DNA from: a bacterium
GTDB taxonomy: Bacteria > Bacteroidota > Bacteroidia > B-17B0 > Aurantibacillaceae
Reading direction: 5' to 3'
Assembly (NCBI GenBank): GCA_029945625.1
Contig: JAQSCW010000055.1
Span: forward strand, 124,001-188,000
Length of the DNA stretch: 64,000 nucleotides
Position 1 is the first letter of the stretch; every line of letters begins with the position of its first letter. A program made the translations under genes and the position numbers. Below the pieces are notes generated by a model. The model saw only the letters and a program-made list of their open reading frames with translations, searched no databases and was not told the origin of the DNA. Shown one piece after another: positions 1 to 64,000 of the stretch.

Positions 1-544
1 TCAAAAACACCTTGCGGTCTAAAATATAAATCCCGGCATTGATCAATCCTTCCTTGGTGTGGCCGCTTTTTTCTGAAAACAAAGTGATACGATCATCTTC
101 CTCTTTTTGAATGGTGCCATAGCGTGCTGCGTCTTTTACCTTTCTTAAGGCGAGAGAAATTTGAGCATGTTTCTGAAGGTGCAATCCGTAAAATGTGGGA
201 AGATCAATATCAAAAAAAGAATCACCATTGAGTACGAAAACGGACTCTTCGGTGCAGTTCTGAAGTGCTAAACGAATGCCACCACCCGTGCCCAGAGGTT
301 TTTCTTCCAGGGCATAAGTAATCTGTAGTCCTTCAAATGAGGATTGATAGTAGTCTTGAATCTTGTTTGCTAAATGGCCCACCGATAGGATGATCTTCGT
401 AATGCCGTAATGTTTTAAAAATCTTAATTGGTAATTTAAAAAGGGCTCTGCATTCACAGGGGCCATTGGCTTTGGCACATCATGCACACGCGATTGAAGG
501 CGCGTTCCGAATCCTCCCGCTACTATGATGGCAGTATTCAACAT
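1..544 (-). CDS. Sugar-1-phosphate nucleotidyltransferase, HddC-like (3' end cut by window)
   Basis: The 181 visible codons start at ATG 544 and run off the window at base 1, so the C-terminus is missing. The N-terminus carries the nucleotidyltransferase signature GGFGTRL (residues 10-16) followed by VPKPMAPV, and LNGDSFFDID further on is the metal-binding Asp region. These are typical of NTP-transferases that activate a sugar 1-phosphate. The gene follows gmhA by 7 bp on the same strand. That favours the D-glycero-D-manno-heptose 1-phosphate guanylyltransferase (HddC) type, which makes nucleotide-activated heptose for LPS, capsule or S-layer glycans. A mannose-1-phosphate guanylyltransferase cannot be excluded from sequence alone. 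Confidence 0.85.
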   Translation of the reverse strand, partial: MLNTAIIVAGGFGTRLQSRVHDVPKPMAPVNAEPFLNYQLRFLKHYGITKIILSVGHLANKIQDYYQSSFEGLQITYALEEKPLGTGGGIRLALQNCTEESVFVLNGDSFFDIDLPTFYGLHLQKHAQISLALRKVKDAARYGTIQKEEDDRITLFSEKSGHTKEGLINAGIYILDRKVFL

Positions 545-551
545 TGAAAAA

Positions 552-1133
552 TTATTTTTTTGGGAACACCTGCAGTTCCACCATTTCGCAGATGGTATGT
601 CCAAGCAGCATGTGACATTCCTGAATTCTTGGTGTATCGGTACTGGGAATGTTTACGAGGTACTTACAATGGTCTTTCATTTTACCACCTGTTTGGCCGG
701 TGAATCCCACTGTAATCATTCCTAATTTATTCGCTGCTTCAAGCGCTCTTATCACATTGGCGCTATTTCCACTGGTACTCAAGCCAATTAGTACATCGCC
801 TTTTTTTCCCATGGCTTCCACCAGACGGCTAAAAATCACGTCGTAGCTGTAATCGTTCGCTACCGCTGTGATGTAACTGGTATTCACGTGTAGGGCTTCA
901 GAAAACAAGGGCGGCCTGTCGTAGTAGAAACGTCCGCTTAACTCCGCGGCCAGATGTTGGGCATCGGCAGCACTACCTCCATTGCCACACCATAATACTT
1001 TTCCTCCCTGTTTATAACAAGCTACTATTTCATTCACACTTTCATTTACGGCATTCAAAATTGCCACATTGCTAAGTAAAGAAGTTTTCAGCTGGATGGA
1101 GCTTTGCAGCTTCGACTTAATGAAATCTATCAT
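552..1133 (-). CDS. gmhA: D-sedoheptulose-7-phosphate isomerase (phosphoheptose isomerase)
   Basis: This 193-aa SIS-domain protein has the usual GmhA length. The phosphosugar-binding stretch CGNGGSAADAQH (residues 49-60) and STSGNS (119-124) are present, and H60, E64, Q171 and H179 lie where the family has its zinc ligands. It converts sedoheptulose 7-phosphate to D-glycero-D-manno-heptose 7-phosphate in the cytoplasm, the first step of ADP- or GDP-heptose synthesis. It is the first gene of a minus-strand pair with the nucleotidyltransferase downstream (7-bp gap). ATG 1133 gives a complete N-terminal helix, so the start looks right. Confidence 0.93.
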   Translation of the reverse strand: MIDFIKSKLQSSIQLKTSLLSNVAILNAVNESVNEIVACYKQGGKVLWCGNGGSAADAQHLAAELSGRFYYDRPPLFSEALHVNTSYITAVANDYSYDVIFSRLVEAMGKKGDVLIGLSTSGNSANVIRALEAANKLGMITVGFTGQTGGKMKDHCKYLVNIPSTDTPRIQECHMLLGHTICEMVELQVFPKK

Positions 1134-1218
1134 GGTTTAAATTTATGTTTTTTACACCTAAAATCACTCATTATTGTGAAAATAATACCTGAATACTGCT
1201 TTGATCCTAATTGCACTG

Positions 1219-1257
1219 CGGGGCGACGGCCAAACTCTGACAAGTATCAGCACCCCG
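1219..1257 (-). promoter_or_regulatory. Inverted repeat in the gmhA upstream region
   Basis: The arms CGGGG (1219-1223) and CCCCG (1253-1257) enclose a second small stem, CTGA (1237-1240) with TCAG (1247-1250). On the minus strand this would lie in the 5' leader of gmhA. It is G+C-rich in otherwise AT-rich intergenic DNA, so it may be a structured leader, or an old terminator for transcription from either side. I do not recognise a known riboswitch in it. Confidence 0.3.
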
Positions 1258-1284
1258 TTCTTTTTCAAAATCAAATAAAAATGT

Positions 1285-1292
1285 TATGTTTG
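1285..1292 (+). promoter_or_regulatory. Candidate promoter -7 element for comB
   Basis: TATGTTTG fits the Bacteroidota -7 consensus TAnnTTTG. It would start transcription near 1298 and leave a leader of about 68 nt before the comB ATG. No convincing -33 TTTG is visible. The leader contains CTGCC (1311-1315) and GGCAG (about 1350-1354), which could pair. Confidence 0.45.
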
Positions 1293-1365
1293 TTTTTTAA
1301 TTTGAAACACCTGCCCATCCAAGGGGACTATCACGTAAAGGAACCTCAAGGCAGATCGACAAAAA

Positions 1366-2082
1366 ATGAGTATGAACATAGAAGTTTGTTTTAGCCCTCA
1401 ATCCTATTCACTTTTTCACAAGGAGGGTGCCGTGGTGGTGGTAATCGACATTTTCCGTGCTTCATCAGCCATTACCACTGCTTTTTTTCACGGTGTTTCA
1501 AAAATGATCCCCGTGGCCACGTTGGAGGAAGCTGCAAAATACAAAGCCGAAGGTTTTTTGGTGGCTGCTGAGCGAAATGCAGAAATTGTGAAAGGGTTTG
1601 ATTTGGGTAATAGTCCTTTCGGATACATGAGCGCCAAGGTGAAAGGTAAAACCATTGCAATTACTACTTCTAATGGAACCATGGCGATAAATGAGGCGAG
1701 AAATGCCAGTAAAGTAGTTATAGGTAGTTTTTTGAATTTTGATGTGATGGTGGAATTTCTGAAAAAAGAGAAAAAAGATGTTTTGTTTTTATGTTCGGGC
1801 TGGAAAAACAAATTTAATTTGGAAGACACCTTATATGCCGGAGCGGTGGCAGAGTCGCTCATCTATAAATACGGCTTCACTACTTCCTGCGATTCCACCA
1901 TTGCGGCCGTAGAGCTCTATAATCTTTCGAAACACGATATGTATGGTTTTTTGGGCACCTCTTCGCACCGAAACCGCTTGGCAAAGTTAGATCTGGAGCG
2001 TGATATCAGATATTGCCTAACGCCGAATCAATGTCCGGTGATCCCAATTCTGGAAGGTAAATTTTTAGTAAAGCATTTATAA
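1366..2082 (+). CDS. comB: 2-phosphosulfolactate phosphatase, ComB family
   Basis: At 238 aa this is the normal length for ComB. Diagnostic segments are VIDIFRASSAI (residues 27-37), AER (68-70), GFDLGNSP (77-84) and TTSNGT (100-105), the phosphate- and Mg-binding core of the family. ComB hydrolyses (R)-2-phospho-3-sulfolactate to 3-sulfolactate. In methanogens this is step two of coenzyme M synthesis; in bacteria the enzyme serves sulfolactate or other sulfonate formation. The gene is monocistronic here. The preceding enzyme, ComA, is encoded about 28 kb away at 29944-30738. ATG 1366 is chosen; ATG 1372 is the alternative. Confidence 0.88.
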   Translation: MSMNIEVCFSPQSYSLFHKEGAVVVVIDIFRASSAITTAFFHGVSKMIPVATLEEAAKYKAEGFLVAAERNAEIVKGFDLGNSPFGYMSAKVKGKTIAITTSNGTMAINEARNASKVVIGSFLNFDVMVEFLKKEKKDVLFLCSGWKNKFNLEDTLYAGAVAESLIYKYGFTTSCDSTIAAVELYNLSKHDMYGFLGTSSHRNRLAKLDLERDIRYCLTPNQCPVIPILEGKFLVKHL

Positions 2083-2355
2083 GAATTCGGTTCTAATTAG
2101 CTCAAAGTTAAGTATTGACAGGTCCATTTCGTGTATTTTACATAGGATGCTAAAAAGATAGAATTGTTATAAATCAAGGTTAAATATTTTAATTGGTTTT
2201 TCTTGGCCGAAACTAAATTGATAAATAGCAGAAAATATTAAAACGGAATATAGTTTTAAAGAATTCATTACTCACCGGGTTTAATAGTGAATTATTTAGT
2301 AATCTGAATGCTACTGAAAGATAAGCCAGATGAAATACTGTAGAATCAAGCGAAC
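2083..2355. other. AT-rich intergenic region, no feature seen
   Basis: This lies between the convergent ends of comB and the TlpA-like gene. It is visibly AT-rich, with no ORF, hairpin or repeat that I could support. Confidence 0.5.
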
Positions 2356-3030
2356 CTACTTCTTTTCGGGAAGAACCAATTGAAACGAACTTGATGATTT
2401 AATAACTTCCTTAGACTTATTTTCAATGAGCAAATTAAATGGTAAACCTCCTTCAGATTTTAAACCAAAAAATTTAAGAAGATCTTTCTGGGCAGCCATT
2501 CCCATACCATCCTTTTGATCTTTAATTTGATTAATATAAAGTGGAATATTTGTATTTAGTTGTTTATAGACTGCTATAATTTTTTTGCGTTGCGTTTCCG
2601 AATCGTAGTCACATGATACCAAAATAACGTCAGCTGAATTAAGTTGAGAAGCGGTATAAATAAGTTCCGGAAATTCCTTTCGACAAGGTCCACACCAAGT
2701 TGCCCAAAAGTGAACTAGGGTGTATTTTTTATGCGATACTTTTATTAGGGAATCCAATACTATTGAATTGATTGTTTTAAGATCGGAACCATTTATGTTC
2801 TTCATTTCTGCTTCACTTATTTTTAATGATTCATTCCCTTCAATACTTATTTTCGCACCAGGTCCAGCAGCTTTAAGAATACTGTCCATAATTCTATGGA
2901 TTGCATCAGTACCATTTAAATTATTAGCTATCGTCGAATCTGCTTTGGTAACTAGTTTATCTTTTGATTCATGATTTTGGCAAGATTCCAAAAGGAAGAC
3001 TAAACATAATATAGTTGAAATAATTTTCAT
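2356..3030 (-). CDS. TlpA-like thioredoxin-fold lipoprotein
   Basis: The protein has 224 aa. The N-terminal signal ends in a lipobox-like LLESC with lipidation at Cys17. A region of about 80 residues with little recognisable character follows. The C-terminal thioredoxin-like domain has FWATWCGPC with the CxxC at residues 113-116, and a cis-Pro loop GGLPFN near 195-200. It should be an envelope-anchored thiol:disulfide oxidoreductase facing the periplasm, like the TlpA/ResA family. It lies downstream of a small secreted protein gene with a strong hairpin between them, so the two are probably separate transcripts. The low G+C of this stretch is worth noting. Confidence 0.8.
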   Translation of the reverse strand: MKIISTILCLVFLLESCQNHESKDKLVTKADSTIANNLNGTDAIHRIMDSILKAAGPGAKISIEGNESLKISEAEMKNINGSDLKTINSIVLDSLIKVSHKKYTLVHFWATWCGPCRKEFPELIYTASQLNSADVILVSCDYDSETQRKKIIAVYKQLNTNIPLYINQIKDQKDGMGMAAQKDLLKFFGLKSEGGLPFNLLIENKSKEVIKSSSSFQLVLPEKK

Positions 3031-3044
3031 TTTCTTAAATTTGA

Positions 3045-3079
3045 AAAATAAGGGGTTGCAATTAGCAACCCCTTATTTT
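3045..3079 (-). terminator. Strong hairpin terminator after the small secreted protein gene
   Basis: Perfect 15-bp arms (3045-3059 and 3065-3079) surround a 5-nt loop AATTA. The stem holds AAGGGGTTGC/GCAACCCCTT and ends in A/T pairs, and T-rich sequence follows on the minus strand. It lies 2 bp below the stop of the 3082-3507 gene and 14 bp above the TlpA-like start. Confidence 0.8.
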
Positions 3080-3081
3080 AA

Positions 3082-3507
3082 TTAATTAGAATTGTAATAG
3101 AACAAATACCCGTTATCGTCTGGTGAATAATAGGCTGATTGAGCTGGGATATGAATAATACCGGTGGTTCCATCAGGAAGTGTGACTTCATCATCAATAA
3201 CTGGTAGTCCGAGAGTTAATGGATTATCTGGATACATGTCTTGCATGAATACGGCGACAGACGACCCTGCGGGGCGCTCAAAACCTGGAGGGTTTGCTTG
3301 AGTAACTCTATTTGTATTTACAATAACAGTCCAGTCGCAATGTGAGCCTGGCGCCGAAAAATGTTGGGCATCTGATCCGTATTTAAAGTGAATTGGACAA
3401 GTCTTTAAGGCAGATGCCCGTTTATTATTGGAAACTTTTGGGTTATTTCCAGAGAAGGCGGAGTTGCTTAGCAACAAAGTACAGGCAAATAGAAAAATGT
3501 TTTTCAT
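3082..3507 (-). CDS. Small secreted protein of unknown function
   Basis: I do not recognise this protein. From ATG 3507 it has 141 aa and begins with a clear signal peptide (MKNIFLFACTLLLSNSAFSG), so I prefer that start to the upstream ATG 3531. The mature part has two cysteines in a short segment (TCPIHF and SHCDW) that could form a disulfide, and its C-terminal half is rich in Pro, Asp and Tyr. No membrane segment or sorting domain is visible after the signal peptide. A TlpA-like thioredoxin lipoprotein is encoded just downstream; a functional link through the cysteines is conjecture. Confidence 0.7.
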   Translation of the reverse strand: MKNIFLFACTLLLSNSAFSGNNPKVSNNKRASALKTCPIHFKYGSDAQHFSAPGSHCDWTVIVNTNRVTQANPPGFERPAGSSVAVFMQDMYPDNPLTLGLPVIDDEVTLPDGTTGIIHIPAQSAYYSPDDNGYLFYYNSN

Positions 3508-3750
3508 GTTTTTTGGGGTTAAATTCGGCATTCACTTAAAGGTAGAATACTACACCTATAAAATTGTTGTTTTTATTTAGAAATAACGCTTCACAGCGGT
3601 TTTGAGTTTTTATTCCGGATTCAAACTTTGGGTTTCTTGGGTCAATTTATTTTTATAAATACAAATTTATAACCAAAACTATTTTGAAACTTAATAAAAA
3701 TTATATTTATTAACTTCTATTTATTAAAAGAGTTGGAATGCAATAATTAA
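3508..3750. other. AT-rich intergenic region
   Basis: Very AT-rich DNA between two minus-strand genes. It presumably holds the promoter of the 3082-3507 gene, but no clean TAnnTTTG element was found on the minus strand. Confidence 0.4.
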
Positions 3751-4950
3751 TTATCTCCGTGTCATCGTATCGGGATTCTTCGACGCTTTTTTACTGCCGT
3801 CGTATAATTCGAATTTCAAATACCGACATTCCAGCGATCCATTAAACACATGAATTCTCCGCGAAGGGCGAAGTCCAATGCTCTTTACTGCTTCGGGACT
3901 ACTGGTAATAATCCAGGCACTGAAGCCTTTAAAATCTTTTTTTAATTTATCGCCAATTTCTTTGTACAGTTTTTCAATTTCCTGCACCGGCAAACGTTCG
4001 CCGTAGGGTGGATTTAAAATCACCACACCTCCCTGCCGTGAAGGCATCATGTCGAAAAAGGATTGTTCGTTGGTGGTCACCACATCATCTACCTTGGCAT
4101 TTTTTATATTTGTTTTCGCTTTCTTAAGAGTATAACCATCAATGTCGTTGGCAATGATCTCTACCTTATCGTTTTTTATTTTATTGATGCTGCTTTCAAA
4201 AATAGTATCGTAAAGCGCCTCATCAAAATTACGCCATCTCATAAAACCAAAATCGTTGCGGTAATAACCCGGCGGAATATTATTGGCCCATAAGGCTGCC
4301 TCAATAGCAATGGTACCCGCTCCGCACATGCCGTCAACGAGCAATAAATGTTTTTCCCAGCCACTTAATTTCACCAAGCCCGCTGCCAATACTTCTTTCA
4401 TAGGTGCTTCGTTGATATCGCTGCGGTAGCCTCTTTTGTACAGGGGATCTCCGCTACTGTCGATGTGCAGTGACACTTCATTTTTATAAATATGCACGTA
4501 TAATTTAAAAATAGGACGCAGGAGATCTACATCCGGACGTTTACCCGTTTTCTCGCGGAAACGATCTACAATACCATCCTTTACTTTTTGAGAAATAAAA
4601 AGGCTATGTGTAAAAATTTCCGAATTGGAAACGGCCTCCACCATAAGCGTATCGCTGTTTGAGATAAAACGCTCCCAATCTATTAATTTGATATTGTCAT
4701 ACAATTCCTGTTCATTTTCGGCAGTAAATTTGGTGATGGGAACAATAACTTTGAGCGCGGAGTGCAGACATAAATTAGCTTTGTATAAAAATCCAAGATC
4801 TCCCACCACCGAAACGCCTCTTTTAAATACAGTAATGTCTTTGCCTCCCATCTGCTGCAATTCTTTTTCAAGAATTTCTTCGAGTCCAAAAAAAGTAGTG
4901 ACTTTCATTTCAAAATCACCTTGGTGAGTATAATCGTAGTTAATGGTCAT
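3751..4950 (-). CDS. THUMP-domain RNA (guanine-N2) methyltransferase, RlmL/YpsC type
   Basis: The protein has 399 aa. The N-terminus (FFGLEEILEKEL, residues 20-31) and the region to about 165 match the THUMP RNA-binding domain arrangement of this family. The SAM-binding motif DGMCGAGTIAIEAA (206-219) and catalytic NPPYGER (313-319) follow. Such enzymes methylate a guanine of 23S rRNA in the cytoplasm. ATG 4950 overlaps the bestrophin gene by 11 bp; the residues before FEMKVTTFFGLE fit homologues, so this start is kept over M15. It is the last gene of a tightly packed minus-strand operon. Confidence 0.88.
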   Translation of the reverse strand: MTINYDYTHQGDFEMKVTTFFGLEEILEKELQQMGGKDITVFKRGVSVVGDLGFLYKANLCLHSALKVIVPITKFTAENEQELYDNIKLIDWERFISNSDTLMVEAVSNSEIFTHSLFISQKVKDGIVDRFREKTGKRPDVDLLRPIFKLYVHIYKNEVSLHIDSSGDPLYKRGYRSDINEAPMKEVLAAGLVKLSGWEKHLLLVDGMCGAGTIAIEAALWANNIPPGYYRNDFGFMRWRNFDEALYDTIFESSINKIKNDKVEIIANDIDGYTLKKAKTNIKNAKVDDVVTTNEQSFFDMMPSRQGGVVILNPPYGERLPVQEIEKLYKEIGDKLKKDFKGFSAWIITSSPEAVKSIGLRPSRRIHVFNGSLECRYLKFELYDGSKKASKNPDTMTRR

Positions 4951-5821
4951 GGCCTAATAATATTTCGTAAACACTCTTTTTTATTTTTTCGGAGATCTCA
5001 TCTGTGGGTAGGTCATTAGAATCGGTGCCAAAGGGATCTTCAATTTCTTCACTAATCAGTTCAAGCGAAGCAAAGGCATAAAAAATGATCATCACAATGG
5101 GGATGGCCCAGTACCCGAGCGACAGTCCGAATGCAATGGGCATGGTGATGATGTAGATGAAGATCATTTTCTTTATAAAAATACTGTAGGAGTAGGGAAT
5201 CGGAGTTGTTTTGATGCGTTCACAAGCTCCGCAAATATCGGTGAGTTGATTCAAGTTTTCGTTCAGGATTAAAAAATCATTGGGGGTGTGCACGTTGTTC
5301 TTACTTAGATCGAGACAGTGTTTGTGTAGGATGGTGGCAAGGTAATTTGGTTTATGCTCCACTTTTAAATAATTGTTCTGACTGAGAAGGGATGAAAAGA
5401 CAATTCCTTTATCGGTGACGTTGTTTCGCAGATGCTCCTTAAGTGCGAAAGGATAATTACTAATGAGTCCGTGCAAAAGGCTGCGTTCTTCTCTGGCACC
5501 ATTTGCTAACATAGCATTGAGTTTAATGGCCAGATTACGGGTAGTATTAACCAGGGCACCCCATAACTTTCGTCCTTCCCACCAGCGATCATAGGCCGTA
5601 TTGATGCGGAATACAAGCACCAGCGAGATCACAAAACCTGAGATTTGATGAAAGATGGTGAGTTGGGAATAGGTGTTTTCAAAATAAGTACTCTCGGCAT
5701 AACACACCGCGGCTGTTAGCAAACCAAGAACAAACATGGTTGGAAGCAGTACACGAAAGGTGTCTGATTTATGGAAATGAAAAATGAGTTTGAACCAGTC
5801 TTTTGGATTGTAGGTTACCAT
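4940..5821 (-). CDS. Bestrophin-family membrane protein (UPF0187), probable anion channel
   Basis: The 293-aa protein has two hydrophobic segments near residues 22-45 and 57-72, then the family hallmark RINTAYDRWWEGRKLWG, and a second hydrophobic block (IFIYIITMPIAFGLSLGYWA) in the C-terminal half. This is the bacterial bestrophin pattern: a pentameric chloride or cation channel of the inner membrane. The start overlaps the preceding 65-aa gene by 7 bp and the end overlaps the methyltransferase gene by 11 bp, so translation is probably coupled. Confidence 0.88.
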   Translation of the reverse strand: MVTYNPKDWFKLIFHFHKSDTFRVLLPTMFVLGLLTAAVCYAESTYFENTYSQLTIFHQISGFVISLVLVFRINTAYDRWWEGRKLWGALVNTTRNLAIKLNAMLANGAREERSLLHGLISNYPFALKEHLRNNVTDKGIVFSSLLSQNNYLKVEHKPNYLATILHKHCLDLSKNNVHTPNDFLILNENLNQLTDICGACERIKTTPIPYSYSIFIKKMIFIYIITMPIAFGLSLGYWAIPIVMIIFYAFASLELISEEIEDPFGTDSNDLPTDEISEKIKKSVYEILLGHDH

Positions 5822-6012
5822 TTGAAATTCTTTGCTTTTTTCAGCCTTTGTCTTTCTGCAGGAGTTTGCAGCTCATAAATAAATTTGGAAGTGGTTTCCA
5901 GCCATTCAAGAATTTCTTCAGGTGTTCGCTTCCGGTGCGCATCTATTTGCTCTTGCGAAACCGTATAATGAAACCCTATATTATTATTTTCTACTTTTGG
6001 CTTTAATTTCAT
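5815..6012 (-). CDS. Small partner protein of the nucleotidyltransferase (65 aa)
   Basis: A 65-aa charged protein containing HYTVSQEQIDAHRKRTPEEI and a helical LEWLETTSKFIYELQTPAERQR. Its ATG overlaps the stop of the upstream nucleotidyltransferase gene (ATGA, 6009-6012), so it is translationally coupled. I recall small proteins of this shape beside MNT-type nucleotidyltransferases in other bacteria, which suggests a two-component module, perhaps toxin-antitoxin-like. No catalytic residues can be named. The evidence for it being real is the coupling, the operon position and the coherent composition. Confidence 0.7.
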   Translation of the reverse strand: MKLKPKVENNNIGFHYTVSQEQIDAHRKRTPEEILEWLETTSKFIYELQTPAERQRLKKAKNFKW

Positions 6013-6491
6013 TTTAGCAATTTTGAGAGAAGAATAACATCTTGTTGATCCTGCACCCGGTTGGCATAAGTTTTTAACTGAATAAGATCTTCGATACCCA
6101 CCAGGTAAATATCTGTATCAGTTATTTTTCTGGAACTACGATTCTTCCACAAAGTTTCAAACTCAACTGGCGTATCAAGTAACACATCCAAATTCATATA
6201 ACCCAACTGGCTATTGTAATAGGAATAGGCGATCAGATTTTTTTCTGTCACCGCTTTTTGTCTTTCTTCTTTTGATATAAAAGTCTTGATAGAAACCGGA
6301 AGCAACTGATTAAAAAGCAGCATTTTCACTGAATTTTCAAACCGTTCCAAATTAGGCTCATCGAAATCGAGAAGTAAGTCTACATCGGCAGTCATTCTAG
6401 GAATGCCATAAATATTAACCGCCAATCCTCCACAAATCAGATATTTGACCTTATTTTGATTTAGAACCTGAAATAATTTTACATACTCCAT
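6009..6491 (-). CDS. MNT-type nucleotidyltransferase-fold protein (DUF6036-like)
   Basis: The 160-aa protein has the nucleotidyltransferase core GGLAVNIYGIPRMTADVDLLLD (GG at residues 21-22, metal-binding DVD at 36-38) and a later acidic residue in YMNLDVLLD. This is the minimal nucleotidyltransferase fold of MNT or AbiEii-like proteins, which transfer NMP groups to proteins or RNA. It starts 11 bp after rocD and overlaps a 65-aa partner gene by 4 bp. It could belong to a toxin-antitoxin pair or be a housekeeping modifier. No HEPN partner is visible next to it. Confidence 0.75.
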   Translation of the reverse strand: MEYVKLFQVLNQNKVKYLICGGLAVNIYGIPRMTADVDLLLDFDEPNLERFENSVKMLLFNQLLPVSIKTFISKEERQKAVTEKNLIAYSYYNSQLGYMNLDVLLDTPVEFETLWKNRSSRKITDTDIYLVGIEDLIQLKTYANRVQDQQDVILLSKLLK

Positions 6492-6502
6492 ATGCTCTTA
6501 TA

Positions 6503-7735
6503 CTATGCAACTGATTTTATTACTTTCTTAATAATGGCCACGCAGTCCATCAATTGTGCTTCAGTGATTACGAGTGGTGGGGCAAAACGAATGATGTCGC
6601 CATGCGTAGGTTTTGCCAGAAGTCCGTTCTCAGCGAATTTCACGCAGACATCAAAAGCGGTTTTTCCATTCTTCTCTTGAATGATAATAGCATTGAACAA
6701 ACCTTTTCCTCTCACGGTGGTGATCAAATCACATTCCATTTTTAGCTTTTCCATTTCGGAGCGGAAAATAATTCCCAGCTTTTCAGAATTCTCAGCCAAT
6801 TTTTCATCTTTCAGGACTTTAAGAGCCTCCATTGCCACTGCGCAGGCAAGAGGATTACCACCATAAGTACTGCCATGCTCACCGGGTTTAATGGTAAGCA
6901 TCACTTCATTATTGGCCAATACGGCGCTCACAGGCATGGTGCCACCGCTTAAAGCTTTGCCAAGAATTAAGATATCAGGTTTTACTCCGGCATGATCACA
7001 GGCCAGCATTTTGCCTGTTCTCGCCAGACCGGTTTGAATTTCGTCGGCAATAAACAAGACATTGTATTTTGTGCAGAGATCGCGTACACCCTTGATGTAA
7101 CCTTCCGAAGGTACTACTACGCCCGCTTCCCCCTGAATGGGTTCCACCATAAATGCGGCGGTATTGGGATCTTTGATGGCGAGTTCCAAAGCGATAAGAT
7201 CGTCGTAATCTACCAATTCATATCCGGGCATAAAGGGTCCAAATCCCCCGTAACTCGAAGGATCGGTGCTTGAAGAAATAGCAGCAAGAGTTCTGCCCCA
7301 GAAATTACCCTTTGCAAATACGATCTTGGCTTTATTTTCTTTCACGCCCTTTACATCGTAAGCCCAGCGACGGGCCAACTTCAAGGCCGTTTCTCCGCCT
7401 TCCACGCCTGTGTTCATGGGCAGCACTTTATCGTAACCGAAATAAGAAGTGATATACTGTTCGTACTCTCCCAAAATAGAATTGTAAAATGCACGGGAAG
7501 TCAAGGTGAGTTTTTGTGCCTGAGTAATTAGTGCCTTGATGATGCGGGGATGACAGTGCCCTTGATTGACCGCGCTGTAGGCTGCCAGAAAATCAAAATA
7601 CTTTTTTCCGTTCACATCCCATACAAACACACCTTCGCCTTTTTCTAAAACAACCGGTATGGGATGATAATTATGAGCGCCGAAATTATCTTCTAATTCC
7701 ATTAAATATGCGCTTCTTGTCAATGTCTCTGTCAT
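6503..7735 (-). CDS. rocD: Ornithine--oxo-acid aminotransferase
   Basis: The 410-aa class III PLP aminotransferase has the usual length. Key parts are [10 protein letters not shown] (residues 108-117), the cofactor Asp in DEIQTG (231-236) and the Schiff-base lysine K260 in GKALSGG. The N-terminal [14 protein letters not shown] is typical of ornithine aminotransferase rather than acetylornithine aminotransferase. It converts ornithine and 2-oxoglutarate to glutamate semialdehyde and glutamate, linking arginine and proline metabolism. It heads the minus-strand run down to 3751. TATATTTA just upstream (about 7756-7763, minus strand) resembles a -7 element with one mismatch. Confidence 0.92.
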
Positions 7736-7829
7736 GGCCCTTAAATCTATACTGTAAATATACGGAAAAGGCGCGTTTTGGCCTATAATGAGGTCCGGCG
7801 AAAATTTGGGGAGAAATTTTTTGGGCGTG

Positions 7830-7864
7830 CCCCCGCCTTTCGTTCTAATTTCGTTTGGCGGGGG
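7830..7864. repeat. G+C-rich inverted repeat
   Basis: Arms CCCCCGCC (7830-7837) and GGCGGGGG (7857-7864) are perfectly complementary with a 19-nt loop. They resemble the core of dispersed intergenic repeats of this phylum. There is no T-run next to the stem, so a repeat element is more likely than a terminator. Confidence 0.6.
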
Positions 7865-8010
7865 TCAGGCTTTCGTCACTCGCTCTTTTTGCCAGTGTCA
7901 AAATTGAAGCAAAAAGGAGCTCAGACAATGACTCAATCCTTCACGCTGCAACGGGCATCACTAACCCGTATACGCGGATTTTTCCTTTGCTAATGTATCA
8001 CCGCCCGTAC

Positions 8011-8081
8011 GCGCGGATTTGTAATTCGTGCGCCTGCTCGATGCATTCCTCTTGCTCACTTTCCAAGGCACAAATCCGCGC
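8011..8081. repeat. REP-like inverted pair
   Basis: GCGCGGATTTGT (8011-8022) is the exact reverse complement of ACAAATCCGCGC (8070-8081), which opens the tandem repeat. A diverged direct copy, TACGCGGATTT, lies at about 7971-7981. The motif resembles the short palindromic units mobilised by REP-associated tyrosine transposases; none is encoded in the window. Confidence 0.55.
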
Positions 8082-8250
8082 GCACCTGTGTAAGGGAATA
8101 GATCAGAAATATTAATTTTGGTTCAATGAGTTTGACGCAGGGATTAGCCGACGCACTTTCCAAGGCACAAATCCGCGCGCACCTGTGTAAGGGAATAGGT
8201 CAGAAATATTAATTTTGGTTCATTAAGTTTAACGCAGGGATTAGCCGGTG
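8057..8250. repeat. Two tandem copies of a 97-bp repeat
   Basis: Copy 1 spans 8057-8153 and copy 2 spans 8154-8250, differing at about six positions. A degenerate third start (CACCATCCAACGCAAAATCC, 8251-8270) follows. Each copy begins CACTTTCCAAGGCACAAATC, contains TTAATTTTGG (including a TAnnTTTG match on the plus strand) and ends GCAGGGATTAGCCG. Confidence 0.85.
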
Positions 8251-8284
8251 CACCATCCAACGCAAAATCCTTCCGCATCAATTA

Positions 8285-9715
8285 TCACCGATGGAGATCG
8301 ATGAGATACATTAATGATCCTATCGCGGCCGCACCCAATTCTAATTCGCGTTTGTTTACTTTATCAAAAGTGTCCTGAGCGGTGTGGTGAATGTCGAAAT
8401 AACGTTGCGTATCAGGCTCGTAGCCAATACAAGGCACGCCCGATTTTTTTAAAGCACTCAGGTCGGCACCGCCCCCGCCTTTTTGAATTTTTTCGATGAG
8501 GTAAGGCGAAAATAATTCTTTCCAGGTTAGAGACAAATCATACAATCCCGCGGTGGTATCAATTCCAAATGCTCTGGGACTGTAACCTCCGGCATCGGTT
8601 TCAATGGCAGCCACATGTTTTTCTTTGTGCTGCAGGGCATACTCCGCATACGCATTTCCACCGGCCAATCCATTTTCTTCGTTCATAAACGCCACGGCAC
8701 GAATGCTGTGTTTGGGTTTAAAATTTAATTGTTTGAATAAGGAAAGTACTTCAATACTTTGCACAATTCCGGTTCCATCGTCGTGAGCTCCCTGTCCATT
8801 GTCCCAACTATCGAGGTGACCACCTGTAATAATGAACTCATTTGGTTTTTCAGTTCCGTTTATCTGACCCACCACATTGTATGAAAGCACATCCGGAAGG
8901 GTATGACAATAGGTTTCAAGATGCATAATCAAATCGGGATGTTCGTTTAATTGTTTGTGCAATACATCTGCACTTTTGTAGCCAATGGCAATGGCCGGAA
9001 TTTTTCGTTTTGAAATGCTGGTGTCGTAAGACATGTTGCCGGTATGAGGTTCGTCGTCAGCCACAGAGGTCATGCTTCGAACCACACTTGCAACAGCTCC
9101 GTATTTTGCGGCATAACTGGCGCCTCTGCCTCTGAATTTAACAGCTTCTCCATAGGCGTTTCCCGGGCGAATTTTTGTTTGATCGAAAAAGACATTGTAA
9201 AACACAATCTTTCCTTTAATTCCTTTTTCTCCCAATTTATCCAGTTCTTCAAATGTACTCACTTCCACAATTGGGGCATGAATGCCATCAGGACCGCTTC
9301 CCACAGAACTTCCAAGAGCTATACAATTGAGGGTAGAGCCGGCACTCGATTTTACGAAGGAGAAACTACATTTTTCTTTCTGACCGCGTACCCAGTGAGG
9401 CACCATACAAGGTTGCAGAATCACCGTATCGGCGCCTGCTTCGTACATAATTTTTTTTGCCCATTGAACCGCTTGCTCCGCCTGCGGACTGCCGCTGATA
9501 CGTCCGCCAATTTTTGAAGTGAGTTCTTCCAGATTGGTGTAACATTTACTTTTTGTAAGATAAAAATCATAGATCTTTCGCAGGGTGACTGAATCCTGAT
9601 TTTGTGAGAAAAGACCTGTGAAACAAAGTACAAAAAAGGCAAAGAAACAACTTGCTCTTCTCATTTGCTGAGCTGATTTCTCTTTTACGGGAGAGTCTTT
9701 TTTTGAATGTATCAT
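8285..9715 (-). CDS. Secreted M28-family metallopeptidase (carboxypeptidase Q-like)
   Basis: The 476-aa protein has a signal peptide hydrophobic core at about residues 21-37 (CFFAFFVLCFTGLFSQ). The zinc ligands of family M28 are visible: H300 in GGHLDSWDN, D312 in AHDDGTG, E346/E347 in EENG, an Asp in ETDAGG (about 374), and a late His in DIHHTAQDTF. An insert carrying a PA-like domain lies between about 130 and 250, as in carboxypeptidase Q-type enzymes. It should cleave amino acids or dipeptides in the periplasm or outside the cell. ATG 9715 overlaps the upstream stop (ATGA), favouring a coupled start; M18 would give a shorter n-region. Confidence 0.85.
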   Translation of the reverse strand: MIHSKKDSPVKEKSAQQMRRASCFFAFFVLCFTGLFSQNQDSVTLRKIYDFYLTKSKCYTNLEELTSKIGGRISGSPQAEQAVQWAKKIMYEAGADTVILQPCMVPHWVRGQKEKCSFSFVKSSAGSTLNCIALGSSVGSGPDGIHAPIVEVSTFEELDKLGEKGIKGKIVFYNVFFDQTKIRPGNAYGEAVKFRGRGASYAAKYGAVASVVRSMTSVADDEPHTGNMSYDTSISKRKIPAIAIGYKSADVLHKQLNEHPDLIMHLETYCHTLPDVLSYNVVGQINGTEKPNEFIITGGHLDSWDNGQGAHDDGTGIVQSIEVLSLFKQLNFKPKHSIRAVAFMNEENGLAGGNAYAEYALQHKEKHVAAIETDAGGYSPRAFGIDTTAGLYDLSLTWKELFSPYLIEKIQKGGGGADLSALKKSGVPCIGYEPDTQRYFDIHHTAQDTFDKVNKRELELGAAAIGSLMYLIDLHR

Positions 9716-10005
9716 CGTATGACTATATGTTCTACTAATTTATATCCGCAAAATTTATTGATGTTGTTCAGCAACTCTTCTTTTCGAAAAGACAATTCCT
9801 GTTTGAGTGCCGCCGATTTGAGCGTGATAAATATGGTTTTGTCGTTAAAAAAAATATCAGTGGTACTGTTGGCAACCAGATCTCCCACAATGTCTTTCCA
9901 GCTGTTCTTTATGGTGAACTGTGAAATCTTTACGTCGAGCTTCTGCTCTTTAAAGAGCTGATTGATGGCATCGCCGAGTTTAATAAGATTCGATTTTTTT
10001 GCCAC
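9712..10005 (-). CDS. DUF721 / DciA-like protein
   Basis: The 97-aa protein has the DUF721 pattern: LGDAINQLFKEQKL at the N-terminus, the central WKDIVGDLVANST, and a C-terminal LKSAALKQELSFRKEELLNNIN that resembles a KH-like nucleic acid-binding fold. Family members include DciA, a loader of the replicative helicase DnaB outside the gammaproteobacteria. Its 3' end overlaps the peptidase start by 4 bp. purE lies 21 bp upstream. Confidence 0.75.
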   Translation of the reverse strand: MAKKSNLIKLGDAINQLFKEQKLDVKISQFTIKNSWKDIVGDLVANSTTDIFFNDKTIFITLKSAALKQELSFRKEELLNNINKFCGYKLVEHIVIR

Positions 10006-10026
10006 GAGAGGAATTTGTAAAAGGTC

Positions 10027-10518
10027 CTATTTTTTAATGTCTTTGCTTCCCTGGATCACTTTATCTTTTAAGGTCTCTTTAAACGCAATCATTTTATCGA
10101 GGAGTACTTTATCGGCAGAGGCAATGATTTGTGCGGCGAGTATACCCGCGTTTTGTGCCGCGTTTACCGCTACAGTGGCAACAGGAACACCATTCGGCAT
10201 TTGAACAATACTCAATAAACTGTCCCAACCATCAATGCTATTGCTGCTTTTTACCGGCACACCAATTACGGGCAATGGGGTAAGAGAGGCCACCATGCCC
10301 GGTAAATGGGCCGCCCCACCTGCTCCGGCAATGATTACCCTTAGCCCACGTAGATGCGCTCCTTTGGCGTATTCAAACATTTTTTCGGGAGTGCGGTGTG
10401 CCGATACAATATCGATCTCATAAGGGATGCCAAATTGTTTTAAAATATCGGCTGCGGCCTGCATAATGGGCAGGTCGCTATTGCTGCCCATGATAATACC
10501 TACTGCTGGTGAACTCAT
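10027..10518 (-). CDS. purE: N5-carboxyaminoimidazole ribonucleotide mutase
   Basis: The 163-aa protein has standard class I PurE length. Signature segments are [13 protein letters not shown] (residues 7-19), the catalytic SAHRTPEK and [12 protein letters not shown]. It rearranges N5-CAIR to CAIR in de novo purine synthesis. guaA and purL, other purine genes, are also in this window but not in the same operon. Confidence 0.95.
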
Positions 10519-10557
10519 AATTATTATTTTTTTGCCTAAATTATTTCTAGCGTGTTA

Positions 10558-11964
10558 TTAAATATGAAGTGCTCGTTTGCCCGTAGCATCTAAACAAGCT
10601 TCTTTCATGCTTTCGGTAAAGGTAGGGTGGGCATGACTCATCCTGCTGATGTCTTCGGCGCTGGCTCTGAATTCCATGGCAACCACGGCTTCAGCAATCA
10701 TGTCGGCTGCGCGGGGACCAATCATATGAACACCCAAAATTTCATCGCTGGTTTCATCGCTATAAACTTTTACAAAACCATCCGTATCCATGCTGGCTCT
10801 TGCTCTACCACTGGCTTTGAATGGGAAGGAGCCGCTCTTGTATTTGATCCCTTTCTCTTTTAATTGTTCTTCAGTATAACCCACCGCCGCTACTTCGGGC
10901 CAGGTATATACCACACCCGGAATCAAATTATAATTAATATGAGGTTTCTGACCCGCCAATTGTTCGGCCACAAACACGCCTTCTTCTTCAGCTTTGTGTG
11001 CGAGCATAGCGCCTTTTACCACATCGCCAATGGCGTAAATGCCCTCCACGTTGGTTCTTAAATGTTCATCGGTTTCAATTCTTCCTTTCGGATCTACTTT
11101 TATCCCCACTTTATCAAGACCCAAATTATCGGTATACGGCCGTCTTCCCACCGATACCAAACAATAATCTCCTTTAAGTTCTATTTTTTCATCTTTGTTG
11201 TTCAACACACTAACGGTTACTTCTTTGGCGCTTCCTTTCACACCGGTAACTTTATGTTTTAACAGAAATTCAAATCCCAGATTCTTTTTCAACACGCGCT
11301 GGAGTTCTTTGCTTAAGGAGCCATCCATTCCGGGAATGATGCGGTCCATAAATTCCACCACCGTGATCTTACTGCCTAAACGGGCATACACACTTCCTAA
11401 TTCAAGTCCAATAACACCGCCTCCAATAATGATCATGTGAGCAGGAACTTCTTTTAATTCCAGAGCTTCGGTTGAGGTAATGACGCGTTTTTTATCAATC
11501 TCAATACCGGGTAATGACGAGGGTTTTGAACCTGTGGCAAGAATTGTCTTACCGGTTTCAATCTGATCTTTTTTTCCGTCGCCGCCGCTGATGTTAATGA
11601 GGTTTTTTGTTTCGAAAGAACCAACTCCTGTGTACACGGTGATCTTATTTTTCTTCATCAAAAAATTAATGCCATCCACAGTCATTTTCACCACACCGCG
11701 CTTACGTTCGATCATTTGTTGGATGTTTACTTTGGGTGCTTTAATATCAATGCCGTGTTCCTCAAAATGATGAGCCGCATTAAAAAAATGTTCACTTGAA
11801 TCGAGTAAAGCCTTGGAAGGAATACAGCCCACATTTAAGCAGGTTCCGCCCAAAGAAGCATATTTTTCAATGAGTGCTGTTTTCATGCCTAACTGGGCAC
11901 AGCGAATGGCCGCCACGTAACCTCCGGGTCCGGCTCCTATAATGGTGACATCAAATTTTTCCAT
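10558..11964 (-). CDS. lpdA: Dihydrolipoyl dehydrogenase (E3)
   Basis: The protein has 468 aa from ATG 11964; the GTG two codons upstream is less likely. The FAD-binding IIGAGPGGYVAA is followed by the redox-active disulfide GGTCLNVGCIPSK, an NAD-binding GGGVIGLELG, and the C-terminal HAHPTFTE with the catalytic His-Glu pair. It reoxidises dihydrolipoamide in the pyruvate, 2-oxoglutarate and branched-chain 2-oxoacid dehydrogenase complexes. No E1 or E2 gene adjoins it. Confidence 0.95.
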   Translation of the reverse strand: MEKFDVTIIGAGPGGYVAAIRCAQLGMKTALIEKYASLGGTCLNVGCIPSKALLDSSEHFFNAAHHFEEHGIDIKAPKVNIQQMIERKRGVVKMTVDGINFLMKKNKITVYTGVGSFETKNLINISGGDGKKDQIETGKTILATGSKPSSLPGIEIDKKRVITSTEALELKEVPAHMIIIGGGVIGLELGSVYARLGSKITVVEFMDRIIPGMDGSLSKELQRVLKKNLGFEFLLKHKVTGVKGSAKEVTVSVLNNKDEKIELKGDYCLVSVGRRPYTDNLGLDKVGIKVDPKGRIETDEHLRTNVEGIYAIGDVVKGAMLAHKAEEEGVFVAEQLAGQKPHINYNLIPGVVYTWPEVAAVGYTEEQLKEKGIKYKSGSFPFKASGRARASMDTDGFVKVYSDETSDEILGVHMIGPRAADMIAEAVVAMEFRASAEDISRMSHAHPTFTESMKEACLDATGKRALHI

Positions 11965-12116
11965 AATCACATGCGGGTCTTAAATTTAGCAAAGAAATAA
12001 GGGTGAATTTACAGTTTTTTTCGGAATGGTCTTTAACAAAATTTGCGCATTCATTTATTAACAGGAGGCTCTTCTTAAGTACACAAATGAACGTCGCCGC
12101 GTGGCTCGGTAAGGCT

Positions 12117-12124
12117 TAATTTTG
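12117..12124 (+). promoter_or_regulatory. Candidate -7 element for the OmpA-like gene
   Basis: TAATTTTG fits TAnnTTTG, predicting a start near 12131. That leaves a leader of only 6-12 nt before ATG 12137 or 12143 and rules out the TTG at 12122 as the translation start. Confidence 0.5.
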
Positions 12125-12136
12125 TTGGAAACCGGT

Positions 12137-13063
12137 ATGACCATGAAAAAAATACATTTGTTTGTTGCCCTCAGTGCGATCCTCATAACTAGTTCTTGCG
12201 CGCCCATCTACAAATGCGGAGAAGCCACGCCCGAAAAGAAAATAATGGCGGGTAAGAGATTCAAAACTGTTATTTCGGAACGAGACCAATTATGCGGTAC
12301 TGTTAAATTGAGAGAAGAAGAGATTGGCCGACAAAAAGCACGCATCGATGAGCTCAGTGTTCAGAAGAGTGAATTAATTACTAAGAGTCAGACACTCGAA
12401 AATGAGAATACCGACCTGATGAATAAATACAACGATCTTATCAATGAAAACTTGTCGCAGGCTAATAAATACGACAAGGCCCTTCAGGCTAAATCGGAGG
12501 AATTGAATGCCAAAGAAAAATTATTATCTGAGCGTGAAAAGGCCTTGAAGGAACTCCGGGAAAAACTCTCGCGACAGGATTCGATCACGAAACGACTTAA
12601 CGACATTATTCGTAATGCCTTGCTGGGATTTAATTCTGACGAGTTATCTGTGGAAGTAAAGGATGGAAAAGTGTATGTATCCATGTCGGATAAATTATTA
12701 TTCAAGTCGGGAAGCGCGACCATTGAAACCAAAGGAAAAGATGCACTGAAATTATTATCTGATGTATTGTCAAAAAATAGTGATATCGATATTCTGGTGG
12801 AAGGCCATACCGACAGCATTCCCATTAAAACAGCAGTTTACAAAGACAATTGGGACCTCAGTGTGGTGCGTGCCACATCCATTGTACGCATCCTCACCGA
12901 AGACTACAAAATTCCTGCAACGCGTGTGGTAGCTTCGGGAAGAGGGGAATATTTTCCAAAAGCAAGTAATGAAACTGCCGAGGGCAGAGCCAAAAACAGG
13001 AGAACAGAGATTATTCTTTCTCCGAAATTGGATGAGATTATGAAATTGATCAACACTAAATAG
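12137..13063 (+). CDS. OmpA-family lipoprotein with coiled-coil stalk
   Basis: The roughly 308-aa protein has a lipoprotein signal ending ITSSC, so it is lipid-anchored. A long heptad-rich coiled coil (about residues 50-155, including REKLSRQDSITKRLNDI) leads to a C-terminal OmpA/MotB peptidoglycan-binding domain. That domain shows LLFKSGSATIETKG, VEGHTDSIPI and GRAKNRRTEIIL, the strand and the Asp/Arg residues that bind diaminopimelate. It should tie the outer membrane to the cell wall. ATG 12143 is an alternative start. Confidence 0.87.
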   Translation: MTMKKIHLFVALSAILITSSCAPIYKCGEATPEKKIMAGKRFKTVISERDQLCGTVKLREEEIGRQKARIDELSVQKSELITKSQTLENENTDLMNKYNDLINENLSQANKYDKALQAKSEELNAKEKLLSEREKALKELREKLSRQDSITKRLNDIIRNALLGFNSDELSVEVKDGKVYVSMSDKLLFKSGSATIETKGKDALKLLSDVLSKNSDIDILVEGHTDSIPIKTAVYKDNWDLSVVRATSIVRILTEDYKIPATRVVASGRGEYFPKASNETAEGRAKNRRTEIILSPKLDEIMKLINTK

Positions 13064-13643
13064 TTGACCATTAAAAAATAATTTTTAATTGTTTTTTTTC
13101 TTGAGTGCGAGGACTCAAGGGGCCTCCCCGCAAAGTGGTCATCTAGAGCCAGCCCGAAAGACATAGGAGAATCTTCTCTGGTCTGGCGGGCGGTAGCGAA
13201 AGTTCTGCTCGTGCGTCGGCAAAGGAGGATCAATTGGAATTGTTGGGGAAATGTATCTAATTTATTTCTTAGATTTTTTTTATAAATGGAAACAACTAGT
13301 TTGCTGCGTGAGCGATTGTAGTGGAAAGCCCACAGCCACGCCTGTCTCTTTGCGTGGCGAGGACTTGGAACGGAAAGCGCGACCCCTGAAGCTAAGGACT
13401 TGGTAAGAATCACCAGCCACCGCACAGACTGGCTCATCAAGCCACTGGCTTGCTGCCCTGCTTCAGGGGACAGGCTCAAAAACCTTCTCCCCAGCTATTC
13501 CGTTTGACCAGCAAACGGGTCACCCACCCCAATTCAGAATTCCTTTATCTTGATTATTCAATTATCAATGAACGCATTTAAGAACAAATCCCGAAATCTT
13601 CCGAGATTACTATTGGTGCTGGAATTCGGCTTTTTAATCTCGA
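13064..13643. other. Repeat-like intergenic region between the OmpA-like gene and lnt
   Basis: Convergent gene ends leave 580 bp. An AT-only inverted repeat (13070-13077 with 13082-13089) followed by a T-run may end the OmpA-like transcript. The G+C-rich stretch 13110-13500 holds a hairpin GCCACGC/GCGTGGC (13335-13341, 13352-13358) and phrases such as GTGAGCGATTGTAGTGGAAA and GGAACGGAAAGCGCGACC. From memory these are typical of dispersed Bacteroidota intergenic repeats. The long minus-strand ORF across it looks spurious. Confidence 0.6.
13335..13358. repeat. Hairpin within the intergenic repeat
   Basis: Perfect 7-bp arms GCCACGC and GCGTGGC with a 10-nt loop, inside a G+C-rich segment with no open reading frame of coding character. 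No T-run follows. Confidence 0.55.
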
Positions 13644-15251
13644 TTAGGAGCGCAGCCTCACATACAAAGCCCAAATAAGAAGTGTTGAACTCAGTACGAT
13701 GGAAAGGTAGGAGAGAAGGTCACCGAAGCGTGAGAAAAAAGTGAGAGAGTTGTTAACCGTCATATTCTTTTCGATCACGGCTACTTTCCACCAATCTGTT
13801 GTTTGTGAGAAGTTGCCGTAACGATCCACAAAACAACTGATGCCGGTATTGGCGCAACGCGCTATTTCCCTGCGATTTTCAATGGCACGCAAACGTGAAA
13901 AATTTAGATGTTGAATGTATCCGGGAGTATTTTGCCACCAGCCGTCGTTGGTAATAATAAAAATAAGGTTGGCCCCATTGCGCACATATTCGGCAACATA
14001 ATCGGCATAAATACTTTCATAACAAATTACCGGTGCAATAGCTACGCCCTGTTCCCGATCTTTAAAAACACTGCGTTCCTCTTGAGTTCCTAAACTTCCC
14101 ATGGTGCCGCCTAACTCAATGGCCATACTCTCGAGCGGTTTTAGAAGGGCGGGAAAAGGCATGCGTTCCACACCCGGCACCAATTTTGATTTGTGATATA
14201 CTTCCGTATGCACGGGATCAATATAAATAGCCGAGTTATATACATCGTAATGCAACCCGCTGCTTTGATCGAGGCGGGCCGTTGCTGTCACCTCATTTTC
14301 CTGATGATAAAAACGATAAGTGTTTCCCCCTGTCACAATTTTGAGATTCGGAAATTTTAAAAGAAGGCTGTCGCGAAACCAATTTATTTCACGGTAGTTA
14401 TTGATACTTTCTTCATTTAAGTCGCCATTCAAGCCGGTTATAAAAGTTTCGGGAAGCACCAGATACTTGGTTTCGGGATGAATAGTGCCGCGCACCAAAT
14501 CAAGCATTTTAGTAAACTGTTGGGCATACGACACTGAAAATTTTTCGTTATAGGGATCCATATTGGGTTGAACCACCACTACTGGAATGCTGCGTTTAGT
14601 AATTTCTTCGCCGGCCTTACGAATAAAATAGATACTATACGACAGTAAAATGGGAAGAATAAAAATGGCGGCAATGCGGTAAACCGGTTTTGAATTTATT
14701 TTGGATGCGGACTTATTTTTTAGCGTGTTATACACTAAAATGTTTGTAGCCAGCACCCAGAGTGTGCCGCCGGAGGTCCCTGTAAATTCATACCACTGCA
14801 CCCACTGGTGATTAAACGCAAACACATTGCCAAGGGTTAACCAGGGCCAGGTAATATCCCAAAGTGTATGAATGTGTTCCCAGGCGATCCATAATGGAAT
14901 GAGGAACCAAATACCAAAACTTTTGTTGAGTCGCGATTTAATGGCAGAGAAAATTAGAAAGACCAGCGACATAAGTAATGAATTGCAGAGAATGGCCATG
15001 CAGGCTCCGCCAAATGAGGCATACACAATCCACCAGGTAACCAGAATGTTCCAGATAAAGAAGCTGAGGTAGATTAAACCAAATAATTTGAGTTGAGATC
15101 TACTTGCTGAACCGGGACGGAAGTGGTCTTCAAGAATTAACAGTGGAATAAATGCGAAAAATAGTAAAATACTCAGGTGCCAATACCAACTGGCCGATAA
15201 AAACAGGCCGGCGGTGAGACTTAATAGAAGAGGCTTAAATCGCGAATCCAT
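13644..15251 (-). CDS. lnt: Apolipoprotein N-acyltransferase
   Basis: The 535-aa protein has an N-terminal block of about six membrane segments (residues 7-210) followed by a periplasmic nitrilase-fold domain. The catalytic triad positions are visible: E268 in VLPETF, K354 in YHKSKLVPG and C410 in APVICYESIY. Lnt adds the third acyl chain to lipoproteins at the inner membrane. The window encodes several lipoprotein candidates that could be substrates. A short C-terminal membrane segment is present. Confidence 0.92.
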   Translation of the reverse strand: MDSRFKPLLLSLTAGLFLSASWYWHLSILLFFAFIPLLILEDHFRPGSASRSQLKLFGLIYLSFFIWNILVTWWIVYASFGGACMAILCNSLLMSLVFLIFSAIKSRLNKSFGIWFLIPLWIAWEHIHTLWDITWPWLTLGNVFAFNHQWVQWYEFTGTSGGTLWVLATNILVYNTLKNKSASKINSKPVYRIAAIFILPILLSYSIYFIRKAGEEITKRSIPVVVVQPNMDPYNEKFSVSYAQQFTKMLDLVRGTIHPETKYLVLPETFITGLNGDLNEESINNYREINWFRDSLLLKFPNLKIVTGGNTYRFYHQENEVTATARLDQSSGLHYDVYNSAIYIDPVHTEVYHKSKLVPGVERMPFPALLKPLESMAIELGGTMGSLGTQEERSVFKDREQGVAIAPVICYESIYADYVAEYVRNGANLIFIITNDGWWQNTPGYIQHLNFSRLRAIENRREIARCANTGISCFVDRYGNFSQTTDWWKVAVIEKNMTVNNSLTFFSRFGDLLSYLSIVLSSTLLIWALYVRLRS

Positions 15252-15368
15252 AAAGGGTGAAGATACTACTCTTGAGTTTTTTAACGAAATAATTTACGAA
15301 ATGCCTTATTGTGGGCAATTCTTAGCATTTTTTTGATGATTTTATATAAAATTCCCTCGTTTTAGGCG

Positions 15369-15376
15369 TATATTTG
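15369..15376 (+). promoter_or_regulatory. Candidate -7 element for the helicase gene
   Basis: TATATTTG is a perfect TAnnTTTG match. It lies across the TTG at 15374, which therefore cannot be the translation start, and supports ATG 15395 with a leader of about 13 nt. Confidence 0.55.
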
Positions 15377-15394
15377 CAAGTTGCCTTTTTTAAT

Positions 15395-16903
15395 ATGGAA
15401 GAAACTTTAGAAACCGCTGAGTCACGCAAACTCTACCCTTACCAGGAGCAAGCCGTTACCAGAATATTCAACCGATTGGTAGAATTGCCCCCAAACGCAA
15501 ACCTCTTATTTCAATTGCCTACCGGTGGAGGAAAAACCATTATTTTTAGTGAGATCGCTAAGCGGTACATTGAAAAATACAAACGAAAAGTATTAATCCT
15601 TACCCACCGCATTGAATTGGGAAAACAAACTTCCGAAGTTTTAACGGAGGCGGGGATTTCCAATAAAGTGATTACAAGTGATGTAAAACATTTACCTCAA
15701 CAAAGCTCTTATAATAGTTTTATTGCCCTTGTTGAAACTCTTAATAACCGTTTGCAGGAAAACGATCAGTTTATCGAAGATATTGGTTTGGTGATTGTGG
15801 ATGAGGCGCACAATAACTCATTCCGCAAAATCTTCCATTATTTTAACGACGTAAATATTTTAGGAGTTACCGCCACTCCTTTAAGCAGCAATAAGAAATT
15901 ACCGCTCTATCAAACTTACAATGAGTTAATTGTTGGAGAAAGTATTTCCAAACTCATTGAACAGAGTTATTTATGCGAGGGCCAAACATTTTCGTACGAT
16001 GTAAATTTAAGTTCTCTACGAGTGGGTAACAACGGTGAATTCACCGTGGGCTCCCACGAAATGTTGTACACCCAGGCCATCATGCAGGGCAAACTTATTG
16101 AAGCCTATGAGGAATTGTCCATGGGTAAAAAAACCTTAATCTTCAATGCCGGCATATTAACGAGTCGCGCCGTATTCGAAACATTTAAATCCAAAGGATA
16201 TCCAATTAAACACCTGGATAGTACGTTTAGTGATAAGGAAAGGGTTGATACCTTGGACTGGTTCCGCAAAACAAAAGATGGCATTCTTACTTCGGTAAGT
16301 ATCCTCACCACAGGTTTTGACGAGCCCGAAGTAGAAAGTATTTTTTTAAACCGCGCCACTAAATCACTTACCCTTTACCATCAAATGATTGGTCGTGGTA
16401 GTCGCGTATTGCCAAATAAAAAAACATTTAACATCATCGACCTTGGAAATAATTCACGTCGTTTTAACCTCTGGCAATATCCCATTGATTGGAACCACGT
16501 GTTTGTGGCGCCGCACATGTATTTGGAGCAACGTTATAAGGATGAATGGGATTATGAATTAGTAAACGACTACGACCTTCCTCCTGAAATTAAAGAACGG
16601 TTCTTGAACTCAAGTGCTGAAGCCTTTGTGGTGCGCGACCGTTATTTAATGGCTTTACGTAAAGGTAAAAAACCACAAACGGTAATCGACGAAAGTCTGG
16701 AAGATCACTTTGCCCGTATTACAGGAAACGCCGGTGGTTTTGATGAGGCCTTAGAGCTCTTTAATTTATTGAGCGATGAAATGAAATACCGCATCAAACA
16801 ATTTGGAAAATGTATCAACTCCACCAATAATCATACCGATTGGCAGAGCCAAACATATGCCAGTAAATTGCGGAGACGATTAATGACCTTTTACGCAGAG
16901 TAA
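15395..16903 (+). CDS. DEAD/DEAH-box superfamily 2 helicase
   Basis: From ATG 15395 the protein has 502 aa. Helicase motif I is LPTGGGKTIIF, motif II is VDEAHNN, motif III is GVTATPL, and motif VI is QMIGRGSR. The order matches SSL2/RecQ-like superfamily 2 helicases with a C-terminal extension of about 130 residues of unknown role. The substrate cannot be named. The stop codon overlaps the ATG of a small membrane protein gene (TAATG), so the two are coupled. Confidence 0.85.
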   Translation: MEETLETAESRKLYPYQEQAVTRIFNRLVELPPNANLLFQLPTGGGKTIIFSEIAKRYIEKYKRKVLILTHRIELGKQTSEVLTEAGISNKVITSDVKHLPQQSSYNSFIALVETLNNRLQENDQFIEDIGLVIVDEAHNNSFRKIFHYFNDVNILGVTATPLSSNKKLPLYQTYNELIVGESISKLIEQSYLCEGQTFSYDVNLSSLRVGNNGEFTVGSHEMLYTQAIMQGKLIEAYEELSMGKKTLIFNAGILTSRAVFETFKSKGYPIKHLDSTFSDKERVDTLDWFRKTKDGILTSVSILTTGFDEPEVESIFLNRATKSLTLYHQMIGRGSRVLPNKKTFNIIDLGNNSRRFNLWQYPIDWNHVFVAPHMYLEQRYKDEWDYELVNDYDLPPEIKERFLNSSAEAFVVRDRYLMALRKGKKPQTVIDESLEDHFARITGNAGGFDEALELFNLLSDEMKYRIKQFGKCINSTNNHTDWQSQTYASKLRRRLMTFYAE

Positions 16904-17169
16904 TGAACATTAAAGGCGTTTACCTCGTTAGTGGTTATTTGTCGGTATTGGTAGGGGTTCTCGCGGCGGCCTGTATCTTTCGCATCAATTGGATGTATTA
17001 CGGTGTGGCCTTGTCCTTCGTGGGCATGATCCTCTCAATCATCAATATTTTCCTCAATACAAAATATTATTTCGATCAGGAAAAGTTTCCTAAAGGTTAT
17101 CTGGGCTTGTTCTTAAGCTCCTTGCCTGTTATTTTTATGATGCTGATTATTTTTAAATTCAAGAAATAG
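16903..17169 (+). CDS. Small membrane protein of unknown function (88 aa)
   Basis: I do not recognise it. Three hydrophobic segments are apparent (about residues 5-24, 29-50 and 65-84) with short charged loops and a lysine-rich tail FKFKK. It starts on the last base of the helicase stop codon, which suggests coupled translation but not a shared function. The topology favours an integral inner-membrane protein. Confidence 0.7.
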   Translation: MNIKGVYLVSGYLSVLVGVLAAACIFRINWMYYGVALSFVGMILSIINIFLNTKYYFDQEKFPKGYLGLFLSSLPVIFMMLIIFKFKK

Positions 17170-17341
17170 TCGAATCTCAGTAAATTTATATTTTGGCGCC
17201 TCCCATGAAGCAGAAGGCCAGTCAAAAATAAACGAAGCCTTCGCTTCATAGTGAATGCGCCCAAGCGTGCCGCCGAAGCTTCAGCATAGGAGTCAAGAAA
17301 TAAAAAATGACCTTCTGATCATTGACTACTTGATGCGTAAC

Positions 17342-18280
17342 TCACACCCAATCGATTCCCTTTTTCAAAAGGTCCAGGGTTTTTTCTTCTTCCGAATTTT
17401 TTTCGACCCGGAAATCATATTCCCATCCGGCAAGTTTTGGTAGACTCATTAATATGGACTCAACACGTCCGTTTGTTTCCAAACCAAATTTTGTGCCTTT
17501 GTCGTATACCAAATTAAATTCCACGTAGCGGCCGCGACGCAGCAATTGCCACTCTTTGTTTTTTTCTGAAAAAGGGAGGTTTTTGTTTCTGCGAATTAAG
17601 TCGGTGTACACCGGAGCAAAGGCCAGACCTACGTCCTTCCAGAAATTATAATTCTGCTCAAAACTCATCTCTTTATCGCTCCCCAGGCGGTCGAAGAAAA
17701 TACCACCTATGCCGCGGGTTTCTTTTCGGTGTGCGATATAAAAATAATCATCGGCCCATTTCTTAAATCTTGAATAATACTCTTTCTGATGGCGATCGCA
17801 AACCTTTTTTAATTCAGCGTGAAAAAATTTCGCGTCTTCTGCCACAATATAGTGCGGCGTAAGGTCAATGCCTCCTCCCAGCCAGCGTGTGGTTTGCCCT
17901 TCGGCATTTGGTCCGGTTTCAAAATACCTAATGTTCATGTGAATGATGGGCACCATGGGACTCTTAGGGTGAATGACAAGAGAAAGGCCCGTTGCAAAAA
18001 AGCGCGATTTTATTTTTGGCCCAGAAGTGGCAATCACACTGTGCTCTTGTTCTTTGAGTAAAAAATCGGGAGTATCACCTTGTACGGCACTAAATAAAAC
18101 GCCTCCCTTTTCAATCACCTTTCCTTCTTTAATGATGCGCGTTCTGCCGCCACCGCCTTCTTCACGGGTCCACACATCTTCCTCGAATTTAGAATGAGCA
18201 TCGGCTGTTTCAAGTGCTTTGCAAATAGAATCTTGTAATTGTTTCAGCCAGTCAGAAATTTGCTCTCTGTTTATTTCCAT
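17342..18280 (-). CDS. hemF: Oxygen-dependent coproporphyrinogen III oxidase
   Basis: The 312-aa protein has the HemF pattern: EEGGGGRTRII near the N-terminus, IHMNIRYFE, the substrate-binding WLGGGIDLTPHY, RGIGGIFFD, and the C-terminal GRYVEFNLVYDKGTKFGL. It decarboxylates two propionates of coproporphyrinogen III to give protoporphyrinogen IX with O2, which implies aerobic or microaerobic life. The gene overlaps the end of the LysM-fusion gene by 10 bp, so the two are likely co-transcribed. Confidence 0.95.
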   Translation of the reverse strand: MEINREQISDWLKQLQDSICKALETADAHSKFEEDVWTREEGGGGRTRIIKEGKVIEKGGVLFSAVQGDTPDFLLKEQEHSVIATSGPKIKSRFFATGLSLVIHPKSPMVPIIHMNIRYFETGPNAEGQTTRWLGGGIDLTPHYIVAEDAKFFHAELKKVCDRHQKEYYSRFKKWADDYFYIAHRKETRGIGGIFFDRLGSDKEMSFEQNYNFWKDVGLAFAPVYTDLIRRNKNLPFSEKNKEWQLLRRGRYVEFNLVYDKGTKFGLETNGRVESILMSLPKLAGWEYDFRVEKNSEEEKTLDLLKKGIDWV

Positions 18281-19986
18281 CCCGTTTTAAAAATATGATA
18301 ATCCTGATAACGGAAAATAAATACGCCACGGTTATCAAACCCGGTGGTATTGTCAGGACGAGCGTACTTGAAACGCATGTAATTGGTTTCAAGAGGAAAT
18401 TTATCAAGCTTATGGGCGAAGTCGGGCCCGCTTTCTTTTAAATTTTTAAAATAATAATAAGCAATGTCGAAGCCCATAAAAAAATACTCACCCGGATATG
18501 TGCCCTGCATTGTTTCATAACGATCAATCATATGTTTGTAACTGTCCTCATTCGTTATATTAAAGGGATGCGGAAAAACATAATGTAATTCGTTGAGGTA
18601 TTCCTGATCAATATTGTCCATCTCGGTAGTGGATTGCCAGCCGCAGAGGTACAAATCTTTTTTGTTTCCGAAGATGGATAATTGCGTAGTGAAGTCGGTG
18701 ACGTAAACCGGATTGCTGCTCAGTGATACAATGATGTTGCGCACGCCCGATTTATAATGTTCCTTTAAGCCTGAAATGCCCTTGGCAGTAGTAACGGTAT
18801 CCTTTACACCTTTGCCCAGAAGTTTTTGCTTGTCATTGTAATATTTCTTAAAGGCATTTACAAACGATACTTCTTTTTTGTCTTTATCAAACAAGGTCAT
18901 TAAAATGATATTGGCATCGCCTTTTACAAGGGAGTCGATACAATAGTCGGCAAGGCTTTCTAACAGTGTAAATTGAGAAGGGTTGGTTTTAGAAACATAA
19001 ATATTATTGTAGAGGATCTTATTTTGTGTTGTAATTGGAGAGATAATTGGAATGGCAAGATCTTTTGCTTTTTTGGAAATACTTTTAAATCCATTGGCGT
19101 AAAATGGGCCGAAGATCAGATCTAAATCTTTAAAACCGGGCTCCGCCATCAGTCCGGTAAGCTTGATGGTATCTTTATCGTCCACATCATGCAGTTCAAG
19201 GTTCACATCAAAATTAGAAGATTTGAGTGAGTCGATGGCGCTCTTAAATCCTAAATAGAAGTCGATTGCCAAAGCCGGAACGGGAGGAAAATTGGTATTT
19301 GTTTTTACCAACTCGTTATTATCAAGAGTGAGTGTTTGTTCGAGACGAAAGGGCAAGATGAGTGCTACCTTGTAATTTGTTTTTCTGGGTTTTGAAATTG
19401 GCTTAGTGAAAGATGAATCTACCATCACCGGAGGAGTTCGCTCTTTGGGCGTGTAGGCCGATTTATTGTCCCTGCTCTCTTTGCCGGAGGCCGGTTTACG
19501 TTTTGTTTTTTCTCCCACAATGATGACTTGATCTTCTTTTAAACCCTGCGAGATCCCCGGGTTAAAGGTCATTAATTGTTTTTCACTGAGATTAAATTTA
19601 TGAGTTACCGAATAGATTGTTTCACTTTTACCCACTTTGTAGGTAATGTATTTTACGGTATCAATAGGTAGGGGCAGGGGAGGAACTACCATAAAAGTAG
19701 AAGACTTGGCAGCAGGAGCGGGTGTCGACACAAAAGGCACTCTAATTTCCTGATCGGCTTTGGCACCGGCCCGCAGGTCGGGATTTTCTTTATAAAGATC
19801 GTCGAGACTTACAGAATATAATTTTGAAATGGCGTAAACGCTTTGACCTTTTTCAATTTTATGGATATAGTATTTTTTACCGTCGATTGTTTGAGTGATG
19901 CTCGATTTGGTTTGGGTTTTAGCAAACGCAAATGCCAGTATAAACATACTGCATAGGAAAAATTTATTGAGACCCGTTTGTACCAT
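18271..19986 (-). CDS. Secreted LysM protein fused to a periplasmic binding-type receptor domain
   Basis: The 571-aa protein starts with a signal peptide (LCSMFILAFAFAKTQ). Two LysM domains follow, at about residues 38-85 (HKIEKGQSVYAISKLYSVSL) and 112-157 (YKVGKSETIYSVTHKFNLSE), which bind peptidoglycan. From about residue 205 the chain resembles a type I periplasmic binding fold of the Leu/Ile/Val receptor family (VALILPFRLE, LDLIFGPFYANG, IIVSLSSNPVYV). No permease lies nearby, so a role as an importer subunit is unlikely; a wall-bound sensor or amidase activator is possible. Confidence 0.8.
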   Translation of the reverse strand: MVQTGLNKFFLCSMFILAFAFAKTQTKSSITQTIDGKKYYIHKIEKGQSVYAISKLYSVSLDDLYKENPDLRAGAKADQEIRVPFVSTPAPAAKSSTFMVVPPLPLPIDTVKYITYKVGKSETIYSVTHKFNLSEKQLMTFNPGISQGLKEDQVIIVGEKTKRKPASGKESRDNKSAYTPKERTPPVMVDSSFTKPISKPRKTNYKVALILPFRLEQTLTLDNNELVKTNTNFPPVPALAIDFYLGFKSAIDSLKSSNFDVNLELHDVDDKDTIKLTGLMAEPGFKDLDLIFGPFYANGFKSISKKAKDLAIPIISPITTQNKILYNNIYVSKTNPSQFTLLESLADYCIDSLVKGDANIILMTLFDKDKKEVSFVNAFKKYYNDKQKLLGKGVKDTVTTAKGISGLKEHYKSGVRNIIVSLSSNPVYVTDFTTQLSIFGNKKDLYLCGWQSTTEMDNIDQEYLNELHYVFPHPFNITNEDSYKHMIDRYETMQGTYPGEYFFMGFDIAYYYFKNLKESGPDFAHKLDKFPLETNYMRFKYARPDNTTGFDNRGVFIFRYQDYHIFKTGWK

Positions 19987-20018
19987 GAATTATTTCAATA
20001 AAATTAGGTGCCGAGAAA

Positions 20019-21548
20019 TTATTCCCACTCAATGGTAGCAGGAGGTTTGGAACTAATGTCGTACACCACCCTGTTTACACCTTTTACTTTATTGATAATT
20101 TCGTTACTCATTTTGGCGAGAAATTCATAAGGGAGATGGCACCAGTCGGCAGTCATGCCGTCGGTACTGCTCACCGCTCTTAATGCTACTGCGTTTTCGT
20201 AGGTGCGTTCATCGCCCATCACTCCCACGCTTTGAACGGGAAGGAATATGGCGCCTGCCTGCCACACTTCTTTGTACAAGTCGTGTTTTTTAAGACCCTC
20301 TATAAAGATATGATCTACTTCTTGAATGATGCGAATTTTTTCTTCGGTAATTTCTCCAAGAATTCGAATGGCCAATCCCGGTCCGGGAAATGGATGGCGA
20401 TTAAGAATATTCATGTCCAGGCCCAGTTCTTTACCCACTCGACGCACTTCGTCTTTAAACAAACTACGGAGAGGCTCCACCACGCTCAATTTCATGTATT
20501 CGGGCAAGCCCCCCACATTGTGATGCGATTTGATGGTAGCTGAAGGACCTTTTACGCTCAAGCTTTCAATCACGTCGGGATAGATAGTGCCCTGTGCCAA
20601 CCAACGTGCATTTTTTACCAATTGTGATTCTGCGTCAAATACATCGATGAATACTTTTCCAATAGCCTTGCGTTTTTTTTCGGGATCAGAAACTCCGTTT
20701 AATTCGGAATAAAATTTTATTTTTGCGTCTACTCCTTTTACGTTCAAACCCATGTGTTTATAGGAGTCGAGAACAGTTTCAAATTCATTTTTGCGAAGCA
20801 ACCCATTGTCCACAAAAATACAATACAGGTTTTTTCCAATGGCTTTATGAAGTAACATGGCGGCCACACTGCTGTCGACACCACCACTCAAGCCAAGAAT
20901 CACTTTATCTGAACCAATTTTTGTTTTGAGTTCATTGATGGTGGTTTCCACGAAGGATGCCGGGGTCCAGTCGCCTTTGCATTGGCATACACCAAACACA
21001 AAGTTTTTTAGGATGCGGGAACCATGGGTAGTATGAAATACTTCGGGGTGAAACTGGATGCCATGCGTTTCTTCACCTTCAATTTTATAAGCGGCCACTT
21101 TCACGTCATGTGTGCTGGCGGTGATTTTATAATTGGCAGGAATAGTGAGAATGGTATCGGCATGACTCATCCATACCTGAGAGTCGTTGGGAACATCTTC
21201 AAATAATTTTGCTTTGTGATCTATGATCTCGAGGTGCGCGCGACCATATTCGCGGGAATTGGATTTACCTACTTCACCACCAAAAAAATGTGCCAAAAAT
21301 TGGGCACCGTAACACACCCCCAGGAGCGGAAGTTTACCTTTAATTTGAGACAAGTCAGGTTTAAGCGGATTTTCTTCGCGCACGCTATGCGGACTCCCTG
21401 ATAAAATGACCCCTTTGATGGCGGGCGTAAGGCTTGGAATCTTATTAAAGGGGTGAATCTCGCAGTACACATTTAATTCGCGTAAACGGCGTGCAATCAG
21501 TTGAGTATATTGGGATCCGAAATCAAGAATGAGAATTTGCTCTTGCAT
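20019..21548 (-). CDS. guaA: GMP synthase (glutamine-hydrolysing)
   Basis: From ATG 21548 the protein has 509 aa. The N-terminal class I amidotransferase has the catalytic Cys in LLGVCYGAQ and the His-Glu pair in [10 protein letters not shown]. The ATP-pyrophosphatase domain has [12 protein letters not shown], and the C-terminal dimerisation domain ends KPPATIEWE as usual. It converts XMP to GMP using glutamine. The three codons upstream of ATG 21548 lie over a candidate promoter element, so they are excluded. Confidence 0.97.
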
Positions 21549-21554
21549 AGAGGA

Positions 21555-21562
21555 CAAAAATA
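21555..21562 (-). promoter_or_regulatory. Candidate -7 element for guaA
   Basis: On the minus strand this reads TATTTTTG, matching TAnnTTTG. Transcription would begin at about the A of the guaA ATG (21548), so the mRNA may be leaderless. Confidence 0.45.
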
Positions 21563-21633
21563 CAATTTAATTTGCGGTGAAAAAGCCATAATCGCGGCGG
21601 CTTAGTGATTTTTAAGAAAAATGAATTGTTTTT

Positions 21634-21662
21634 TTGTTGCAGTCAAAATAATCGTATATTTG
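21634..21662 (+). promoter_or_regulatory. Promoter of the tRNA-Pro region
   Basis: TATATTTG (21655-21662) is a perfect -7 element. A T-rich TTG (21634-21636) sits 18 bp upstream as a -33 candidate. Transcription would begin near 21669, inside a perfect 16-bp palindrome (21667-21682), and run through both tRNA-like repeats into the intact tRNA. Confidence 0.6.
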
Positions 21663-21666
21663 CATT

Positions 21667-21682
21667 CTCAAAAATTTTTGAG
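21667..21682. repeat. Perfect 16-bp palindrome at the predicted transcription start
   Basis: CTCAAAAATTTTTGAG reads the same on both strands. It directly follows the -7 element of the tRNA-region promoter and could be an operator or form a 5' hairpin. Confidence 0.6.
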
Positions 21683-21685
21683 ATA

Positions 21686-21925
21686 CGCTCGGGGTGTAGC
21701 GTAGCCCGGTATCGCGTCCCGACTTGCGGTCGGGAAGGTCGGCAGTTCGGTAGGTGTGAGGAAATGAGAAAGTTCTTTTATAAAATTTTGAATAAAAAGT
21801 AATACCGCTCGGGGTGTAGCGTAGCCCGGTATCGCGTCCCGACTTGCGGTCGGGAAGGTCGGCAGTTCGGTAGGTGTGAGGAAATGAGAAAGTTCTTTTA
21901 TAAAATTTTGAATAAAAAGTAATAC
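21686..21925 (+). repeat. Two 120-bp tandem repeats carrying tRNA-Pro-like halves
   Basis: Copies at 21686-21805 and 21806-21925 appear identical. Each begins with the first 27 nt of the adjacent tRNA-Pro (acceptor 5' strand and whole D arm). A different anticodon arm follows, with stem TCCCGA/TCGGGA and 7-nt loop CTTGCGG. Part of the T-arm 5' side (GGCAGTTCG) is kept, but there is no 3' acceptor strand. The remaining 50 nt or so of each unit is AT-rich. They cannot fold as normal tRNAs. They are either degenerate duplications or tRNA-like RNAs made from the same promoter. Confidence 0.8.
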
Positions 21926-21929
21926 CGCT

Positions 21930-22003
21930 CGGGGTGTAGCGTAGCCCGGTATCGCGCCTGCTTTGGGAGCAGGAGGTCGTCAGTTCGAATCTGGCCACCC
22001 CGA
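21930..22003 (+). tRNA. tRNA-Pro (anticodon TGG)
   Basis: This is a complete 74-nt cloverleaf. Acceptor strands CGGGGTG (21930-21936) and CACCCCG (21996-22002) pair perfectly, with discriminator A22003. The D arm is AGCGTAGCCCGGTATCGC, the anticodon arm CCTGC-TTTGGGA-GCAGG gives anticodon TGG, and the T arm is GTCAG-TTCGAAT-CTGGC. CCA is not encoded. It is the third and only intact member of a tandem series with 120-bp period. Confidence 0.96.
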
Positions 22004-22009
22004 CAAACA

Positions 22010-22043
22010 GCAAAAACCTTTCACGATGTGAAGGGTTTTTTTG
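22010..22043 (+). terminator. Terminator of the tRNA-Pro transcript
   Basis: AAACCTTTCAC and GTGAAGGGTTT form an 11-bp stem (one G-T pair) around the loop GAT, followed by a run of seven or more T. Confidence 0.75.
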
Positions 22044-22189
22044 TTTTTGAGACGAACCAAAGCTCGCTTTGGAGAGAAAGAGCAAAAAGCCCTTTTTCGC
22101 AAAGAAAAAAAAGGCTTTTACCACTTGCAGCGCCCCCCTCTTTTGAGCAGCTTCAGCTAATATGGCATCTCCAATAAAAACTTAAAACC

Positions 22190-22400
22190 CCGAGCCCCAG
22201 ATTCCTGCCTTCGCTGCGCGCCAGCAAATTCGTTCATACACAATTCTTTGTTCTTCTCTGTGTCCTTTGTGTGACCCTCTGCGCCCCCTGTGGTTAATAA
22301 TGCAGAAACACGTAGGCACGGAGACACGGAGACAAGAGATTTTTGTTCTTCTCCGCGTTCTCTGTGATTTTCTCTGTTGCTCTGTATTTAAAAGAAGCAA
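22190..22400. repeat. Low-complexity CTCTGTG-type intergenic repeat
   Basis: The stretch repeats phrases such as TTCTCTGTGTCCTTTGTGTG and TTCTCCGCGTTCTCTGTG, with GAGACACGGAGACA between them. The antisense 72-aa reading (NHRGRRGSHKGHREEQ) is the well-known spurious translation of a repeat dispersed through many bacterial genomes. I see no gene in 22044-22420. Confidence 0.6.
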
Positions 22401-22420
22401 ATGCTCAATTTATAAAATCT

Positions 22421-22450
22421 AAAAAAAAAGGCCCGGAATTTTCCGAACCT
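22421..22450 (-). terminator. Terminator of purL
   Basis: On the minus strand an AGGTTCGG/CCGGGCCT stem (22429-22450, one unpaired base on each side) is followed by a nine-base T-run, 6 bp after the purL stop. Confidence 0.7.
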
Positions 22451-22456
22451 AAATCA

Positions 22457-25400
22457 TCACATCTTACTTTTTTCAACCCACTTTCTGGCATTTACAAAAG
22501 CCTCTAACCAGGGCGACACCTCGTCCTTTTGACCTCTTTCGGGGTAATTGGCCCAGTTCCATGGAAAAGTAGAGCGTTCAATATGTGGCATCATCACCAG
22601 ATGTCTTCCTGTTGCATCGCACATCATGGCGGTATTAAAGTCAGAACCGTTAGGATTTGCCGGATATTCTGAGTAGCCATATTTAGCCACAATATTGTAT
22701 TTCTCTTCTGCGTAAGGCAATTTGAATTTACCTTCTCCGTGTGAGATCCAAACGCCCAAGGTAGCTCCTTCTAATGAAGAAAGCATCACGGAATTGTTTT
22801 TTTGAATTTTCACCGAGGTGAAAGCACTTTCGTGTTTACCGGAAGTATTGTGATGCAATTTACCGTGTACCTCGTGCTCAGGGTTGATGAATTCCAATTC
22901 CATTAACAACTGACACCCGTTACAAATCCCAACAGAAAGCGTGTCTTTTCGTTGAAAGAATTTTTTCAAGGCTGTGTTTGCTTTTTCGTTGTATAAAAAA
23001 GCACCGGCCCATCCTTTGGCTGAACCTAAAACGTCCGAATTAGAAAAACCGCCAACCGCGCCTATAAATTGAATCTCTTCCAATGTTTCTCTTCCCGAAA
23101 TAAGATCAGTCATATGCACGTCTTTCACATCAAAGCCCGCCAAGTACATGGCGTTCGCCATTTCCCGCTCCGAGTTACTGCCTTTTTCACGAATGATCGC
23201 TGCCTTTGGCCTTGCGACACCTTTTGCAATAAGCGGTAATTTACCATCAAAATGAAGAGGGAAAACAAATTGTAAAGCTTGCTTTTTATAATTGTTATAG
23301 CGCGCTTGCGCCATTCCATTTTTCGATTGATGAGAATCCAAAAGGAAAGAAGTTTTATACCAGGTGTCTCTGATCTTCTCCACATCAAAAGTAAATTCAT
23401 CTGAATTGTTCTTGATCTTTATGGAATTGCCTTCCGCCACTGTGCCAATTTTGAAAAGCTCGAGGTGGTGTTTTTCAAATTCTACTTCCACCTGTGCATC
23501 GGCCTGAAATACCACGGCAATGTTTTCGTTGAAAAAGGCCTTCACCGTATCTGTTTCACCTAAAGAAGTAAGGTCATAACTGGCACCCAAATTCACATCA
23601 GCAAAACACATTTCCAATAAAGTGGTAATGAGGCCGCCGCTTCCTACATCGTGACCGGCTTTTATTTTGCGTGCTTTGATTAAATCTTGCAATACATTAA
23701 ATGCCGTTTTAAAATACGCAGCGTTTTTAATGGTTGGAACTTCGGTCCCAATTTTACTTAACACCTGAGCCAAAGAAGAACCACCTAATTTGAAAGTGTC
23801 TTGCGATAGATTTAAATAGTAAATATTACCGCCTCCGCGTTTTAAAACAGGCTCAACTACTTTGGTAATGTTTGAACAATTTCCGGCCGCAGAAATAATC
23901 ACTGTTCCCGGTGCAATCACCTCGTCGTGCGGGTATTTTTGTTTCATGGAAAGGGAATCTTTTCCGGTGGGAATGTTAATTCCTAATTCTATCGCAAAAT
24001 CAGAACAGCCCTTTACTGCTTCGTACAACCGTGCGTCTTCCCCTTCATTTTTGCAAGGCCACATCCAGTTGGCCGACAATGAAACGGAATGTAAACCCTC
24101 CTTTAACGGGGCCCACACAATATTTGATAAGGCTTCCCCAATGGCATTGCGAGAGCCTGCAACAGGATCCACAAGTGCCGCAATGGGCGAATGTCCAATA
24201 CTGGTTGCAATCCCTTCTTTGCCTTTGTAATCTAAAGCCATCACGCCCACATTGTTTAATGGCAATTGCAGCGGACCCACGCATTGTTGTTTTGCCACAC
24301 GTCCGCCCACGCAGCGGTCAACTTTATTTGTTAACCAGTCTTTACAGGCCACAGCTTCTAATTGCAAGACGTCCTGCAAATAGCTTGAAATTTTTGTGAC
24401 AGAATAATTTAGTTCCGAATAATTTGTTTTCACATGAATGTCTGTCATGATTGTTTTTGGTGAACTTCCAAAAAAATCTGCAAGGGCATAATCCATGGGT
24501 GTTGATCCTGTGGTTTTTGAGCGAAAAGTAAAACGGTGATCGTTGGTGACTTCTCCTACTTGATACATGGGTGAACGCTCCCGGTCGGCAATGCGTTGAA
24601 GCGTGTCCAGGTCTTTGTTGCCAATCACTAATCCCATTCGTTCTTGAGATTCGTTTCCAATAATTTCTTTTGCCGAAAGAGTTGGATCACCTACCGGTAA
24701 TTTATCCAGATCTATTAGGCCTCCTGTGGCTTCAACTAATTCCGACAAACAATTTAAATGGCCGCCCGCACCATGATCGTGAATAGAAACAATGGGATTG
24801 TGATCACTTTCCACTAATCCGCGAATGGCATTGGCAGCACGTTTTTGCATTTCGGGATTGGAACGTTGAATGGCGTTTAATTCAATGCCTGAACCAAAAG
24901 CCCCTGTATCGGCCGATGACACCGCAGCACCACCCATGCCGATGCGGTAATTTTCTCCACCCAAAATCACAATTTGATCACCTTCAGTCGGTAGTTTTTT
25001 AATGGCCTGATTTAATTTTCCATAGCCCACACCGCCGGCTTGCATAATTACTTTATCGTAACCAATCTTGCGTTTGTTTTCTTCATGTTCAAACGTGAGC
25101 ACCGAGCCGGTGATAAGAGGTTGACCGAATTTATTTCCAAAATCAGACGCGCCGTTAGAGGCTTTAATCAGAATATCCATGGGCGTTTGGTAGAGCCAGG
25201 GTCTTTCTGTCATGCCTTGTTCCCATACGCGGTTATTTTCTAATCGCGAATAGGAAGTCATGTAAACAGCAGTTCCCGCCAGAGGCAAAGATCCTTGTCC
25301 GCCCGCCAAACGATCGCGGATCTCTCCACCAGAGCCGGTGGCAGCGCCATTAAAAGGTTCTACGGTGGTGGGGAAATTATGGGTTTCAGCTTTTAATGAA

Positions 25401-26125
25401 AGTACCGATTCAAATTCTTTTTCTTCATAATAATCAGGTTTATCGGCACTCTTCGGGGCAAATTGCACGAGCTTCGGACCTTTTACAAATGCCACATTAT
25501 CTTTATACGCCGAAACAATATCGTTGGGATTGGTCTCAGACGTTTTTTTAATTAATTTAAATAAGGAACTTGGTTTTGTTTCGCCATCAATCACAAAAGT
25601 GCCATTAAATATTTTGTGTCTGCAGTGTTCTGAGTTGGCTTGCGAAAAGGCGAAGATCTCCGAATCAGTTAATTTTCTTCCCAATTTACGGGATAAATTA
25701 TCTAAATATTCTACCTCTTCCGCACTGAGTGCCAAACCTTCTGATTTGTTGTAGGCCGCAATATCGGTGATATCCAGAATGGGTTCTGGACTTACATTTA
25801 TGGTATAAATATCTTGATTTAAGGCGCTGTATTTTTGAGAAAGCATGGGATCGAAAGAGCTGAAATCTGCAGCAACTTTTTCAAACTGTTCAATTCTCAA
25901 AATTCCTGAAACACCCATGTTTTGCGTTATTTCAACAGCATTGGTGCTCCAGGGAGTGATCATTGCCGCACGTGGGCCAATAAAAAAGTTGGCTAGTTGT
26001 ACTTGTTTTAGTTCATGGGCCTCTCCAAAAAGCCAATTTAATTTTAAGATGTCTTCTGAATTTAAGTCGGTTTTTGTTTGAACTGCAAAAACAGAATTGG
26101 ATTGGTTTCCAAAGAAATATATCAT
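22457..26125 (-). CDS. purL: Phosphoribosylformylglycinamidine synthase (single-chain FGAR amidotransferase)
   Basis: From ATG 26125 the protein has 1222 aa; the 12 codons upstream lack family similarity. This is the large single-chain PurL: a linker and AIR synthase-like halves with SEHCRHKIF, KAETHNFPTTVEPFNGAATG and DHGAGGHLNCLSELVE. The C-terminal glutamine amidotransferase has nucleophile Cys in GICNGCQLL and His/Glu in MMPHIERSTFPW. It makes FGAM from FGAR, ATP and glutamine in purine synthesis. The single-chain form, not PurL/PurQ/PurS, is usual in Bacteroidota and Proteobacteria. Confidence 0.96.
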   Translation of the reverse strand: MIYFFGNQSNSVFAVQTKTDLNSEDILKLNWLFGEAHELKQVQLANFFIGPRAAMITPWSTNAVEITQNMGVSGILRIEQFEKVAADFSSFDPMLSQKYSALNQDIYTINVSPEPILDITDIAAYNKSEGLALSAEEVEYLDNLSRKLGRKLTDSEIFAFSQANSEHCRHKIFNGTFVIDGETKPSSLFKLIKKTSETNPNDIVSAYKDNVAFVKGPKLVQFAPKSADKPDYYEEKEFESVLSLKAETHNFPTTVEPFNGAATGSGGEIRDRLAGGQGSLPLAGTAVYMTSYSRLENNRVWEQGMTERPWLYQTPMDILIKASNGASDFGNKFGQPLITGSVLTFEHEENKRKIGYDKVIMQAGGVGYGKLNQAIKKLPTEGDQIVILGGENYRIGMGGAAVSSADTGAFGSGIELNAIQRSNPEMQKRAANAIRGLVESDHNPIVSIHDHGAGGHLNCLSELVEATGGLIDLDKLPVGDPTLSAKEIIGNESQERMGLVIGNKDLDTLQRIADRERSPMYQVGEVTNDHRFTFRSKTTGSTPMDYALADFFGSSPKTIMTDIHVKTNYSELNYSVTKISSYLQDVLQLEAVACKDWLTNKVDRCVGGRVAKQQCVGPLQLPLNNVGVMALDYKGKEGIATSIGHSPIAALVDPVAGSRNAIGEALSNIVWAPLKEGLHSVSLSANWMWPCKNEGEDARLYEAVKGCSDFAIELGINIPTGKDSLSMKQKYPHDEVIAPGTVIISAAGNCSNITKVVEPVLKRGGGNIYYLNLSQDTFKLGGSSLAQVLSKIGTEVPTIKNAAYFKTAFNVLQDLIKARKIKAGHDVGSGGLITTLLEMCFADVNLGASYDLTSLGETDTVKAFFNENIAVVFQADAQVEVEFEKHHLELFKIGTVAEGNSIKIKNNSDEFTFDVEKIRDTWYKTSFLLDSHQSKNGMAQARYNNYKKQALQFVFPLHFDGKLPLIAKGVARPKAAIIREKGSNSEREMANAMYLAGFDVKDVHMTDLISGRETLEEIQFIGAVGGFSNSDVLGSAKGWAGAFLYNEKANTALKKFFQRKDTLSVGICNGCQLLMELEFINPEHEVHGKLHHNTSGKHESAFTSVKIQKNNSVMLSSLEGATLGVWISHGEGKFKLPYAEEKYNIVAKYGYSEYPANPNGSDFNTAMMCDATGRHLVMMPHIERSTFPWNWANYPERGQKDEVSPWLEAFVNARKWVEKSKM

Positions 26126-26518
26126 AGTTTGTACGGGATAATATGCGTGATTTAAGACCACAAAATTAATTTAATTCAAACAATATGTCTTAATAAACTT
26201 ATTCGAACTTTCGACACAGCGTCCTAAACTTTTAAGATTTGTTAAATAAACCCGATTTCGGGCCATTATCACCTGGTTTGCAGGATACAGAAGCTCCTCA
26301 GACCTGTTTTTTGACTCAAAATACGTTCGGAAAGTCTTGATTCAGTAAGCTAGTGGAAGCTGATACCCAAATAAAGGGAGTAGGTCTTAGGAATCTTTTT
26401 TTGTTAAACCTGGCACTTATCTTTGCACCTTCTTAAGGTGAACTCATAATTTTTTGAGCGTTTTATTTGTATTTACTTATATTTAGTCTTCGCTAAACCT
26501 TAAAAAAGCAGAATCGAC
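26126..26518. other. Intergenic region between divergent purL and the acyltransferase gene
   Basis: No gene is seen. A plus-strand -7 match, TATCTTTG (26418-26425), would start transcription near 26432 with a leader of about 87 nt for the acyltransferase gene. Within that leader CTCA (26441-26444) and TGAG (26455-26458) form a weak hairpin. I found no riboswitch-like structure on the purL side. Confidence 0.45.
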
Positions 26519-27724
26519 ATGAGCTCCCAACAAACACCTGTGAGTAACGATAAACAAATAACCGGTCGCATCACCTCCATTGACTTAGTGCGTGGCCTGG
26601 TTATTGTGATTATGGCACTGGATCATACACGTGATCTTATTCATGCAAACGCGTTGGGTGTGGATCCGCTTGATTTAAAAGTGACCACCCCCGCTTTGTA
26701 CCTAACGCGCTGGATTACTCATTTATGTGCGCCGGTGTTTGTGTTTTTGGCCGGCACCTCGGTTTACCTGAATTTGCTGCAGCAAGGCGATATTGCCAAA
26801 ACCATTCGCTTTGTACGAATCAGGGGAGTATTACTCATTCTCATGGAATTGACGATCATTAATTTCGGGTTTTGGTCCGACCTTTATTTTAGAACTTTTT
26901 TAGTGCAAGTAATTTTCGCTATTGGTGCAGGGTTTTTTATTCTGTCATTTCTCCTCAGGCTTAAGGCCCGTACCTTGGGTATCATTGGACTTTTAATTAT
27001 CTTTTTGCACGATCTGGTAACGGGGCTTCCGATTGAGGGTAACACCTTTTTAAAATTCATTTATAGTATTTTTCTCGACAGTGGTTTTTTTAAACTCGCT
27101 GAAGATCGGGCCTTTATTGTTGGGTATTCCATCATTCCCTGGTTGGGCATTATGTTATTTGGTTTTTCTTTTGGAAAATCATTTTTGTTGGAAGACAAAC
27201 AACGAAAAAAGACCTTTCTGTATTATGGCTTTGGGGCTTTATTTCTGTTTGTGGCTTTGCGCTTCCTTAATGGATACGGAGATATCTCGCCTTGGTCGAT
27301 GCAGAGCAGCCGGCTATATACTTTTCTTTCATTTATGGATGTGAGTAAATACCCGCCTTCGTTAATGTATACGGCAATTACGCTTGCCATTATGTTTTTT
27401 GTGTTGCGGTTGGCCGATCAAAGAGGTGGTGCGCTTGTAAAATTCTTTTTAACTTATGGCAAGGTGCCTATGTTTTTTTACATTTTGCATTGGTATGTGA
27501 TTCACATCGGCATGTATGTGATGTTGTGGCTGCAAGGTTTTACCTGGAACGATCTAAATTTCGGCATTATGGGTTGCGGACGCCCTGAAACCGGCGGGGG
27601 ATTGGATCTGCCCTTTGTGTATGTGTACTGGATCTCCGTCATTTTAGTGATGTTTCCACTTTGCCGGTGGTACGGTAAGTATAAGTCGGCACACAAAGAT
27701 GTTTTGTGGTTGAAGTATATTTAG
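26519..27724 (+). CDS. Multi-pass membrane protein of the DUF1624 / HGSNAT-like acyltransferase family
   Basis: The 401-aa protein has about 10 membrane segments. The N-terminal signature RITSIDLVRGLVIVIMALDH is followed by APVFVFLAGTSVYL, typical of DUF1624 and heparan-alpha-glucosaminide N-acetyltransferase-like proteins. The Asp-Arg and Asp-His pairs are the presumed acyl-transfer site. It may acetylate an envelope glycan with acetyl groups drawn across the inner membrane. It stands alone, with no glycan genes immediately adjacent. Confidence 0.82.
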   Translation: MSSQQTPVSNDKQITGRITSIDLVRGLVIVIMALDHTRDLIHANALGVDPLDLKVTTPALYLTRWITHLCAPVFVFLAGTSVYLNLLQQGDIAKTIRFVRIRGVLLILMELTIINFGFWSDLYFRTFLVQVIFAIGAGFFILSFLLRLKARTLGIIGLLIIFLHDLVTGLPIEGNTFLKFIYSIFLDSGFFKLAEDRAFIVGYSIIPWLGIMLFGFSFGKSFLLEDKQRKKTFLYYGFGALFLFVALRFLNGYGDISPWSMQSSRLYTFLSFMDVSKYPPSLMYTAITLAIMFFVLRLADQRGGALVKFFLTYGKVPMFFYILHWYVIHIGMYVMLWLQGFTWNDLNFGIMGCGRPETGGGLDLPFVYVYWISVILVMFPLCRWYGKYKSAHKDVLWLKYI

Positions 27725-28149
27725 ATGAATTTCAAAAAGTTTTTTTCTTTTCTGTTTTTTCCTTTGGATGAAAATTAGGCGACGACCTGCCTGAAGGATT
27801 TTCTACTTGCAGGAATCAAGGCTTCACGGGATTTTTTTGGAATTAATTTTCTTTTGTTCTTTTTTCATGAAAAATAAGGAACCAAAATTTTAGGAGGCAG
27901 GTCCACCTTGTCCCTTCGCCCTGATGTGCTAGCGGAGATCAGGCGGATTGGCGGTTGTGCGGCTTTCCTTTGATAGCGTTGCGTGGGTTTTAGGCCGAGG
28001 TTTCATTTTTCTGGCTGTTGAACTTTAATAATTTTTCCAAACAATGGGGGCAGACCCTATAAATGCTGACAAACATCAAATTTTCACCTTAAAGGGATGA
28101 GATTCCTAGATTTCAACACAAACATCTTAAAAAGTAATACTTGCAAATA
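27725..28149. other. Intergenic region with a small inverted repeat
   Basis: There is no gene. A hairpin CCTGAT/ATCAGG lies at 27920-27943 within a G+C-richer patch (27890-28000) that resembles the other intergenic repeats of the window. The remainder is AT-rich and leads into the operators of the XRE regulator. Confidence 0.4.
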
Positions 28150-28187
28150 ACTATAATTAATAGTAATTTTATACTATAAAACGTAGT
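28150..28187 (+). promoter_or_regulatory. Twin palindromic operators before the XRE/S24 regulator
   Basis: Two 15-bp sites share the form ACTA-N7-TAGT: ACTATAATTAATAGT (28150-28164) and ACTATAAAACGTAGT (28173-28187). They are 23 bp apart start to start, about two helical turns. The second site ends one base before the ATG, so a bound repressor would block transcription start or translation entry. They are probably the autoregulatory operators of the gene that follows. Confidence 0.65.
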
Positions 28188-28188
28188 A

Positions 28189-28968
28189 ATGAGCAAAATA
28201 TCATCCAACATCCGATTTTTAAGGCAGCTCAAAGGGCTGTCGCAAGAGCAACTGGCCGACGAATTAAGCGTGACACGTTCACGTATTGGGGGCTATGAAG
28301 AGGCGCGTAACGAACCTCCCATTGATTTGCTCATTCGTCTCTCTGAATTCTTTCACATTGCCATTGATGCGCTTGTGCGTGGCGATCTCAAGAAAACCAA
28401 TTTGGATGGCTTGATGAAAATAGGAAAGAATCGAATTTTGTTTCCTATTTTATTAGACAGTGAAGGAAACAATGTGATTGAGCTCATTCCCCTAAAGGCT
28501 TCGGCCGGCTATGTGCGCGGGTATGCCGATCCGGAGTACATTGAAAAATTGCCTCAAATGAAATTACCGTTTTTACCAACCGGTAAACACAGAGCATTTC
28601 CAATTAAGGGCGATAGTATGCCACCCATTAAAGAAGGCTCTTTTGTTATTGCAAAATATTTGGAGCGTTTTGAAGAAGTAAAAATGGGGCAAACGTTTGT
28701 GATTGTTACCAAAGAAGATGGTTTGATGTATAAACGCATCATGGCGTTCCATAAAAAAGAAGGAGCTTTTGAATTACATTCCGATAATAAATTGTATCAG
28801 CCTTTTAAGGTGAAAGCTGAAGATGTGCTGGAAGTATGGGAATATACTTGCTGCATTAACATGAACCAATATCAGGAAGATGAATTAAACCTCGACAGCA
28901 TCATGAATATGCTCCGCAGTTTAAAAGTAGAGATAGCAGATATTAAGAAGGATAAGCGGATCAATTAA
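28189..28968 (+). CDS. XRE-family regulator with LexA-like S24 peptidase domain
   Basis: The 259-aa protein has an N-terminal HTH_XRE domain (residues 7-62, LRQLKGLSQEQLADELSVTR). The C-terminal LexA-like domain has a possible Ala106-Gly107 cleavage site in ASAGY, nucleophile Ser143 in GDSMPP and general base Lys182 in YKR. The spacings resemble LexA and phage CI, so RecA-stimulated self-cleavage is possible. After it comes a tail of about 40 residues that is helical and charged. No DNA-repair or phage gene adjoins it. Two ACTA-N7-TAGT palindromes lie directly upstream. Confidence 0.87.
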   Translation: MSKISSNIRFLRQLKGLSQEQLADELSVTRSRIGGYEEARNEPPIDLLIRLSEFFHIAIDALVRGDLKKTNLDGLMKIGKNRILFPILLDSEGNNVIELIPLKASAGYVRGYADPEYIEKLPQMKLPFLPTGKHRAFPIKGDSMPPIKEGSFVIAKYLERFEEVKMGQTFVIVTKEDGLMYKRIMAFHKKEGAFELHSDNKLYQPFKVKAEDVLEVWEYTCCINMNQYQEDELNLDSIMNMLRSLKVEIADIKKDKRIN

Positions 28969-29621
28969 GCCGCTTTATTTCCTGTTCTGTTTTTAAGCGC
29001 CGTGAAAATAATTGGAAGCACAGAAATGAGAATAATTCCCAAACACACCAAATCAATGTGTTTGCGGATCATTTCCACTCCGCCTAACAAATAACCGGCT
29101 GTTGTTAAACTGGCAATCCACAGGGCACCGCCCACTAAGTCGAAACTCAGAAATTTTCGATAAGTCATTTCGCCCACTCCGGCGGCAAAAGGCGCAAAGG
29201 TTCTTACAAAAGGAACAAAACGCGCCATAATAATGGCTTTGGTTCCATGTCTTTCAAAAAACACATGTGTTTTGTCGAGGTATTCTTGTTTCACGAGCGA
29301 TCTTCCCCTGAATTTTAAGTGGAAGACCCTCACCCCAATTTTTCGGCCAATCCAATAATTGCAATTATCACCTAATACGGCGGCAAAAAATAATAATCCT
29401 ATAAGTGTACCCAGATGTAACGGGGCTTCGGTGGCACCGGGAGGCGGCACACAAAATAATCCAGCAGTAAAGAGCAGAGAATCTCCCGGCAAAAAAGGCA
29501 TGGCCACCAAACCGGTTTCAATAAAAATTACCACAAATAAAACGGCGTAAATAAATGTTCCGTAATTGGCAAAGAGCCAATCGAAATCCAAATGCAGAAT
29601 GTGCTTAAATAATTCAATCAT
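28965..29621 (-). CDS. DedA-family membrane protein
   Basis: The 218-aa protein has the DedA (SNARE-associated) pattern: FIETGLVAMPFLPGDSLLF, GDNCNYWIGRKIG, and the conserved RFVPFVRTFAPFAAGVGEM, followed by two C-terminal membrane segments. The family is linked to phospholipid (undecaprenyl phosphate) flipping at the inner membrane. It converges with the XRE gene with a 4-bp overlap of 3' ends, and follows the rhodanese gene by 13 bp on the same strand. Confidence 0.87.
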   Translation of the reverse strand: MIELFKHILHLDFDWLFANYGTFIYAVLFVVIFIETGLVAMPFLPGDSLLFTAGLFCVPPPGATEAPLHLGTLIGLLFFAAVLGDNCNYWIGRKIGVRVFHLKFRGRSLVKQEYLDKTHVFFERHGTKAIIMARFVPFVRTFAPFAAGVGEMTYRKFLSFDLVGGALWIASLTTAGYLLGGVEMIRKHIDLVCLGIILISVLPIIFTALKNRTGNKAA

Positions 29622-29634
29622 AAATGGGGGGAGA

Positions 29635-29937
29635 TTATAATCCTATTTCCTGAATGTAGGCAAGGATGCCACCTTGTAAATTGTATAAATTGGTAAAACC
29701 ATGTTGACTTTCCAGTGCATTTATCACGGTGGCGCTGCGTTTGCCGCTGCGACAATGAACCACAACCTGTTTGTCTTTTGAAATTTCATTGGCCCGTTCG
29801 AGCACTTCACCCATTGGGATTAATTCGCCATTTAAATTCGCTTCATCGTATTCATGCGGCTCGCGCACATCAATGAGTTGAAAATCGGCGTTCTCGTCCA
29901 TTAATTTTTTTAACTCGCTAGCGGTGATTTCTTTCAT
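29635..29937 (-). CDS. Single-domain rhodanese
   Basis: The 100-aa protein is a single rhodanese domain: IDVREPHEYDEANLNG, then the active-site Cys in VVHCRSGKRSA. This loop carries the persulfide that is passed from thiosulfate or another donor to an acceptor, releasing sulfite where thiosulfate is the donor. comA ends 6 bp upstream on the same strand. Since ComA consumes sulfite, a role in feeding it is attractive but unproven. Confidence 0.88.
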   Translation of the reverse strand: MKEITASELKKLMDENADFQLIDVREPHEYDEANLNGELIPMGEVLERANEISKDKQVVVHCRSGKRSATVINALESQHGFTNLYNLQGGILAYIQEIGL

Positions 29938-29943
29938 GCTTAC

Positions 29944-30738
29944 TTATACTAGAGGTTGATTTAATCCTTCGGGTAAATAGGTGAAAAAAGTATCGCCACG
30001 CAGGCCAATGCGAAGAGTTTCGAGAGGAATCACATCATCTACGCCAATGTTTCCGAGATTAACATTGCAACCAAATAATTTTAAAAAATACACTTGCTGA
30101 CTTTTTTGAGGAGTTTCCCAAATGATGTTTTCAATTTTTATTTTACTCACAATGCGGTTAATGAGCATGGTATGCGCACTTCCGTTTTTATGATAGATCC
30201 CAACGGTACCACTTTCTCTCGCTTCTGCAATTACTTTAGAAGCACCGGCATCCAATTCATTCTGCATCATTTTGATCCAGCGGGCGGGATGAATGATCAC
30301 GCCCTCTTCTTTGCTACCTACTTCACTTAATACCGTATAATTTTTTGACAGAATACTAATGTACTCACATTTTTTTTCGTGATCCAATTCAATGCTGCCG
30401 TCGCTCACTTCGGCGCAATCCAGCTCCAAATCGGCTATGTATTTTAAATAATCATTAAACTGATTACGGATCACAAAGGCTTCAAAAAGAGTTCCCCCAA
30501 CATACACTTTCATGCCGGCCTTTTTATACAATCTTACTTTGTCGATCACGTTTTTGGTGATGAGTGAGGTGCCAAAACCCAACTTTACAAAGTCCACATA
30601 ATCGGCCGACACGCTCACAAAGTCTTCGGCCTGACGCAGACTGATGCCTTTGTCCATGACCATTGTAGTGCCATTAGCCCTTGGTTTGGAATCGCGTTGG
30701 GGTAATTGGTACAAATTGAAATTATACTGGTTGCTCAT
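29944..30738 (-). CDS. comA: Phosphosulfolactate synthase, ComA family
   Basis: The 264-aa protein has the ComA TIM-barrel landmarks: MVMDKGISLRQAEDFV, YVDFVKLGFGTS, MKVYVGGTLFE, the EVSDGS segment and GVIIHPARWI. ComA adds sulfite to phosphoenolpyruvate to give (R)-2-phospho-3-sulfolactate. ComB, encoded at 1366-2082, removes the phosphate. Upstream by 2 bp is a TPR protein, downstream by 6 bp a rhodanese, all on the same strand. The product is 3-sulfolactate or a further sulfonate such as cysteate; which one cannot be read here. Confidence 0.9.
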   Translation of the reverse strand: MSNQYNFNLYQLPQRDSKPRANGTTMVMDKGISLRQAEDFVSVSADYVDFVKLGFGTSLITKNVIDKVRLYKKAGMKVYVGGTLFEAFVIRNQFNDYLKYIADLELDCAEVSDGSIELDHEKKCEYISILSKNYTVLSEVGSKEEGVIIHPARWIKMMQNELDAGASKVIAEARESGTVGIYHKNGSAHTMLINRIVSKIKIENIIWETPQKSQQVYFLKLFGCNVNLGNIGVDDVIPLETLRIGLRGDTFFTYLPEGLNQPLV

Positions 30739-30740
30739 AG

Positions 30741-32153
30741 TTATTTTTTAAATGTAGAGATCAAAGATAAAATTTCTGCGTCATTCTGTAAAGTGGGGGC
30801 ATAATCGAAAATCTCCTTGTGTTTGGCATAATCCATATCCATTCCTCGTGACAAAAATTCTAGAGATTCTTTGCGACGACTTTTTTCAATAAGGATGATG
30901 CCGATGCGGTAAAGTAATTCAGCCACATCGGGAAATTTTTTGATGCCTTCTTCCAGTGTTTTAATTGCTTCTTCCACGTAACCATTGTGGTGAAGTAATT
31001 TTGAATAATCGAGCCATACATCGTAATCGGGATAATCGAGTTCGATCACACGTTGAAAGGCGAGTCCGGCTTCTTCAATAAAGCCCAGTTTTTCCTGTAC
31101 TTCTGCAAACACATACCAGTATTCAGGATCGTTGGGATTGATTTCGATGGCTTTTTTAATATAATGAACGCCTTCGGTGAGACGGTTGAGGGCGTCGAGC
31201 ACAACACCAATGCCGAGCCAGGCATCGCCGTTGGCCGGATCGAGTTTCACGCACTTATTGTAATTAACAAGCGCTTCCTCAAAACGGTCGAGGTTCTCAA
31301 AACACTCTCCAATATAGTAATAGGTGGTGGGTTCCTGATCCTCGTATTTGAAGGTTTCTTTGTACACTTCAATGGCTTCTTCAAACTTATTGAGTTGGGC
31401 CAAAGAGTTAGCTTTATTAAACAGTGCCGAGCTAAATTGTTCGTTAATGGCCAAAGCATAGTCGTAGGCTTCAATGGCTTTTTCAAACAAACCTATGCGA
31501 CTGTAACCCAAACCCAGATTGAACCAAGCAAAATAACTGTAAGGATGATTATCGATGTATTTTTCAAAAAAACCAATGGCTTCATCCGATTTGCCGGTGA
31601 GGTCAAAACACAGAGATAGCTCGTTGAGAGCCACCTCGTTCTTTGGATTTAATTTGATTGCTTTCTTGAGGTAGTAGAGCGCATCGTCTGGCTTATCTTC
31701 ATTCAAGAACTCAACGCCAAGGGCCACATATACTTCGTCTTTCTGATCAGAAAGTGGAATGGCGTTCTTGAAGTTTTCTATCGCTTGTTCGCCAAGTCCC
31801 ATCTGGCTGTAAATATAACCACGCGCCATGTACAGTTCGAAATTGTGGCGTTCAATCATTTCTACCTCGTTGAGAATGGCGAGGGCTTCGTAGGTATAAT
31901 GCTGGCTGGACAAGTATTGTGCGTAACGAATCTTGACGATGGAAGAAAATGGATAACGTTCGAGGCCATAATCGATGGCTTTTTTGGCCATTTCGTAATT
32001 CACCCATTGAAGGTAATAGTCAATGATTTCTTCAATATCGTCTGCATCAAAAAAATGAACCTGGCCGGTAGCCAGCATATCTTCAAAAAGCTTTAGATTT
32101 TCTTCAAACTCCTTGTCATTCTGCCCGTCTGCATCGTCGTCAAACTCACTCAT
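30741..32153 (-). CDS. TPR-repeat protein
   Basis: The 470-aa protein has a very acidic N-terminus (SEFDDDADGQNDKEFEENL) and then at least eleven tetratricopeptide repeats from about residue 65 to 440, for example YVALGVEFLNEDKPDDALYY and PEYWYVFAEVQEKLGFIEEA. There is no signal peptide, so it is cytoplasmic and probably a scaffold. It is first in the transcript with comA and the rhodanese gene, with only 2 bp before comA. Its partners cannot be named. Confidence 0.85.
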   Translation of the reverse strand: MSEFDDDADGQNDKEFEENLKLFEDMLATGQVHFFDADDIEEIIDYYLQWVNYEMAKKAIDYGLERYPFSSIVKIRYAQYLSSQHYTYEALAILNEVEMIERHNFELYMARGYIYSQMGLGEQAIENFKNAIPLSDQKDEVYVALGVEFLNEDKPDDALYYLKKAIKLNPKNEVALNELSLCFDLTGKSDEAIGFFEKYIDNHPYSYFAWFNLGLGYSRIGLFEKAIEAYDYALAINEQFSSALFNKANSLAQLNKFEEAIEVYKETFKYEDQEPTTYYYIGECFENLDRFEEALVNYNKCVKLDPANGDAWLGIGVVLDALNRLTEGVHYIKKAIEINPNDPEYWYVFAEVQEKLGFIEEAGLAFQRVIELDYPDYDVWLDYSKLLHHNGYVEEAIKTLEEGIKKFPDVAELLYRIGIILIEKSRRKESLEFLSRGMDMDYAKHKEIFDYAPTLQNDAEILSLISTFKK

Positions 32154-32371
32154 AAAAAATACTGTGATATAAAATTAAAGCTATAATAGCACTTAAAAAG
32201 GTTGATTATGTTAAAATTTTTTATAATAAATGAACCACTTTTTGTCAGATAAGGCTCAAGTCGCAGCGCCTTGCTTTCAGAGTGCCTGAGAGTCAGGCGG
32301 TTCGCTGATTTGTAACCAAAAAATTAAAGATGTTTTTTTGACTTAGGAGTTCAGGATCTTCAAGAATGCTT

Positions 32372-32405
32372 CAAAAAAAAATCCGCCCTTTTGGAGCGGA
32401 TTCTT
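32372..32405 (-). terminator. Terminator of the acyl-CoA dehydrogenase gene
   Basis: AATCCGC (32380-32386) pairs with GCGGATT (32396-32402) around a nine-base loop. On the minus strand the stem is followed by an eight-base T-run, about 20 bp after the stop codon. Confidence 0.75.
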
Positions 32406-32420
32406 TGATTTTTGTCTCTT

Positions 32421-33560
32421 TTACGCAAGCAAGGCTCTTGAGATCACAATGCGTTGCACCTCACTGGTACCTTCATAAATCTGCGTGATTTTGGCATCGC
32501 GCATAAGGCGTTCTACGTGGTATTCTTTTACATAACCATAACCACCATGTACCTGCACAGCTTCGGTAGTAACCCACATAGCTGTTTCGCTGGCAAATAC
32601 TTTGGCCATCGCACTTTCTTTGTCCATGGGCATGTGATTGTCTTTTAACCAGGCAGCCCTGAAGATCAATAAACGCGAGGCTTCGATTTTAGTAGCCATG
32701 TCGGCCAATTTAAACTGAATGGCTTGATGCTGGCTAATTTCTTTACCAAAAGCCTTTCTTTCTTTTGAATAGGCCAGCGCCAATTCGTATGCGCCGCTGG
32801 CGATGCCCAATGCTTGTGAGGCAATTCCAATACGGCCCCCGCTTAAGGTCTTCATCGCAAATTTAAATCCAAATCCGTCTTCACCAATACGATTTTCTTT
32901 GGGCACTTTTACATTATCAAACATGAGTGAATGGGTATCGCTTCCACGGATTCCCATTTTATTTTCTTTCGGACCAATCGTAAAACCGGGCACCCCCTTT
33001 TCTACAATGAGGGCATTAATACCCCTGTGTCCCGCTTCCACATTGGTTTGCGCAATTACAAGATAAGTGCTGGCAGAACTTCCGTTCGTGATCCAGTTTT
33101 TGGTGCCGTTCAAAATATAATGGTCGCCTTTGTCGATTGCTGTGGTTCGTTGGGAAGTAGCATCACTGCCGGCTTCGGGTTCACTCAAACAGAAGGCTCC
33201 AATTTTTTCACCTTTTGCCAAGGGCACCAGGTATTTTTGTTTTTGTGCTTCCGTTCCAAATGTTTCAAGACCCCAGCATACCAGCGAATTATTTACACTC
33301 ATCACTACGCTGCAGGAAGCATCTACTTTGGAGATCTCTTCCATAGCCAATACGTAGGACACAGCATCCATGCCACCACCGCCGTACTTTGGGTCCACCA
33401 TCATGCCCATGAATCCCAGTTCTGCCATTTTTTTGATCTGTTCTGCCGGAAATTTTTGGTGTTCATCACGGTCAATCACACCCGGTTTTAACTCGTTTTG
33501 AGCAAATTCGCGTGCAGCCTTCTGGATCATTAAATGTTCTTCAGTTAAATCGAAATGCAT
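32421..33560 (-). CDS. Acyl-CoA dehydrogenase
   Basis: From ATG 33560 the protein has 379 aa, the standard length. It shows the FAD-binding loop AFCLSEPEAGSD, WITNGS, the GIASQALGIA segment and the catalytic base in QIYEGTSEVQ near the C-terminus. This pattern fits short-chain or butyryl-CoA dehydrogenases. It oxidises acyl-CoA to enoyl-CoA, passing electrons to an electron-transfer flavoprotein. The candidate promoter at 33603-33610 lies above ATG 33560 and excludes the upstream start at 33605. Confidence 0.92.
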   Translation of the reverse strand: MHFDLTEEHLMIQKAAREFAQNELKPGVIDRDEHQKFPAEQIKKMAELGFMGMMVDPKYGGGGMDAVSYVLAMEEISKVDASCSVVMSVNNSLVCWGLETFGTEAQKQKYLVPLAKGEKIGAFCLSEPEAGSDATSQRTTAIDKGDHYILNGTKNWITNGSSASTYLVIAQTNVEAGHRGINALIVEKGVPGFTIGPKENKMGIRGSDTHSLMFDNVKVPKENRIGEDGFGFKFAMKTLSGGRIGIASQALGIASGAYELALAYSKERKAFGKEISQHQAIQFKLADMATKIEASRLLIFRAAWLKDNHMPMDKESAMAKVFASETAMWVTTEAVQVHGGYGYVKEYHVERLMRDAKITQIYEGTSEVQRIVISRALLA

Positions 33561-33602
33561 AGGATGAAATTTTACAGTTAATACTATTTTTTTGTAACCT
33601 TG

Positions 33603-33610
33603 CAAATATA
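33603..33610 (-). promoter_or_regulatory. Candidate -7 element for the acyl-CoA dehydrogenase gene
   Basis: On the minus strand this reads TATATTTG, a perfect TAnnTTTG match, with TTTTTGG and TTG upstream at a plausible -33 distance. It predicts a leader of about 35 nt before ATG 33560. Confidence 0.55.
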
Positions 33611-33650
33611 ATGGTATAGTCGCAGAGCCACAACCAAAAAACGAATTATT

Positions 33651-34730
33651 TTGAGCGCCAAAACAGAAGGAAAAATACAGGTGTTGGGACTAATGAGTGG
33701 CACCTCTTTGGATGGACTTGACATGGTTTTATGTTCATTTGAGCATACGGAAGCCCGTATTCAATTTAACATTCTTGAAGCCCAAACGATTAACTATTCA
33801 AAGGATTGGAAAACCAAACTAAAAGAAGTTGGGAAGGCGAAAGCCGAAGACTATTTTAGGTTGCATGCCGACTATGGAAGATTTATTGCTGAGGAGATAG
33901 TTAAATTTCTTAAGAACATACCCCAAAAGCCCGATTACATCGCGTCTCATGGTCACACCGTGTTTCATCAACCAAAGCTGGGCTTTTCCACCCAATTGGG
34001 CTGTGGAGCAACTATTGCCGCAATAAGTTCTATTGACACAGTTTGTGATTTTAGAAGTCTGGATGTTGCCCTGGGAGGACAAGGCGCGCCGCTGGTGCCA
34101 ATTGGTGATCAATTATTATTTGGTGACTACGAAGCCTGTTTGAATATAGGCGGCATTGCTAACATTTCATTTAATAATGATGAGGGCAACAGGGTCGCCT
34201 ACGATGTGTGCGAAGCGAATATGTTGTTGAATTATTTGTCGGAGAAGATTGGACACCCTTATGATGCAGAGGGAGAAATGGCACGTTCGGGAAATGTGGA
34301 TCAACAGTTACTTAAAAAAATAAATGCCCTCCCTTATTACCGGGAAGAGGGAGCTAAATCGATTGGAAGAGAATGGTTTGAAGATCAGGTTTTGAAAACT
34401 TTGGAGGAAGAGCACGTAAGAATCACCGATCTTCTGGCTACTTCAACAGAGCACGTGGCCATGATTATTGCGAATGAACTCACCCAAAAAAAACTCAAAT
34501 CTGTTCTGGTGAGCGGTGGTGGTGCATTTAATTCTTTTTTAATGGAACGTATCCGCGAGCACACTGCCTGTGAAATTATCATTCCCAATGCGGAGATCAT
34601 CAATTTTAAAGAGGCGCTCATTTTTGCATTCCTTGGCTATTTACGGGTAATAGACAAAACAAACACGCTTTCTTCCGTTACCGGAGCGTCGCGAAACAGT
34701 ATTGGCGGCGCGGTGTATACTGCACGGTAG
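33651..34730 (+). CDS. anmK: Anhydro-N-acetylmuramic acid kinase
   Basis: The 359-aa protein begins LGLMSGTSLDGLD, the AnmK ATP/phosphate-binding signature, and continues with ASHGHTVFHQP, LNIGGIANIS and VSGGGAFNSFLMER. It phosphorylates 1,6-anhydro-MurNAc to MurNAc-6-phosphate in cell-wall recycling. The only sensible start is TTG 33651, since the nearest upstream ATG runs into a stop. No other recycling gene (murQ, nagZ) is next to it. Confidence 0.93.
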   Translation: MSAKTEGKIQVLGLMSGTSLDGLDMVLCSFEHTEARIQFNILEAQTINYSKDWKTKLKEVGKAKAEDYFRLHADYGRFIAEEIVKFLKNIPQKPDYIASHGHTVFHQPKLGFSTQLGCGATIAAISSIDTVCDFRSLDVALGGQGAPLVPIGDQLLFGDYEACLNIGGIANISFNNDEGNRVAYDVCEANMLLNYLSEKIGHPYDAEGEMARSGNVDQQLLKKINALPYYREEGAKSIGREWFEDQVLKTLEEEHVRITDLLATSTEHVAMIIANELTQKKLKSVLVSGGGAFNSFLMERIREHTACEIIIPNAEIINFKEALIFAFLGYLRVIDKTNTLSSVTGASRNSIGGAVYTAR

Positions 34731-34826
34731 CCACAAAGCACGACCGCGATATTCAGTCTGTTAAATTGCAATTTTCAATGGTATTTTTATCTACCTTTAA
34801 TATGCAATTACCTAAATCCTTGTCGC

Positions 34827-36641
34827 ATGAAAAAAATTTATAGAAGTTTAATTCTCATTCTGTTACCGCTATTTTTTTCTTTAACAGAACTTTCTGCCCA
34901 AACTCCTTGTTCAGGTACGCCGGGTACCAATTCCACGCTTGCTTCTCAAACAATCGTTTGTCCGGGTTCAACGGTGAGTTTAAGTTTGTTGAACTCATAT
35001 ACTGTAACCGGAATAACCTACCAATGGCAATCTTCCACTATTTCTCCGGTTGGCCCGTACAGCACCATACCGGGCGGAACGTCGAGTACTTACACGACTG
35101 CACCATTGTTTGCTTCCACCTATTTTGTATGCATCATCACTTGCACCAATTCAAATCAAACAATAACCTCAGCCTTTGTGTATGTAGTAGTTGGACCTGC
35201 CCTAACCACCAGTACAGTGCCTTATTATGAAGATTTTGAAGGGATTTCATATACAAATCAGTTACCCAATTGTTCCTGGCTGGCGCCAAATATTGGAACT
35301 ACAGTATTTACCTATACAACGGCAATGAGCGGCAACAGGGTGCCCTGTGGTGGTTCGCGATTTTGCTCCTTCAGTATGCCTTCTACTAATAATGCAGTGT
35401 ACACGAATGGCATTCAAATGTTTCCCGGAATTACCTATTCGGCGGCACTTTTTTATGAGACGGAGTATTTTGGGTACACAAATTGGTCACAACTTGAAAT
35501 TTTGGTGGGTCCCAATCAAAGCACACTCAGTTTGGTGCAGGTGGCCTCAACAAGTCCTGCGGTGAGTGGTCCTTGCAAATTGCTTTCGGGTACCTTTACT
35601 GTACCCAGTTCAGGACTTTATTATGTGGCTGTGAGGGCAACTGCGGTAAGTGGTAATGCCTTGTATCTGTCATTTGATGACCTTTCAGTAACGGCACCTT
35701 GTAATGTCGTCGGCAATTCACCTTCCATTACCATTAGTCCTAGTTCAATAACGATTTGTAGCGGTGCAGTCATAAGCGCTACTGCCTCCGGTGCTGACTC
35801 TTATACATGGAGCACCGGCCAGGTTGGTCCTATACTTTCGCAAACGGTAAATGTCTTTGGAAGTATTTCAGTAAGCGGAACAAAATCACTTACAGGTTGT
35901 ATTGCCACAAAGACCGTATCATTATACGTAAATCCAACTCCTCCAATTTTCGCTATATCAAGCAAGCCTACAATTTGTCCCGGAGAAACCGTAGTTATTA
36001 CCGGCTAAGGCGGTTTAACATATTCGTGGACGGGCACACCCACAGTAGTTTTAACGCCTTCAATGATAGTGTCACCAACTGTGAGCACTTGCTATACCTT
36101 AACCGGAGCGAATACTTTTAGCTGTAGCAGTAAATCAATTGTATGTGTTCAGGTAAATCCCTTGCCAACTATAACGGCGATTTATTCACCAACGGCGATT
36201 TGCGCCGGAGAAGAAGTTTTGCTCAGTGCAGCCGGTGCTTTTAGTTACCAGTGGAATGGATTTGCCCCGGGTAATCCGGTAAAGGCACATCCTCTAAATA
36301 CCATCGTATATTCTGTTGTAGGAACCGATGCTAGTGGCTGTACGAACTCGGCAACTTTAAATCTGACAGTAAATCCTTGCACAAGAATTCAAGAACTTAT
36401 AGGAAATTGGAATTCTTTTGATATTTACCCGAATCCCAGCAACGGAGAATTTGCGTGCACTTCAAGAAACGGGAAAACATTTACGCTTATGATTTTGGAT
36501 TTGCAGGGTAGAATAATTTTGGAACATAAATCAGGAAGCGCCGAACTAAAAATTGACCTTAATCAATTTCCCGGAGGCATTTATTTTGCAAAAATGGCAC
36601 AAGGGAATACGGTTGAGGTAATAAAAGTACTGAAACATTGA
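34827..36641 (+). pseudogene. T9SS-sorted surface protein gene broken by an in-frame stop
   Basis: Two ORFs in the same frame (34827-36008 and 36063-36641) are joined by 18 open codons and separated only by TAA at 36006-36008. Read through, the product is about 604 aa. It has a signal peptide (SLILILLPLFFSLTELSAQ), an early Ig-like region, a carbohydrate-binding-like domain near residues 130-300, further Ig/PKD-like repeats (TICSGAVISATASGADSYTW, TICPGETVVITG, AICAGEEVLLSAAGAFSYQW), and a C-terminal type A T9SS sorting domain (IYPNPSNGEF to the end). At the stop, sister repeats carry SG or AG, so a Ser TCA to TAA change is likely. Without readthrough the secreted part would lack its sorting tail. 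Confidence 0.85.
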
Positions 36642-36678
36642 TGGCCATAACGGGACTAAACCTTTGTTCAGCTTTTTT

Positions 36679-37047
36679 TTATTTTGTTTTCTTTACTAAC
36701 CATGAAATCGCTTCTGATTCACTTTCGAAAATTCGAATATTTTTAGAATTACCTGTAAGTTTCACAGCGAAGTTTCCCATTAGTTTTTGCCCAAGGTTAT
36801 GAACCAAAATTGCTACGCTTGGCCGGGACCGGATTTCACTAATAACAAATATTCTGGCCTCCTTATCTATTAGGGACCATTTCGCGGTTTTTAGAAAGAC
36901 CGGGTATTTTTTCAGAGGATCAATGCCTCTTACTAATTCCCAACCATATACCACTTCATTTTTCGAAAGTGTTACATTTTCCTGAAGGAACTCTAATAAA
37001 ATATAACCCTTATCAGTTAAGTGGGCATTTGCAATTTCCATCGACAT
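36679..37047 (-). CDS. Small STAS/SpoIIAA-like protein
   Basis: The 122-aa protein has no signal peptide. Its layout (LEFLQENVTLSKNEV, YPVFLKTAKWS, IDKEARIFV, SVAILVHNLGQKLMGNF, then IRIFESESEAISWL at the end) resembles STAS/SpoIIAA-like proteins common in Bacteroidota, which act in partner binding or regulation. No phosphorylatable Ser motif or partner kinase is visible. ATG 37041 is an alternative start. It follows the convergent T9SS gene. Confidence 0.65.
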   Translation of the reverse strand: MSMEIANAHLTDKGYILLEFLQENVTLSKNEVVYGWELVRGIDPLKKYPVFLKTAKWSLIDKEARIFVISEIRSRPSVAILVHNLGQKLMGNFAVKLTGNSKNIRIFESESEAISWLVKKTK

Positions 37048-37071
37048 TTGAATAAAGCGATAGTAAAAAAA

Positions 37072-38289
37072 TCATATGGCTGCCATCAACAAGTTTATGT
37101 CTTTAAACGGCAAATGAAACGCTTCGCCTAAATATTGATTGGTTAAGATGCCATTGTAAATATAAACGCCATTTCTCAGGCCGGGATCTTTTCTCACAAT
37201 GCTGTCGAAACCGCCTTCATCGCCCATATTAAGCATGATTTGTGAAAAGATATTACTCAAAGCATAGGATGCGGTTCGTGCCACGCGGCTATTAATGTTG
37301 GGCACACAGTAATGAATGACCCCATGTTTTCTAAAAACGGGGTGTGTGTGATTCGTTACTTCAGAAGTTTCAAATACACCGCCCTGATCAATACTCACAT
37401 CAATAATCACTGAACCCGTTTTCATTTCACTCACCATATTATCGGTCACCACACAAGGTGTACGTCCGCTTCTGGCTCTTAACGCCCCAATAGCTACATC
37501 GGCGCTTTTTAAATGTTTTTCAAGAACTTTTGGAACGATCACAGAGGTGAATACACGGGTACCCAATTGATTTTGAAGACGGCGTAAACGCGAAGTGGAA
37601 TTATCAAATACTTTTACCGTGGCACCCAAACCAATGGCGGCACGGGCTGCAAATTCGCCCACGGTGCCTGCGCCAATAATTACCACTTCGGTGGGAGAAA
37701 TGCCGCTGATGCCGCCTAAAATAGAACCCACTCCGTTGTTGACATTGCTTAATAATTCAGCGGCAATAGAAATACTGGCTCCTCCTGCTATTTCTCCCAT
37801 AGCGCGGATCACGGGAAAAATACCGGCATCATCGATGATAAGATCAAATGCCACGCAATTTAATTTCTTTGAAATCAATTTCTTTAAAAAATCCTGAGGT
37901 TGCACCGGCAGTTGCAAGGCACTGAACAAGGTTTGTTTGTGTTGCATTAACTCAATTTCTTCCAGCGTAGGAGGAGCAATTTTGAAAATCACATCTGCTT
38001 TATACACTTCCTGAGGCGAGGTGGCAATCTGAGCACCTGCTTCACTGTAATCGGTATCTTCAAAGTTGGCGGCTTTACCGGCCCCGGCTTCGATCACCAC
38101 GCGGTGGCCATTATTTACAATGAGCGCCACTGCGTCCGGTACCAGAGGCACTCTGTTTTCCTGAAAGGCAATTTCTTTGGGAATTCCAATATATAATTTG
38201 CCTTTTTTACGTGCCACCTCAAGCATTTCTTCTTGCGGTGCAAATCCGCCTTTTGTTAAAGAGTATAAAACATCCTTTGTCATTACCAT
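37072..38289 (-). CDS. ald: Alanine dehydrogenase
   Basis: The protein has 405 aa from ATG 38289. The longer reading to 38511 overlaps the beta-barrel gene and its first 74 residues do not look like this family. Hallmarks are IGIPKEIAFQENRVPLVPDA and the NAD-binding VVIIGAGTVGEFAARAAIGL. It interconverts alanine with pyruvate and ammonia. It is somewhat longer than the 370-aa enzymes of Firmicutes because of an N-terminal extension (MTKDVLYSLTKGGFAPQEEM). Confidence 0.87.
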   Translation of the reverse strand: MVMTKDVLYSLTKGGFAPQEEMLEVARKKGKLYIGIPKEIAFQENRVPLVPDAVALIVNNGHRVVIEAGAGKAANFEDTDYSEAGAQIATSPQEVYKADVIFKIAPPTLEEIELMQHKQTLFSALQLPVQPQDFLKKLISKKLNCVAFDLIIDDAGIFPVIRAMGEIAGGASISIAAELLSNVNNGVGSILGGISGISPTEVVIIGAGTVGEFAARAAIGLGATVKVFDNSTSRLRRLQNQLGTRVFTSVIVPKVLEKHLKSADVAIGALRARSGRTPCVVTDNMVSEMKTGSVIIDVSIDQGGVFETSEVTNHTHPVFRKHGVIHYCVPNINSRVARTASYALSNIFSQIMLNMGDEGGFDSIVRKDPGLRNGVYIYNGILTNQYLGEAFHLPFKDINLLMAAI

Positions 38290-38299
38290 AATTTCTTTG

Positions 38300-39034
38300 T
38301 TAGTATGCGGGTCCTTTATATATTGGTGCGTTGCAATCGTCAATTCTTCTTTTTCGAGGTCGTAATACCAGTCCGCCCCGGAGCTCAAATGTTCGGGCCC
38401 TGATTTTTGTGACCTCTTGTTTATGAGAAATAATATCGGGGTTCCAATGGCCTTCCAAAAAACCATGAATTTTTTCGGTGATGGGAAATTCAAATCCAAG
38501 ACCAACATCACCGCTAAACCAGAATTTTGGAAATCCTCCTGCGTAATCGGAAAATACTGGTGTGCTGCTTTTGAAAAGATACTCTACCCTTATGCCGGGC
38601 ATTATATACCATTGGGTGGCATAAGTAAGAGGAAAATAAAATTTTAGAAAATTGTTCCATTGAATATAGGTGAGCTTATTATTGGCATAAGCACCTGACC
38701 GCTCGCCGGTGAACGGATTTACCAAGGGCATTTCCTTAGCACCCTTGTTAATATACTCCAATTCAGATTGCCATCTAAATTTTTTGATTCCAATTTCCAC
38801 AAAAATACCGGCCCCCCAATTCAGAAACTCTTTTGAAATATGGGATTGCGGATAATAATCCTCAATACGGTACATGGTGTCTTTTAAGGGTGTGTTTTTG
38901 TTTACATATTCGTGTTTATTTAAGGTCCCCGACCCAAAAACACCAATGCCTTTTAATCGTTTGAATGACCCAATCTGCGAAGACAGGGAAAAGGATGTAA
39001 AGAATGCAATAAGGAGGAGGGAAGTTTTTTTCAT
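38300..39034 (-). CDS. Outer-membrane beta-barrel protein, PorT-like
   Basis: The 244-aa protein has a signal peptide (KTSLLLIAFFTSFSLSSQ) and alternating aromatic/hydrophobic strands such as WQSELEYINKGA, WNNFLKFYFPLTYA and WFSGDVGLGFEFPI, the pattern of an eight-stranded Bacteroidota outer-membrane barrel (porT or OMP_b-brl type). Function unknown. It lies between fabD (9 bp upstream) and ald (10 bp downstream), all on the minus strand. Confidence 0.75.
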   Translation of the reverse strand: MKKTSLLLIAFFTSFSLSSQIGSFKRLKGIGVFGSGTLNKHEYVNKNTPLKDTMYRIEDYYPQSHISKEFLNWGAGIFVEIGIKKFRWQSELEYINKGAKEMPLVNPFTGERSGAYANNKLTYIQWNNFLKFYFPLTYATQWYIMPGIRVEYLFKSSTPVFSDYAGGFPKFWFSGDVGLGFEFPITEKIHGFLEGHWNPDIISHKQEVTKIRARTFELRGGLVLRPRKRRIDDCNAPIYKGPAY

Positions 39035-39043
39035 AGTTAGGAT

Positions 39044-39931
39044 TTAAGCACTGACAGCCTCAGCACTGGCATTTATTTTTTTCACAAGGCCCTGAAGTAC
39101 TTTACCCGGACCCACTTCAATAAAATTTGTGGCCCCGTCGGTGATCATTTGTTGTACGCTTTGTGTCCATTTTACAGGGGCAGTTAATTGTGCAATGAGA
39201 TTTAGTTTAATAGCCCCCGGATCAGACACCGCATGTGCCGTAACATTTTGGTAAACCGAACAAATAGGAGTACTGAAGTGGGTGCTGTTGATGGCGGCCG
39301 CCAGTTCAACTCGCGCCGGTTCCATAAGGGGCGAGTGAAATGCTCCCCCAACCGGTAACACCAGAGCGCGTTTGGCCCCGGCTGCTTTGAGCTGTTCACA
39401 AGCTATGGCAATTCCTTCCATACTTCCGGAGATCACCAACTGACCGGGACAATTGTAGTTGGCTGCAACCACCACGTTTCCTGCAGCTGTAATATCTGCG
39501 CAAATCTTTTCTACAATGGCATCATCAAGGTTAAGTATCGCAGCCATGGTGCTGGGGTTGAGTTCACAGGCTTTTTGCATGGCCATGGCGCGTTTATAAA
39601 CTAATTTTAATGCATCTTCAAAACTGAGGGTTTTGTTTGCCACCAGTGCCGAAAATTCACCCAGCGAATGCCCTGCCACCATATTTGGTGAGAAGCTATC
39701 GCCAAGGGTGGCGGCCTGTGCCACTGAATGAAGAAATACGGCAGGTTGAGTAATTCGAGTTTGTTTTAATTCCTCTTCGGTTCCTGAAAACATGGTATCC
39801 GTGATCCTGAATCCAAGAATATCATTTGCCGATTCAAATAAAGTTTTGGCCTGCACATTGGTCTCATAAAGTACTTTGCCCATTCCGGGGAATTGAGAAC
39901 CCTGTCCCGGAAAAATGTATGCTTTTTTCAT
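39044..39931 (-). CDS. fabD: Malonyl-CoA:ACP transacylase
   Basis: The 295-aa protein has the standard FabD length. It has FPGQGSQFPGMGK at residues 7-19, the active Ser89 in AGHSLGEFSAL and a catalytic His in GGAFHSPLME (about 198). It loads malonate onto acyl carrier protein for fatty acid synthesis. It is followed by the beta-barrel gene; other fab genes are not in the window. Confidence 0.95.
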   Translation of the reverse strand: MKKAYIFPGQGSQFPGMGKVLYETNVQAKTLFESANDILGFRITDTMFSGTEEELKQTRITQPAVFLHSVAQAATLGDSFSPNMVAGHSLGEFSALVANKTLSFEDALKLVYKRAMAMQKACELNPSTMAAILNLDDAIVEKICADITAAGNVVVAANYNCPGQLVISGSMEGIAIACEQLKAAGAKRALVLPVGGAFHSPLMEPARVELAAAINSTHFSTPICSVYQNVTAHAVSDPGAIKLNLIAQLTAPVKWTQSVQQMITDGATNFIEVGPGKVLQGLVKKINASAEAVSA

Positions 39932-40031
39932 ACTAATCTGTTGGAGGTTAGAATGGTAAATTTAATGGAATAATGCAAATATTCAAACTCTGCCCGCCAG
40001 CAGTATTAAACGTTCGGATGTTGGAAACGTT

Positions 40032-41132
40032 TTAAAAGAGTGATTTTTTGCGGTCAATAAATCCGCCCCCAATCAAGTCATTTCCTTCGTAAATCACGGC
40101 ACTTTGTCCCGGCGCCACCCCATTCACGGGCGCGTGAAAGATTACATCCAGTTTAGCATCAATGGTATTAATGGTAGCTAGCGTTCCGGGGTCCTTATAA
40201 CGAATCTTGGTCAATCCCACAAAGTCCTCAGGCAAACTTTCATATTTAATGAGGTTAAAATCTCTCACTTGTAAATGGTTTTCTTGAAGATCCTCTTTGT
40301 CACCTAAGATCACCGTATTTGTTTCCGGAATAATTTCTTTTACAAATACGGGTGCCCCCAGTGCAATGTCAAGTCCTTTTCGCTGGCCCACGGTATAAAA
40401 TGGATAACCCCGGTGTTTTCCAACAAGCTTACCTTTAAAAAAATAATTACCCCCATCAACTTTTGCAGCTAGATCGGGCATACGGTGTTTTAAAAATTCG
40501 CGGTAGTCATTGTCGGGCACAAAACAAATGTCATAACTCTCACTTTTATTGGCAAGGTCAAAAAAGCCTGCATCTTTGGCGAGTTGTTTGATCTCCGATT
40601 TTTTGAAATTACCCAGCGGGAACATCGTTCTTTTCAGACTCTCTTGACCTAATCCCCAAAGCACATAGGTTTGATCTTTTGTTTGATCAAGTCCTTTAAA
40701 GATCACCCGTCGATTATTTTCTTCGCGAACCTGTGCGTAATGACCTGTTGCAATAAATTCACAATCCAACATATCGGCACGCTTTAACAACGCATCCCAT
40801 TTAATGTGCGTATTACACAGCACACATGGATTGGGAGTGCGACCTGCCAGGTATTCTTCTACAAAATTATTGATGATGAACTCGCCAAACTCGCCGCGTA
40901 TATCCAAAATGTAATGGGGGAATCCAAAGGACACGGCCATGCTCCTTGCATCGTTAATGCTATCCAGACTGCAACAACCTGTTTCACGTTTGCTGGAACC
41001 TGAGCTTTCATAGTCCCATGTTTTCATGGTAATTCCAATCACCTCGTAGCCTTGCTCGTGCAGCATCATAGCGGTAACACTGCTGTCGATACCACCGCTC
41101 ATCGCCACTAATACTTTCCCTTGCTTACTCAT
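40032..41132 (-). CDS. mnmA: tRNA-uridine 2-sulfurtransferase
   Basis: The 366-aa protein has the PP-loop SGGIDSSVTAMML (residues 13-25), NPCVLCN with the nucleophilic Cys, and ESYDICFVPD with the second catalytic Cys, followed by two C-terminal beta domains. It thiolates U34 of tRNA-Lys, -Glu and -Gln using a persulfide relay. The start overlaps the end of the MORN-repeat gene by 8 bp. Confidence 0.95.
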   Translation of the reverse strand: MSKQGKVLVAMSGGIDSSVTAMMLHEQGYEVIGITMKTWDYESSGSSKRETGCCSLDSINDARSMAVSFGFPHYILDIRGEFGEFIINNFVEEYLAGRTPNPCVLCNTHIKWDALLKRADMLDCEFIATGHYAQVREENNRRVIFKGLDQTKDQTYVLWGLGQESLKRTMFPLGNFKKSEIKQLAKDAGFFDLANKSESYDICFVPDNDYREFLKHRMPDLAAKVDGGNYFFKGKLVGKHRGYPFYTVGQRKGLDIALGAPVFVKEIIPETNTVILGDKEDLQENHLQVRDFNLIKYESLPEDFVGLTKIRYKDPGTLATINTIDAKLDVIFHAPVNGVAPGQSAVIYEGNDLIGGGFIDRKKSLF

Positions 41133-41913
41133 GTGATGTCTCTGGTGCCTTTCCTGTCTTTTTCGGGGCAGGCTCTTTGCTCACCGTTTTTTCTTTCTTC
41201 TCGTTTGATGTGGAAGACTTTAAAAAAAATTCATCTGTTTCTTTTTTAGAAGCCAGACTTCCGTTCACGTATAATTCTTTGTCCCTAATCTTACCGCTTT
41301 CCGTCTTGTAGATCCAGGGTCCGTTCTTTTGTCCGTTTTTGTAGTAACCTGCAGCAACTTCCACACCATTTGGGTAGAAATAGGCAACACGGCCTTCCAT
41401 CTTCCCATTTACAAATTTGCCCGTTGATTTTAAATGCACACCATCGAAATAAACCTTAAATATGCCCTCCTGCAGATCTTCTTTGTAATTGCGTTCTTCT
41501 GAGATTGCACCTTCGGGCAGGTAAACAAAACATTTCCCCGATCTTTTCCCTGCCTTAAAATTGTCTTTTGAGATCAACACACCCGCTTCATCATAATACG
41601 TCCAAACACTGTCCTTAATTTCTTTATTGATGTACTTTCCTTCTGCCATGCGTTTTCCGCTGGGGTGGAATAATTTTGCATAGGCGATTTTCCCGCCATC
41701 TTTAAATTGCATAATGGCGCGAACCGAATCGTTAGGATAATAATATTTGAATTTCCCAACGGGCTTATCATCTTTAAATTCCCCTTCGTACACCAATTTA
41801 TTGGCATCGTCTTTCTTTTTCCAGTAACCCTGCTTCATTCCCTTAGAATCAGTAGTTTGAGCTGAGACAAAAGAAAGGTGTAGAATGAAAAGAAAAAAGG
41901 CAATGTACCGCAT
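41125..41913 (-). CDS. Secreted MORN-repeat (YwqK-like) protein
   Basis: The 262-aa protein has a signal peptide (AFFLFILHLSFVSAQ). About seven MORN-type repeats follow, for example LVYEGEFKDDKPVGKFKYYY and YPNGVEVAAGYYKNGQKNGP. A Lys/Thr/Pro-rich tail of about 50 residues ends the chain. Proteins of this type are common in Bacteroidota and sometimes labelled YwqK antitoxin, but no toxin lies next to it and secretion argues against that role. Its function is unknown. Confidence 0.8.
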   Translation of the reverse strand: MRYIAFFLFILHLSFVSAQTTDSKGMKQGYWKKKDDANKLVYEGEFKDDKPVGKFKYYYPNDSVRAIMQFKDGGKIAYAKLFHPSGKRMAEGKYINKEIKDSVWTYYDEAGVLISKDNFKAGKRSGKCFVYLPEGAISEERNYKEDLQEGIFKVYFDGVHLKSTGKFVNGKMEGRVAYFYPNGVEVAAGYYKNGQKNGPWIYKTESGKIRDKELYVNGSLASKKETDEFFLKSSTSNEKKEKTVSKEPAPKKTGKAPETSHE

Positions 41914-42027
41914 AATTCTATAATAAATTTAAAGGGTAAAGATACATGAAAAAAGCCAGCAGAATTCCTTCAAACCTTTCCTTTAAAATGAATTAACAAA
42001 AGTAGTGAGATTGGCTGTGAGTTCCTG

Positions 42028-42432
42028 CTAATACAGGACAACTTTGTATTTTTCAGCCATTTTTTTCAGCTGGTCCTCACTTACCTCATGTGAGTTGGTG
42101 CCTTGATGCCTATTTTCAACGGTAACCACAAAAATGGCGTAGTCATGCTTCTTGGCTAAGGCAAAATAAGGTTCCAATTCCCATTCGAGAGTAAAAGCGT
42201 TGTCGATGAAAATCTTTTCCGTTTTTTTTACCATCGCCTTTTCTGTTTCATTTTCACACCACTGGTAAGCCAGATGATTGTCGCGGTACCTAAAAGCATA
42301 GCTTCCTGTTATCGAATCTGTAAAATAGTCGTCAATAGAAAAGACGGGCCAGTTGTCATTTTCGGCCAAAATGCCCGAAAGCGTTGATTTTCCCGAACCG
42401 GGGAGTCCGCGTAAAATAATAAGGGAAGGCAT
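42028..42432 (-). CDS. Small P-loop kinase (AAA_33 / N4BP2-like)
   Basis: From ATG 42432 the protein has 134 aa. Walker A is LRGLPGSGKST, and FSIDDYFTDS is the acidic segment seen in T4 polynucleotide kinase-like and N4BP2-like P-loop proteins. The substrate could be a nucleic acid or small molecule. The upstream phosphatase gene ends 1 bp before it on the same strand, so it is transcribed as its last gene. The longer reading into that gene is rejected for lack of family similarity. Confidence 0.75.
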   Translation of the reverse strand: MPSLIILRGLPGSGKSTLSGILAENDNWPVFSIDDYFTDSITGSYAFRYRDNHLAYQWCENETEKAMVKKTEKIFIDNAFTLEWELEPYFALAKKHDYAIFVVTVENRHQGTNSHEVSEDQLKKMAEKYKVVLY

Positions 42433-42433
42433 A

Positions 42434-44500
42434 TTACGTAATTTTGACGCCAAGGATGCAAATATCGTCAACTTGTTCGAGGTTTCCCATCCATTGCCGG
42501 AGCGCTTCGGTGAGTTTGTTTTTTTGTTCCTCCATAGGCAGCAGGTGATGGGCAAGCAGAATTTCTTCGAGTTGTTTGGATTTGAATTTTTTTCCCAAGG
42601 GCCCCCCGAATTGATCGGGAAATCCATCCGTTAGTGTGTAAATAACATCTCCTGATTGAAGGGCTAATTCATTATAGGTAAAGGAAACAGAATCATCGTG
42701 ACCTTTTCCTACCGGCATTTTGTCGGCCTTGCAATGCAGTAGAGCATTGTTTCTGGCTACATAAAAGGAATTATTGGCCGCTGCGTATTCCAGCTTTTTA
42801 TCCTTCAATTTTAAGTTGCAAACTATTGCATCCATGCCGTCTTTGCTTTCATGTTCCGAGCCGGTGGGATTGAGCGCCTTGATGATTTCGGTTCTCGCTT
42901 CATTTAGGATCAGGTCGGGTCGGGTGATGTGATTCTCATTCACGATCTGGCTCAGTTTGCTGATGTTTAAAAGACTCATAAATGCCCCGGGAACGCCATG
43001 GCCGGTGCAGTCGCCGGTAACATACACAAATCCTTCGGAGGTGGGTGCTGCCCAGTAAAAATCTCCACTCACCACATCTTTTGGCTTAAATAAAATGAAA
43101 TGATCGGGAACATTAGTTTTCATCACATGGTCGCCGGCCAGAAGGGCATATTGGATGCGTTTCGCATAATGGATGCTGTCAAGAATCTCTTTTTGCTTTG
43201 CTTCCACCAGTAGTTTTTGCTCTGCGAGTAACATGTTTGCTTGTTTTATTTTGCGATAGGCTAAAATCGCTCCCACTATTCCCGCAAGAGCAAAAAGAAG
43301 AATGACCGCGAGGTAATTTCGGGTAACTTTATAAGATGAGTTTTCAAGTTGCAGTAATTGATTTTCTTTTTCTTTTTTCTCTGTTTCAAATTTGGTTTGC
43401 ATTTCCGTAATCTGTTTTGTGGTTTCCAGATTATACAAACTATCCTTGTAAACATCGTATTTTTGAATGTACTCAAATGCTTTTTTGAAGTCCTTTTTTT
43501 TGTAATAGTATTCCGCAAATAATTTATTCAGATCTTCCGTATTCATCACTTTTTGCAACGCTACAGGCATGGCCAAGATCTTTTCAATAAAAACAAAGGC
43601 CGTTTCCATTTGGTCATTTTCTACCGCAATAGCAGCCAAATTGCCGTAAATAGAGTGTTGCAGGCGCAGGTCTTGAAATGATTCGGCCATTGCAAGCGCT
43701 TTTTCTAAATTTGCTTTTGCGAGTTCATACTTCTTTAAATTCATGTAGAGGATGCCTATTTGTGTGAGTTCGTAACTCAATGAGCTCTGTTCGTTTAATG
43801 CTTCCGCTAAATCTTTCGACTTTTCGGCGAAATACAACGCGCTGTCCAAGTTTTTGAGATCCTTGTACACGGTTGAAAGGCCATCGTAGGTATAGATCAG
43901 ATTGTCTTTACTGCCTTTTGCCTCATATATTCTCTGTGCTTTTTTAAAGTAAGCGAGGGCCTTTTCATTCATTTTTAATTTTGAATACACATAACCTAAA
44001 TTGTTTATTGAAAAGTAAGTGCCCTCTTCAAGATGCGCTTCAGCTTCTTTCTTCATCGTTTCTTCGTAATAATACAGGGCTTTTTTGTTGTCTTCCAGCA
44101 TAAAATAGATAGAACCAATATTACCCAGCGATTTCAGTCCACCAATCACATCCTTTATGCGCTCCCTAATCTCAAGGGCCTTCGTAAAATAGTGAAGAGC
44201 CGAATCATAGAGTGATTGGTAATAAAAAAGTGTACCTCTGGCGTGATAAGCTGCTGCTAAACCTATTTGCGACTGTGCAACAATGGCTTCTTCTCGGGTC
44301 TCTTCATAGAGTTGTTGTGCAACTGCCGTTTGACCACTTGTGAAGTAGCGGGTGATTAACCCTGCCTTTTCAAGCAGTTTTTGGTCAGTAGTTGTGCTGG
44401 TACGAATAATAGTTTCGATGGAATCAATGGTTCTTTTACTGTTTTGAGAAAAAAGAAAAACCTGTAAGAGAAAAAAAAGAAATGTTAGAATGTGTTTCAT
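42434..44500 (-). CDS. TPR-containing SpoIIE-type serine phosphatase
   Basis: The protein has 688 aa from ATG 44500, which gives a signal peptide or membrane start (ILTFLFFLLQVFLFS). About seven TPRs span residues 75-370, a membrane segment (NYLAVILLFALAGIVGAILA) follows, then a helical linker and a PP2C/SpoIIE domain with VSGDFYWA, TGDCTGHGVPGAFMSLL, KDGMDAIV and LTDGFPDQFG. The layout is a periplasmic TPR sensor with cytoplasmic phosphatase that could act on an anti-anti-sigma partner; the STAS-like protein at 36679 is a speculative partner. Confidence 0.87.
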   Translation of the reverse strand: MKHILTFLFFLLQVFLFSQNSKRTIDSIETIIRTSTTTDQKLLEKAGLITRYFTSGQTAVAQQLYEETREEAIVAQSQIGLAAAYHARGTLFYYQSLYDSALHYFTKALEIRERIKDVIGGLKSLGNIGSIYFMLEDNKKALYYYEETMKKEAEAHLEEGTYFSINNLGYVYSKLKMNEKALAYFKKAQRIYEAKGSKDNLIYTYDGLSTVYKDLKNLDSALYFAEKSKDLAEALNEQSSLSYELTQIGILYMNLKKYELAKANLEKALAMAESFQDLRLQHSIYGNLAAIAVENDQMETAFVFIEKILAMPVALQKVMNTEDLNKLFAEYYYKKKDFKKAFEYIQKYDVYKDSLYNLETTKQITEMQTKFETEKKEKENQLLQLENSSYKVTRNYLAVILLFALAGIVGAILAYRKIKQANMLLAEQKLLVEAKQKEILDSIHYAKRIQYALLAGDHVMKTNVPDHFILFKPKDVVSGDFYWAAPTSEGFVYVTGDCTGHGVPGAFMSLLNISKLSQIVNENHITRPDLILNEARTEIIKALNPTGSEHESKDGMDAIVCNLKLKDKKLEYAAANNSFYVARNNALLHCKADKMPVGKGHDDSVSFTYNELALQSGDVIYTLTDGFPDQFGGPLGKKFKSKQLEEILLAHHLLPMEEQKNKLTEALRQWMGNLEQVDDICILGVKIT

Positions 44501-44822
44501 TTCCCTGAAATATCCTACAAGATAACCATTTTCTTTTAAAATCAAATAAGGAATAATGTTGAAATAGCCTTTCCGTTTGATTGGCATTTACGTATTTGCA
44601 GCGGAAGGTTGCAATGACTGGATGAGCAATTTATAAAATGAATGTAATTGGGTAGCTGTTAAAAACCAGTGAAAACACAATTAGGCGGGCTATGCTTCAT
44701 AATGGGAAAGATTGTACTTTCATGCATTCCAAAAAGGGATTTAGAAGAAGAGGGTGGAGGCAGAGGTGGATTCTTGTTTGTTTTTGAAAATGGAGCCGAA
44801 TAATTAAAATTTGAGTTGACAG
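44501..44822. other. Intergenic region between divergent phosphatase and epimerase genes
   Basis: No gene, strong hairpin or repeat was seen. TTAAAATTTGAG just before the epimerase start is near the TAnnTTTG form but one base too long. Confidence 0.4.
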
Positions 44823-45812
44823 ATGTCCTATAAGAAGATTAGTAATTTAAAAGTATTGGTTACCGGTGGTGCGGGATTTATAGGTTCTAATTTATGTCAT
44901 GATCTATTACTACAGGGTAATACTGTTGTTTGTCTCGATAACTTTTCTACCGGTAAGAAAAAAAACTTGGAAGGATTTCTACACAACAGTGCGTTTCAAC
45001 TCATTGAAGGGGATATTCGAAATCTTGACGTCTGCAGATTATCAATGAAGGGCGTGGATATTGTTCTTCAGCAAGCGGCATTGGGGTCGGTGCCACGTTC
45101 ATTGAGTGATCCCATCACTACCAACGAGGTGAACATAAGCGGTTTCTTAAATGTATTGGTTGCCGCACGGGATGCCGGGGTGAAACGATTTGTGTATGCA
45201 GCAAGTTCTTCCACGTATGGGGATTCAACAGCACTTCCAAAACTTGAAGAGGTAATTGGAAAACCACTGTCGCCCTATGCGGTAACAAAGTATGCCAATG
45301 AATTGTACGCGCATGTATTCTCGCAAAATTACGGAATGGAGATTATTGGTTTGCGTTATTTTAATGTATTTGGCCGCCATCAGGATCCCGAGGGGGCTTA
45401 TGCGGCGGCAATTCCCAAGTTCACAAAACTATTGATTGGTCATCAATCACCCTTGATTAATGGAGATGGCACGCATTCACGCGACTTCACGTACATTGAC
45501 AATGTGATCCAGATGAATCATTTGGCGGCCCTTACCGTGAATACGTCGGCAATAGGCCAAGTATTTAATACAGCCGTGGGAGAACGTGCCGATCTGAACA
45601 AACTGACGGGCTTGCTGAAGAAATTTCTTAGTTTGTATGATTCCGCTATTGCCGATGTGAAGATTCTTTATGGACCGGAACGCCCCGGGGACATTCCTCA
45701 TTCATTGGCTTCCATCACGAAAGCGGAGGACATATTGGGGTATCGGCCGGGTCACACCCTTGAAGAGGGATTAAAAGAATCGATGCAGTGGTATTGGGAA
45801 CATTTGAAATAG
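44823..45812 (+). CDS. NAD-dependent UDP-sugar 4-epimerase, WbpP/TviC type
   Basis: The 329-aa extended short-chain dehydrogenase has NAD motif GGAGFIG (residues 15-21), the serine region AASSSTYGD and the catalytic SPYAVTKYANELY (YxxxK). The stretches QQAALGSVPRSLSDPIT and RYFNVFGRHQDPEGAYAAAI match WbpP, the UDP-GlcNAc(A) C4-epimerase used in O-antigen and capsule synthesis. It stands alone; other sugar genes lie elsewhere in the window. Confidence 0.85.
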   Translation: MSYKKISNLKVLVTGGAGFIGSNLCHDLLLQGNTVVCLDNFSTGKKKNLEGFLHNSAFQLIEGDIRNLDVCRLSMKGVDIVLQQAALGSVPRSLSDPITTNEVNISGFLNVLVAARDAGVKRFVYAASSSTYGDSTALPKLEEVIGKPLSPYAVTKYANELYAHVFSQNYGMEIIGLRYFNVFGRHQDPEGAYAAAIPKFTKLLIGHQSPLINGDGTHSRDFTYIDNVIQMNHLAALTVNTSAIGQVFNTAVGERADLNKLTGLLKKFLSLYDSAIADVKILYGPERPGDIPHSLASITKAEDILGYRPGHTLEEGLKESMQWYWEHLK

Positions 45813-45881
45813 TTATATCTCTCCCGTTGTTCGGATAATAGATTTCACTGATTCCCCAAAGCGGATGCTCTTTAGTTTACT

Positions 45882-47015
45882 CTAAAGAATAAAACTCAAA
45901 TACGATTTATCGTTAATGACCTTAAACCCCGCCTTAGGATAAGCCTTGCCAAACGCGATGGGTTTTTTAGGTGTTTTTTTCGAACTGAATTTAAATTCAA
46001 ATGCACTAATGGTGTTGTTTTTCACTTCTACCAAATCAATTTCTTGTTGATCGTAGGTACGCCAGAAGTAATATTGAGGATTTATTTTTTTATAGGTATT
46101 TCGTTTCAGCCGTTCCATGAACAGGTAGTTTTCCCATAACAGGCCTTTTTCGTCGTCGCGCCTTAGGGCCAGAGGTTCAAAATCGCCGATGACCGCATTA
46201 CGGATTCCATTGTCTACGAAATACCAGCGTTGACTTTTTGAAATCTCTTTTCGTAAATTATTGCTGTAGGCTGATACTTTATAGAGTACAAAAACTTTGG
46301 TGAGCAAGTGAAGATACTTTTCAACAGTGTTTTTGCTGATGCCTAAGGACTTTCCCAATTCGTTGTAAGAGACTTCTTTTCCGATTTGGTACGCGATCAT
46401 CTTAAGCAAACTGTAAACGATCGTTGCATTTCGCAAGCCATCTAAAATGAGAATGTCTTTGAGTAGATAGGAATTTACGAGATCAGTTAAGTAGCGTTTT
46501 TTTTCAGCCCCTGTTTTCAGCTGCCAGATCTCGGGATAAGACCCGTAGATCAAACGATCTTCCAGATGTTGTTTTGTTTGAAGTGTGTTTTCTTTCAGTT
46601 CACCTTGCCAGATGGGATAAAGATAAACAGTCATGCTTCTTCCTGTAAGGGGTTCCCCGGAAACATTTAAAATATCAAATGAGGATGAGCCGGTGACGAG
46701 AATTTTTAGTCCTTTAATTGAATCGACCATCAATTTGAGTTTTTTGCCGATATCCGGAATATTCTGAGCTTCATCAATGACGAGTAGGTCGTTTCCATTT
46801 AACACCCTGGAATAATTGCTCACGCTGCGGGTGGCCAGTAATAAATGAGTGTCCTCGTCTTCTCCGTTGAGGTAGAGGTAAGGGCGTTTGTATATCTTCA
46901 GGAGTTCTTCAATTAGAATCGATTTTCCTACTCTGCGGGCGCCGAGCAACAACGTTACCTTTTGTGGTTTTAGACTTTTCAAAAGTTCCTGAAGTTGAAA
47001 CCGCACAATTTCCAT
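45882..47015 (-). CDS. AAA ATPase with DUF4143 domain
   Basis: From ATG 47015 the protein has 377 aa; the TTG at 47039 lies in the promoter region. Walker A GARRVGKS (residues 25-32) and Walker B VIDEAQ are clear, with a sensor-like TGSSSFD, LTGRSMTVYLYP, and a C-terminal DUF4143 winged-helix/endonuclease-like region (LGISKNTVEKYLHLLTKVFV, ENYLFMERLKR, IDLVEVKNN). Such ATPases are widespread and of unclear role; some may act on DNA or in defence. Three 16-bp palindromes 32 bp apart precede it, the first inside its promoter. Confidence 0.87.
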   Translation of the reverse strand: MEIVRFQLQELLKSLKPQKVTLLLGARRVGKSILIEELLKIYKRPYLYLNGEDEDTHLLLATRSVSNYSRVLNGNDLLVIDEAQNIPDIGKKLKLMVDSIKGLKILVTGSSSFDILNVSGEPLTGRSMTVYLYPIWQGELKENTLQTKQHLEDRLIYGSYPEIWQLKTGAEKKRYLTDLVNSYLLKDILILDGLRNATIVYSLLKMIAYQIGKEVSYNELGKSLGISKNTVEKYLHLLTKVFVLYKVSAYSNNLRKEISKSQRWYFVDNGIRNAVIGDFEPLALRRDDEKGLLWENYLFMERLKRNTYKKINPQYYFWRTYDQQEIDLVEVKNNTISAFEFKFSSKKTPKKPIAFGKAYPKAGFKVINDKSYLSFIL

Positions 47016-47018
47016 ACT

Positions 47019-47026
47019 CAAATATA
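47019..47026 (-). promoter_or_regulatory. Candidate -7 element for the DUF4143 ATPase gene
   Basis: On the minus strand TATATTTG lies 3 bp above ATG 47015, so the transcript would start at or very near the start codon (leaderless). The nearest palindrome (47034-47049) lies between this element and the expected -33 position. Confidence 0.55.
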
Positions 47027-47033
47027 CAGATTT

Positions 47034-47113
47034 AGTCAATACAATGACTAAAATTATGCAAAAAGTGTCAATGTATTGACAAAATTTATATAAATATTGT
47101 CATTATATTGACA
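47034..47113. promoter_or_regulatory. Three palindromic operator-like sites at exact 32-bp spacing
   Basis: The sites are AGTCAATACAATGACT (47034-47049, one mismatch), TGTCAATGTATTGACA (47066-47081, perfect 7-bp arms) and TGTCATTATATTGACA (47098-47113, one mismatch). Starts are 32 bp apart, about three helical turns, so proteins on them would face the same side of the DNA. The first overlaps the promoter of the DUF4143 gene. Confidence 0.75.
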
Positions 47114-47930
47114 GAATTAACGTTTTATAGATGGTAAGATACTGTAAATGAGAAGAGTAGTGTTTTTGAATAAATTGGAAGAGATTTAGGTTTGGCTGCG
47201 GCAAGACGAGTCTTACTTAAAACCAAAAGCTAACTATACGCTGGCAGTTTAATGGCCGGATGTACGCGACTAATCTGATCTTTCAAGATTTTGTTGAAGC
47301 CCTAAAGAGGATTTTTTTGCCTCCCTAAGGTCTTAACTTTCATTCGGCTCCATCCGCAAAGCCATCGCCGCTTTGTAAAATGGCAGAAGAACAGCAGACT
47401 GATATGAGCTGATAGTCATTCAATGATTTGCTATATTCATGTTAACGTGAGCTCGAATCAGATTACCCGTGGTGCATTTATGGCCAACTGCAAGTGTGAC
47501 TTGTTTAGTTATTTTTTTTAGCAATAGTTTGTACTGCCGCTATCGGAGTTAAGAATTAAAATTACCTGAATAAGCATCGTTTTTAAGGCGCTGGAGGCAG
47601 CTCTGCTATTCAGCGGCAGAGCTATGCAGAAAAAATGAAATTCAAAATGAAAGCTAACTAGTGACAGTTCCTTCTTTGAAAGAGTAAATTGTAAAACAAG
47701 TCTGAGTTGATCTAACGTACTAATGCCGGGGTGTCCATTAAACCACTTGTCCTTTGCCGCTTGCTACATCTTCTGCAGTTCCTATCCCACGAAGGAGCTT
47801 AGAATGACCAAGCAAATTATTCTGCTGAGTGCTCCGGTTGTTAAGGCGTTGAGGGAGAATCAGTATTGAACCTACCAAAAGATCCCGCACATGTGAAGAG
47901 ACATTCTATACTTTCAGAATAACGAAAAAA
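47114..47930. other. Gene-free region of about 800 bp
   Basis: No ORF of coding character was seen on either strand. An 8-bp perfect hairpin (AGCTCTGC 47599-47606 with GCAGAGCT 47616-47623) is the clearest structure. The composition is mixed and it may hold decayed genes or an unrecognised RNA. Confidence 0.45.
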
Positions 47931-50900
47931 TTACATGTTTCTCCGGTACTGACCGCCCACCTCAAACAAGGCATTGGTGATTTGACCCAGCGAACAATAC
48001 TTTACAGCCTCCATTAAACCTTCAAACATGTTCCGGTTGTGTATAGCGGCATACTGAAGGTCTTTTAATACCTGAACCCGCTTATCTTTGTGGGTTTCCC
48101 ATAAATTATTGCGTGTGGTGATCTGCGCTTCTTTCTCTTCGGTGGTAGACCGAATCACTTCTCTTGGCAACATGGTTGGACTTCCTTTAGAACTTAGAAA
48201 TGTGTTTACGCCAATGATTGGATACTCACCATTGTGTTTGAGCGTTTCATAATACAAACTTTCTTCTTGTATTTTGCTTCGCTGATACATGGTTTCCATC
48301 GCGCCTAAAACACCGCCGCGTTCTGTGATGCGGTCAAATTCGGTCAATACGGCTTCCTCCACCAAATCGGTGAGTTCTTCAATGATAAATGAACCTTGTA
48401 AGGGGTTCTCATTTTTTGCAAGTCCCAATTCACGATTAATGATGAGTTGAATGGCCATCGCCCTGCGCACACTTTCCTCGGTTGGTGTAGTAATGGCTTC
48501 ATCGTAGGCATTGGTGTGCAAACTATTACAATTATCATAGATCGCATACAAAGCCTGCAGGGTGGTACGAATATCATTAAAATCAATCTCCTGTGCATGC
48601 AGCGAGCGTCCCGATGTTTGAATGTGGTATTTCATCATCTGACTTCTTTCGTTAGCATGGTATTTGTTCTTCATGGCCTTTGCCCAGATTCGGCGCGAAA
48701 CACGACCAATCACACTGTATTCGGGATCAATGCCGTTGCTGAAGAAAAAGGAAAGATTGGGCGCAAAATCATTGATATTCATGCCGCGACTCAAATAATA
48801 TTCAACGAAGGTAAATCCGTTGGAGAGAGTAAAGGCAAGTTGTGAAATGGGATTGGCGCCCGCTTCTGCAATATGGTAGCCACTTATGGATACAGAATAA
48901 AAATTACGTACATTTTTGTCGATAAAATACTGTTGTACGTCGCCCATCACCCGCAAACTGAATTCTGTACTGAAAATGCACGTATTCTGAGCCTGATCTT
49001 CTTTCAAAATATCGGCCTGAACAGTACCACGAACTTGTGCCAATGTTTCTGACTTTATTTTTTCGTACACATCTTTTGGCAACACCAGGTCGCCCGTAAC
49101 TCCCAGGAGCATTAATCCCAAACCGTTGTTTCCTTCGGGGAGCTCAGCCTCATTGTATTTGGGACGCGCTGTGCCTTTGGCCTTAAAAAAATCGTCAATC
49201 TTTTTTCCGATCTCTTTTTCCAGCCCGTTTTTTTTGATGTATAACTCACACTGCTGATCAACGGCTGCATTCATGTAAAATGCCGCAATGGTGGCTGCCG
49301 GACCATTAATGGTCATGGAGACCGATGTTTTTGGATCGGATAAATTAAACCCACTGTACAGTTTTTTGGCATCATCCAAACAACATACACTTACCCCGCT
49401 ATTACCAATCTTACCAAAAATATCGGGTCGGTGATCAGGATCATTGCCATATAACGTAACGCTGTCGAATGCTGTGCTCAAGCGGTGAGCCGGCATGCCC
49501 AGACTCACATAGTGAAATCGCTTATTGGTGCGTTCAGGTCCACCTTCACCAGCAAACATGCGGGTAGGGTCTTCGCCTTCTCTCTTAAATGGATAAATTC
49601 CCGAAGTGTACGGAAATTCTCCGGGAAAATTTTCCCGTAAACTCCATTTCAAAATATCACTCCAGCCCGAAAATTTTGGGACTGATACTTTTGGAATTTG
49701 TGAATGTGATAAGCTTTCATAATGCGTTTTAATTTTAAGTTCTTTATCACGCACTTTAAAAATATAAAATTCATCGGTGTACCTTTTTTTCTTTTCAGAA
49801 AAAGTTTCCAGAGTTTTTAAGTTGCGAGCGTCGAGATCCAAACTGATTTGCTCTGCTTCCGCCGCCAGAGTTTTTAGGATGCGATCCTTATCCTCTACTT
49901 TTGAAGACTTGATCGTTTCTATGGTATTGCGGATACTTTGCAATTTAAATGCGATCTCACCCTGTGCTTCCACCCATTGATCGTAGCTACGTGAACCTTC
50001 AGAAATCTCACTTAAGTACCTTGTGCGATTTTGAGGAATAATATAAATCTTTTCGCTCATCTCATCACTGATTTTAAAAGTTGATTTCAAATCGCAATGA
50101 GTTTTCTCCACCAGTTTGTCCATCAAGGCACGGTAGAGCGTATTGGTGCCCGGATCGTTAAATTGTGAGGCAATGGTGCCGTATACCGGAATGTCTTCGT
50201 CTTTTGTTTCCCAAAGATTATGGTTCCGCTTGTATTGTTTTTTTACATCCCGCAGAGCATCTTGTGCGCCGCGTTTATCAAATTTATTGATCGCCACAAT
50301 GTCTGCAAATTCGAGCATATCAATTTTTTCGAGCTGAGTGGCAGCTCCGAATTCAGGAGTCATGATGTACAAACTCATATTGCTGTGCTCAATAATTTCG
50401 GTATCACTCTGTCCAATTCCTGCAGTTTCAATAATCACCAAATCGAATCCCGATACTTTTATGATGTCGATTGCATCCTGAACGTATTTACTAAGGGCCA
50501 AATTGCTTTGTCGCGTTGCCAGCGAACGCATGTACACCCGCTCGTTTCTAATGGAGTTCATTCGGATACGGTCTCCCAACAGTGCGCCACCGGTTTTTCG
50601 TTTACTGGGATCAACTGAGATAATTCCCACATGTTTATCGGGGAAATCAATTAGAAAGCGTCTCACTAATTCGTCAACAAGTGATGACTTTCCGGCTCCC
50701 CCTGTTCCGGTAATTCCAATAACGGGAGTCTTGGAAGACTTCGCTTCTTCCCGGATCTTTGTCAAAACCGATTTGCTTTCTTCATTGAAGTTCTCGGCAG
50801 CTGAAATTAATTTGGCTATGGACTTATGATCTCTTTGCTTAAGCAATTTTGCTTCTCCGTTGAGATTAGCACCTGTTGGAAAATCACTCAATTTGAGCAC

Positions 50901-51314
50901 GTCGTTGATCATCCCCTGCAGACCCATGGAGCGTCCATCGTCGGGGTGGTAAATGCGTGTAATTCCGTACTTTTGAAGTTCTTCTATTTCGGAAGGCAAA
51001 ATGGTGCCACCACCGCCGCCAAAAATCTTAATGTGCCCGCAACCGCGTTCCTTTAGAAGGTCGAACATGTATTTAAAATATTCGTTATGACCTCCCTGGT
51101 AACTGGTAATGGCAATTGCATTGGCGTCTTCCTGAATGGCGCAATCTACAATTTCTTGTACACTGCGATCGTGACCCAAATGAATGATCTCTGCTCCTGT
51201 ACTTTGCATCACACGACGCATGATATTGATAGCGGCATCGTGCCCATCGAATAGTGCAGCTGCGGTAACAATTCGAATTTTATGTTTGGTTTGGTACGGT
51301 TTTGTTTCAATCAT
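47931..51314 (-). CDS. icmF: Fused isobutyryl-CoA mutase (IcmF)
   Basis: The 1127-aa single-chain enzyme has three parts. An N-terminal B12-binding domain (about residues 12-145) carries DGHDAA with the cobalt-ligand His25. A MeaB-like G-protein chaperone (about 195-420) has Walker [10 protein letters not shown] (203-211). The mutase TIM barrel starts near 540, with [20 protein letters not shown] and [15 protein letters not shown]. This order is that of IcmF, which converts isobutyryl-CoA to n-butyryl-CoA, rather than methylmalonyl-CoA mutase. It implies use of adenosylcobalamin. No B12 genes or riboswitch lie next to it. Confidence 0.9.
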
Positions 51315-51412
51315 AACCTGTTATTAGAGCGGTAAAGTTAAGGATTTAGCCGGATTTCTGAATTTTTTTTTGATGAAAATGGCGATTCAGAATAGCGCTA
51401 GCACTCACCTGT

Positions 51413-51757
51413 TTATACCGATTTCACGAGCTTTGAGCGCGACTTGTAAAAATAGATGCCCACAAAAATAAACCCCAATGCAAAGGGAATTCCCGCCAGA
51501 TATTTAAACTGATTATTATAAAAAAACTCTACCAGCATCCAAAAACTATTGGCCGTGATCCAAAAGAAAATGGCGATATTGAGGTAGAACTCATTTAACA
51601 AACGAGACATATATGAAATACGCAAGGCCACAAAGAGCGCCGGCACTATCATCAGCGTACCCAGCCATTTGATCTCCAGCATCCAGCAACTGTCTTTGAG
51701 GAGCCAAAACACAATATGAAGATTCTCCTGCTTTCTGATCCTGTTCAATAGCTCCAT
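51413..51757 (-). CDS. Small membrane protein of unknown function (114 aa)
   Basis: I do not recognise it. After an N-terminal amphipathic stretch (RIRKQENLHIVFWLLKDSCW) there are about three membrane segments (residues 32-48, 58-76 and 86-104) and a basic tail. Similar small membrane proteins occur widely in Bacteroidota. A minus-strand TAATTTTG (51772-51779) is a likely -7 element. It faces away from the ECF sigma gene. Confidence 0.7.
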   Translation of the reverse strand: MELLNRIRKQENLHIVFWLLKDSCWMLEIKWLGTLMIVPALFVALRISYMSRLLNEFYLNIAIFFWITANSFWMLVEFFYNNQFKYLAGIPFALGFIFVGIYFYKSRSKLVKSV

Positions 51758-51771
51758 AAAAAGTTTTAAAG

Positions 51772-51779
51772 CAAAATTA
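51772..51779 (-). promoter_or_regulatory. Candidate -7 element for the small membrane protein gene
   Basis: On the minus strand this reads TAATTTTG, fitting TAnnTTTG, about 15 bp above the ATG at 51757. Confidence 0.45.
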
Positions 51780-51817
51780 AACTTTTACTTTAAATTTACG
51801 TCCAAGTATAAAGAACG

Positions 51818-52366
51818 GTGAAACCTTTGGAGGATGACGTCATATTAGAACTTTTTCGCGACGAAACCACGCGGAATTCGGCCCTTGAACGCCTCATTTC
51901 TAAATATCAGCAACGTTTGTACTGGCATATTCGGAAAATCGTTATCAGTCACGACGATAGTGACGATGTGCTGCAAAACACATTCATCAAAATATGGAAA
52001 GGATTGGAGAATTTTAAGGGTGAAAGTCAGCTTTATACCTGGATTTATCGGATTGCAACTAACGAAGCACTTGGTCTTTTGAGACAAAAACAGCGTAATC
52101 AAACAACCTCCATACATCCCATTGAATACGAATTGAGTAAGAATCTTGAAAGTGATGCGTATTTTACCGGTGACGAAATTCAATTGAAGTTGCAACAGGC
52201 CATCCTCACCCTTCCCGAAAAACAGCGCCTTGTGTTCAATATGCGCTATTACGATGAAACGCCCTACGAAGAGATGTCACAAATATTGGAAACGTCGGTG
52301 GGAGCGCTCAAGGCGAGCTATCATATTGCAGCAAAAAAAATTGAGAACTTTTTAGTGAACCGTTAA
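51818..52366 (+). CDS. ECF-type RNA polymerase sigma factor
   Basis: The 182-aa protein has sigma-70 region 2 (LERLISKYQQRLYWHIRKIV, HDDSDDVLQNTFIKIWKGL, YTWIYRIATNEAL) and region 4 (LQQAILTLPEKQRLVFNMRYYDETPYEEMSQILETS). The start is GTG 51818; no in-frame ATG precedes the domain. It directs RNA polymerase to stress-type promoters. The next gene, 35 bp downstream, encodes a single-pass membrane protein that is a likely anti-sigma factor. Confidence 0.9.
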   Translation: MKPLEDDVILELFRDETTRNSALERLISKYQQRLYWHIRKIVISHDDSDDVLQNTFIKIWKGLENFKGESQLYTWIYRIATNEALGLLRQKQRNQTTSIHPIEYELSKNLESDAYFTGDEIQLKLQQAILTLPEKQRLVFNMRYYDETPYEEMSQILETSVGALKASYHIAAKKIENFLVNR

Positions 52367-52401
52367 ACTTTTGTCATTAAATACCGTCCATTGTCTAGTA
52401 C

Positions 52402-53157
52402 ATGAGTAAAAAAAAACATAGTCAATCAAAAAAAGAACCTGCCAGTTTTCAGGTTCCCGGGGGCTATTTTGAAAATACGGCAAACGCGATCATGGAACGG
52501 ATCGCTTGGGAGGAGGAAAATAAGACATTTGTGAATTTGTTGAAATATAAAAACGCAAAGGGATTTGACTTGCCCCATGATTATTTTGTTAAGAACGAAC
52601 AAATTCTAGAAATGATTCCATTCCCGAATCTCAATGCAGGGGCCAAGGAAATCGGATTTGAGACCCCTCCCGATTATTTTTATAGCTCTTCATCACAAAT
52701 TACGGCCAGAGTACACATAGAGGAAGAAGCAGTGTTGCCGGGATCATTGTCAAAACAAAATTCATTTGTGGTAGACCCCCACTATTTCCAAAAAAATGCA
52801 GAAATACTAAGGGCGAAGTTGAGCCCACCCCGCACGAGTCGAACCATTCGATTGTTTCCAAATAGAGTATTGTATCCGGCTGCCGCTGCTTTGCTTGTAA
52901 TACTTGGACTCTGGATGTATTATTTTTATTTTAAGCCTGAAACCATGCGCGATTGTGGAAGTATGGCCTGTATAGATAAGGGCGAGCTCACCAAAAGTAG
53001 AGATTTGGAAACGCTCGACGAAGACCAATTATATGATCTTGTAAATTCAAAGAAGCTGGAGGATAAACTGGAGGTAGGCGGGGTTAAATTGAAGGAAACC
53101 CGGAGCGACAGTAATGTAAAACCGAATTCTGTTGACGAACTTCTTGACGAAATTTAA
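52402..53157 (+). CDS. Probable membrane anti-sigma factor with four YF repeats
   Basis: The 251-aa protein has a cytoplasmic-looking N-terminal half with four copies of a Pro-x-x-Tyr-Phe motif: VPGGYFENTANAI, LPHDYFVKNEQIL, TPPDYFYSSSSQI and DPHYFQKNAEIL (YF at residues 22, 61, 92 and 128). One membrane segment follows (residues 157-177), then a periplasmic tail of about 70 residues rich in Asp and Lys. Its position right after the ECF sigma gene suggests an anti-sigma role. The repeat arrangement is not a classical zinc anti-sigma domain. Confidence 0.75.
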   Translation: MSKKKHSQSKKEPASFQVPGGYFENTANAIMERIAWEEENKTFVNLLKYKNAKGFDLPHDYFVKNEQILEMIPFPNLNAGAKEIGFETPPDYFYSSSSQITARVHIEEEAVLPGSLSKQNSFVVDPHYFQKNAEILRAKLSPPRTSRTIRLFPNRVLYPAAAALLVILGLWMYYFYFKPETMRDCGSMACIDKGELTKSRDLETLDEDQLYDLVNSKKLEDKLEVGGVKLKETRSDSNVKPNSVDELLDEI

Positions 53158-53586
53158 ATGAAACGATTCTTCACCATACTTTTATTCTTAGCGACTTTTT
53201 TTGGTCCGCTGCGCTCTCCTGCGCAACAAGACAGGAACAAGGTGGAAGCGCTGCGAATTTCGTTTATTTCAAAACGTCTTGAATTAACACCTGCCGAATC
53301 AGAGAAATTTTGGCCGGTATACAACGAGTACAATGATAAATTACGAGCTATTAAACGAAATTTAAGGACAAGCTACCATAAAAAGTCGGGAGAACTTTCT
53401 GACAATGAAGCAGAAGAGTTGTACCAATTGGACGTGCAATCAAAACAGGCGGAGGCCGATGTACACAAACACTACAGCGAACGAATTAAAGGAATAATAG
53501 GTGTAAAAAAGACGGTGAAATTGCGCTTGGCAGAAGAAGAGTTTAAACGCGAAATGATAAATACCATTCGGGAAAAAGGCGATTAG
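53158..53586 (+). CDS. Spy/CpxP-like periplasmic protein
   Basis: The 142-aa protein has a signal peptide (FTILLFLATFFGPLRSPAQ). A helical segment then contains LELTPAESEKFWPVYNEYND, the motif of Spy/CpxP-like chaperones of envelope stress. It starts at the base after the anti-sigma stop, so translation is coupled. The grouping with sigma and anti-sigma fits an envelope-stress response. Confidence 0.78.
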   Translation: MKRFFTILLFLATFFGPLRSPAQQDRNKVEALRISFISKRLELTPAESEKFWPVYNEYNDKLRAIKRNLRTSYHKKSGELSDNEAEELYQLDVQSKQAEADVHKHYSERIKGIIGVKKTVKLRLAEEEFKREMINTIREKGD

Positions 53587-53587
53587 T

Positions 53588-54754
53588 TTGAAAAAAAACA
53601 TAAATAGTCTTTTGCTCCCTGTTTGCAAGGGGATTTTCCTCTTGTTGGGTTTTCAACTACCTGCACAAAGTTCGTTTGACAGTTTAAAGATTAAATTACC
53701 CAAACACTACTTTAACACGGTGATTGCTGTGGATGCTTACCGAAAAAAGGAAGTTCCGTTTTCAGACACCTCAAAGGCTCTAAGCAAGCGATTAAAGAGT
53801 TACGGTATCAAACAATTTTATGTAAATTTTTATACGCCTCTGGCAACAAAAAGTTGGATGGGAGCCGACAGCATCTCCAAGAATTCACATCTTTTGCTCA
53901 CGGGTACGTTCGTGAGTCTTCGTCCCGTTTTTAGCGGCATTACCGATCACAATCTGGTGAAGTTCGGCATCGGTATGCGTTACATTTATAATACCGGAAA
54001 AAAAGGAGTTTGGTTTGCCGATGTATCTCCTTTTCTTACCCGCGACGTCTCTTCACCTTCAAAACCTTATTACCGGCTGGCAAGTACATTTATATACAGT
54101 CAAAACGAAAGTCCGAATTTTAACTGGCGCTTGGGCATCACAAAATCATTTCAATGGGGCAATCGCTATTATCTCCCTTTTATTGGAATAAGAGTGGGAC
54201 GACTTGATAAGGTGAACGTGAGCCTTCAATTTCCAAGGAGCATGAGCGTTAACGTGCCCTTAAATTCAAAGGTTATTTTGAGTTTGTATACCCGACCGCA
54301 GGGGGGCATGTACAATTTTTCAAATGTGGACACCTTATATTTCAAGAGTTCTGACGCCACATTTCATTTTACGCGATATGAACTCAATTCAGGGCTGAGA
54401 GTGGATGTGCGCGCCGGTTCCCATATTAATTTTTATTTGGCATCCGGTCTAAGTTCCCGCAATAACATTTCTTTTTATTCAGAAGGGGCAAATAAAAACC
54501 GTCCTATAGCAAATTATAATACCTATTTCTATAAAGTGTCCCTTCCAAATTCATTGTATGTGAATTTTGGTCTGGTACTGGTGTTCGGAAAAACCCGGTC
54601 GTACTACAATGAAAAAAACATATATGATGCGGCCGATTTGAACAATGTAATTGGTGCTCCAAATGGAAACATTCAGGTGCCGCTGCCGGCAAAAAACACA
54701 TCAAAACAAAATTTGGAGTCGGTGAGAGACCTAGTAGACTATAACGACATTTAA
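53588..54754 (+). CDS. Secreted protein of unknown function
   Basis: From TTG 53588 the protein has 388 aa. It begins with a signal peptide (LLLPVCKGIFLLLGFQLPAQ) and has many short beta-prone stretches (YYRLASTFIYSQNE, RYYLPFIGIRVG, FWFGLVLVFGK-like end), suggesting an outer-membrane barrel or beta-rich surface protein. I do not recognise a family. It follows the Spy-like gene by 1 bp and is probably in the same ECF operon. TTG is the only near in-frame start before the signal peptide. Confidence 0.7.
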   Translation: MKKNINSLLLPVCKGIFLLLGFQLPAQSSFDSLKIKLPKHYFNTVIAVDAYRKKEVPFSDTSKALSKRLKSYGIKQFYVNFYTPLATKSWMGADSISKNSHLLLTGTFVSLRPVFSGITDHNLVKFGIGMRYIYNTGKKGVWFADVSPFLTRDVSSPSKPYYRLASTFIYSQNESPNFNWRLGITKSFQWGNRYYLPFIGIRVGRLDKVNVSLQFPRSMSVNVPLNSKVILSLYTRPQGGMYNFSNVDTLYFKSSDATFHFTRYELNSGLRVDVRAGSHINFYLASGLSSRNNISFYSEGANKNRPIANYNTYFYKVSLPNSLYVNFGLVLVFGKTRSYYNEKNIYDAADLNNVIGAPNGNIQVPLPAKNTSKQNLESVRDLVDYNDI

Positions 54755-54761
54755 TTTCCGT

Positions 54762-54769
54762 TATCTTTG
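54762..54769 (+). promoter_or_regulatory. Candidate -7 element for the DUF2279 gene
   Basis: TATCTTTG fits TAnnTTTG and places the start near the A of ATG 54775, so the mRNA may be leaderless and independent of the ECF operon. Confidence 0.45.
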
Positions 54770-54774
54770 CTCAG

Positions 54775-55689
54775 ATGCAAAAGATCTTTTGGTGTTGCCT
54801 TCTCAGTGTCGTTTTATTTAGCGTTTCTTTCGCGCAATCCGACTCTCTCGCTAGGGTAAATTACAGGAATAGGAAATTATTAGTGGTGTCGGCCACAGCC
54901 GCTCTTGCAGCTACCTCGTTGGTGGGTTTGCACGAGATCTGGTTCAGCCAATACAACACAGGAGAATTTCACTTTTTTAATGATAATCAGGAGTGGAATC
55001 AAATGGATAAGTGCGGGCATGCATTCACCAACTATCAAACCTCACGATTGATGATGAGTGCCTTTGAATGGGCTGGCTTTACCGAGAAACAAAAATTATA
55101 CGTAGGAGGAAGTGTTGGTTTTGCCTACATGACTTTGGTCGAGATTATGGATGGTTACAGCGAGGGCTGGGGTTTTTCATGGGGAGACATGGTAGCGAAT
55201 TTGGCGGGAACTACACTGGCTATTTCTCAGGAAGCAGTATGGAAACAGCACCGCATCGTGATAAAATACTCTTATGCCCGAAGTGGTTTGGCTCAATACA
55301 ATCCCTCGTTACTCGGTGAGAATCAATATTCGCGGTTGATCAAGGACTATAACGCACAAACTTATTGGCTGAGTGTTAATCCTTCTATGTTTATCAAAAA
55401 GAAAGGAAGTAGGTTTCCCAAATGGCTCAATCTGGCCATTGGATATAGTGCCTACGGAATGTTGGGCGCTCGCTATAATAATGTCATCGCACAAGATGAA
55501 GACGGAACTGTTTATGCAATGAATCGTGAGCGCAGGTATTACCTGAGTGTTGATGTGGACCTCACTCGCATTCCCTGCCGATCGAAAGCACTTAAGGCTT
55601 TACTTTCGGTTGTGAACATCCTCAAATTTCCTGCTCCGGCACTGGAGTTGAGCGGCACAAAGTTTCGTTTTTACGGAATTTATTATTGA
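54775..55689 (+). CDS. DUF2279 family membrane or envelope protein
   Basis: The 304-aa protein has an N-terminal signal (FWCCLLSVVLFSVSFAQ) and a second hydrophobic segment (VSATAALAATSLVGLHEIWF). The DUF2279 core follows: WNQMDKCGHAFTNYQTSRLM, VEIMDGYSEGWGFSWGDMVANLAG. The C-terminal part has beta-rich stretches. The family includes E. coli YfiM-like proteins, whose function is not established. It probably has its own promoter. Confidence 0.8.
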   Translation: MQKIFWCCLLSVVLFSVSFAQSDSLARVNYRNRKLLVVSATAALAATSLVGLHEIWFSQYNTGEFHFFNDNQEWNQMDKCGHAFTNYQTSRLMMSAFEWAGFTEKQKLYVGGSVGFAYMTLVEIMDGYSEGWGFSWGDMVANLAGTTLAISQEAVWKQHRIVIKYSYARSGLAQYNPSLLGENQYSRLIKDYNAQTYWLSVNPSMFIKKKGSRFPKWLNLAIGYSAYGMLGARYNNVIAQDEDGTVYAMNRERRYYLSVDVDLTRIPCRSKALKALLSVVNILKFPAPALELSGTKFRFYGIYY

Positions 55690-55779
55690 TGCGGGACAAA
55701 ATTCTATAGTTAGGGGGGGGCCTATTAAACCATTTGTATTTACCGGCATCAAAGATTCAAACAAACAAAAACACACACT

Positions 55780-56733
55780 ATGAAAACGCAAAACAAGATC
55801 TGGACTGCTCTTGCAATTGTATCACTTGCAAGCACCGTCATCTTCACTTCCTGCAAAAAGAAGGAAGAAGTTGCTCCTGATACAGAACAAAATACCGCTA
55901 CGGATAATAACATGGCCGAAAGCATTGTTTCAGATATTGAATCAATGGGAGGTGAGGTGTCGGAGAACAGCTCTCTGGTATCCTATAAATCTTCAGAGGC
56001 TACCGGAATAACAGAAGAAGATGGTATTGCGGCCTCTCCCTGCGCCACCGTATCGGGTTTAGGCACTAAAATTTATACTGTTGATTTTGGAACCACCGGC
56101 TGTGTGGGTTATGATGGAAGAACCCGCACCGGCAAACTCATCTATGACTTTTCTGCTTCCACCCCAAGCAGCGCGGCGTATTACAGAAATCCGGGTTTTT
56201 CAATGAGTGTATCCTCTCAAAATTATGTGGTGGACGGAAATCAGGTGAACATTATTTCTAAAACGGTGAAGAATACCACACCGCCAAGTATTCCTGCGGG
56301 AGATCAGCCGGGAATAAATCTTACCTGGGCCATTGCGGCCAATGTCTCAATTGTGAAACCAAATTCAGGAGGCACCATTTCATGGAGTTGCTCACGCACA
56401 AAGGAACTGATGAATACCAATGATACTACCTGTTACAGGGGACAATCACTGCACATCATCTGGAATAAGGCCATTGTGAAGCTGAATGGCACGGCCACCG
56501 GCGTAAATGCAAAAGGCGAAAATTATACGGCGGTAGCTACTGATCTTATCAGAGATTTCAATTGCGCACCTGATCCGCTTCGTCCAAAAAGACATCCTTT
56601 TATCAGCGGCACCATCGCGTATACCCCCGGTAGCAGGCCCTTGCGTTTGATCGACTATGGCAGTGCCAGCTCTTGCGACATGAATGCTACGGTGACCATC
56701 AACGGAAAAGTTTACAACATCACCTTAAATTAA
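55780..56733 (+). CDS. Lipoprotein of unknown function
   Basis: The 317-aa protein has a lipoprotein signal ending FTSC (lipid at Cys25) followed by KKKEE. A Thr/Asn-rich linker is followed by a beta-rich domain with many Gly, Thr and Cys, including GTTGCVGYDGRTRTGK and SWSCSRTKELM. I do not recognise the fold. It stands alone before a strong terminator. Confidence 0.72.
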   Translation: MKTQNKIWTALAIVSLASTVIFTSCKKKEEVAPDTEQNTATDNNMAESIVSDIESMGGEVSENSSLVSYKSSEATGITEEDGIAASPCATVSGLGTKIYTVDFGTTGCVGYDGRTRTGKLIYDFSASTPSSAAYYRNPGFSMSVSSQNYVVDGNQVNIISKTVKNTTPPSIPAGDQPGINLTWAIAANVSIVKPNSGGTISWSCSRTKELMNTNDTTCYRGQSLHIIWNKAIVKLNGTATGVNAKGENYTAVATDLIRDFNCAPDPLRPKRHPFISGTIAYTPGSRPLRLIDYGSASSCDMNATVTINGKVYNITLN

Positions 56734-56746
56734 GAGACTTCCTAAA

Positions 56747-56775
56747 GCCACCCTTAACCGGGTGGTTTTTTTTTG
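56747..56775 (+). terminator. Terminator of the 55780-56733 lipoprotein gene
   Basis: GCCACCC and GGGTGGT form a 7-bp stem with loop TTAACC, followed by a run of eight T, about 14 bp after the stop codon. Confidence 0.8.
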
Positions 56776-56875
56776 AAATCGCGGCACCTGTTTAAATCGG
56801 GTCTTTTCTGTTGAAAACTAAAACTTGATATTTACCTAAATACGTTTACTTTTAATTGCAGCAAATTAAACAATT

Positions 56876-57229
56876 ATGGCAATAAACGAAAAGGAAGAGA
56901 CACAGAAGCTCTACTATTCTATTGGCGAAGTTTCTGAATTGTTTGACCTTAATGCCAGTACCCTTCGTTTTTGGGAAAAGGAGTTCGATGTGTTAAAGCC
57001 CACGAAGAATAAGAAAGGAAATCGTTTATTTACCAAAAAAGACATTGAACACATTGCCCATATTGTGGAACTGGTAAAACAAAAGGGGTACACGATTCAG
57101 GGTGCTAAAGAACAACTCAAGGGCAAACTTAATTCGAAGAGTGAGGATGTACAGGGTGACGTGATTGAAAAATTAAAAAACATAAAAGCAAAACTGATCG
57201 AACTGAGAGATAGGGAAGATCCGGTATGA
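56876..57229 (+). CDS. MerR-family transcriptional regulator
   Basis: The 117-aa protein has an N-terminal MerR winged helix (YYSIGEVSELFDLNASTLRF, FTKKDIEHIAHIVELV) and a short coiled tail with no metal-binding cysteines. The length suggests a small MerR-type regulator with a helical dimerisation tail. Its target is not evident; a likely terminator follows it. Confidence 0.87.
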   Translation: MAINEKEETQKLYYSIGEVSELFDLNASTLRFWEKEFDVLKPTKNKKGNRLFTKKDIEHIAHIVELVKQKGYTIQGAKEQLKGKLNSKSEDVQGDVIEKLKNIKAKLIELRDREDPV

Positions 57230-57258
57230 TTGAAAATAATTCATGTTAATAGAACTTG

Positions 57259-57286
57259 AGCGGGTTTTGTCCCGCTTTTTATTTTT
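57259..57286 (+). terminator. Terminator after the MerR-family gene
   Basis: AGCGGG and CCCGCT pair around a 6-nt loop (TTTTGT), followed by a T-rich run. Confidence 0.75.
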
Positions 57287-57362
57287 CCTGAAATCAAATA
57301 AGTACTTTTGAGCTGCAAATTGACGCCATTCGCCAACTAAGACGATAAAGTTCCTGAATCTC

Positions 57363-58352
57363 ATGTATACAATAGACACACACACACACATCATCCCTAA
57401 ACACATTCCCGATTTTTCAAAAAAATTCGGATACGGAGATTTTATCACCCTTCAGCATCATGAGGCCGGCAAAGCCTGGATGATGCAAGGAAACAAACGC
57501 TTTAGGGAGATCCTCGAAAATTGTTGGGACGCTGAAGTGCGCCTCGAGGAAATGCGCGCGCACAAAGCGGATATGCAGGTAATCTGTACTATTCCGGTGA
57601 TGTTTAGCTATTGGGCAAAACCAACTGACTGTCTTGAATTAAGTAAATTTCTGAACGACGATATTGCAGCTACTGTTGAGAATCACCCGGGAAAATTTGT
57701 AGGACTTGCCACGCTCCCCATGCAGGATACCGGAGTAGCCATAAAGGAATTAGAGCGGAGCATGAAGAATGGTTTTAAAGGCGTTCAAATTGGAAGTAAT
57801 ATAAACAACCTGAATTTGAATGAAGCACAATTTGATGAGATCTTTGCAGCCTGCGAATCGCTCAACGCGGCAATTCTTGTTCATCCCTGGCAAATGATGG
57901 GGCAAGAGCACATGAGTAAGTATTGGCTGCCGTGGTTGGTGGGGATGCCTGCCGAAATCAGTCGTGCCATTTGCAGCATGATTTTTGGCGGTGTTTTTGA
58001 AAAATACAAAAAATTAAAAGTATGCTTTGCGCACGGTGGCGGTTCGTTTTTGCCAACCATTAGTCGTATCGAACATGGCTGGGACTGTCGTCCCGATTTG
58101 GTGGCGATCGACAATGCAAACAACCCCAAAGAATACCTCGGAAAGTTCTGGGTGGATAGTCATGTGTGTGATCACAAAATGTTGCAGTATGTCATTGATC
58201 TTGTTGGGGCCGACAAAGTAATGCAGGGAAGTGATTATCCTTTTCCTTTGGGCGAAGCGGTGCCGGGTGAATTGGTGAGATCTGCCCCCATAAGTGATCA
58301 GGAAAAAGAAAAAATACTTGGAACTTCGGCCAAGGCATGGCTTGGCTTATAG
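57363..58352 (+). CDS. Amidohydrolase, aminocarboxymuconate-semialdehyde decarboxylase type
   Basis: The 329-aa protein starts with the metal-binding DTHTHI (residues 5-10) and continues with VHPWQMMG, CFAHGGGSFLPT and QGSDYPFPLG. These fit ACMSD, which removes CO2 from 2-amino-3-carboxymuconate 6-semialdehyde in tryptophan catabolism by the kynurenine route. A related decarboxylase is possible. No other kynurenine gene is adjacent. Its 3' end overlaps the convergent small membrane gene by 6 bp. Confidence 0.85.
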   Translation: MYTIDTHTHIIPKHIPDFSKKFGYGDFITLQHHEAGKAWMMQGNKRFREILENCWDAEVRLEEMRAHKADMQVICTIPVMFSYWAKPTDCLELSKFLNDDIAATVENHPGKFVGLATLPMQDTGVAIKELERSMKNGFKGVQIGSNINNLNLNEAQFDEIFAACESLNAAILVHPWQMMGQEHMSKYWLPWLVGMPAEISRAICSMIFGGVFEKYKKLKVCFAHGGGSFLPTISRIEHGWDCRPDLVAIDNANNPKEYLGKFWVDSHVCDHKMLQYVIDLVGADKVMQGSDYPFPLGEAVPGELVRSAPISDQEKEKILGTSAKAWLGL

Positions 58353-58661
58353 CCGGTTGCTCAAATAGAAAAGTAACATGATAAGCCCAAAGCCGAGAGG
58401 AATACCTATAAGGCTGATGAGGATCACTCTGTATTTTCCGGTGTATTTCTTTAATATGAGGAAACTAGAAATGATTTGTCCGAATACAAAAGCAAGCAGG
58501 TAGATCACAAATGCCACCCAGTTACCAGGTTCCTTCATCCACTTAAAATTGTAATAGCCTTCGTCAATGTAAAAGAGAAAGAGAATCAATAGAATGGCCG
58601 TAAGAACAGGAATTCTGAATTCTTTTGCAGTTTGTTCTGAAAGTAGGGGTGGTGTCGTCAT
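58347..58661 (-). CDS. Small membrane protein (104 aa)
   Basis: From ATG 58661 the protein has 104 aa with about three membrane segments (residues 17-32, 43-62 and 76-98). The longer reading to 58862 is rejected because it overlaps the upstream gene and lacks a sensible start. I do not recognise the family. It follows the 142-aa gene on the minus strand and converges with the ACMSD-like gene. Confidence 0.65.
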   Translation of the reverse strand: MTTPPLLSEQTAKEFRIPVLTAILLILFLFYIDEGYYNFKWMKEPGNWVAFVIYLLAFVFGQIISSFLILKKYTGKYRVILISLIGIPLGFGLIMLLFYLSNRL

Positions 58662-58713
58662 TATTGGCTTCCTTTTTAAAAGTAAGGCCGTGGAACTGAA
58701 CTTAGTTAGAGAA

Positions 58714-59142
58714 TCAGGCTCTGGTAACCAGGGCAAAATTGCCGTCGATTTTAAATTTCCAGCCATCTTCAAAGATCTTCGGCAAAAATCTCTTGTATAA
58801 GGCCATACGTCCATTTTCAACATTTTCATCTTCACCCTCACGGCCCACCGCATTAAATTCATACACGTTCACTTTTGCGTGTTCTTTCATGTAATTTTTC
58901 ACAATTTCAACAATGGTGTTCATTACCTGATACACTTCACCGCGGTTGGTAGCCACGTATTCTTCCCCCTCAAATTCATCATCAATTACGCCAAATACAA
59001 TGTTGGCATGCAGGATATTGTCCTGTAAACGGCCAAAACGAACTTCATACCGCAATCCGCTTTTTGTGGTAAAATAATAAACTCCGGCGCTGGGGATATT
59101 AGGATACTCAATGTCGAGAATATTTTTGTATGGGGTAACCAA
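58714..59142 (-). CDS. Conserved hypothetical protein (142 aa)
   Basis: I do not recognise a named family, but the protein looks real: a beta-rich N-terminal half (IPSAGVYYFTTKSGLRYEVR), then a helical stretch (QVMNTIVEIVKNYMKEHAKV), an acidic loop, and a C-terminal LYKRFLPKIFEDGWKFKI. There is no signal peptide. It follows the hydroxyacyl-CoA dehydrogenase gene by about 17 bp on the same strand. Confidence 0.65.
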   Translation of the reverse strand: MVTPYKNILDIEYPNIPSAGVYYFTTKSGLRYEVRFGRLQDNILHANIVFGVIDDEFEGEEYVATNRGEVYQVMNTIVEIVKNYMKEHAKVNVYEFNAVGREGEDENVENGRMALYKRFLPKIFEDGWKFKIDGNFALVTRA

Positions 59143-59159
59143 GAGAAATTTTTTTTGTT

Positions 59160-60059
59160 CTAGATTTTCTGTTTTTTGAATCGTTCCGCAAGCTGCAGAT
59201 CTTTGCTCCCCCCACTATAATTATAAAATCCTATTCCCGACTTCACACCGAGATTTCCGGCGGTAACCATGTTAACCAATAAAGGGCTTGGTGCGTATTT
59301 TGGATTTCCAAATCCGTCCTGCAAAACCCGCAAGATATTCAAACACACATCGAGTCCAATAAAATCGGCAAGTTGCAATGGACCAATGGGGTGCGCCATT
59401 CCCAATTTCATAACGGTGTCAATTTCTTCTACGCCCGCAACACCTTCATTTAAGGTGATGATGGCTTCGTTGATCATGGGCATAAGAATCTTATTTGCCA
59501 CAAATCCGGGAAAATCATTCACCTCTACCGGAATTTTGTTCAGTTTTCGGGAAGTTTCCATGATCAAATCACATACCGTATTACTGGTATTGTATCCTCG
59601 GATTACCTCCACTAACTTCATCACCGGCACCGGATTCATAAAATGCATGCCAATCACTTTATCCGGACGTTTTGTTACGGCGGCTATTTCGGTGATGGAA
59701 ATAGAAGAGGTATTACTGGCTAAAATAGTTCCTGCACTACACACTTCATCAAGTTGCCTGAAGATCTTAAATTTAATGTCTTTGTTTTCACTCGCTGCTT
59801 CCACCACCAAGTCGGCATTGGCAGAAGCCTTTACCAAATCAGTAGAAGTGCTAATATTCTTTAGAGTCACCGTTTTGTCTTCTTCCGTGATCCCTCCCTT
59901 TTGAACTTGTCTGTCAAGATTTTTTGTAATGGTTGCCAGCGCTTTTTGAAGCGCCGCATCATTCACATCTACCAGATTCACTTTGTAACCGCATTGCGCA
60001 AACGTATGTGCAATGCCGTTTCCCATAGTTCCGCTTCCTATCACCGTAATGTTCGTCAT
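59160..60059 (-). CDS. 3-hydroxyacyl-CoA (3-hydroxybutyryl-CoA) dehydrogenase
   Basis: From ATG 60059 the protein has 299 aa. NAD-binding VIGSGTMGNGIAHTFA opens it, followed by ASNTSSISITEIA, GMHFMNPVPVMKLVE with the catalytic His, and NDFPGFVANKILMP. This is the stand-alone dehydrogenase of fatty-acid or butyrate metabolism. Together with acyl-CoA dehydrogenase and IcmF in this window it supports acyl-CoA catabolism. Confidence 0.92.
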   Translation of the reverse strand: MTNITVIGSGTMGNGIAHTFAQCGYKVNLVDVNDAALQKALATITKNLDRQVQKGGITEEDKTVTLKNISTSTDLVKASANADLVVEAASENKDIKFKIFRQLDEVCSAGTILASNTSSISITEIAAVTKRPDKVIGMHFMNPVPVMKLVEVIRGYNTSNTVCDLIMETSRKLNKIPVEVNDFPGFVANKILMPMINEAIITLNEGVAGVEEIDTVMKLGMAHPIGPLQLADFIGLDVCLNILRVLQDGFGNPKYAPSPLLVNMVTAGNLGVKSGIGFYNYSGGSKDLQLAERFKKQKI

Positions 60060-60129
60060 ACTCACCAATTAGTTTCTAAAGCTAGCAGAGAATTTTGGCA
60101 TACGCAAAGAAAATCTTGAAAATTACCAA

Positions 60130-60163
60130 CAAAAAACCCCTCACAAGGAAGGGGCTTTTTTTA
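60130..60163 (-). terminator. Terminator of dnaA
   Basis: AACCCCT and AGGGGCTT-type arms (CCCCT 60037+100 to AGGGG at 60150-60154) form a short stem. A-runs and T-runs on both sides make it potentially bidirectional. It lies about 20 bp below the dnaA stop. Confidence 0.6.
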
Positions 60164-60179
60164 CATTCTTTTTTTTGAA

Positions 60180-61622
60180 TTAGTTCGTGATGCTTATCTT
60201 TTTTTCAAGTTCTTCGATATAGGCCTTGAACCGCTTATCGGTGTCCATGAGGTTGTTTACCGTTCTGCAGGCGTGAAGCACAGTGGCGTGATCTTTTCCG
60301 CCGCAATGCATGCCGATGGTGGCCAAAGAAGATTTGGTCATGCTTTTTGCAAAGTACATCGCAATTTGTCTTGCCTGAACAACTTCTCTCTTTCGTGTCT
60401 TCGACTTCATGGTATCGATGGCAAGGTCGAAATAGTCACAAACCACTTTTTGAATGTAGTCGATGGACACTTCGCGTGCCGTGCTTTTTACAAATTTATC
60501 GATCATGGCCTTAGCCAGTTCCAGCGTAATGGTTTTTTTATTTAAACTCGATTGCGCCAAAAGGGAGATCAATGCCCCTTCCAGTTCGCGCACATTGGAC
60601 GTAATGCTGTATGCTAGGTATTCATTCACTTCCTTCGGAAGCTGAATGCCTTCATTATATACTTTTTTATCTAAAATGGCAATACGGGTTTCAAGTCCGG
60701 GTGATTGAAGGTCGGCACTCAATCCCCATTTAAAACGAGACAGTAACCGCTGCTCAATGCCCTGAATATCAACAGGAGCGCGATCGGCAGTTAAGATGAT
60801 CTGTTTTCCAAGTTGGTGGAGGTGATTAAAGATATGAAAGAAAACATCCTGCGTTTTTTCTTTACCCGCAAAATACTGCACATCGTCAATAATCAACACA
60901 TCGATCATCTGATAGAAGTGAACAAAGTCATTTTGATTATTGTTCTTGATCGATTCAATGAATTGGGTGATGAATTTTTCGGACTGTACATATAATACAG
61001 TTTTGTTAGGATAGTTCTTTTTTACTTCAATACCAATGGCCTGAGCTAAGTGAGTTTTTCCCAATCCAACTCCTCCGTATAACAATAAGGGGTTGAACGC
61101 ATTTCCTCCGGGCTTTTGAGCAACGGCATATCCTGCGCTGCGTGACAAACGATTACAATCTCCTTCAACAAAATTATCAAAACTATAATTGGGATTCAGT
61201 TGAGACTCCACCTGAACCTTTTTTAAACCCGGAATTACAAATGGATTTTTTATGGGGTTCGATCCACCAATATCAATTGGCATTGAAACGGACGGATTTT
61301 TTAAATTTGTATTAATGTTGGGCAACTTAAACGTGATCGGCGTTTCAGTTTTGCCCGAGGCATTGTCCATAATAATGTTGTATTCCAAACGACCTTCCGC
61401 TCCTAATTCTTTTTTAATTACTTTTTTAATCAAGGTAATATAATGTTCTTCGATCCATTCATAAAAAAATTGTGAAGGAACCTGAATGGTTAATACCCCG
61501 TTATTGATCTTTACAGGCTTAATGGGATCGAACCAGGTTTTAAAGTTCTGCGGGCTAACATTGTCTCGTACGATCTCGAGACAACCATTCCAAACTTGCT
61601 CGGCAGTTTTTTCTTTCATCAT
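60180..61622 (-). CDS. dnaA: Chromosomal replication initiator protein DnaA
   Basis: The 480-aa protein has domain I at the N-terminus (VWNGCLEIVRDNVSPQNFKTW), Walker A YGGVGLGKTHLAQ, Walker B VLIIDDVQ and domain IV with GMHCGGKDHATVLHACRTV, the DnaA-box-binding signature. It opens the origin and loads helicase. ATG 61619 is equally possible as a start. No dnaN or gyrase gene flanks it, as is common in Bacteroidota. Confidence 0.97.
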   Translation of the reverse strand: MMKEKTAEQVWNGCLEIVRDNVSPQNFKTWFDPIKPVKINNGVLTIQVPSQFFYEWIEEHYITLIKKVIKKELGAEGRLEYNIIMDNASGKTETPITFKLPNINTNLKNPSVSMPIDIGGSNPIKNPFVIPGLKKVQVESQLNPNYSFDNFVEGDCNRLSRSAGYAVAQKPGGNAFNPLLLYGGVGLGKTHLAQAIGIEVKKNYPNKTVLYVQSEKFITQFIESIKNNNQNDFVHFYQMIDVLIIDDVQYFAGKEKTQDVFFHIFNHLHQLGKQIILTADRAPVDIQGIEQRLLSRFKWGLSADLQSPGLETRIAILDKKVYNEGIQLPKEVNEYLAYSITSNVRELEGALISLLAQSSLNKKTITLELAKAMIDKFVKSTAREVSIDYIQKVVCDYFDLAIDTMKSKTRKREVVQARQIAMYFAKSMTKSSLATIGMHCGGKDHATVLHACRTVNNLMDTDKRFKAYIEELEKKISITN

Positions 61623-62403
61623 GTTGTAAAAAAGTTTTAAATATTGTGTTGTTATCAGTAATCAACGGAAACGTGTTGGTAAATATAGCGTGATTATTTG
61701 TGTTTGCAATAGGAAATCCAAAAAAAAAAATTTCTGAAAATCTCGCAAAGGGTCTAGGATTATTAATATATTTTTTTATGCCTGTTTTTTGCGCCGGAAG
61801 AATTTGTTTTATCCCAAAGTTTTTGCTAATTAGAAATCAATTAGTTGTTAAAACCAACTATCGCAGTATTAAAACAATACCTCTGCCAACCATAATCCTT
61901 CTTGTAGAAACTGGGGCGTGCTGAAAAAAACTCATAGCCGGAACTCTCGTTCTATGACACGTTAGTTGTTTTTGTCCCACCCCGGGATCTTTGAATAAAT
62001 TTACTGAAGTCAATCAAAGAACACCTTCATGGCTGTAACAAATTGCCTCTTATTCAAAACAAAAAGCCATCACCTTATTCCTTCTCTTGTGCCAATTCCC
62101 CAACCACTATTTCTACGAGAAAGGGTGAATAAAGGTTGTGTTTTCTCACTGGTTTCTCCTCGTCAAACCCCCGCCATTGAATAAAATCCAAAGAATAGGT
62201 ATAATCGCAAGCCACTTTAGAATGAAATCTCCGCCACACGCCATACATGTTGCAACACCCAACTAGTTCGCCAATCTACAGTTTTGTTAAAGAATTGATT
62301 GAGAACGCTAGTTAATCGCAAGTTAGATTAGGAGTTTTGCAAATGAGGCTTAATTATGCAGTGTTTTCTAAATGGATTAAATTTACCGGTAATTAAGGAC
62401 AAC
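61623..62403. other. Intergenic region upstream of dnaA
   Basis: About 780 bp without a gene between divergent dnaA and the thioesterase gene. I looked for DnaA boxes (TTATCCACA and relatives) and found none close to consensus, the nearest being TTATCCCAA at about 61810. An origin here is not supported. Confidence 0.5.
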
Positions 62404-62823
62404 ATGATAAAAGCAGAAGCAAAAATAAGAGTGCGGTACGGCGAAACAGATCAGATGGGCTATGCCTATTACGGAATTTATGCTCAGTACTACGAAGTGG
62501 GAAGAGTAGAGGCCATGCGCCTGTTGGGATTCAGCTACAAGGAAGTAGAGGCCCGCGGAATTTTGATGCCGGTGATTGATTTTTCGATTAACTACCTCAA
62601 ACCCGCCTATTACGATGACGAAATCACCGTGGTTACTTATCTCAGGGAAAAACCAAAGGGAATCAGAATCCCCTTCCACTACGAATGTTATAACTCGGCC
62701 GGCGAACTTCTCAACACAGGAAAGGTGACACTTGTTTGCCTCGATAAATCCACTTCAAAATTGTGTCAGATGCCCGAATGGTTCTCTAAGGCCTTTGAAC
62801 CTTTTTTTCCCGAAAATGGCTAA
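62404..62823 (+). CDS. Acyl-CoA thioesterase, YbgC/4HBT family
   Basis: From ATG 62404 the protein has 139 aa, the usual length. The hot-dog signature RVRYGETDQMGYAYYGIYAQ contains the active Asp region, followed by VEAMRLLGFSY and the C-terminal half of the fold. It hydrolyses acyl-CoA or a related thioester in the cytoplasm. The aminotransferase gene starts 33 bp after it on the same strand. Confidence 0.87.
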   Translation: MIKAEAKIRVRYGETDQMGYAYYGIYAQYYEVGRVEAMRLLGFSYKEVEARGILMPVIDFSINYLKPAYYDDEITVVTYLREKPKGIRIPFHYECYNSAGELLNTGKVTLVCLDKSTSKLCQMPEWFSKAFEPFFPENG

Positions 62824-62856
62824 AATTCGCTAATTTCGCTCTTCCAAAAGTTGACG

Positions 62857-63993
62857 ATGATCTCTGCAAAAAAAATTCAAATGGTTGACCTCAAGGGTCA
62901 ATACGAAAAAATAAAAACCGAAATTGATGCGGGAATTCAGGATGTGATAAACGCAACTGCTTTCATAAACGGACCTGCCGTAAAAGAATTTCAAAGCGAC
63001 TTCGAAAAGTACCTGGGCGTGAAACATGTGATTCCATGTGCCAATGGTACCGACGCCCTGCAAATTGCCATGATGGCCTTGGGTCTGAAACCGGGAGACG
63101 AAGTGATTACTGCCGATTTTACTTATGTTGCAACTGCTGAAGTGATTGGTTTGTTGGGACTCACGCCGGTACTGGTGGATGTTGATCCCAACACTTTTGA
63201 AATCGACATCGAAGCCTTAGAAAGAAATATCACGTCAAAAACAAAAGCCATTGTGCCCGTTCACTTGTTCGGTCAGTGTGCCGATATGGAAAAAATTATG
63301 ACGATTGCCAAAAATCATAACTTGTTTGTGATTGAAGATGTGGCGCAGGCCATTGGTGCTGAATACACCTTTTCAAACGGCACACGCCACAAAGCGGGCA
63401 CCATTGGAACGGTAGGCTGCACTTCTTTTTTTCCAAGCAAGAATCTTGGTTGTTATGGTGATGGTGGCGCCATGTATACCAATGATGATGAGTTGGCAAA
63501 GAAATTGAGAATGATTGCCAGTCATGGACAAAGTGTGCTATACATGCACGACGTGCTTGGTGTAAATTCACGATTAGATACCATTCAGGCGGCGGTGTTA
63601 AAAGTCAAATTAAAGCACCTTGACGAATATGCGGCTGCCCGAAATAAGGTGGCCGATTTTTATGACAAGGCGTTTGCCAATCATCCAAAACTTAAAATAC
63701 CTTCGCGATCAAAACAGTCAACACACGTTTTTCACCAATACACGCTCTTACTCAATGGAATTGATCGCAGCAAGTTGCGTGAGCAGTTGGCGGAGCGCGG
63801 CGTTACGTCCATGATTTATTATCCAATTCCATTGCACATGCAAAAAGCATACACCAGCGAGCGCTACCAACCGGGCGATTTTCCGGTGACCGAACGTGTA
63901 TGCGCATCTGTTTTATCTCTGCCCATGCATACCGAACTGGATGAAGAAACACTCAGGTATATCACAAAAACAGTATTGGAATTTTGTGCCTGA
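62857..63993 (+). CDS. DegT/DnrJ/EryC1/StrS aminotransferase, WbpE type
   Basis: From ATG 62857 the protein has 378 aa. PLP lysine K195 lies in SFFPSKNLGCYGDGG, with CANGTDALQIAMMALG and EDVAQAIGAEY. Close agreement along the chain with WbpE, which transaminates UDP-3-keto-GlcNAcA in the route to diacetylated mannuronic acid, points to surface-glycan synthesis. The TTG at 62851 is rejected in favour of ATG. It is complete, ending 7 bp before the window edge. Confidence 0.87.
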   Translation: MISAKKIQMVDLKGQYEKIKTEIDAGIQDVINATAFINGPAVKEFQSDFEKYLGVKHVIPCANGTDALQIAMMALGLKPGDEVITADFTYVATAEVIGLLGLTPVLVDVDPNTFEIDIEALERNITSKTKAIVPVHLFGQCADMEKIMTIAKNHNLFVIEDVAQAIGAEYTFSNGTRHKAGTIGTVGCTSFFPSKNLGCYGDGGAMYTNDDELAKKLRMIASHGQSVLYMHDVLGVNSRLDTIQAAVLKVKLKHLDEYAAARNKVADFYDKAFANHPKLKIPSRSKQSTHVFHQYTLLLNGIDRSKLREQLAERGVTSMIYYPIPLHMQKAYTSERYQPGDFPVTERVCASVLSLPMHTELDEETLRYITKTVLEFCA

Positions 63994-64000
63994 CTTAGGT

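Follow-up and report, generated by a model that had tools for sequence, protein, structure and literature searches.

The intact tRNA-Pro gene described here is preceded by two shortened and altered copies of itself, which raises the question of what such copies are and how they arose. They lie in a window of 64,000 nucleotides, the whole stretch of DNA analysed, from a genome of Bacteroidia type (55 contigs, completeness estimate 100%). The tRNA-Pro(TGG) gene (21930-22004, plus strand) is recognized by ARAGORN and by the Rfam tRNA model (64.2 bits); it is the sole tRNA of the window and the single tRNA gene between guaA (20019-21557) and purL (22457-26161), two minus-strand genes, named from sequence, that lie on opposite sides of the array. 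Upstream of it are two ORF-less plus-strand units of 120 bp, unit 1 (21686-21805) and unit 2 (21806-21925), with 100% identity across 120 nt. The first 31 nt of the unit are found again at 21926-21956, giving a period of exactly 120 in register with the tRNA. The initial annotation, which had described an exact 120-bp series with the intact tRNA-Pro(TGG) as its third unit, is thus borne out. Chance cannot account for two identical 120-bp copies; they are identical because of a recent tandem duplication, as had been suggested.

Each unit is a disarmed 5' copy of tRNA-Pro. In unit 1, the acceptor 5' strand and D arm (21690-21716) equal the first 27 nt of the tRNA (21930-21956), and the place of the anticodon arm is occupied by the palindrome TCCCGA-CTTGCGG-TCGGGA (21717-21735; 21837-21855 in unit 2), that is, the 6-bp stem and 7-nt loop first reported. 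The accompanying statement that the 3' half is lost went too far: the sequence after the hairpin, AGGTCGGCAGTTCG (21736-21749 and 21856-21869), is identical to AGGTCGTCAGTTCG of tRNA-Pro at 13 of 14 positions, so the variable loop, the T-stem 5' strand and the start of the T loop remain. Only the T-arm 3' strand and the acceptor 3' strand are missing. Neither unit was recognized as a tRNA by ARAGORN or Rfam over the window, and the covariance-model search proposed earlier sees tRNA-Pro alone. An Ala(TGC) anticodon reading of the loop CTTGCGG was dropped, as the arm is one among many palindromes.

The remainder of unit 1 is an AT-rich linker of ~60 nt (21750-21809), the position held by a GIY-YIG ORF at locus L169 and on contig C43 of the same genome. 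BLAST against 395 genomes of the class found no relative of the linker, and the 89 non-tRNA bases returned just AT-rich chance matches and hairpin matches. The exact unit core had zero matches in genome-contig and viral-contig collections, and plasmids yielded no relative of it. The stretch MRKFFYKILNKK in the linker was considered as a C-terminal ORF remnant; it is very short. A minus-strand open frame of 170 aa (21612-22124) spans the array with a translation period of 40 residues; it stays open only because the 120-bp period is divisible by three, and it is certainly no gene. On the other side of tRNA-Pro, alignment with relatives and the locus of G017 point to what is probably a decayed 3' unit of a type ancestral to the genus (22041-22180, plus strand), whose remnant GAGCAGCTTCAGCTAATATGGCATCTCC (22145-22172) matches AGATCAGCGCAAGCTAATCTGGCCACCCC of G017.

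The earlier claim of a promoter before the array holds for a motif of Bacteroidetes type (21633-21662, plus strand), consisting of TTTG at 21633-21636 and TATATTTG at 21655-21662; the latter fits TAnnTTTG, and the same motif stands immediately 5' of tRNA-Pro in relatives. No E. coli-type promoter was detected upstream of the array. The terminator said to follow the third unit was found as well, as an intrinsic terminator at 22012-22040 (plus strand). The units and tRNA-Pro probably share one transcript, from which the units would leave as the RNase P 5' leader, without host function. A boxA-like GTTCTTT is present in the linkers of only a few independent arrays. A boxA role is not claimed, given the few independent arrays and the absence of the motif from proximal rRNA leaders of G001.

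The likely shared transcript leads to the proposal that the units are functional tRNA-like RNAs, kept because they act as decoys or tune how tRNA-Pro matures, for instance through base pairing to the 3' acceptor strand of the tRNA. In an equilibrium fold of the full transcript, base pairs do form between the acceptor strand of unit 1 and the 3' strand of the tRNA (P about 0.95), and hairpin pairing is kept at other loci as the sequence varies. Against this, the fold of the unit is no more stable than that of shuffled sequence (z 0.12), Rfam assigns the unit to no RNA family, the linker shows no conservation, the tRNA takes up its native cloverleaf when folded with the last unit alone, and palindrome pairing is equally expected at the DNA level. 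Upstream units are also missing at the tRNA-Pro of the 29 relatives inspected. The capture of the tRNA 3' strand by the acceptor strand of unit 1 is a lead rather than evidence, since the outcome in the cell would depend on RNase P and on folding during transcription. The sponge, decoy or regulator suggested in the initial annotation is accordingly not supported, the units show no sign of function, and we give this explanation only a small chance.

Comparison with relatives, likewise proposed at the outset, had a mixed outcome: the upstream units are absent from tRNA-Pro in the relatives inspected, and their design recurs at other loci. At all 29 tRNA-Pro loci inspected in relatives, the promoter and a short leader run directly into the tRNA; the units of the window at tRNA-Pro are thus lineage-specific. 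Many congeners carry an old 3' unit downstream of tRNA-Pro, in which the T loop is replaced by AGATCAGCG..AGCTAATCT, and in G017 this unit is in tandem. A search with a 93-nt query reached other families, at loci where tandem copies show the same arm swap. The pattern CGTCCCG-N3-15-CGGGAAGGTCG occurred at 24 sites in 12 of 395 genomes of the class, mostly in tandem, and a reversed control pattern at 3 single sites. For example, Parapedobacter indicus (L207) has five tandem, ORF-less 92-bp units at tRNA-Pro, a different family of the class (L088) has at least five units at tRNA-Pro, and L155, L166, L169 and L132 share the architecture. Among the matches listed, cases in tRNA context came from named genomes of Bacteroidota, Desulfobacteraceae, Armatimonadota and WOR-1, and further ones from Gracilibacteria, Patescibacteria, Ignavibacteriota, Neomarinimicrobiota and others. 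The host tRNAs of disarmed copies include Pro, Val, Ala, Arg, Ser, Met, Asn, Asp, Leu, Ile and Thr.

Across these loci, units upstream of the tRNA retain its 5' part and those downstream its 3' part, and hairpin pairing is retained while the sequence varies. Among the matches listed, and leaving aside the five pairs forced by the search pattern, inner pairs were Watson-Crick in 124 of 142 cells in tRNA context versus 40 of 109 elsewhere, under a loose classifier of tRNA context that admits some Actinomycetota rows representing genuine tRNA-Glu genes or coding chance. The non-Watson-Crick cells comprised 4 G-T and 1 A-C, too few to tell constraint on RNA from constraint on DNA. Seventeen independent inserts between colinear tRNA segments, gathered without requiring palindromes, all fell within a tRNA loop or on its border (D loop 9, anticodon loop 2, T loop 6), and a perfect stem of 6 bp or more is present in 14 of the 17. 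Such inserts include CTTCG-[TCCCGACTCGGGTCGGGA]-TGAAG in a tRNA-Ala (L278) and TCCCGATAGCTATCGGGA, which sits in both the D loop and the T loop at L305.

Many of these loci contain a small ORF that Pfam assigns to the GIY-YIG nucleases (E 1e-12 to 1e-17). In 21 genomes of relatives, 29 of 70 small GIY-YIG ORFs lay within 500 bp of an intact tRNA, for a chance expectation of about 1.3%, estimated from about 40 tRNAs in 4 Mb, and all 29 were on the strand of the tRNA; large GIY-YIG proteins (UvrC-sized or exonuclease fusions) were never found within that distance (0 of 5). Extra partial copies of the adjacent tRNA surrounded 24 of the 29 ORFs; in a rough control with a smaller window, 7 of 29 tRNAs of the window's own genome had any short extra match, one of the seven being the nuclease-bearing Arg(CCT) locus. 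A profile built from ten tRNA-associated nucleases matched 88 of 149 sampled genomes of the class, and the association was repeated at held-out loci (23 of 28 within 500 bp of a tRNA, 23 of 23 on the same strand and 21 of 23 with partial copies). Conversely, at named loci among the matches listed, a nuclease lay within 1.5 kb of 15 of 44 tRNA-context hairpins versus 2 of 76 others (p=4e-6), and both of these exceptions turn out to be beside tRNA fragments or tRNAs.

In a phylogenetic tree, 27 of 28 tRNA-adjacent domains fall in one clade (support 98/95), together with eight other domains, four of which are at contig ends. tRNA identity is clustered within the clade, with 13 changes versus 20.1 after shuffling (lowest 17). 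The proteins are bare catalytic domains of ~80-95 aa in which residues Y5, Y16, G18, R28, H32 and E64 are invariant across 10 relatives. The active site thus appears intact at the sequence level, and activity on tRNA-gene DNA is predicted. The structure model (pLDDT 91) has Slx1, UPF0213 and I-TevI as its nearest folds (foldseek against Slx1: prob 1.0, TMq 0.65; UPF0213 1zg2: E=5e-5). Slx1, which cleaves branched DNA, possesses an additional domain and is partnered by Slx4; the homing enzymes include I-TevI and SegB. The tRNA-associated proteins resemble UPF0213/YhbQ and Slx1 in fold and sequence and differ from them in their genomic setting at tRNA genes.

Several further features of nuclease loci were noted. 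Contig C9 of G142 carries ten near-identical GIY-YIG genes in series (906046-910392, period 457 bp) and four more at 624689-626071 (period 379 bp). The tRNA-Pro(TGG) genes beside a GIY-YIG gene (L215, L025, L160) have the anticodon stem ..TGG/CCA.., and the window and most element-free congeners have ..TGC/GCA..; the former is possibly a cut-resistant allele, in a comparison that does not control for lineage. In G008, G009, G012 and G013 (L365, L359, L366 and L352), tRNA-Arg(CCT) has the alternative anticodon stem CGAGCG, with the 3' strand CGCT in three of the four, and the split tRNA-Arg(CCT) copy flanking the gene in G012 retains the common GAAG/CTTT stem.

No GIY-YIG gene or recognizable remnant was found near tRNA-Pro in the window (contig C55, 145655-146043), and the array thus lacks the tRNA-clade nuclease gene that marks the autonomous form. 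The same genome has three GIY-YIG genes elsewhere, at tRNA-Ser and tRNA-Arg. On C43 (2229-3012, L238), two identical 412-bp units bearing the gene precede tRNA-Ser(TGA), and the tRNA-Ser copies have palindromes in the D loop and the anticodon loop; the nuclease at tRNA-Ser had no match among phage records. On C50, the gene lies beside tRNA-Arg(CCT). A further small GIY-YIG gene on C47 (70329-70547, L237) sits in a dense array of varied palindromes of the CTTCGATAAACTCAGGCACC type; there is no tRNA there, and this nuclease falls outside the tRNA clade.

Units with and without the nuclease gene coexist in other genomes. In the single-contig congener G001, tRNA-Val has ten ORF-less 89-bp units (GGGAGCTTAGCTCAGCTGGTTCAGAGCA-TCCCGACTAACGTCGGGA-GGGTCACTG...) on its upstream side and, downstream, two GIY-YIG genes accompanied by disarmed tRNA-Val copies. 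At L215, one window-like 5' unit is succeeded by the intact tRNA-Pro, a terminator, a GIY-YIG gene and a 3' remnant, and at L169 an ORF-bearing unit is followed by two ORF-less units and then by the intact tRNA-Met. Together with the array of P. indicus, these cases indicate that tandem 5' units without an ORF belong to the normal condition of such loci. An element may also bring its own tRNA, as hinted by the sequences at one locus: in G009, the inner tRNA-Ser(GGA) is divergent, and the split flanking copy is closer to all 20 native orthologues (mean 0.86 vs 0.77).

On this evidence, the units of the window are likely to be ORF-less, non-autonomous copies of a selfish element that dwells in tRNA genes, combines a GIY-YIG nuclease with palindromes and would act in the manner of SegB. 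A full element consists of partial host-tRNA copies flanking the intact gene on one side or on both, with an arm or loop converted to a palindrome, and of a small GIY-YIG nuclease gene on the strand of the tRNA. The window has partial copies of the adjacent tRNA on the same strand within a few hundred bp, and in them an arm is replaced by a perfect palindrome, by the same rule as in relatives. Because it has no nuclease gene or remnant at tRNA-Pro and its linker matches nothing, the array is classed as an ORF-less derivative by analogy, and we infer its descent from an ORF-bearing unit on the same basis. The "failed duplications" of the initial annotation came near the truth and were incomplete, in that the copies belong to a recurrent class linked to GIY-YIG nuclease genes.

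Under the proposed mechanism, the nuclease would cut tRNA-gene DNA, or hairpins extruded from such DNA, and the break would be repaired from a neighbouring or incoming copy, with the tRNA-like halves serving as homology arms. Each repair event could add or multiply tandem units. Palindrome-bearing copies, having no native arm, would escape both cutting and becoming faulty tRNAs, and ORF-less units would persist and multiply passively. Cleavage and homing or mobility are thus predicted steps, and the precise role given to the palindrome is a guess. The intact tRNAs beside a nuclease retain their native arms, and the model leaves their escape from cutting unexplained. Since only 15 of the 44 named disarmed loci among the matches listed have a nearby nuclease, palindrome-marked copies could also arise without one.

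The latter point is shared by the view that the copies are passive debris, namely partial tandem tRNA duplications later hit by genomic REP-like palindromes, with the nuclease uninvolved. Palindromes of the TCCCG..CGGGA type are indeed also found away from tRNA genes, several loci are without a nuclease, and tRNA-Met, Leu, Asn and Arg(CCG) of the genome that holds the window have short 3'-end remnants only. Such a process would nevertheless leave unexplained why one nuclease clade resides at tRNA genes, always on the same strand, why tRNA identity tracks the nuclease tree and why a single locus can hold units with the ORF in alternation with units without it, and we regard it as rather improbable. 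The remnants themselves are copies of 17-18 nt that follow tRNA-Met, Leu(TAG), Asn and Arg(CCG) (L038, L042, L047), with hairpins before the copies; they are probably decayed 3' units.

tRNA genes are classic integrase landing sites, and the copies could be conceived as att-site scars of a tyrosine-integrase island in tRNA-Pro. Integration is known to duplicate parts of tRNA genes (PMC9897764). The copies here, however, repeat the 5' part of the tRNA in tandem at a spacing of 120 bp and have an exchanged anticodon arm, there is no integrase, gene or island-sized DNA between them, and no plasmid relative was found; this origin is disfavoured as very unlikely. An error in repeat number would be conceivable in a 55-contig draft with two identical 120-bp units near short-read length, but comparable arrays are present in further assemblies, one of them the single-contig G001. 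An assembly artefact, which would bring only the copy number at this locus into question, is hardly credible.

The closest known counterpart of the proposed tRNA-gene element is SegB, a free-standing GIY-YIG homing endonuclease of T-even phages, which was reported to cut inside tRNA genes, to occur alongside tRNAs and to drive, through recombination, the amplification in tandem of the tRNA together with segB (PMC13096335). The GIY-YIG gene beside tRNA genes, the co-localization and the tandem copies agree. Unlike in the phages, the genes described here are on bacterial chromosomes, encode the catalytic domain alone (~80-95 aa), accompany one tRNA per element and are associated with palindrome-armed partial tRNA copies and ORF-less arrays, and their cutting is predicted. 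REPtrons, composed of a RAYT transposase and REP palindromes, offer another parallel, and CGTC-tagged REPs are said to be without a dedicated transposase (PMC3733652). Both systems share with the present loci a small nuclease or transposase gene with short palindromes, or non-autonomous palindromes, but the enzyme is GIY-YIG here and HUH in REPtrons, and the palindromes here are inside partial tRNA copies. A CGTC tag is present at one end of the unit palindrome (CGTC-CCGAC..GTCGG); it may be coincidental, as its CG is part of the retained tRNA sequence, 5' of the replaced arm. The rules of CGTC-REPs, by which the stem opens with two complementary A/T positions and a CCA-like tail is present, do not hold for the unit, whose stem starts C-G, C-G and which has no CCA tail.

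Rickettsia palindromic elements and other intragenic REPs are alike in placing palindromes inside genes with pairing kept, yet these are mostly in protein genes, whereas tRNA copies and a linked nuclease are involved here. In the E. coli tyrT terminal repeats, which give rtT RNA, the repeats hold the tRNA 3' end. These, too, are tandem repeats that carry part of the neighbouring tRNA and share its transcript, but the repeats of the window hold the tRNA 5' part and a new hairpin. Identity with rtT (RF00391) was rejected, as there was no match to the Rfam RtT model.

A selfish element at bacterial tRNA genes thus appears to be both widespread and undescribed; no description of an association between GIY-YIG genes, palindromes and tRNA copies was found in the open-access literature, a search that is weak as evidence of absence. 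More tentatively, and with somewhat less than even confidence, we suggest a distinct, widespread tRNA-homing class in which a minimal GIY-YIG enzyme would act on hairpin-forming DNA, palindromes in the D, anticodon or T loops would mark immune or junction copies, the element could bring a replacement tRNA and split the native one, and ORF-less arrays would be non-autonomous. Carriers include culturable strains, e.g., P. indicus. If the proposal is true, many annotated "pseudo-tRNAs" and tRNA fragments would be explained, at least some orphan palindromes would gain a candidate enzyme, and the idea of nuclease-driven amplification of tRNA loci, put forward for SegB, would be extended from phages to bacterial chromosomes.
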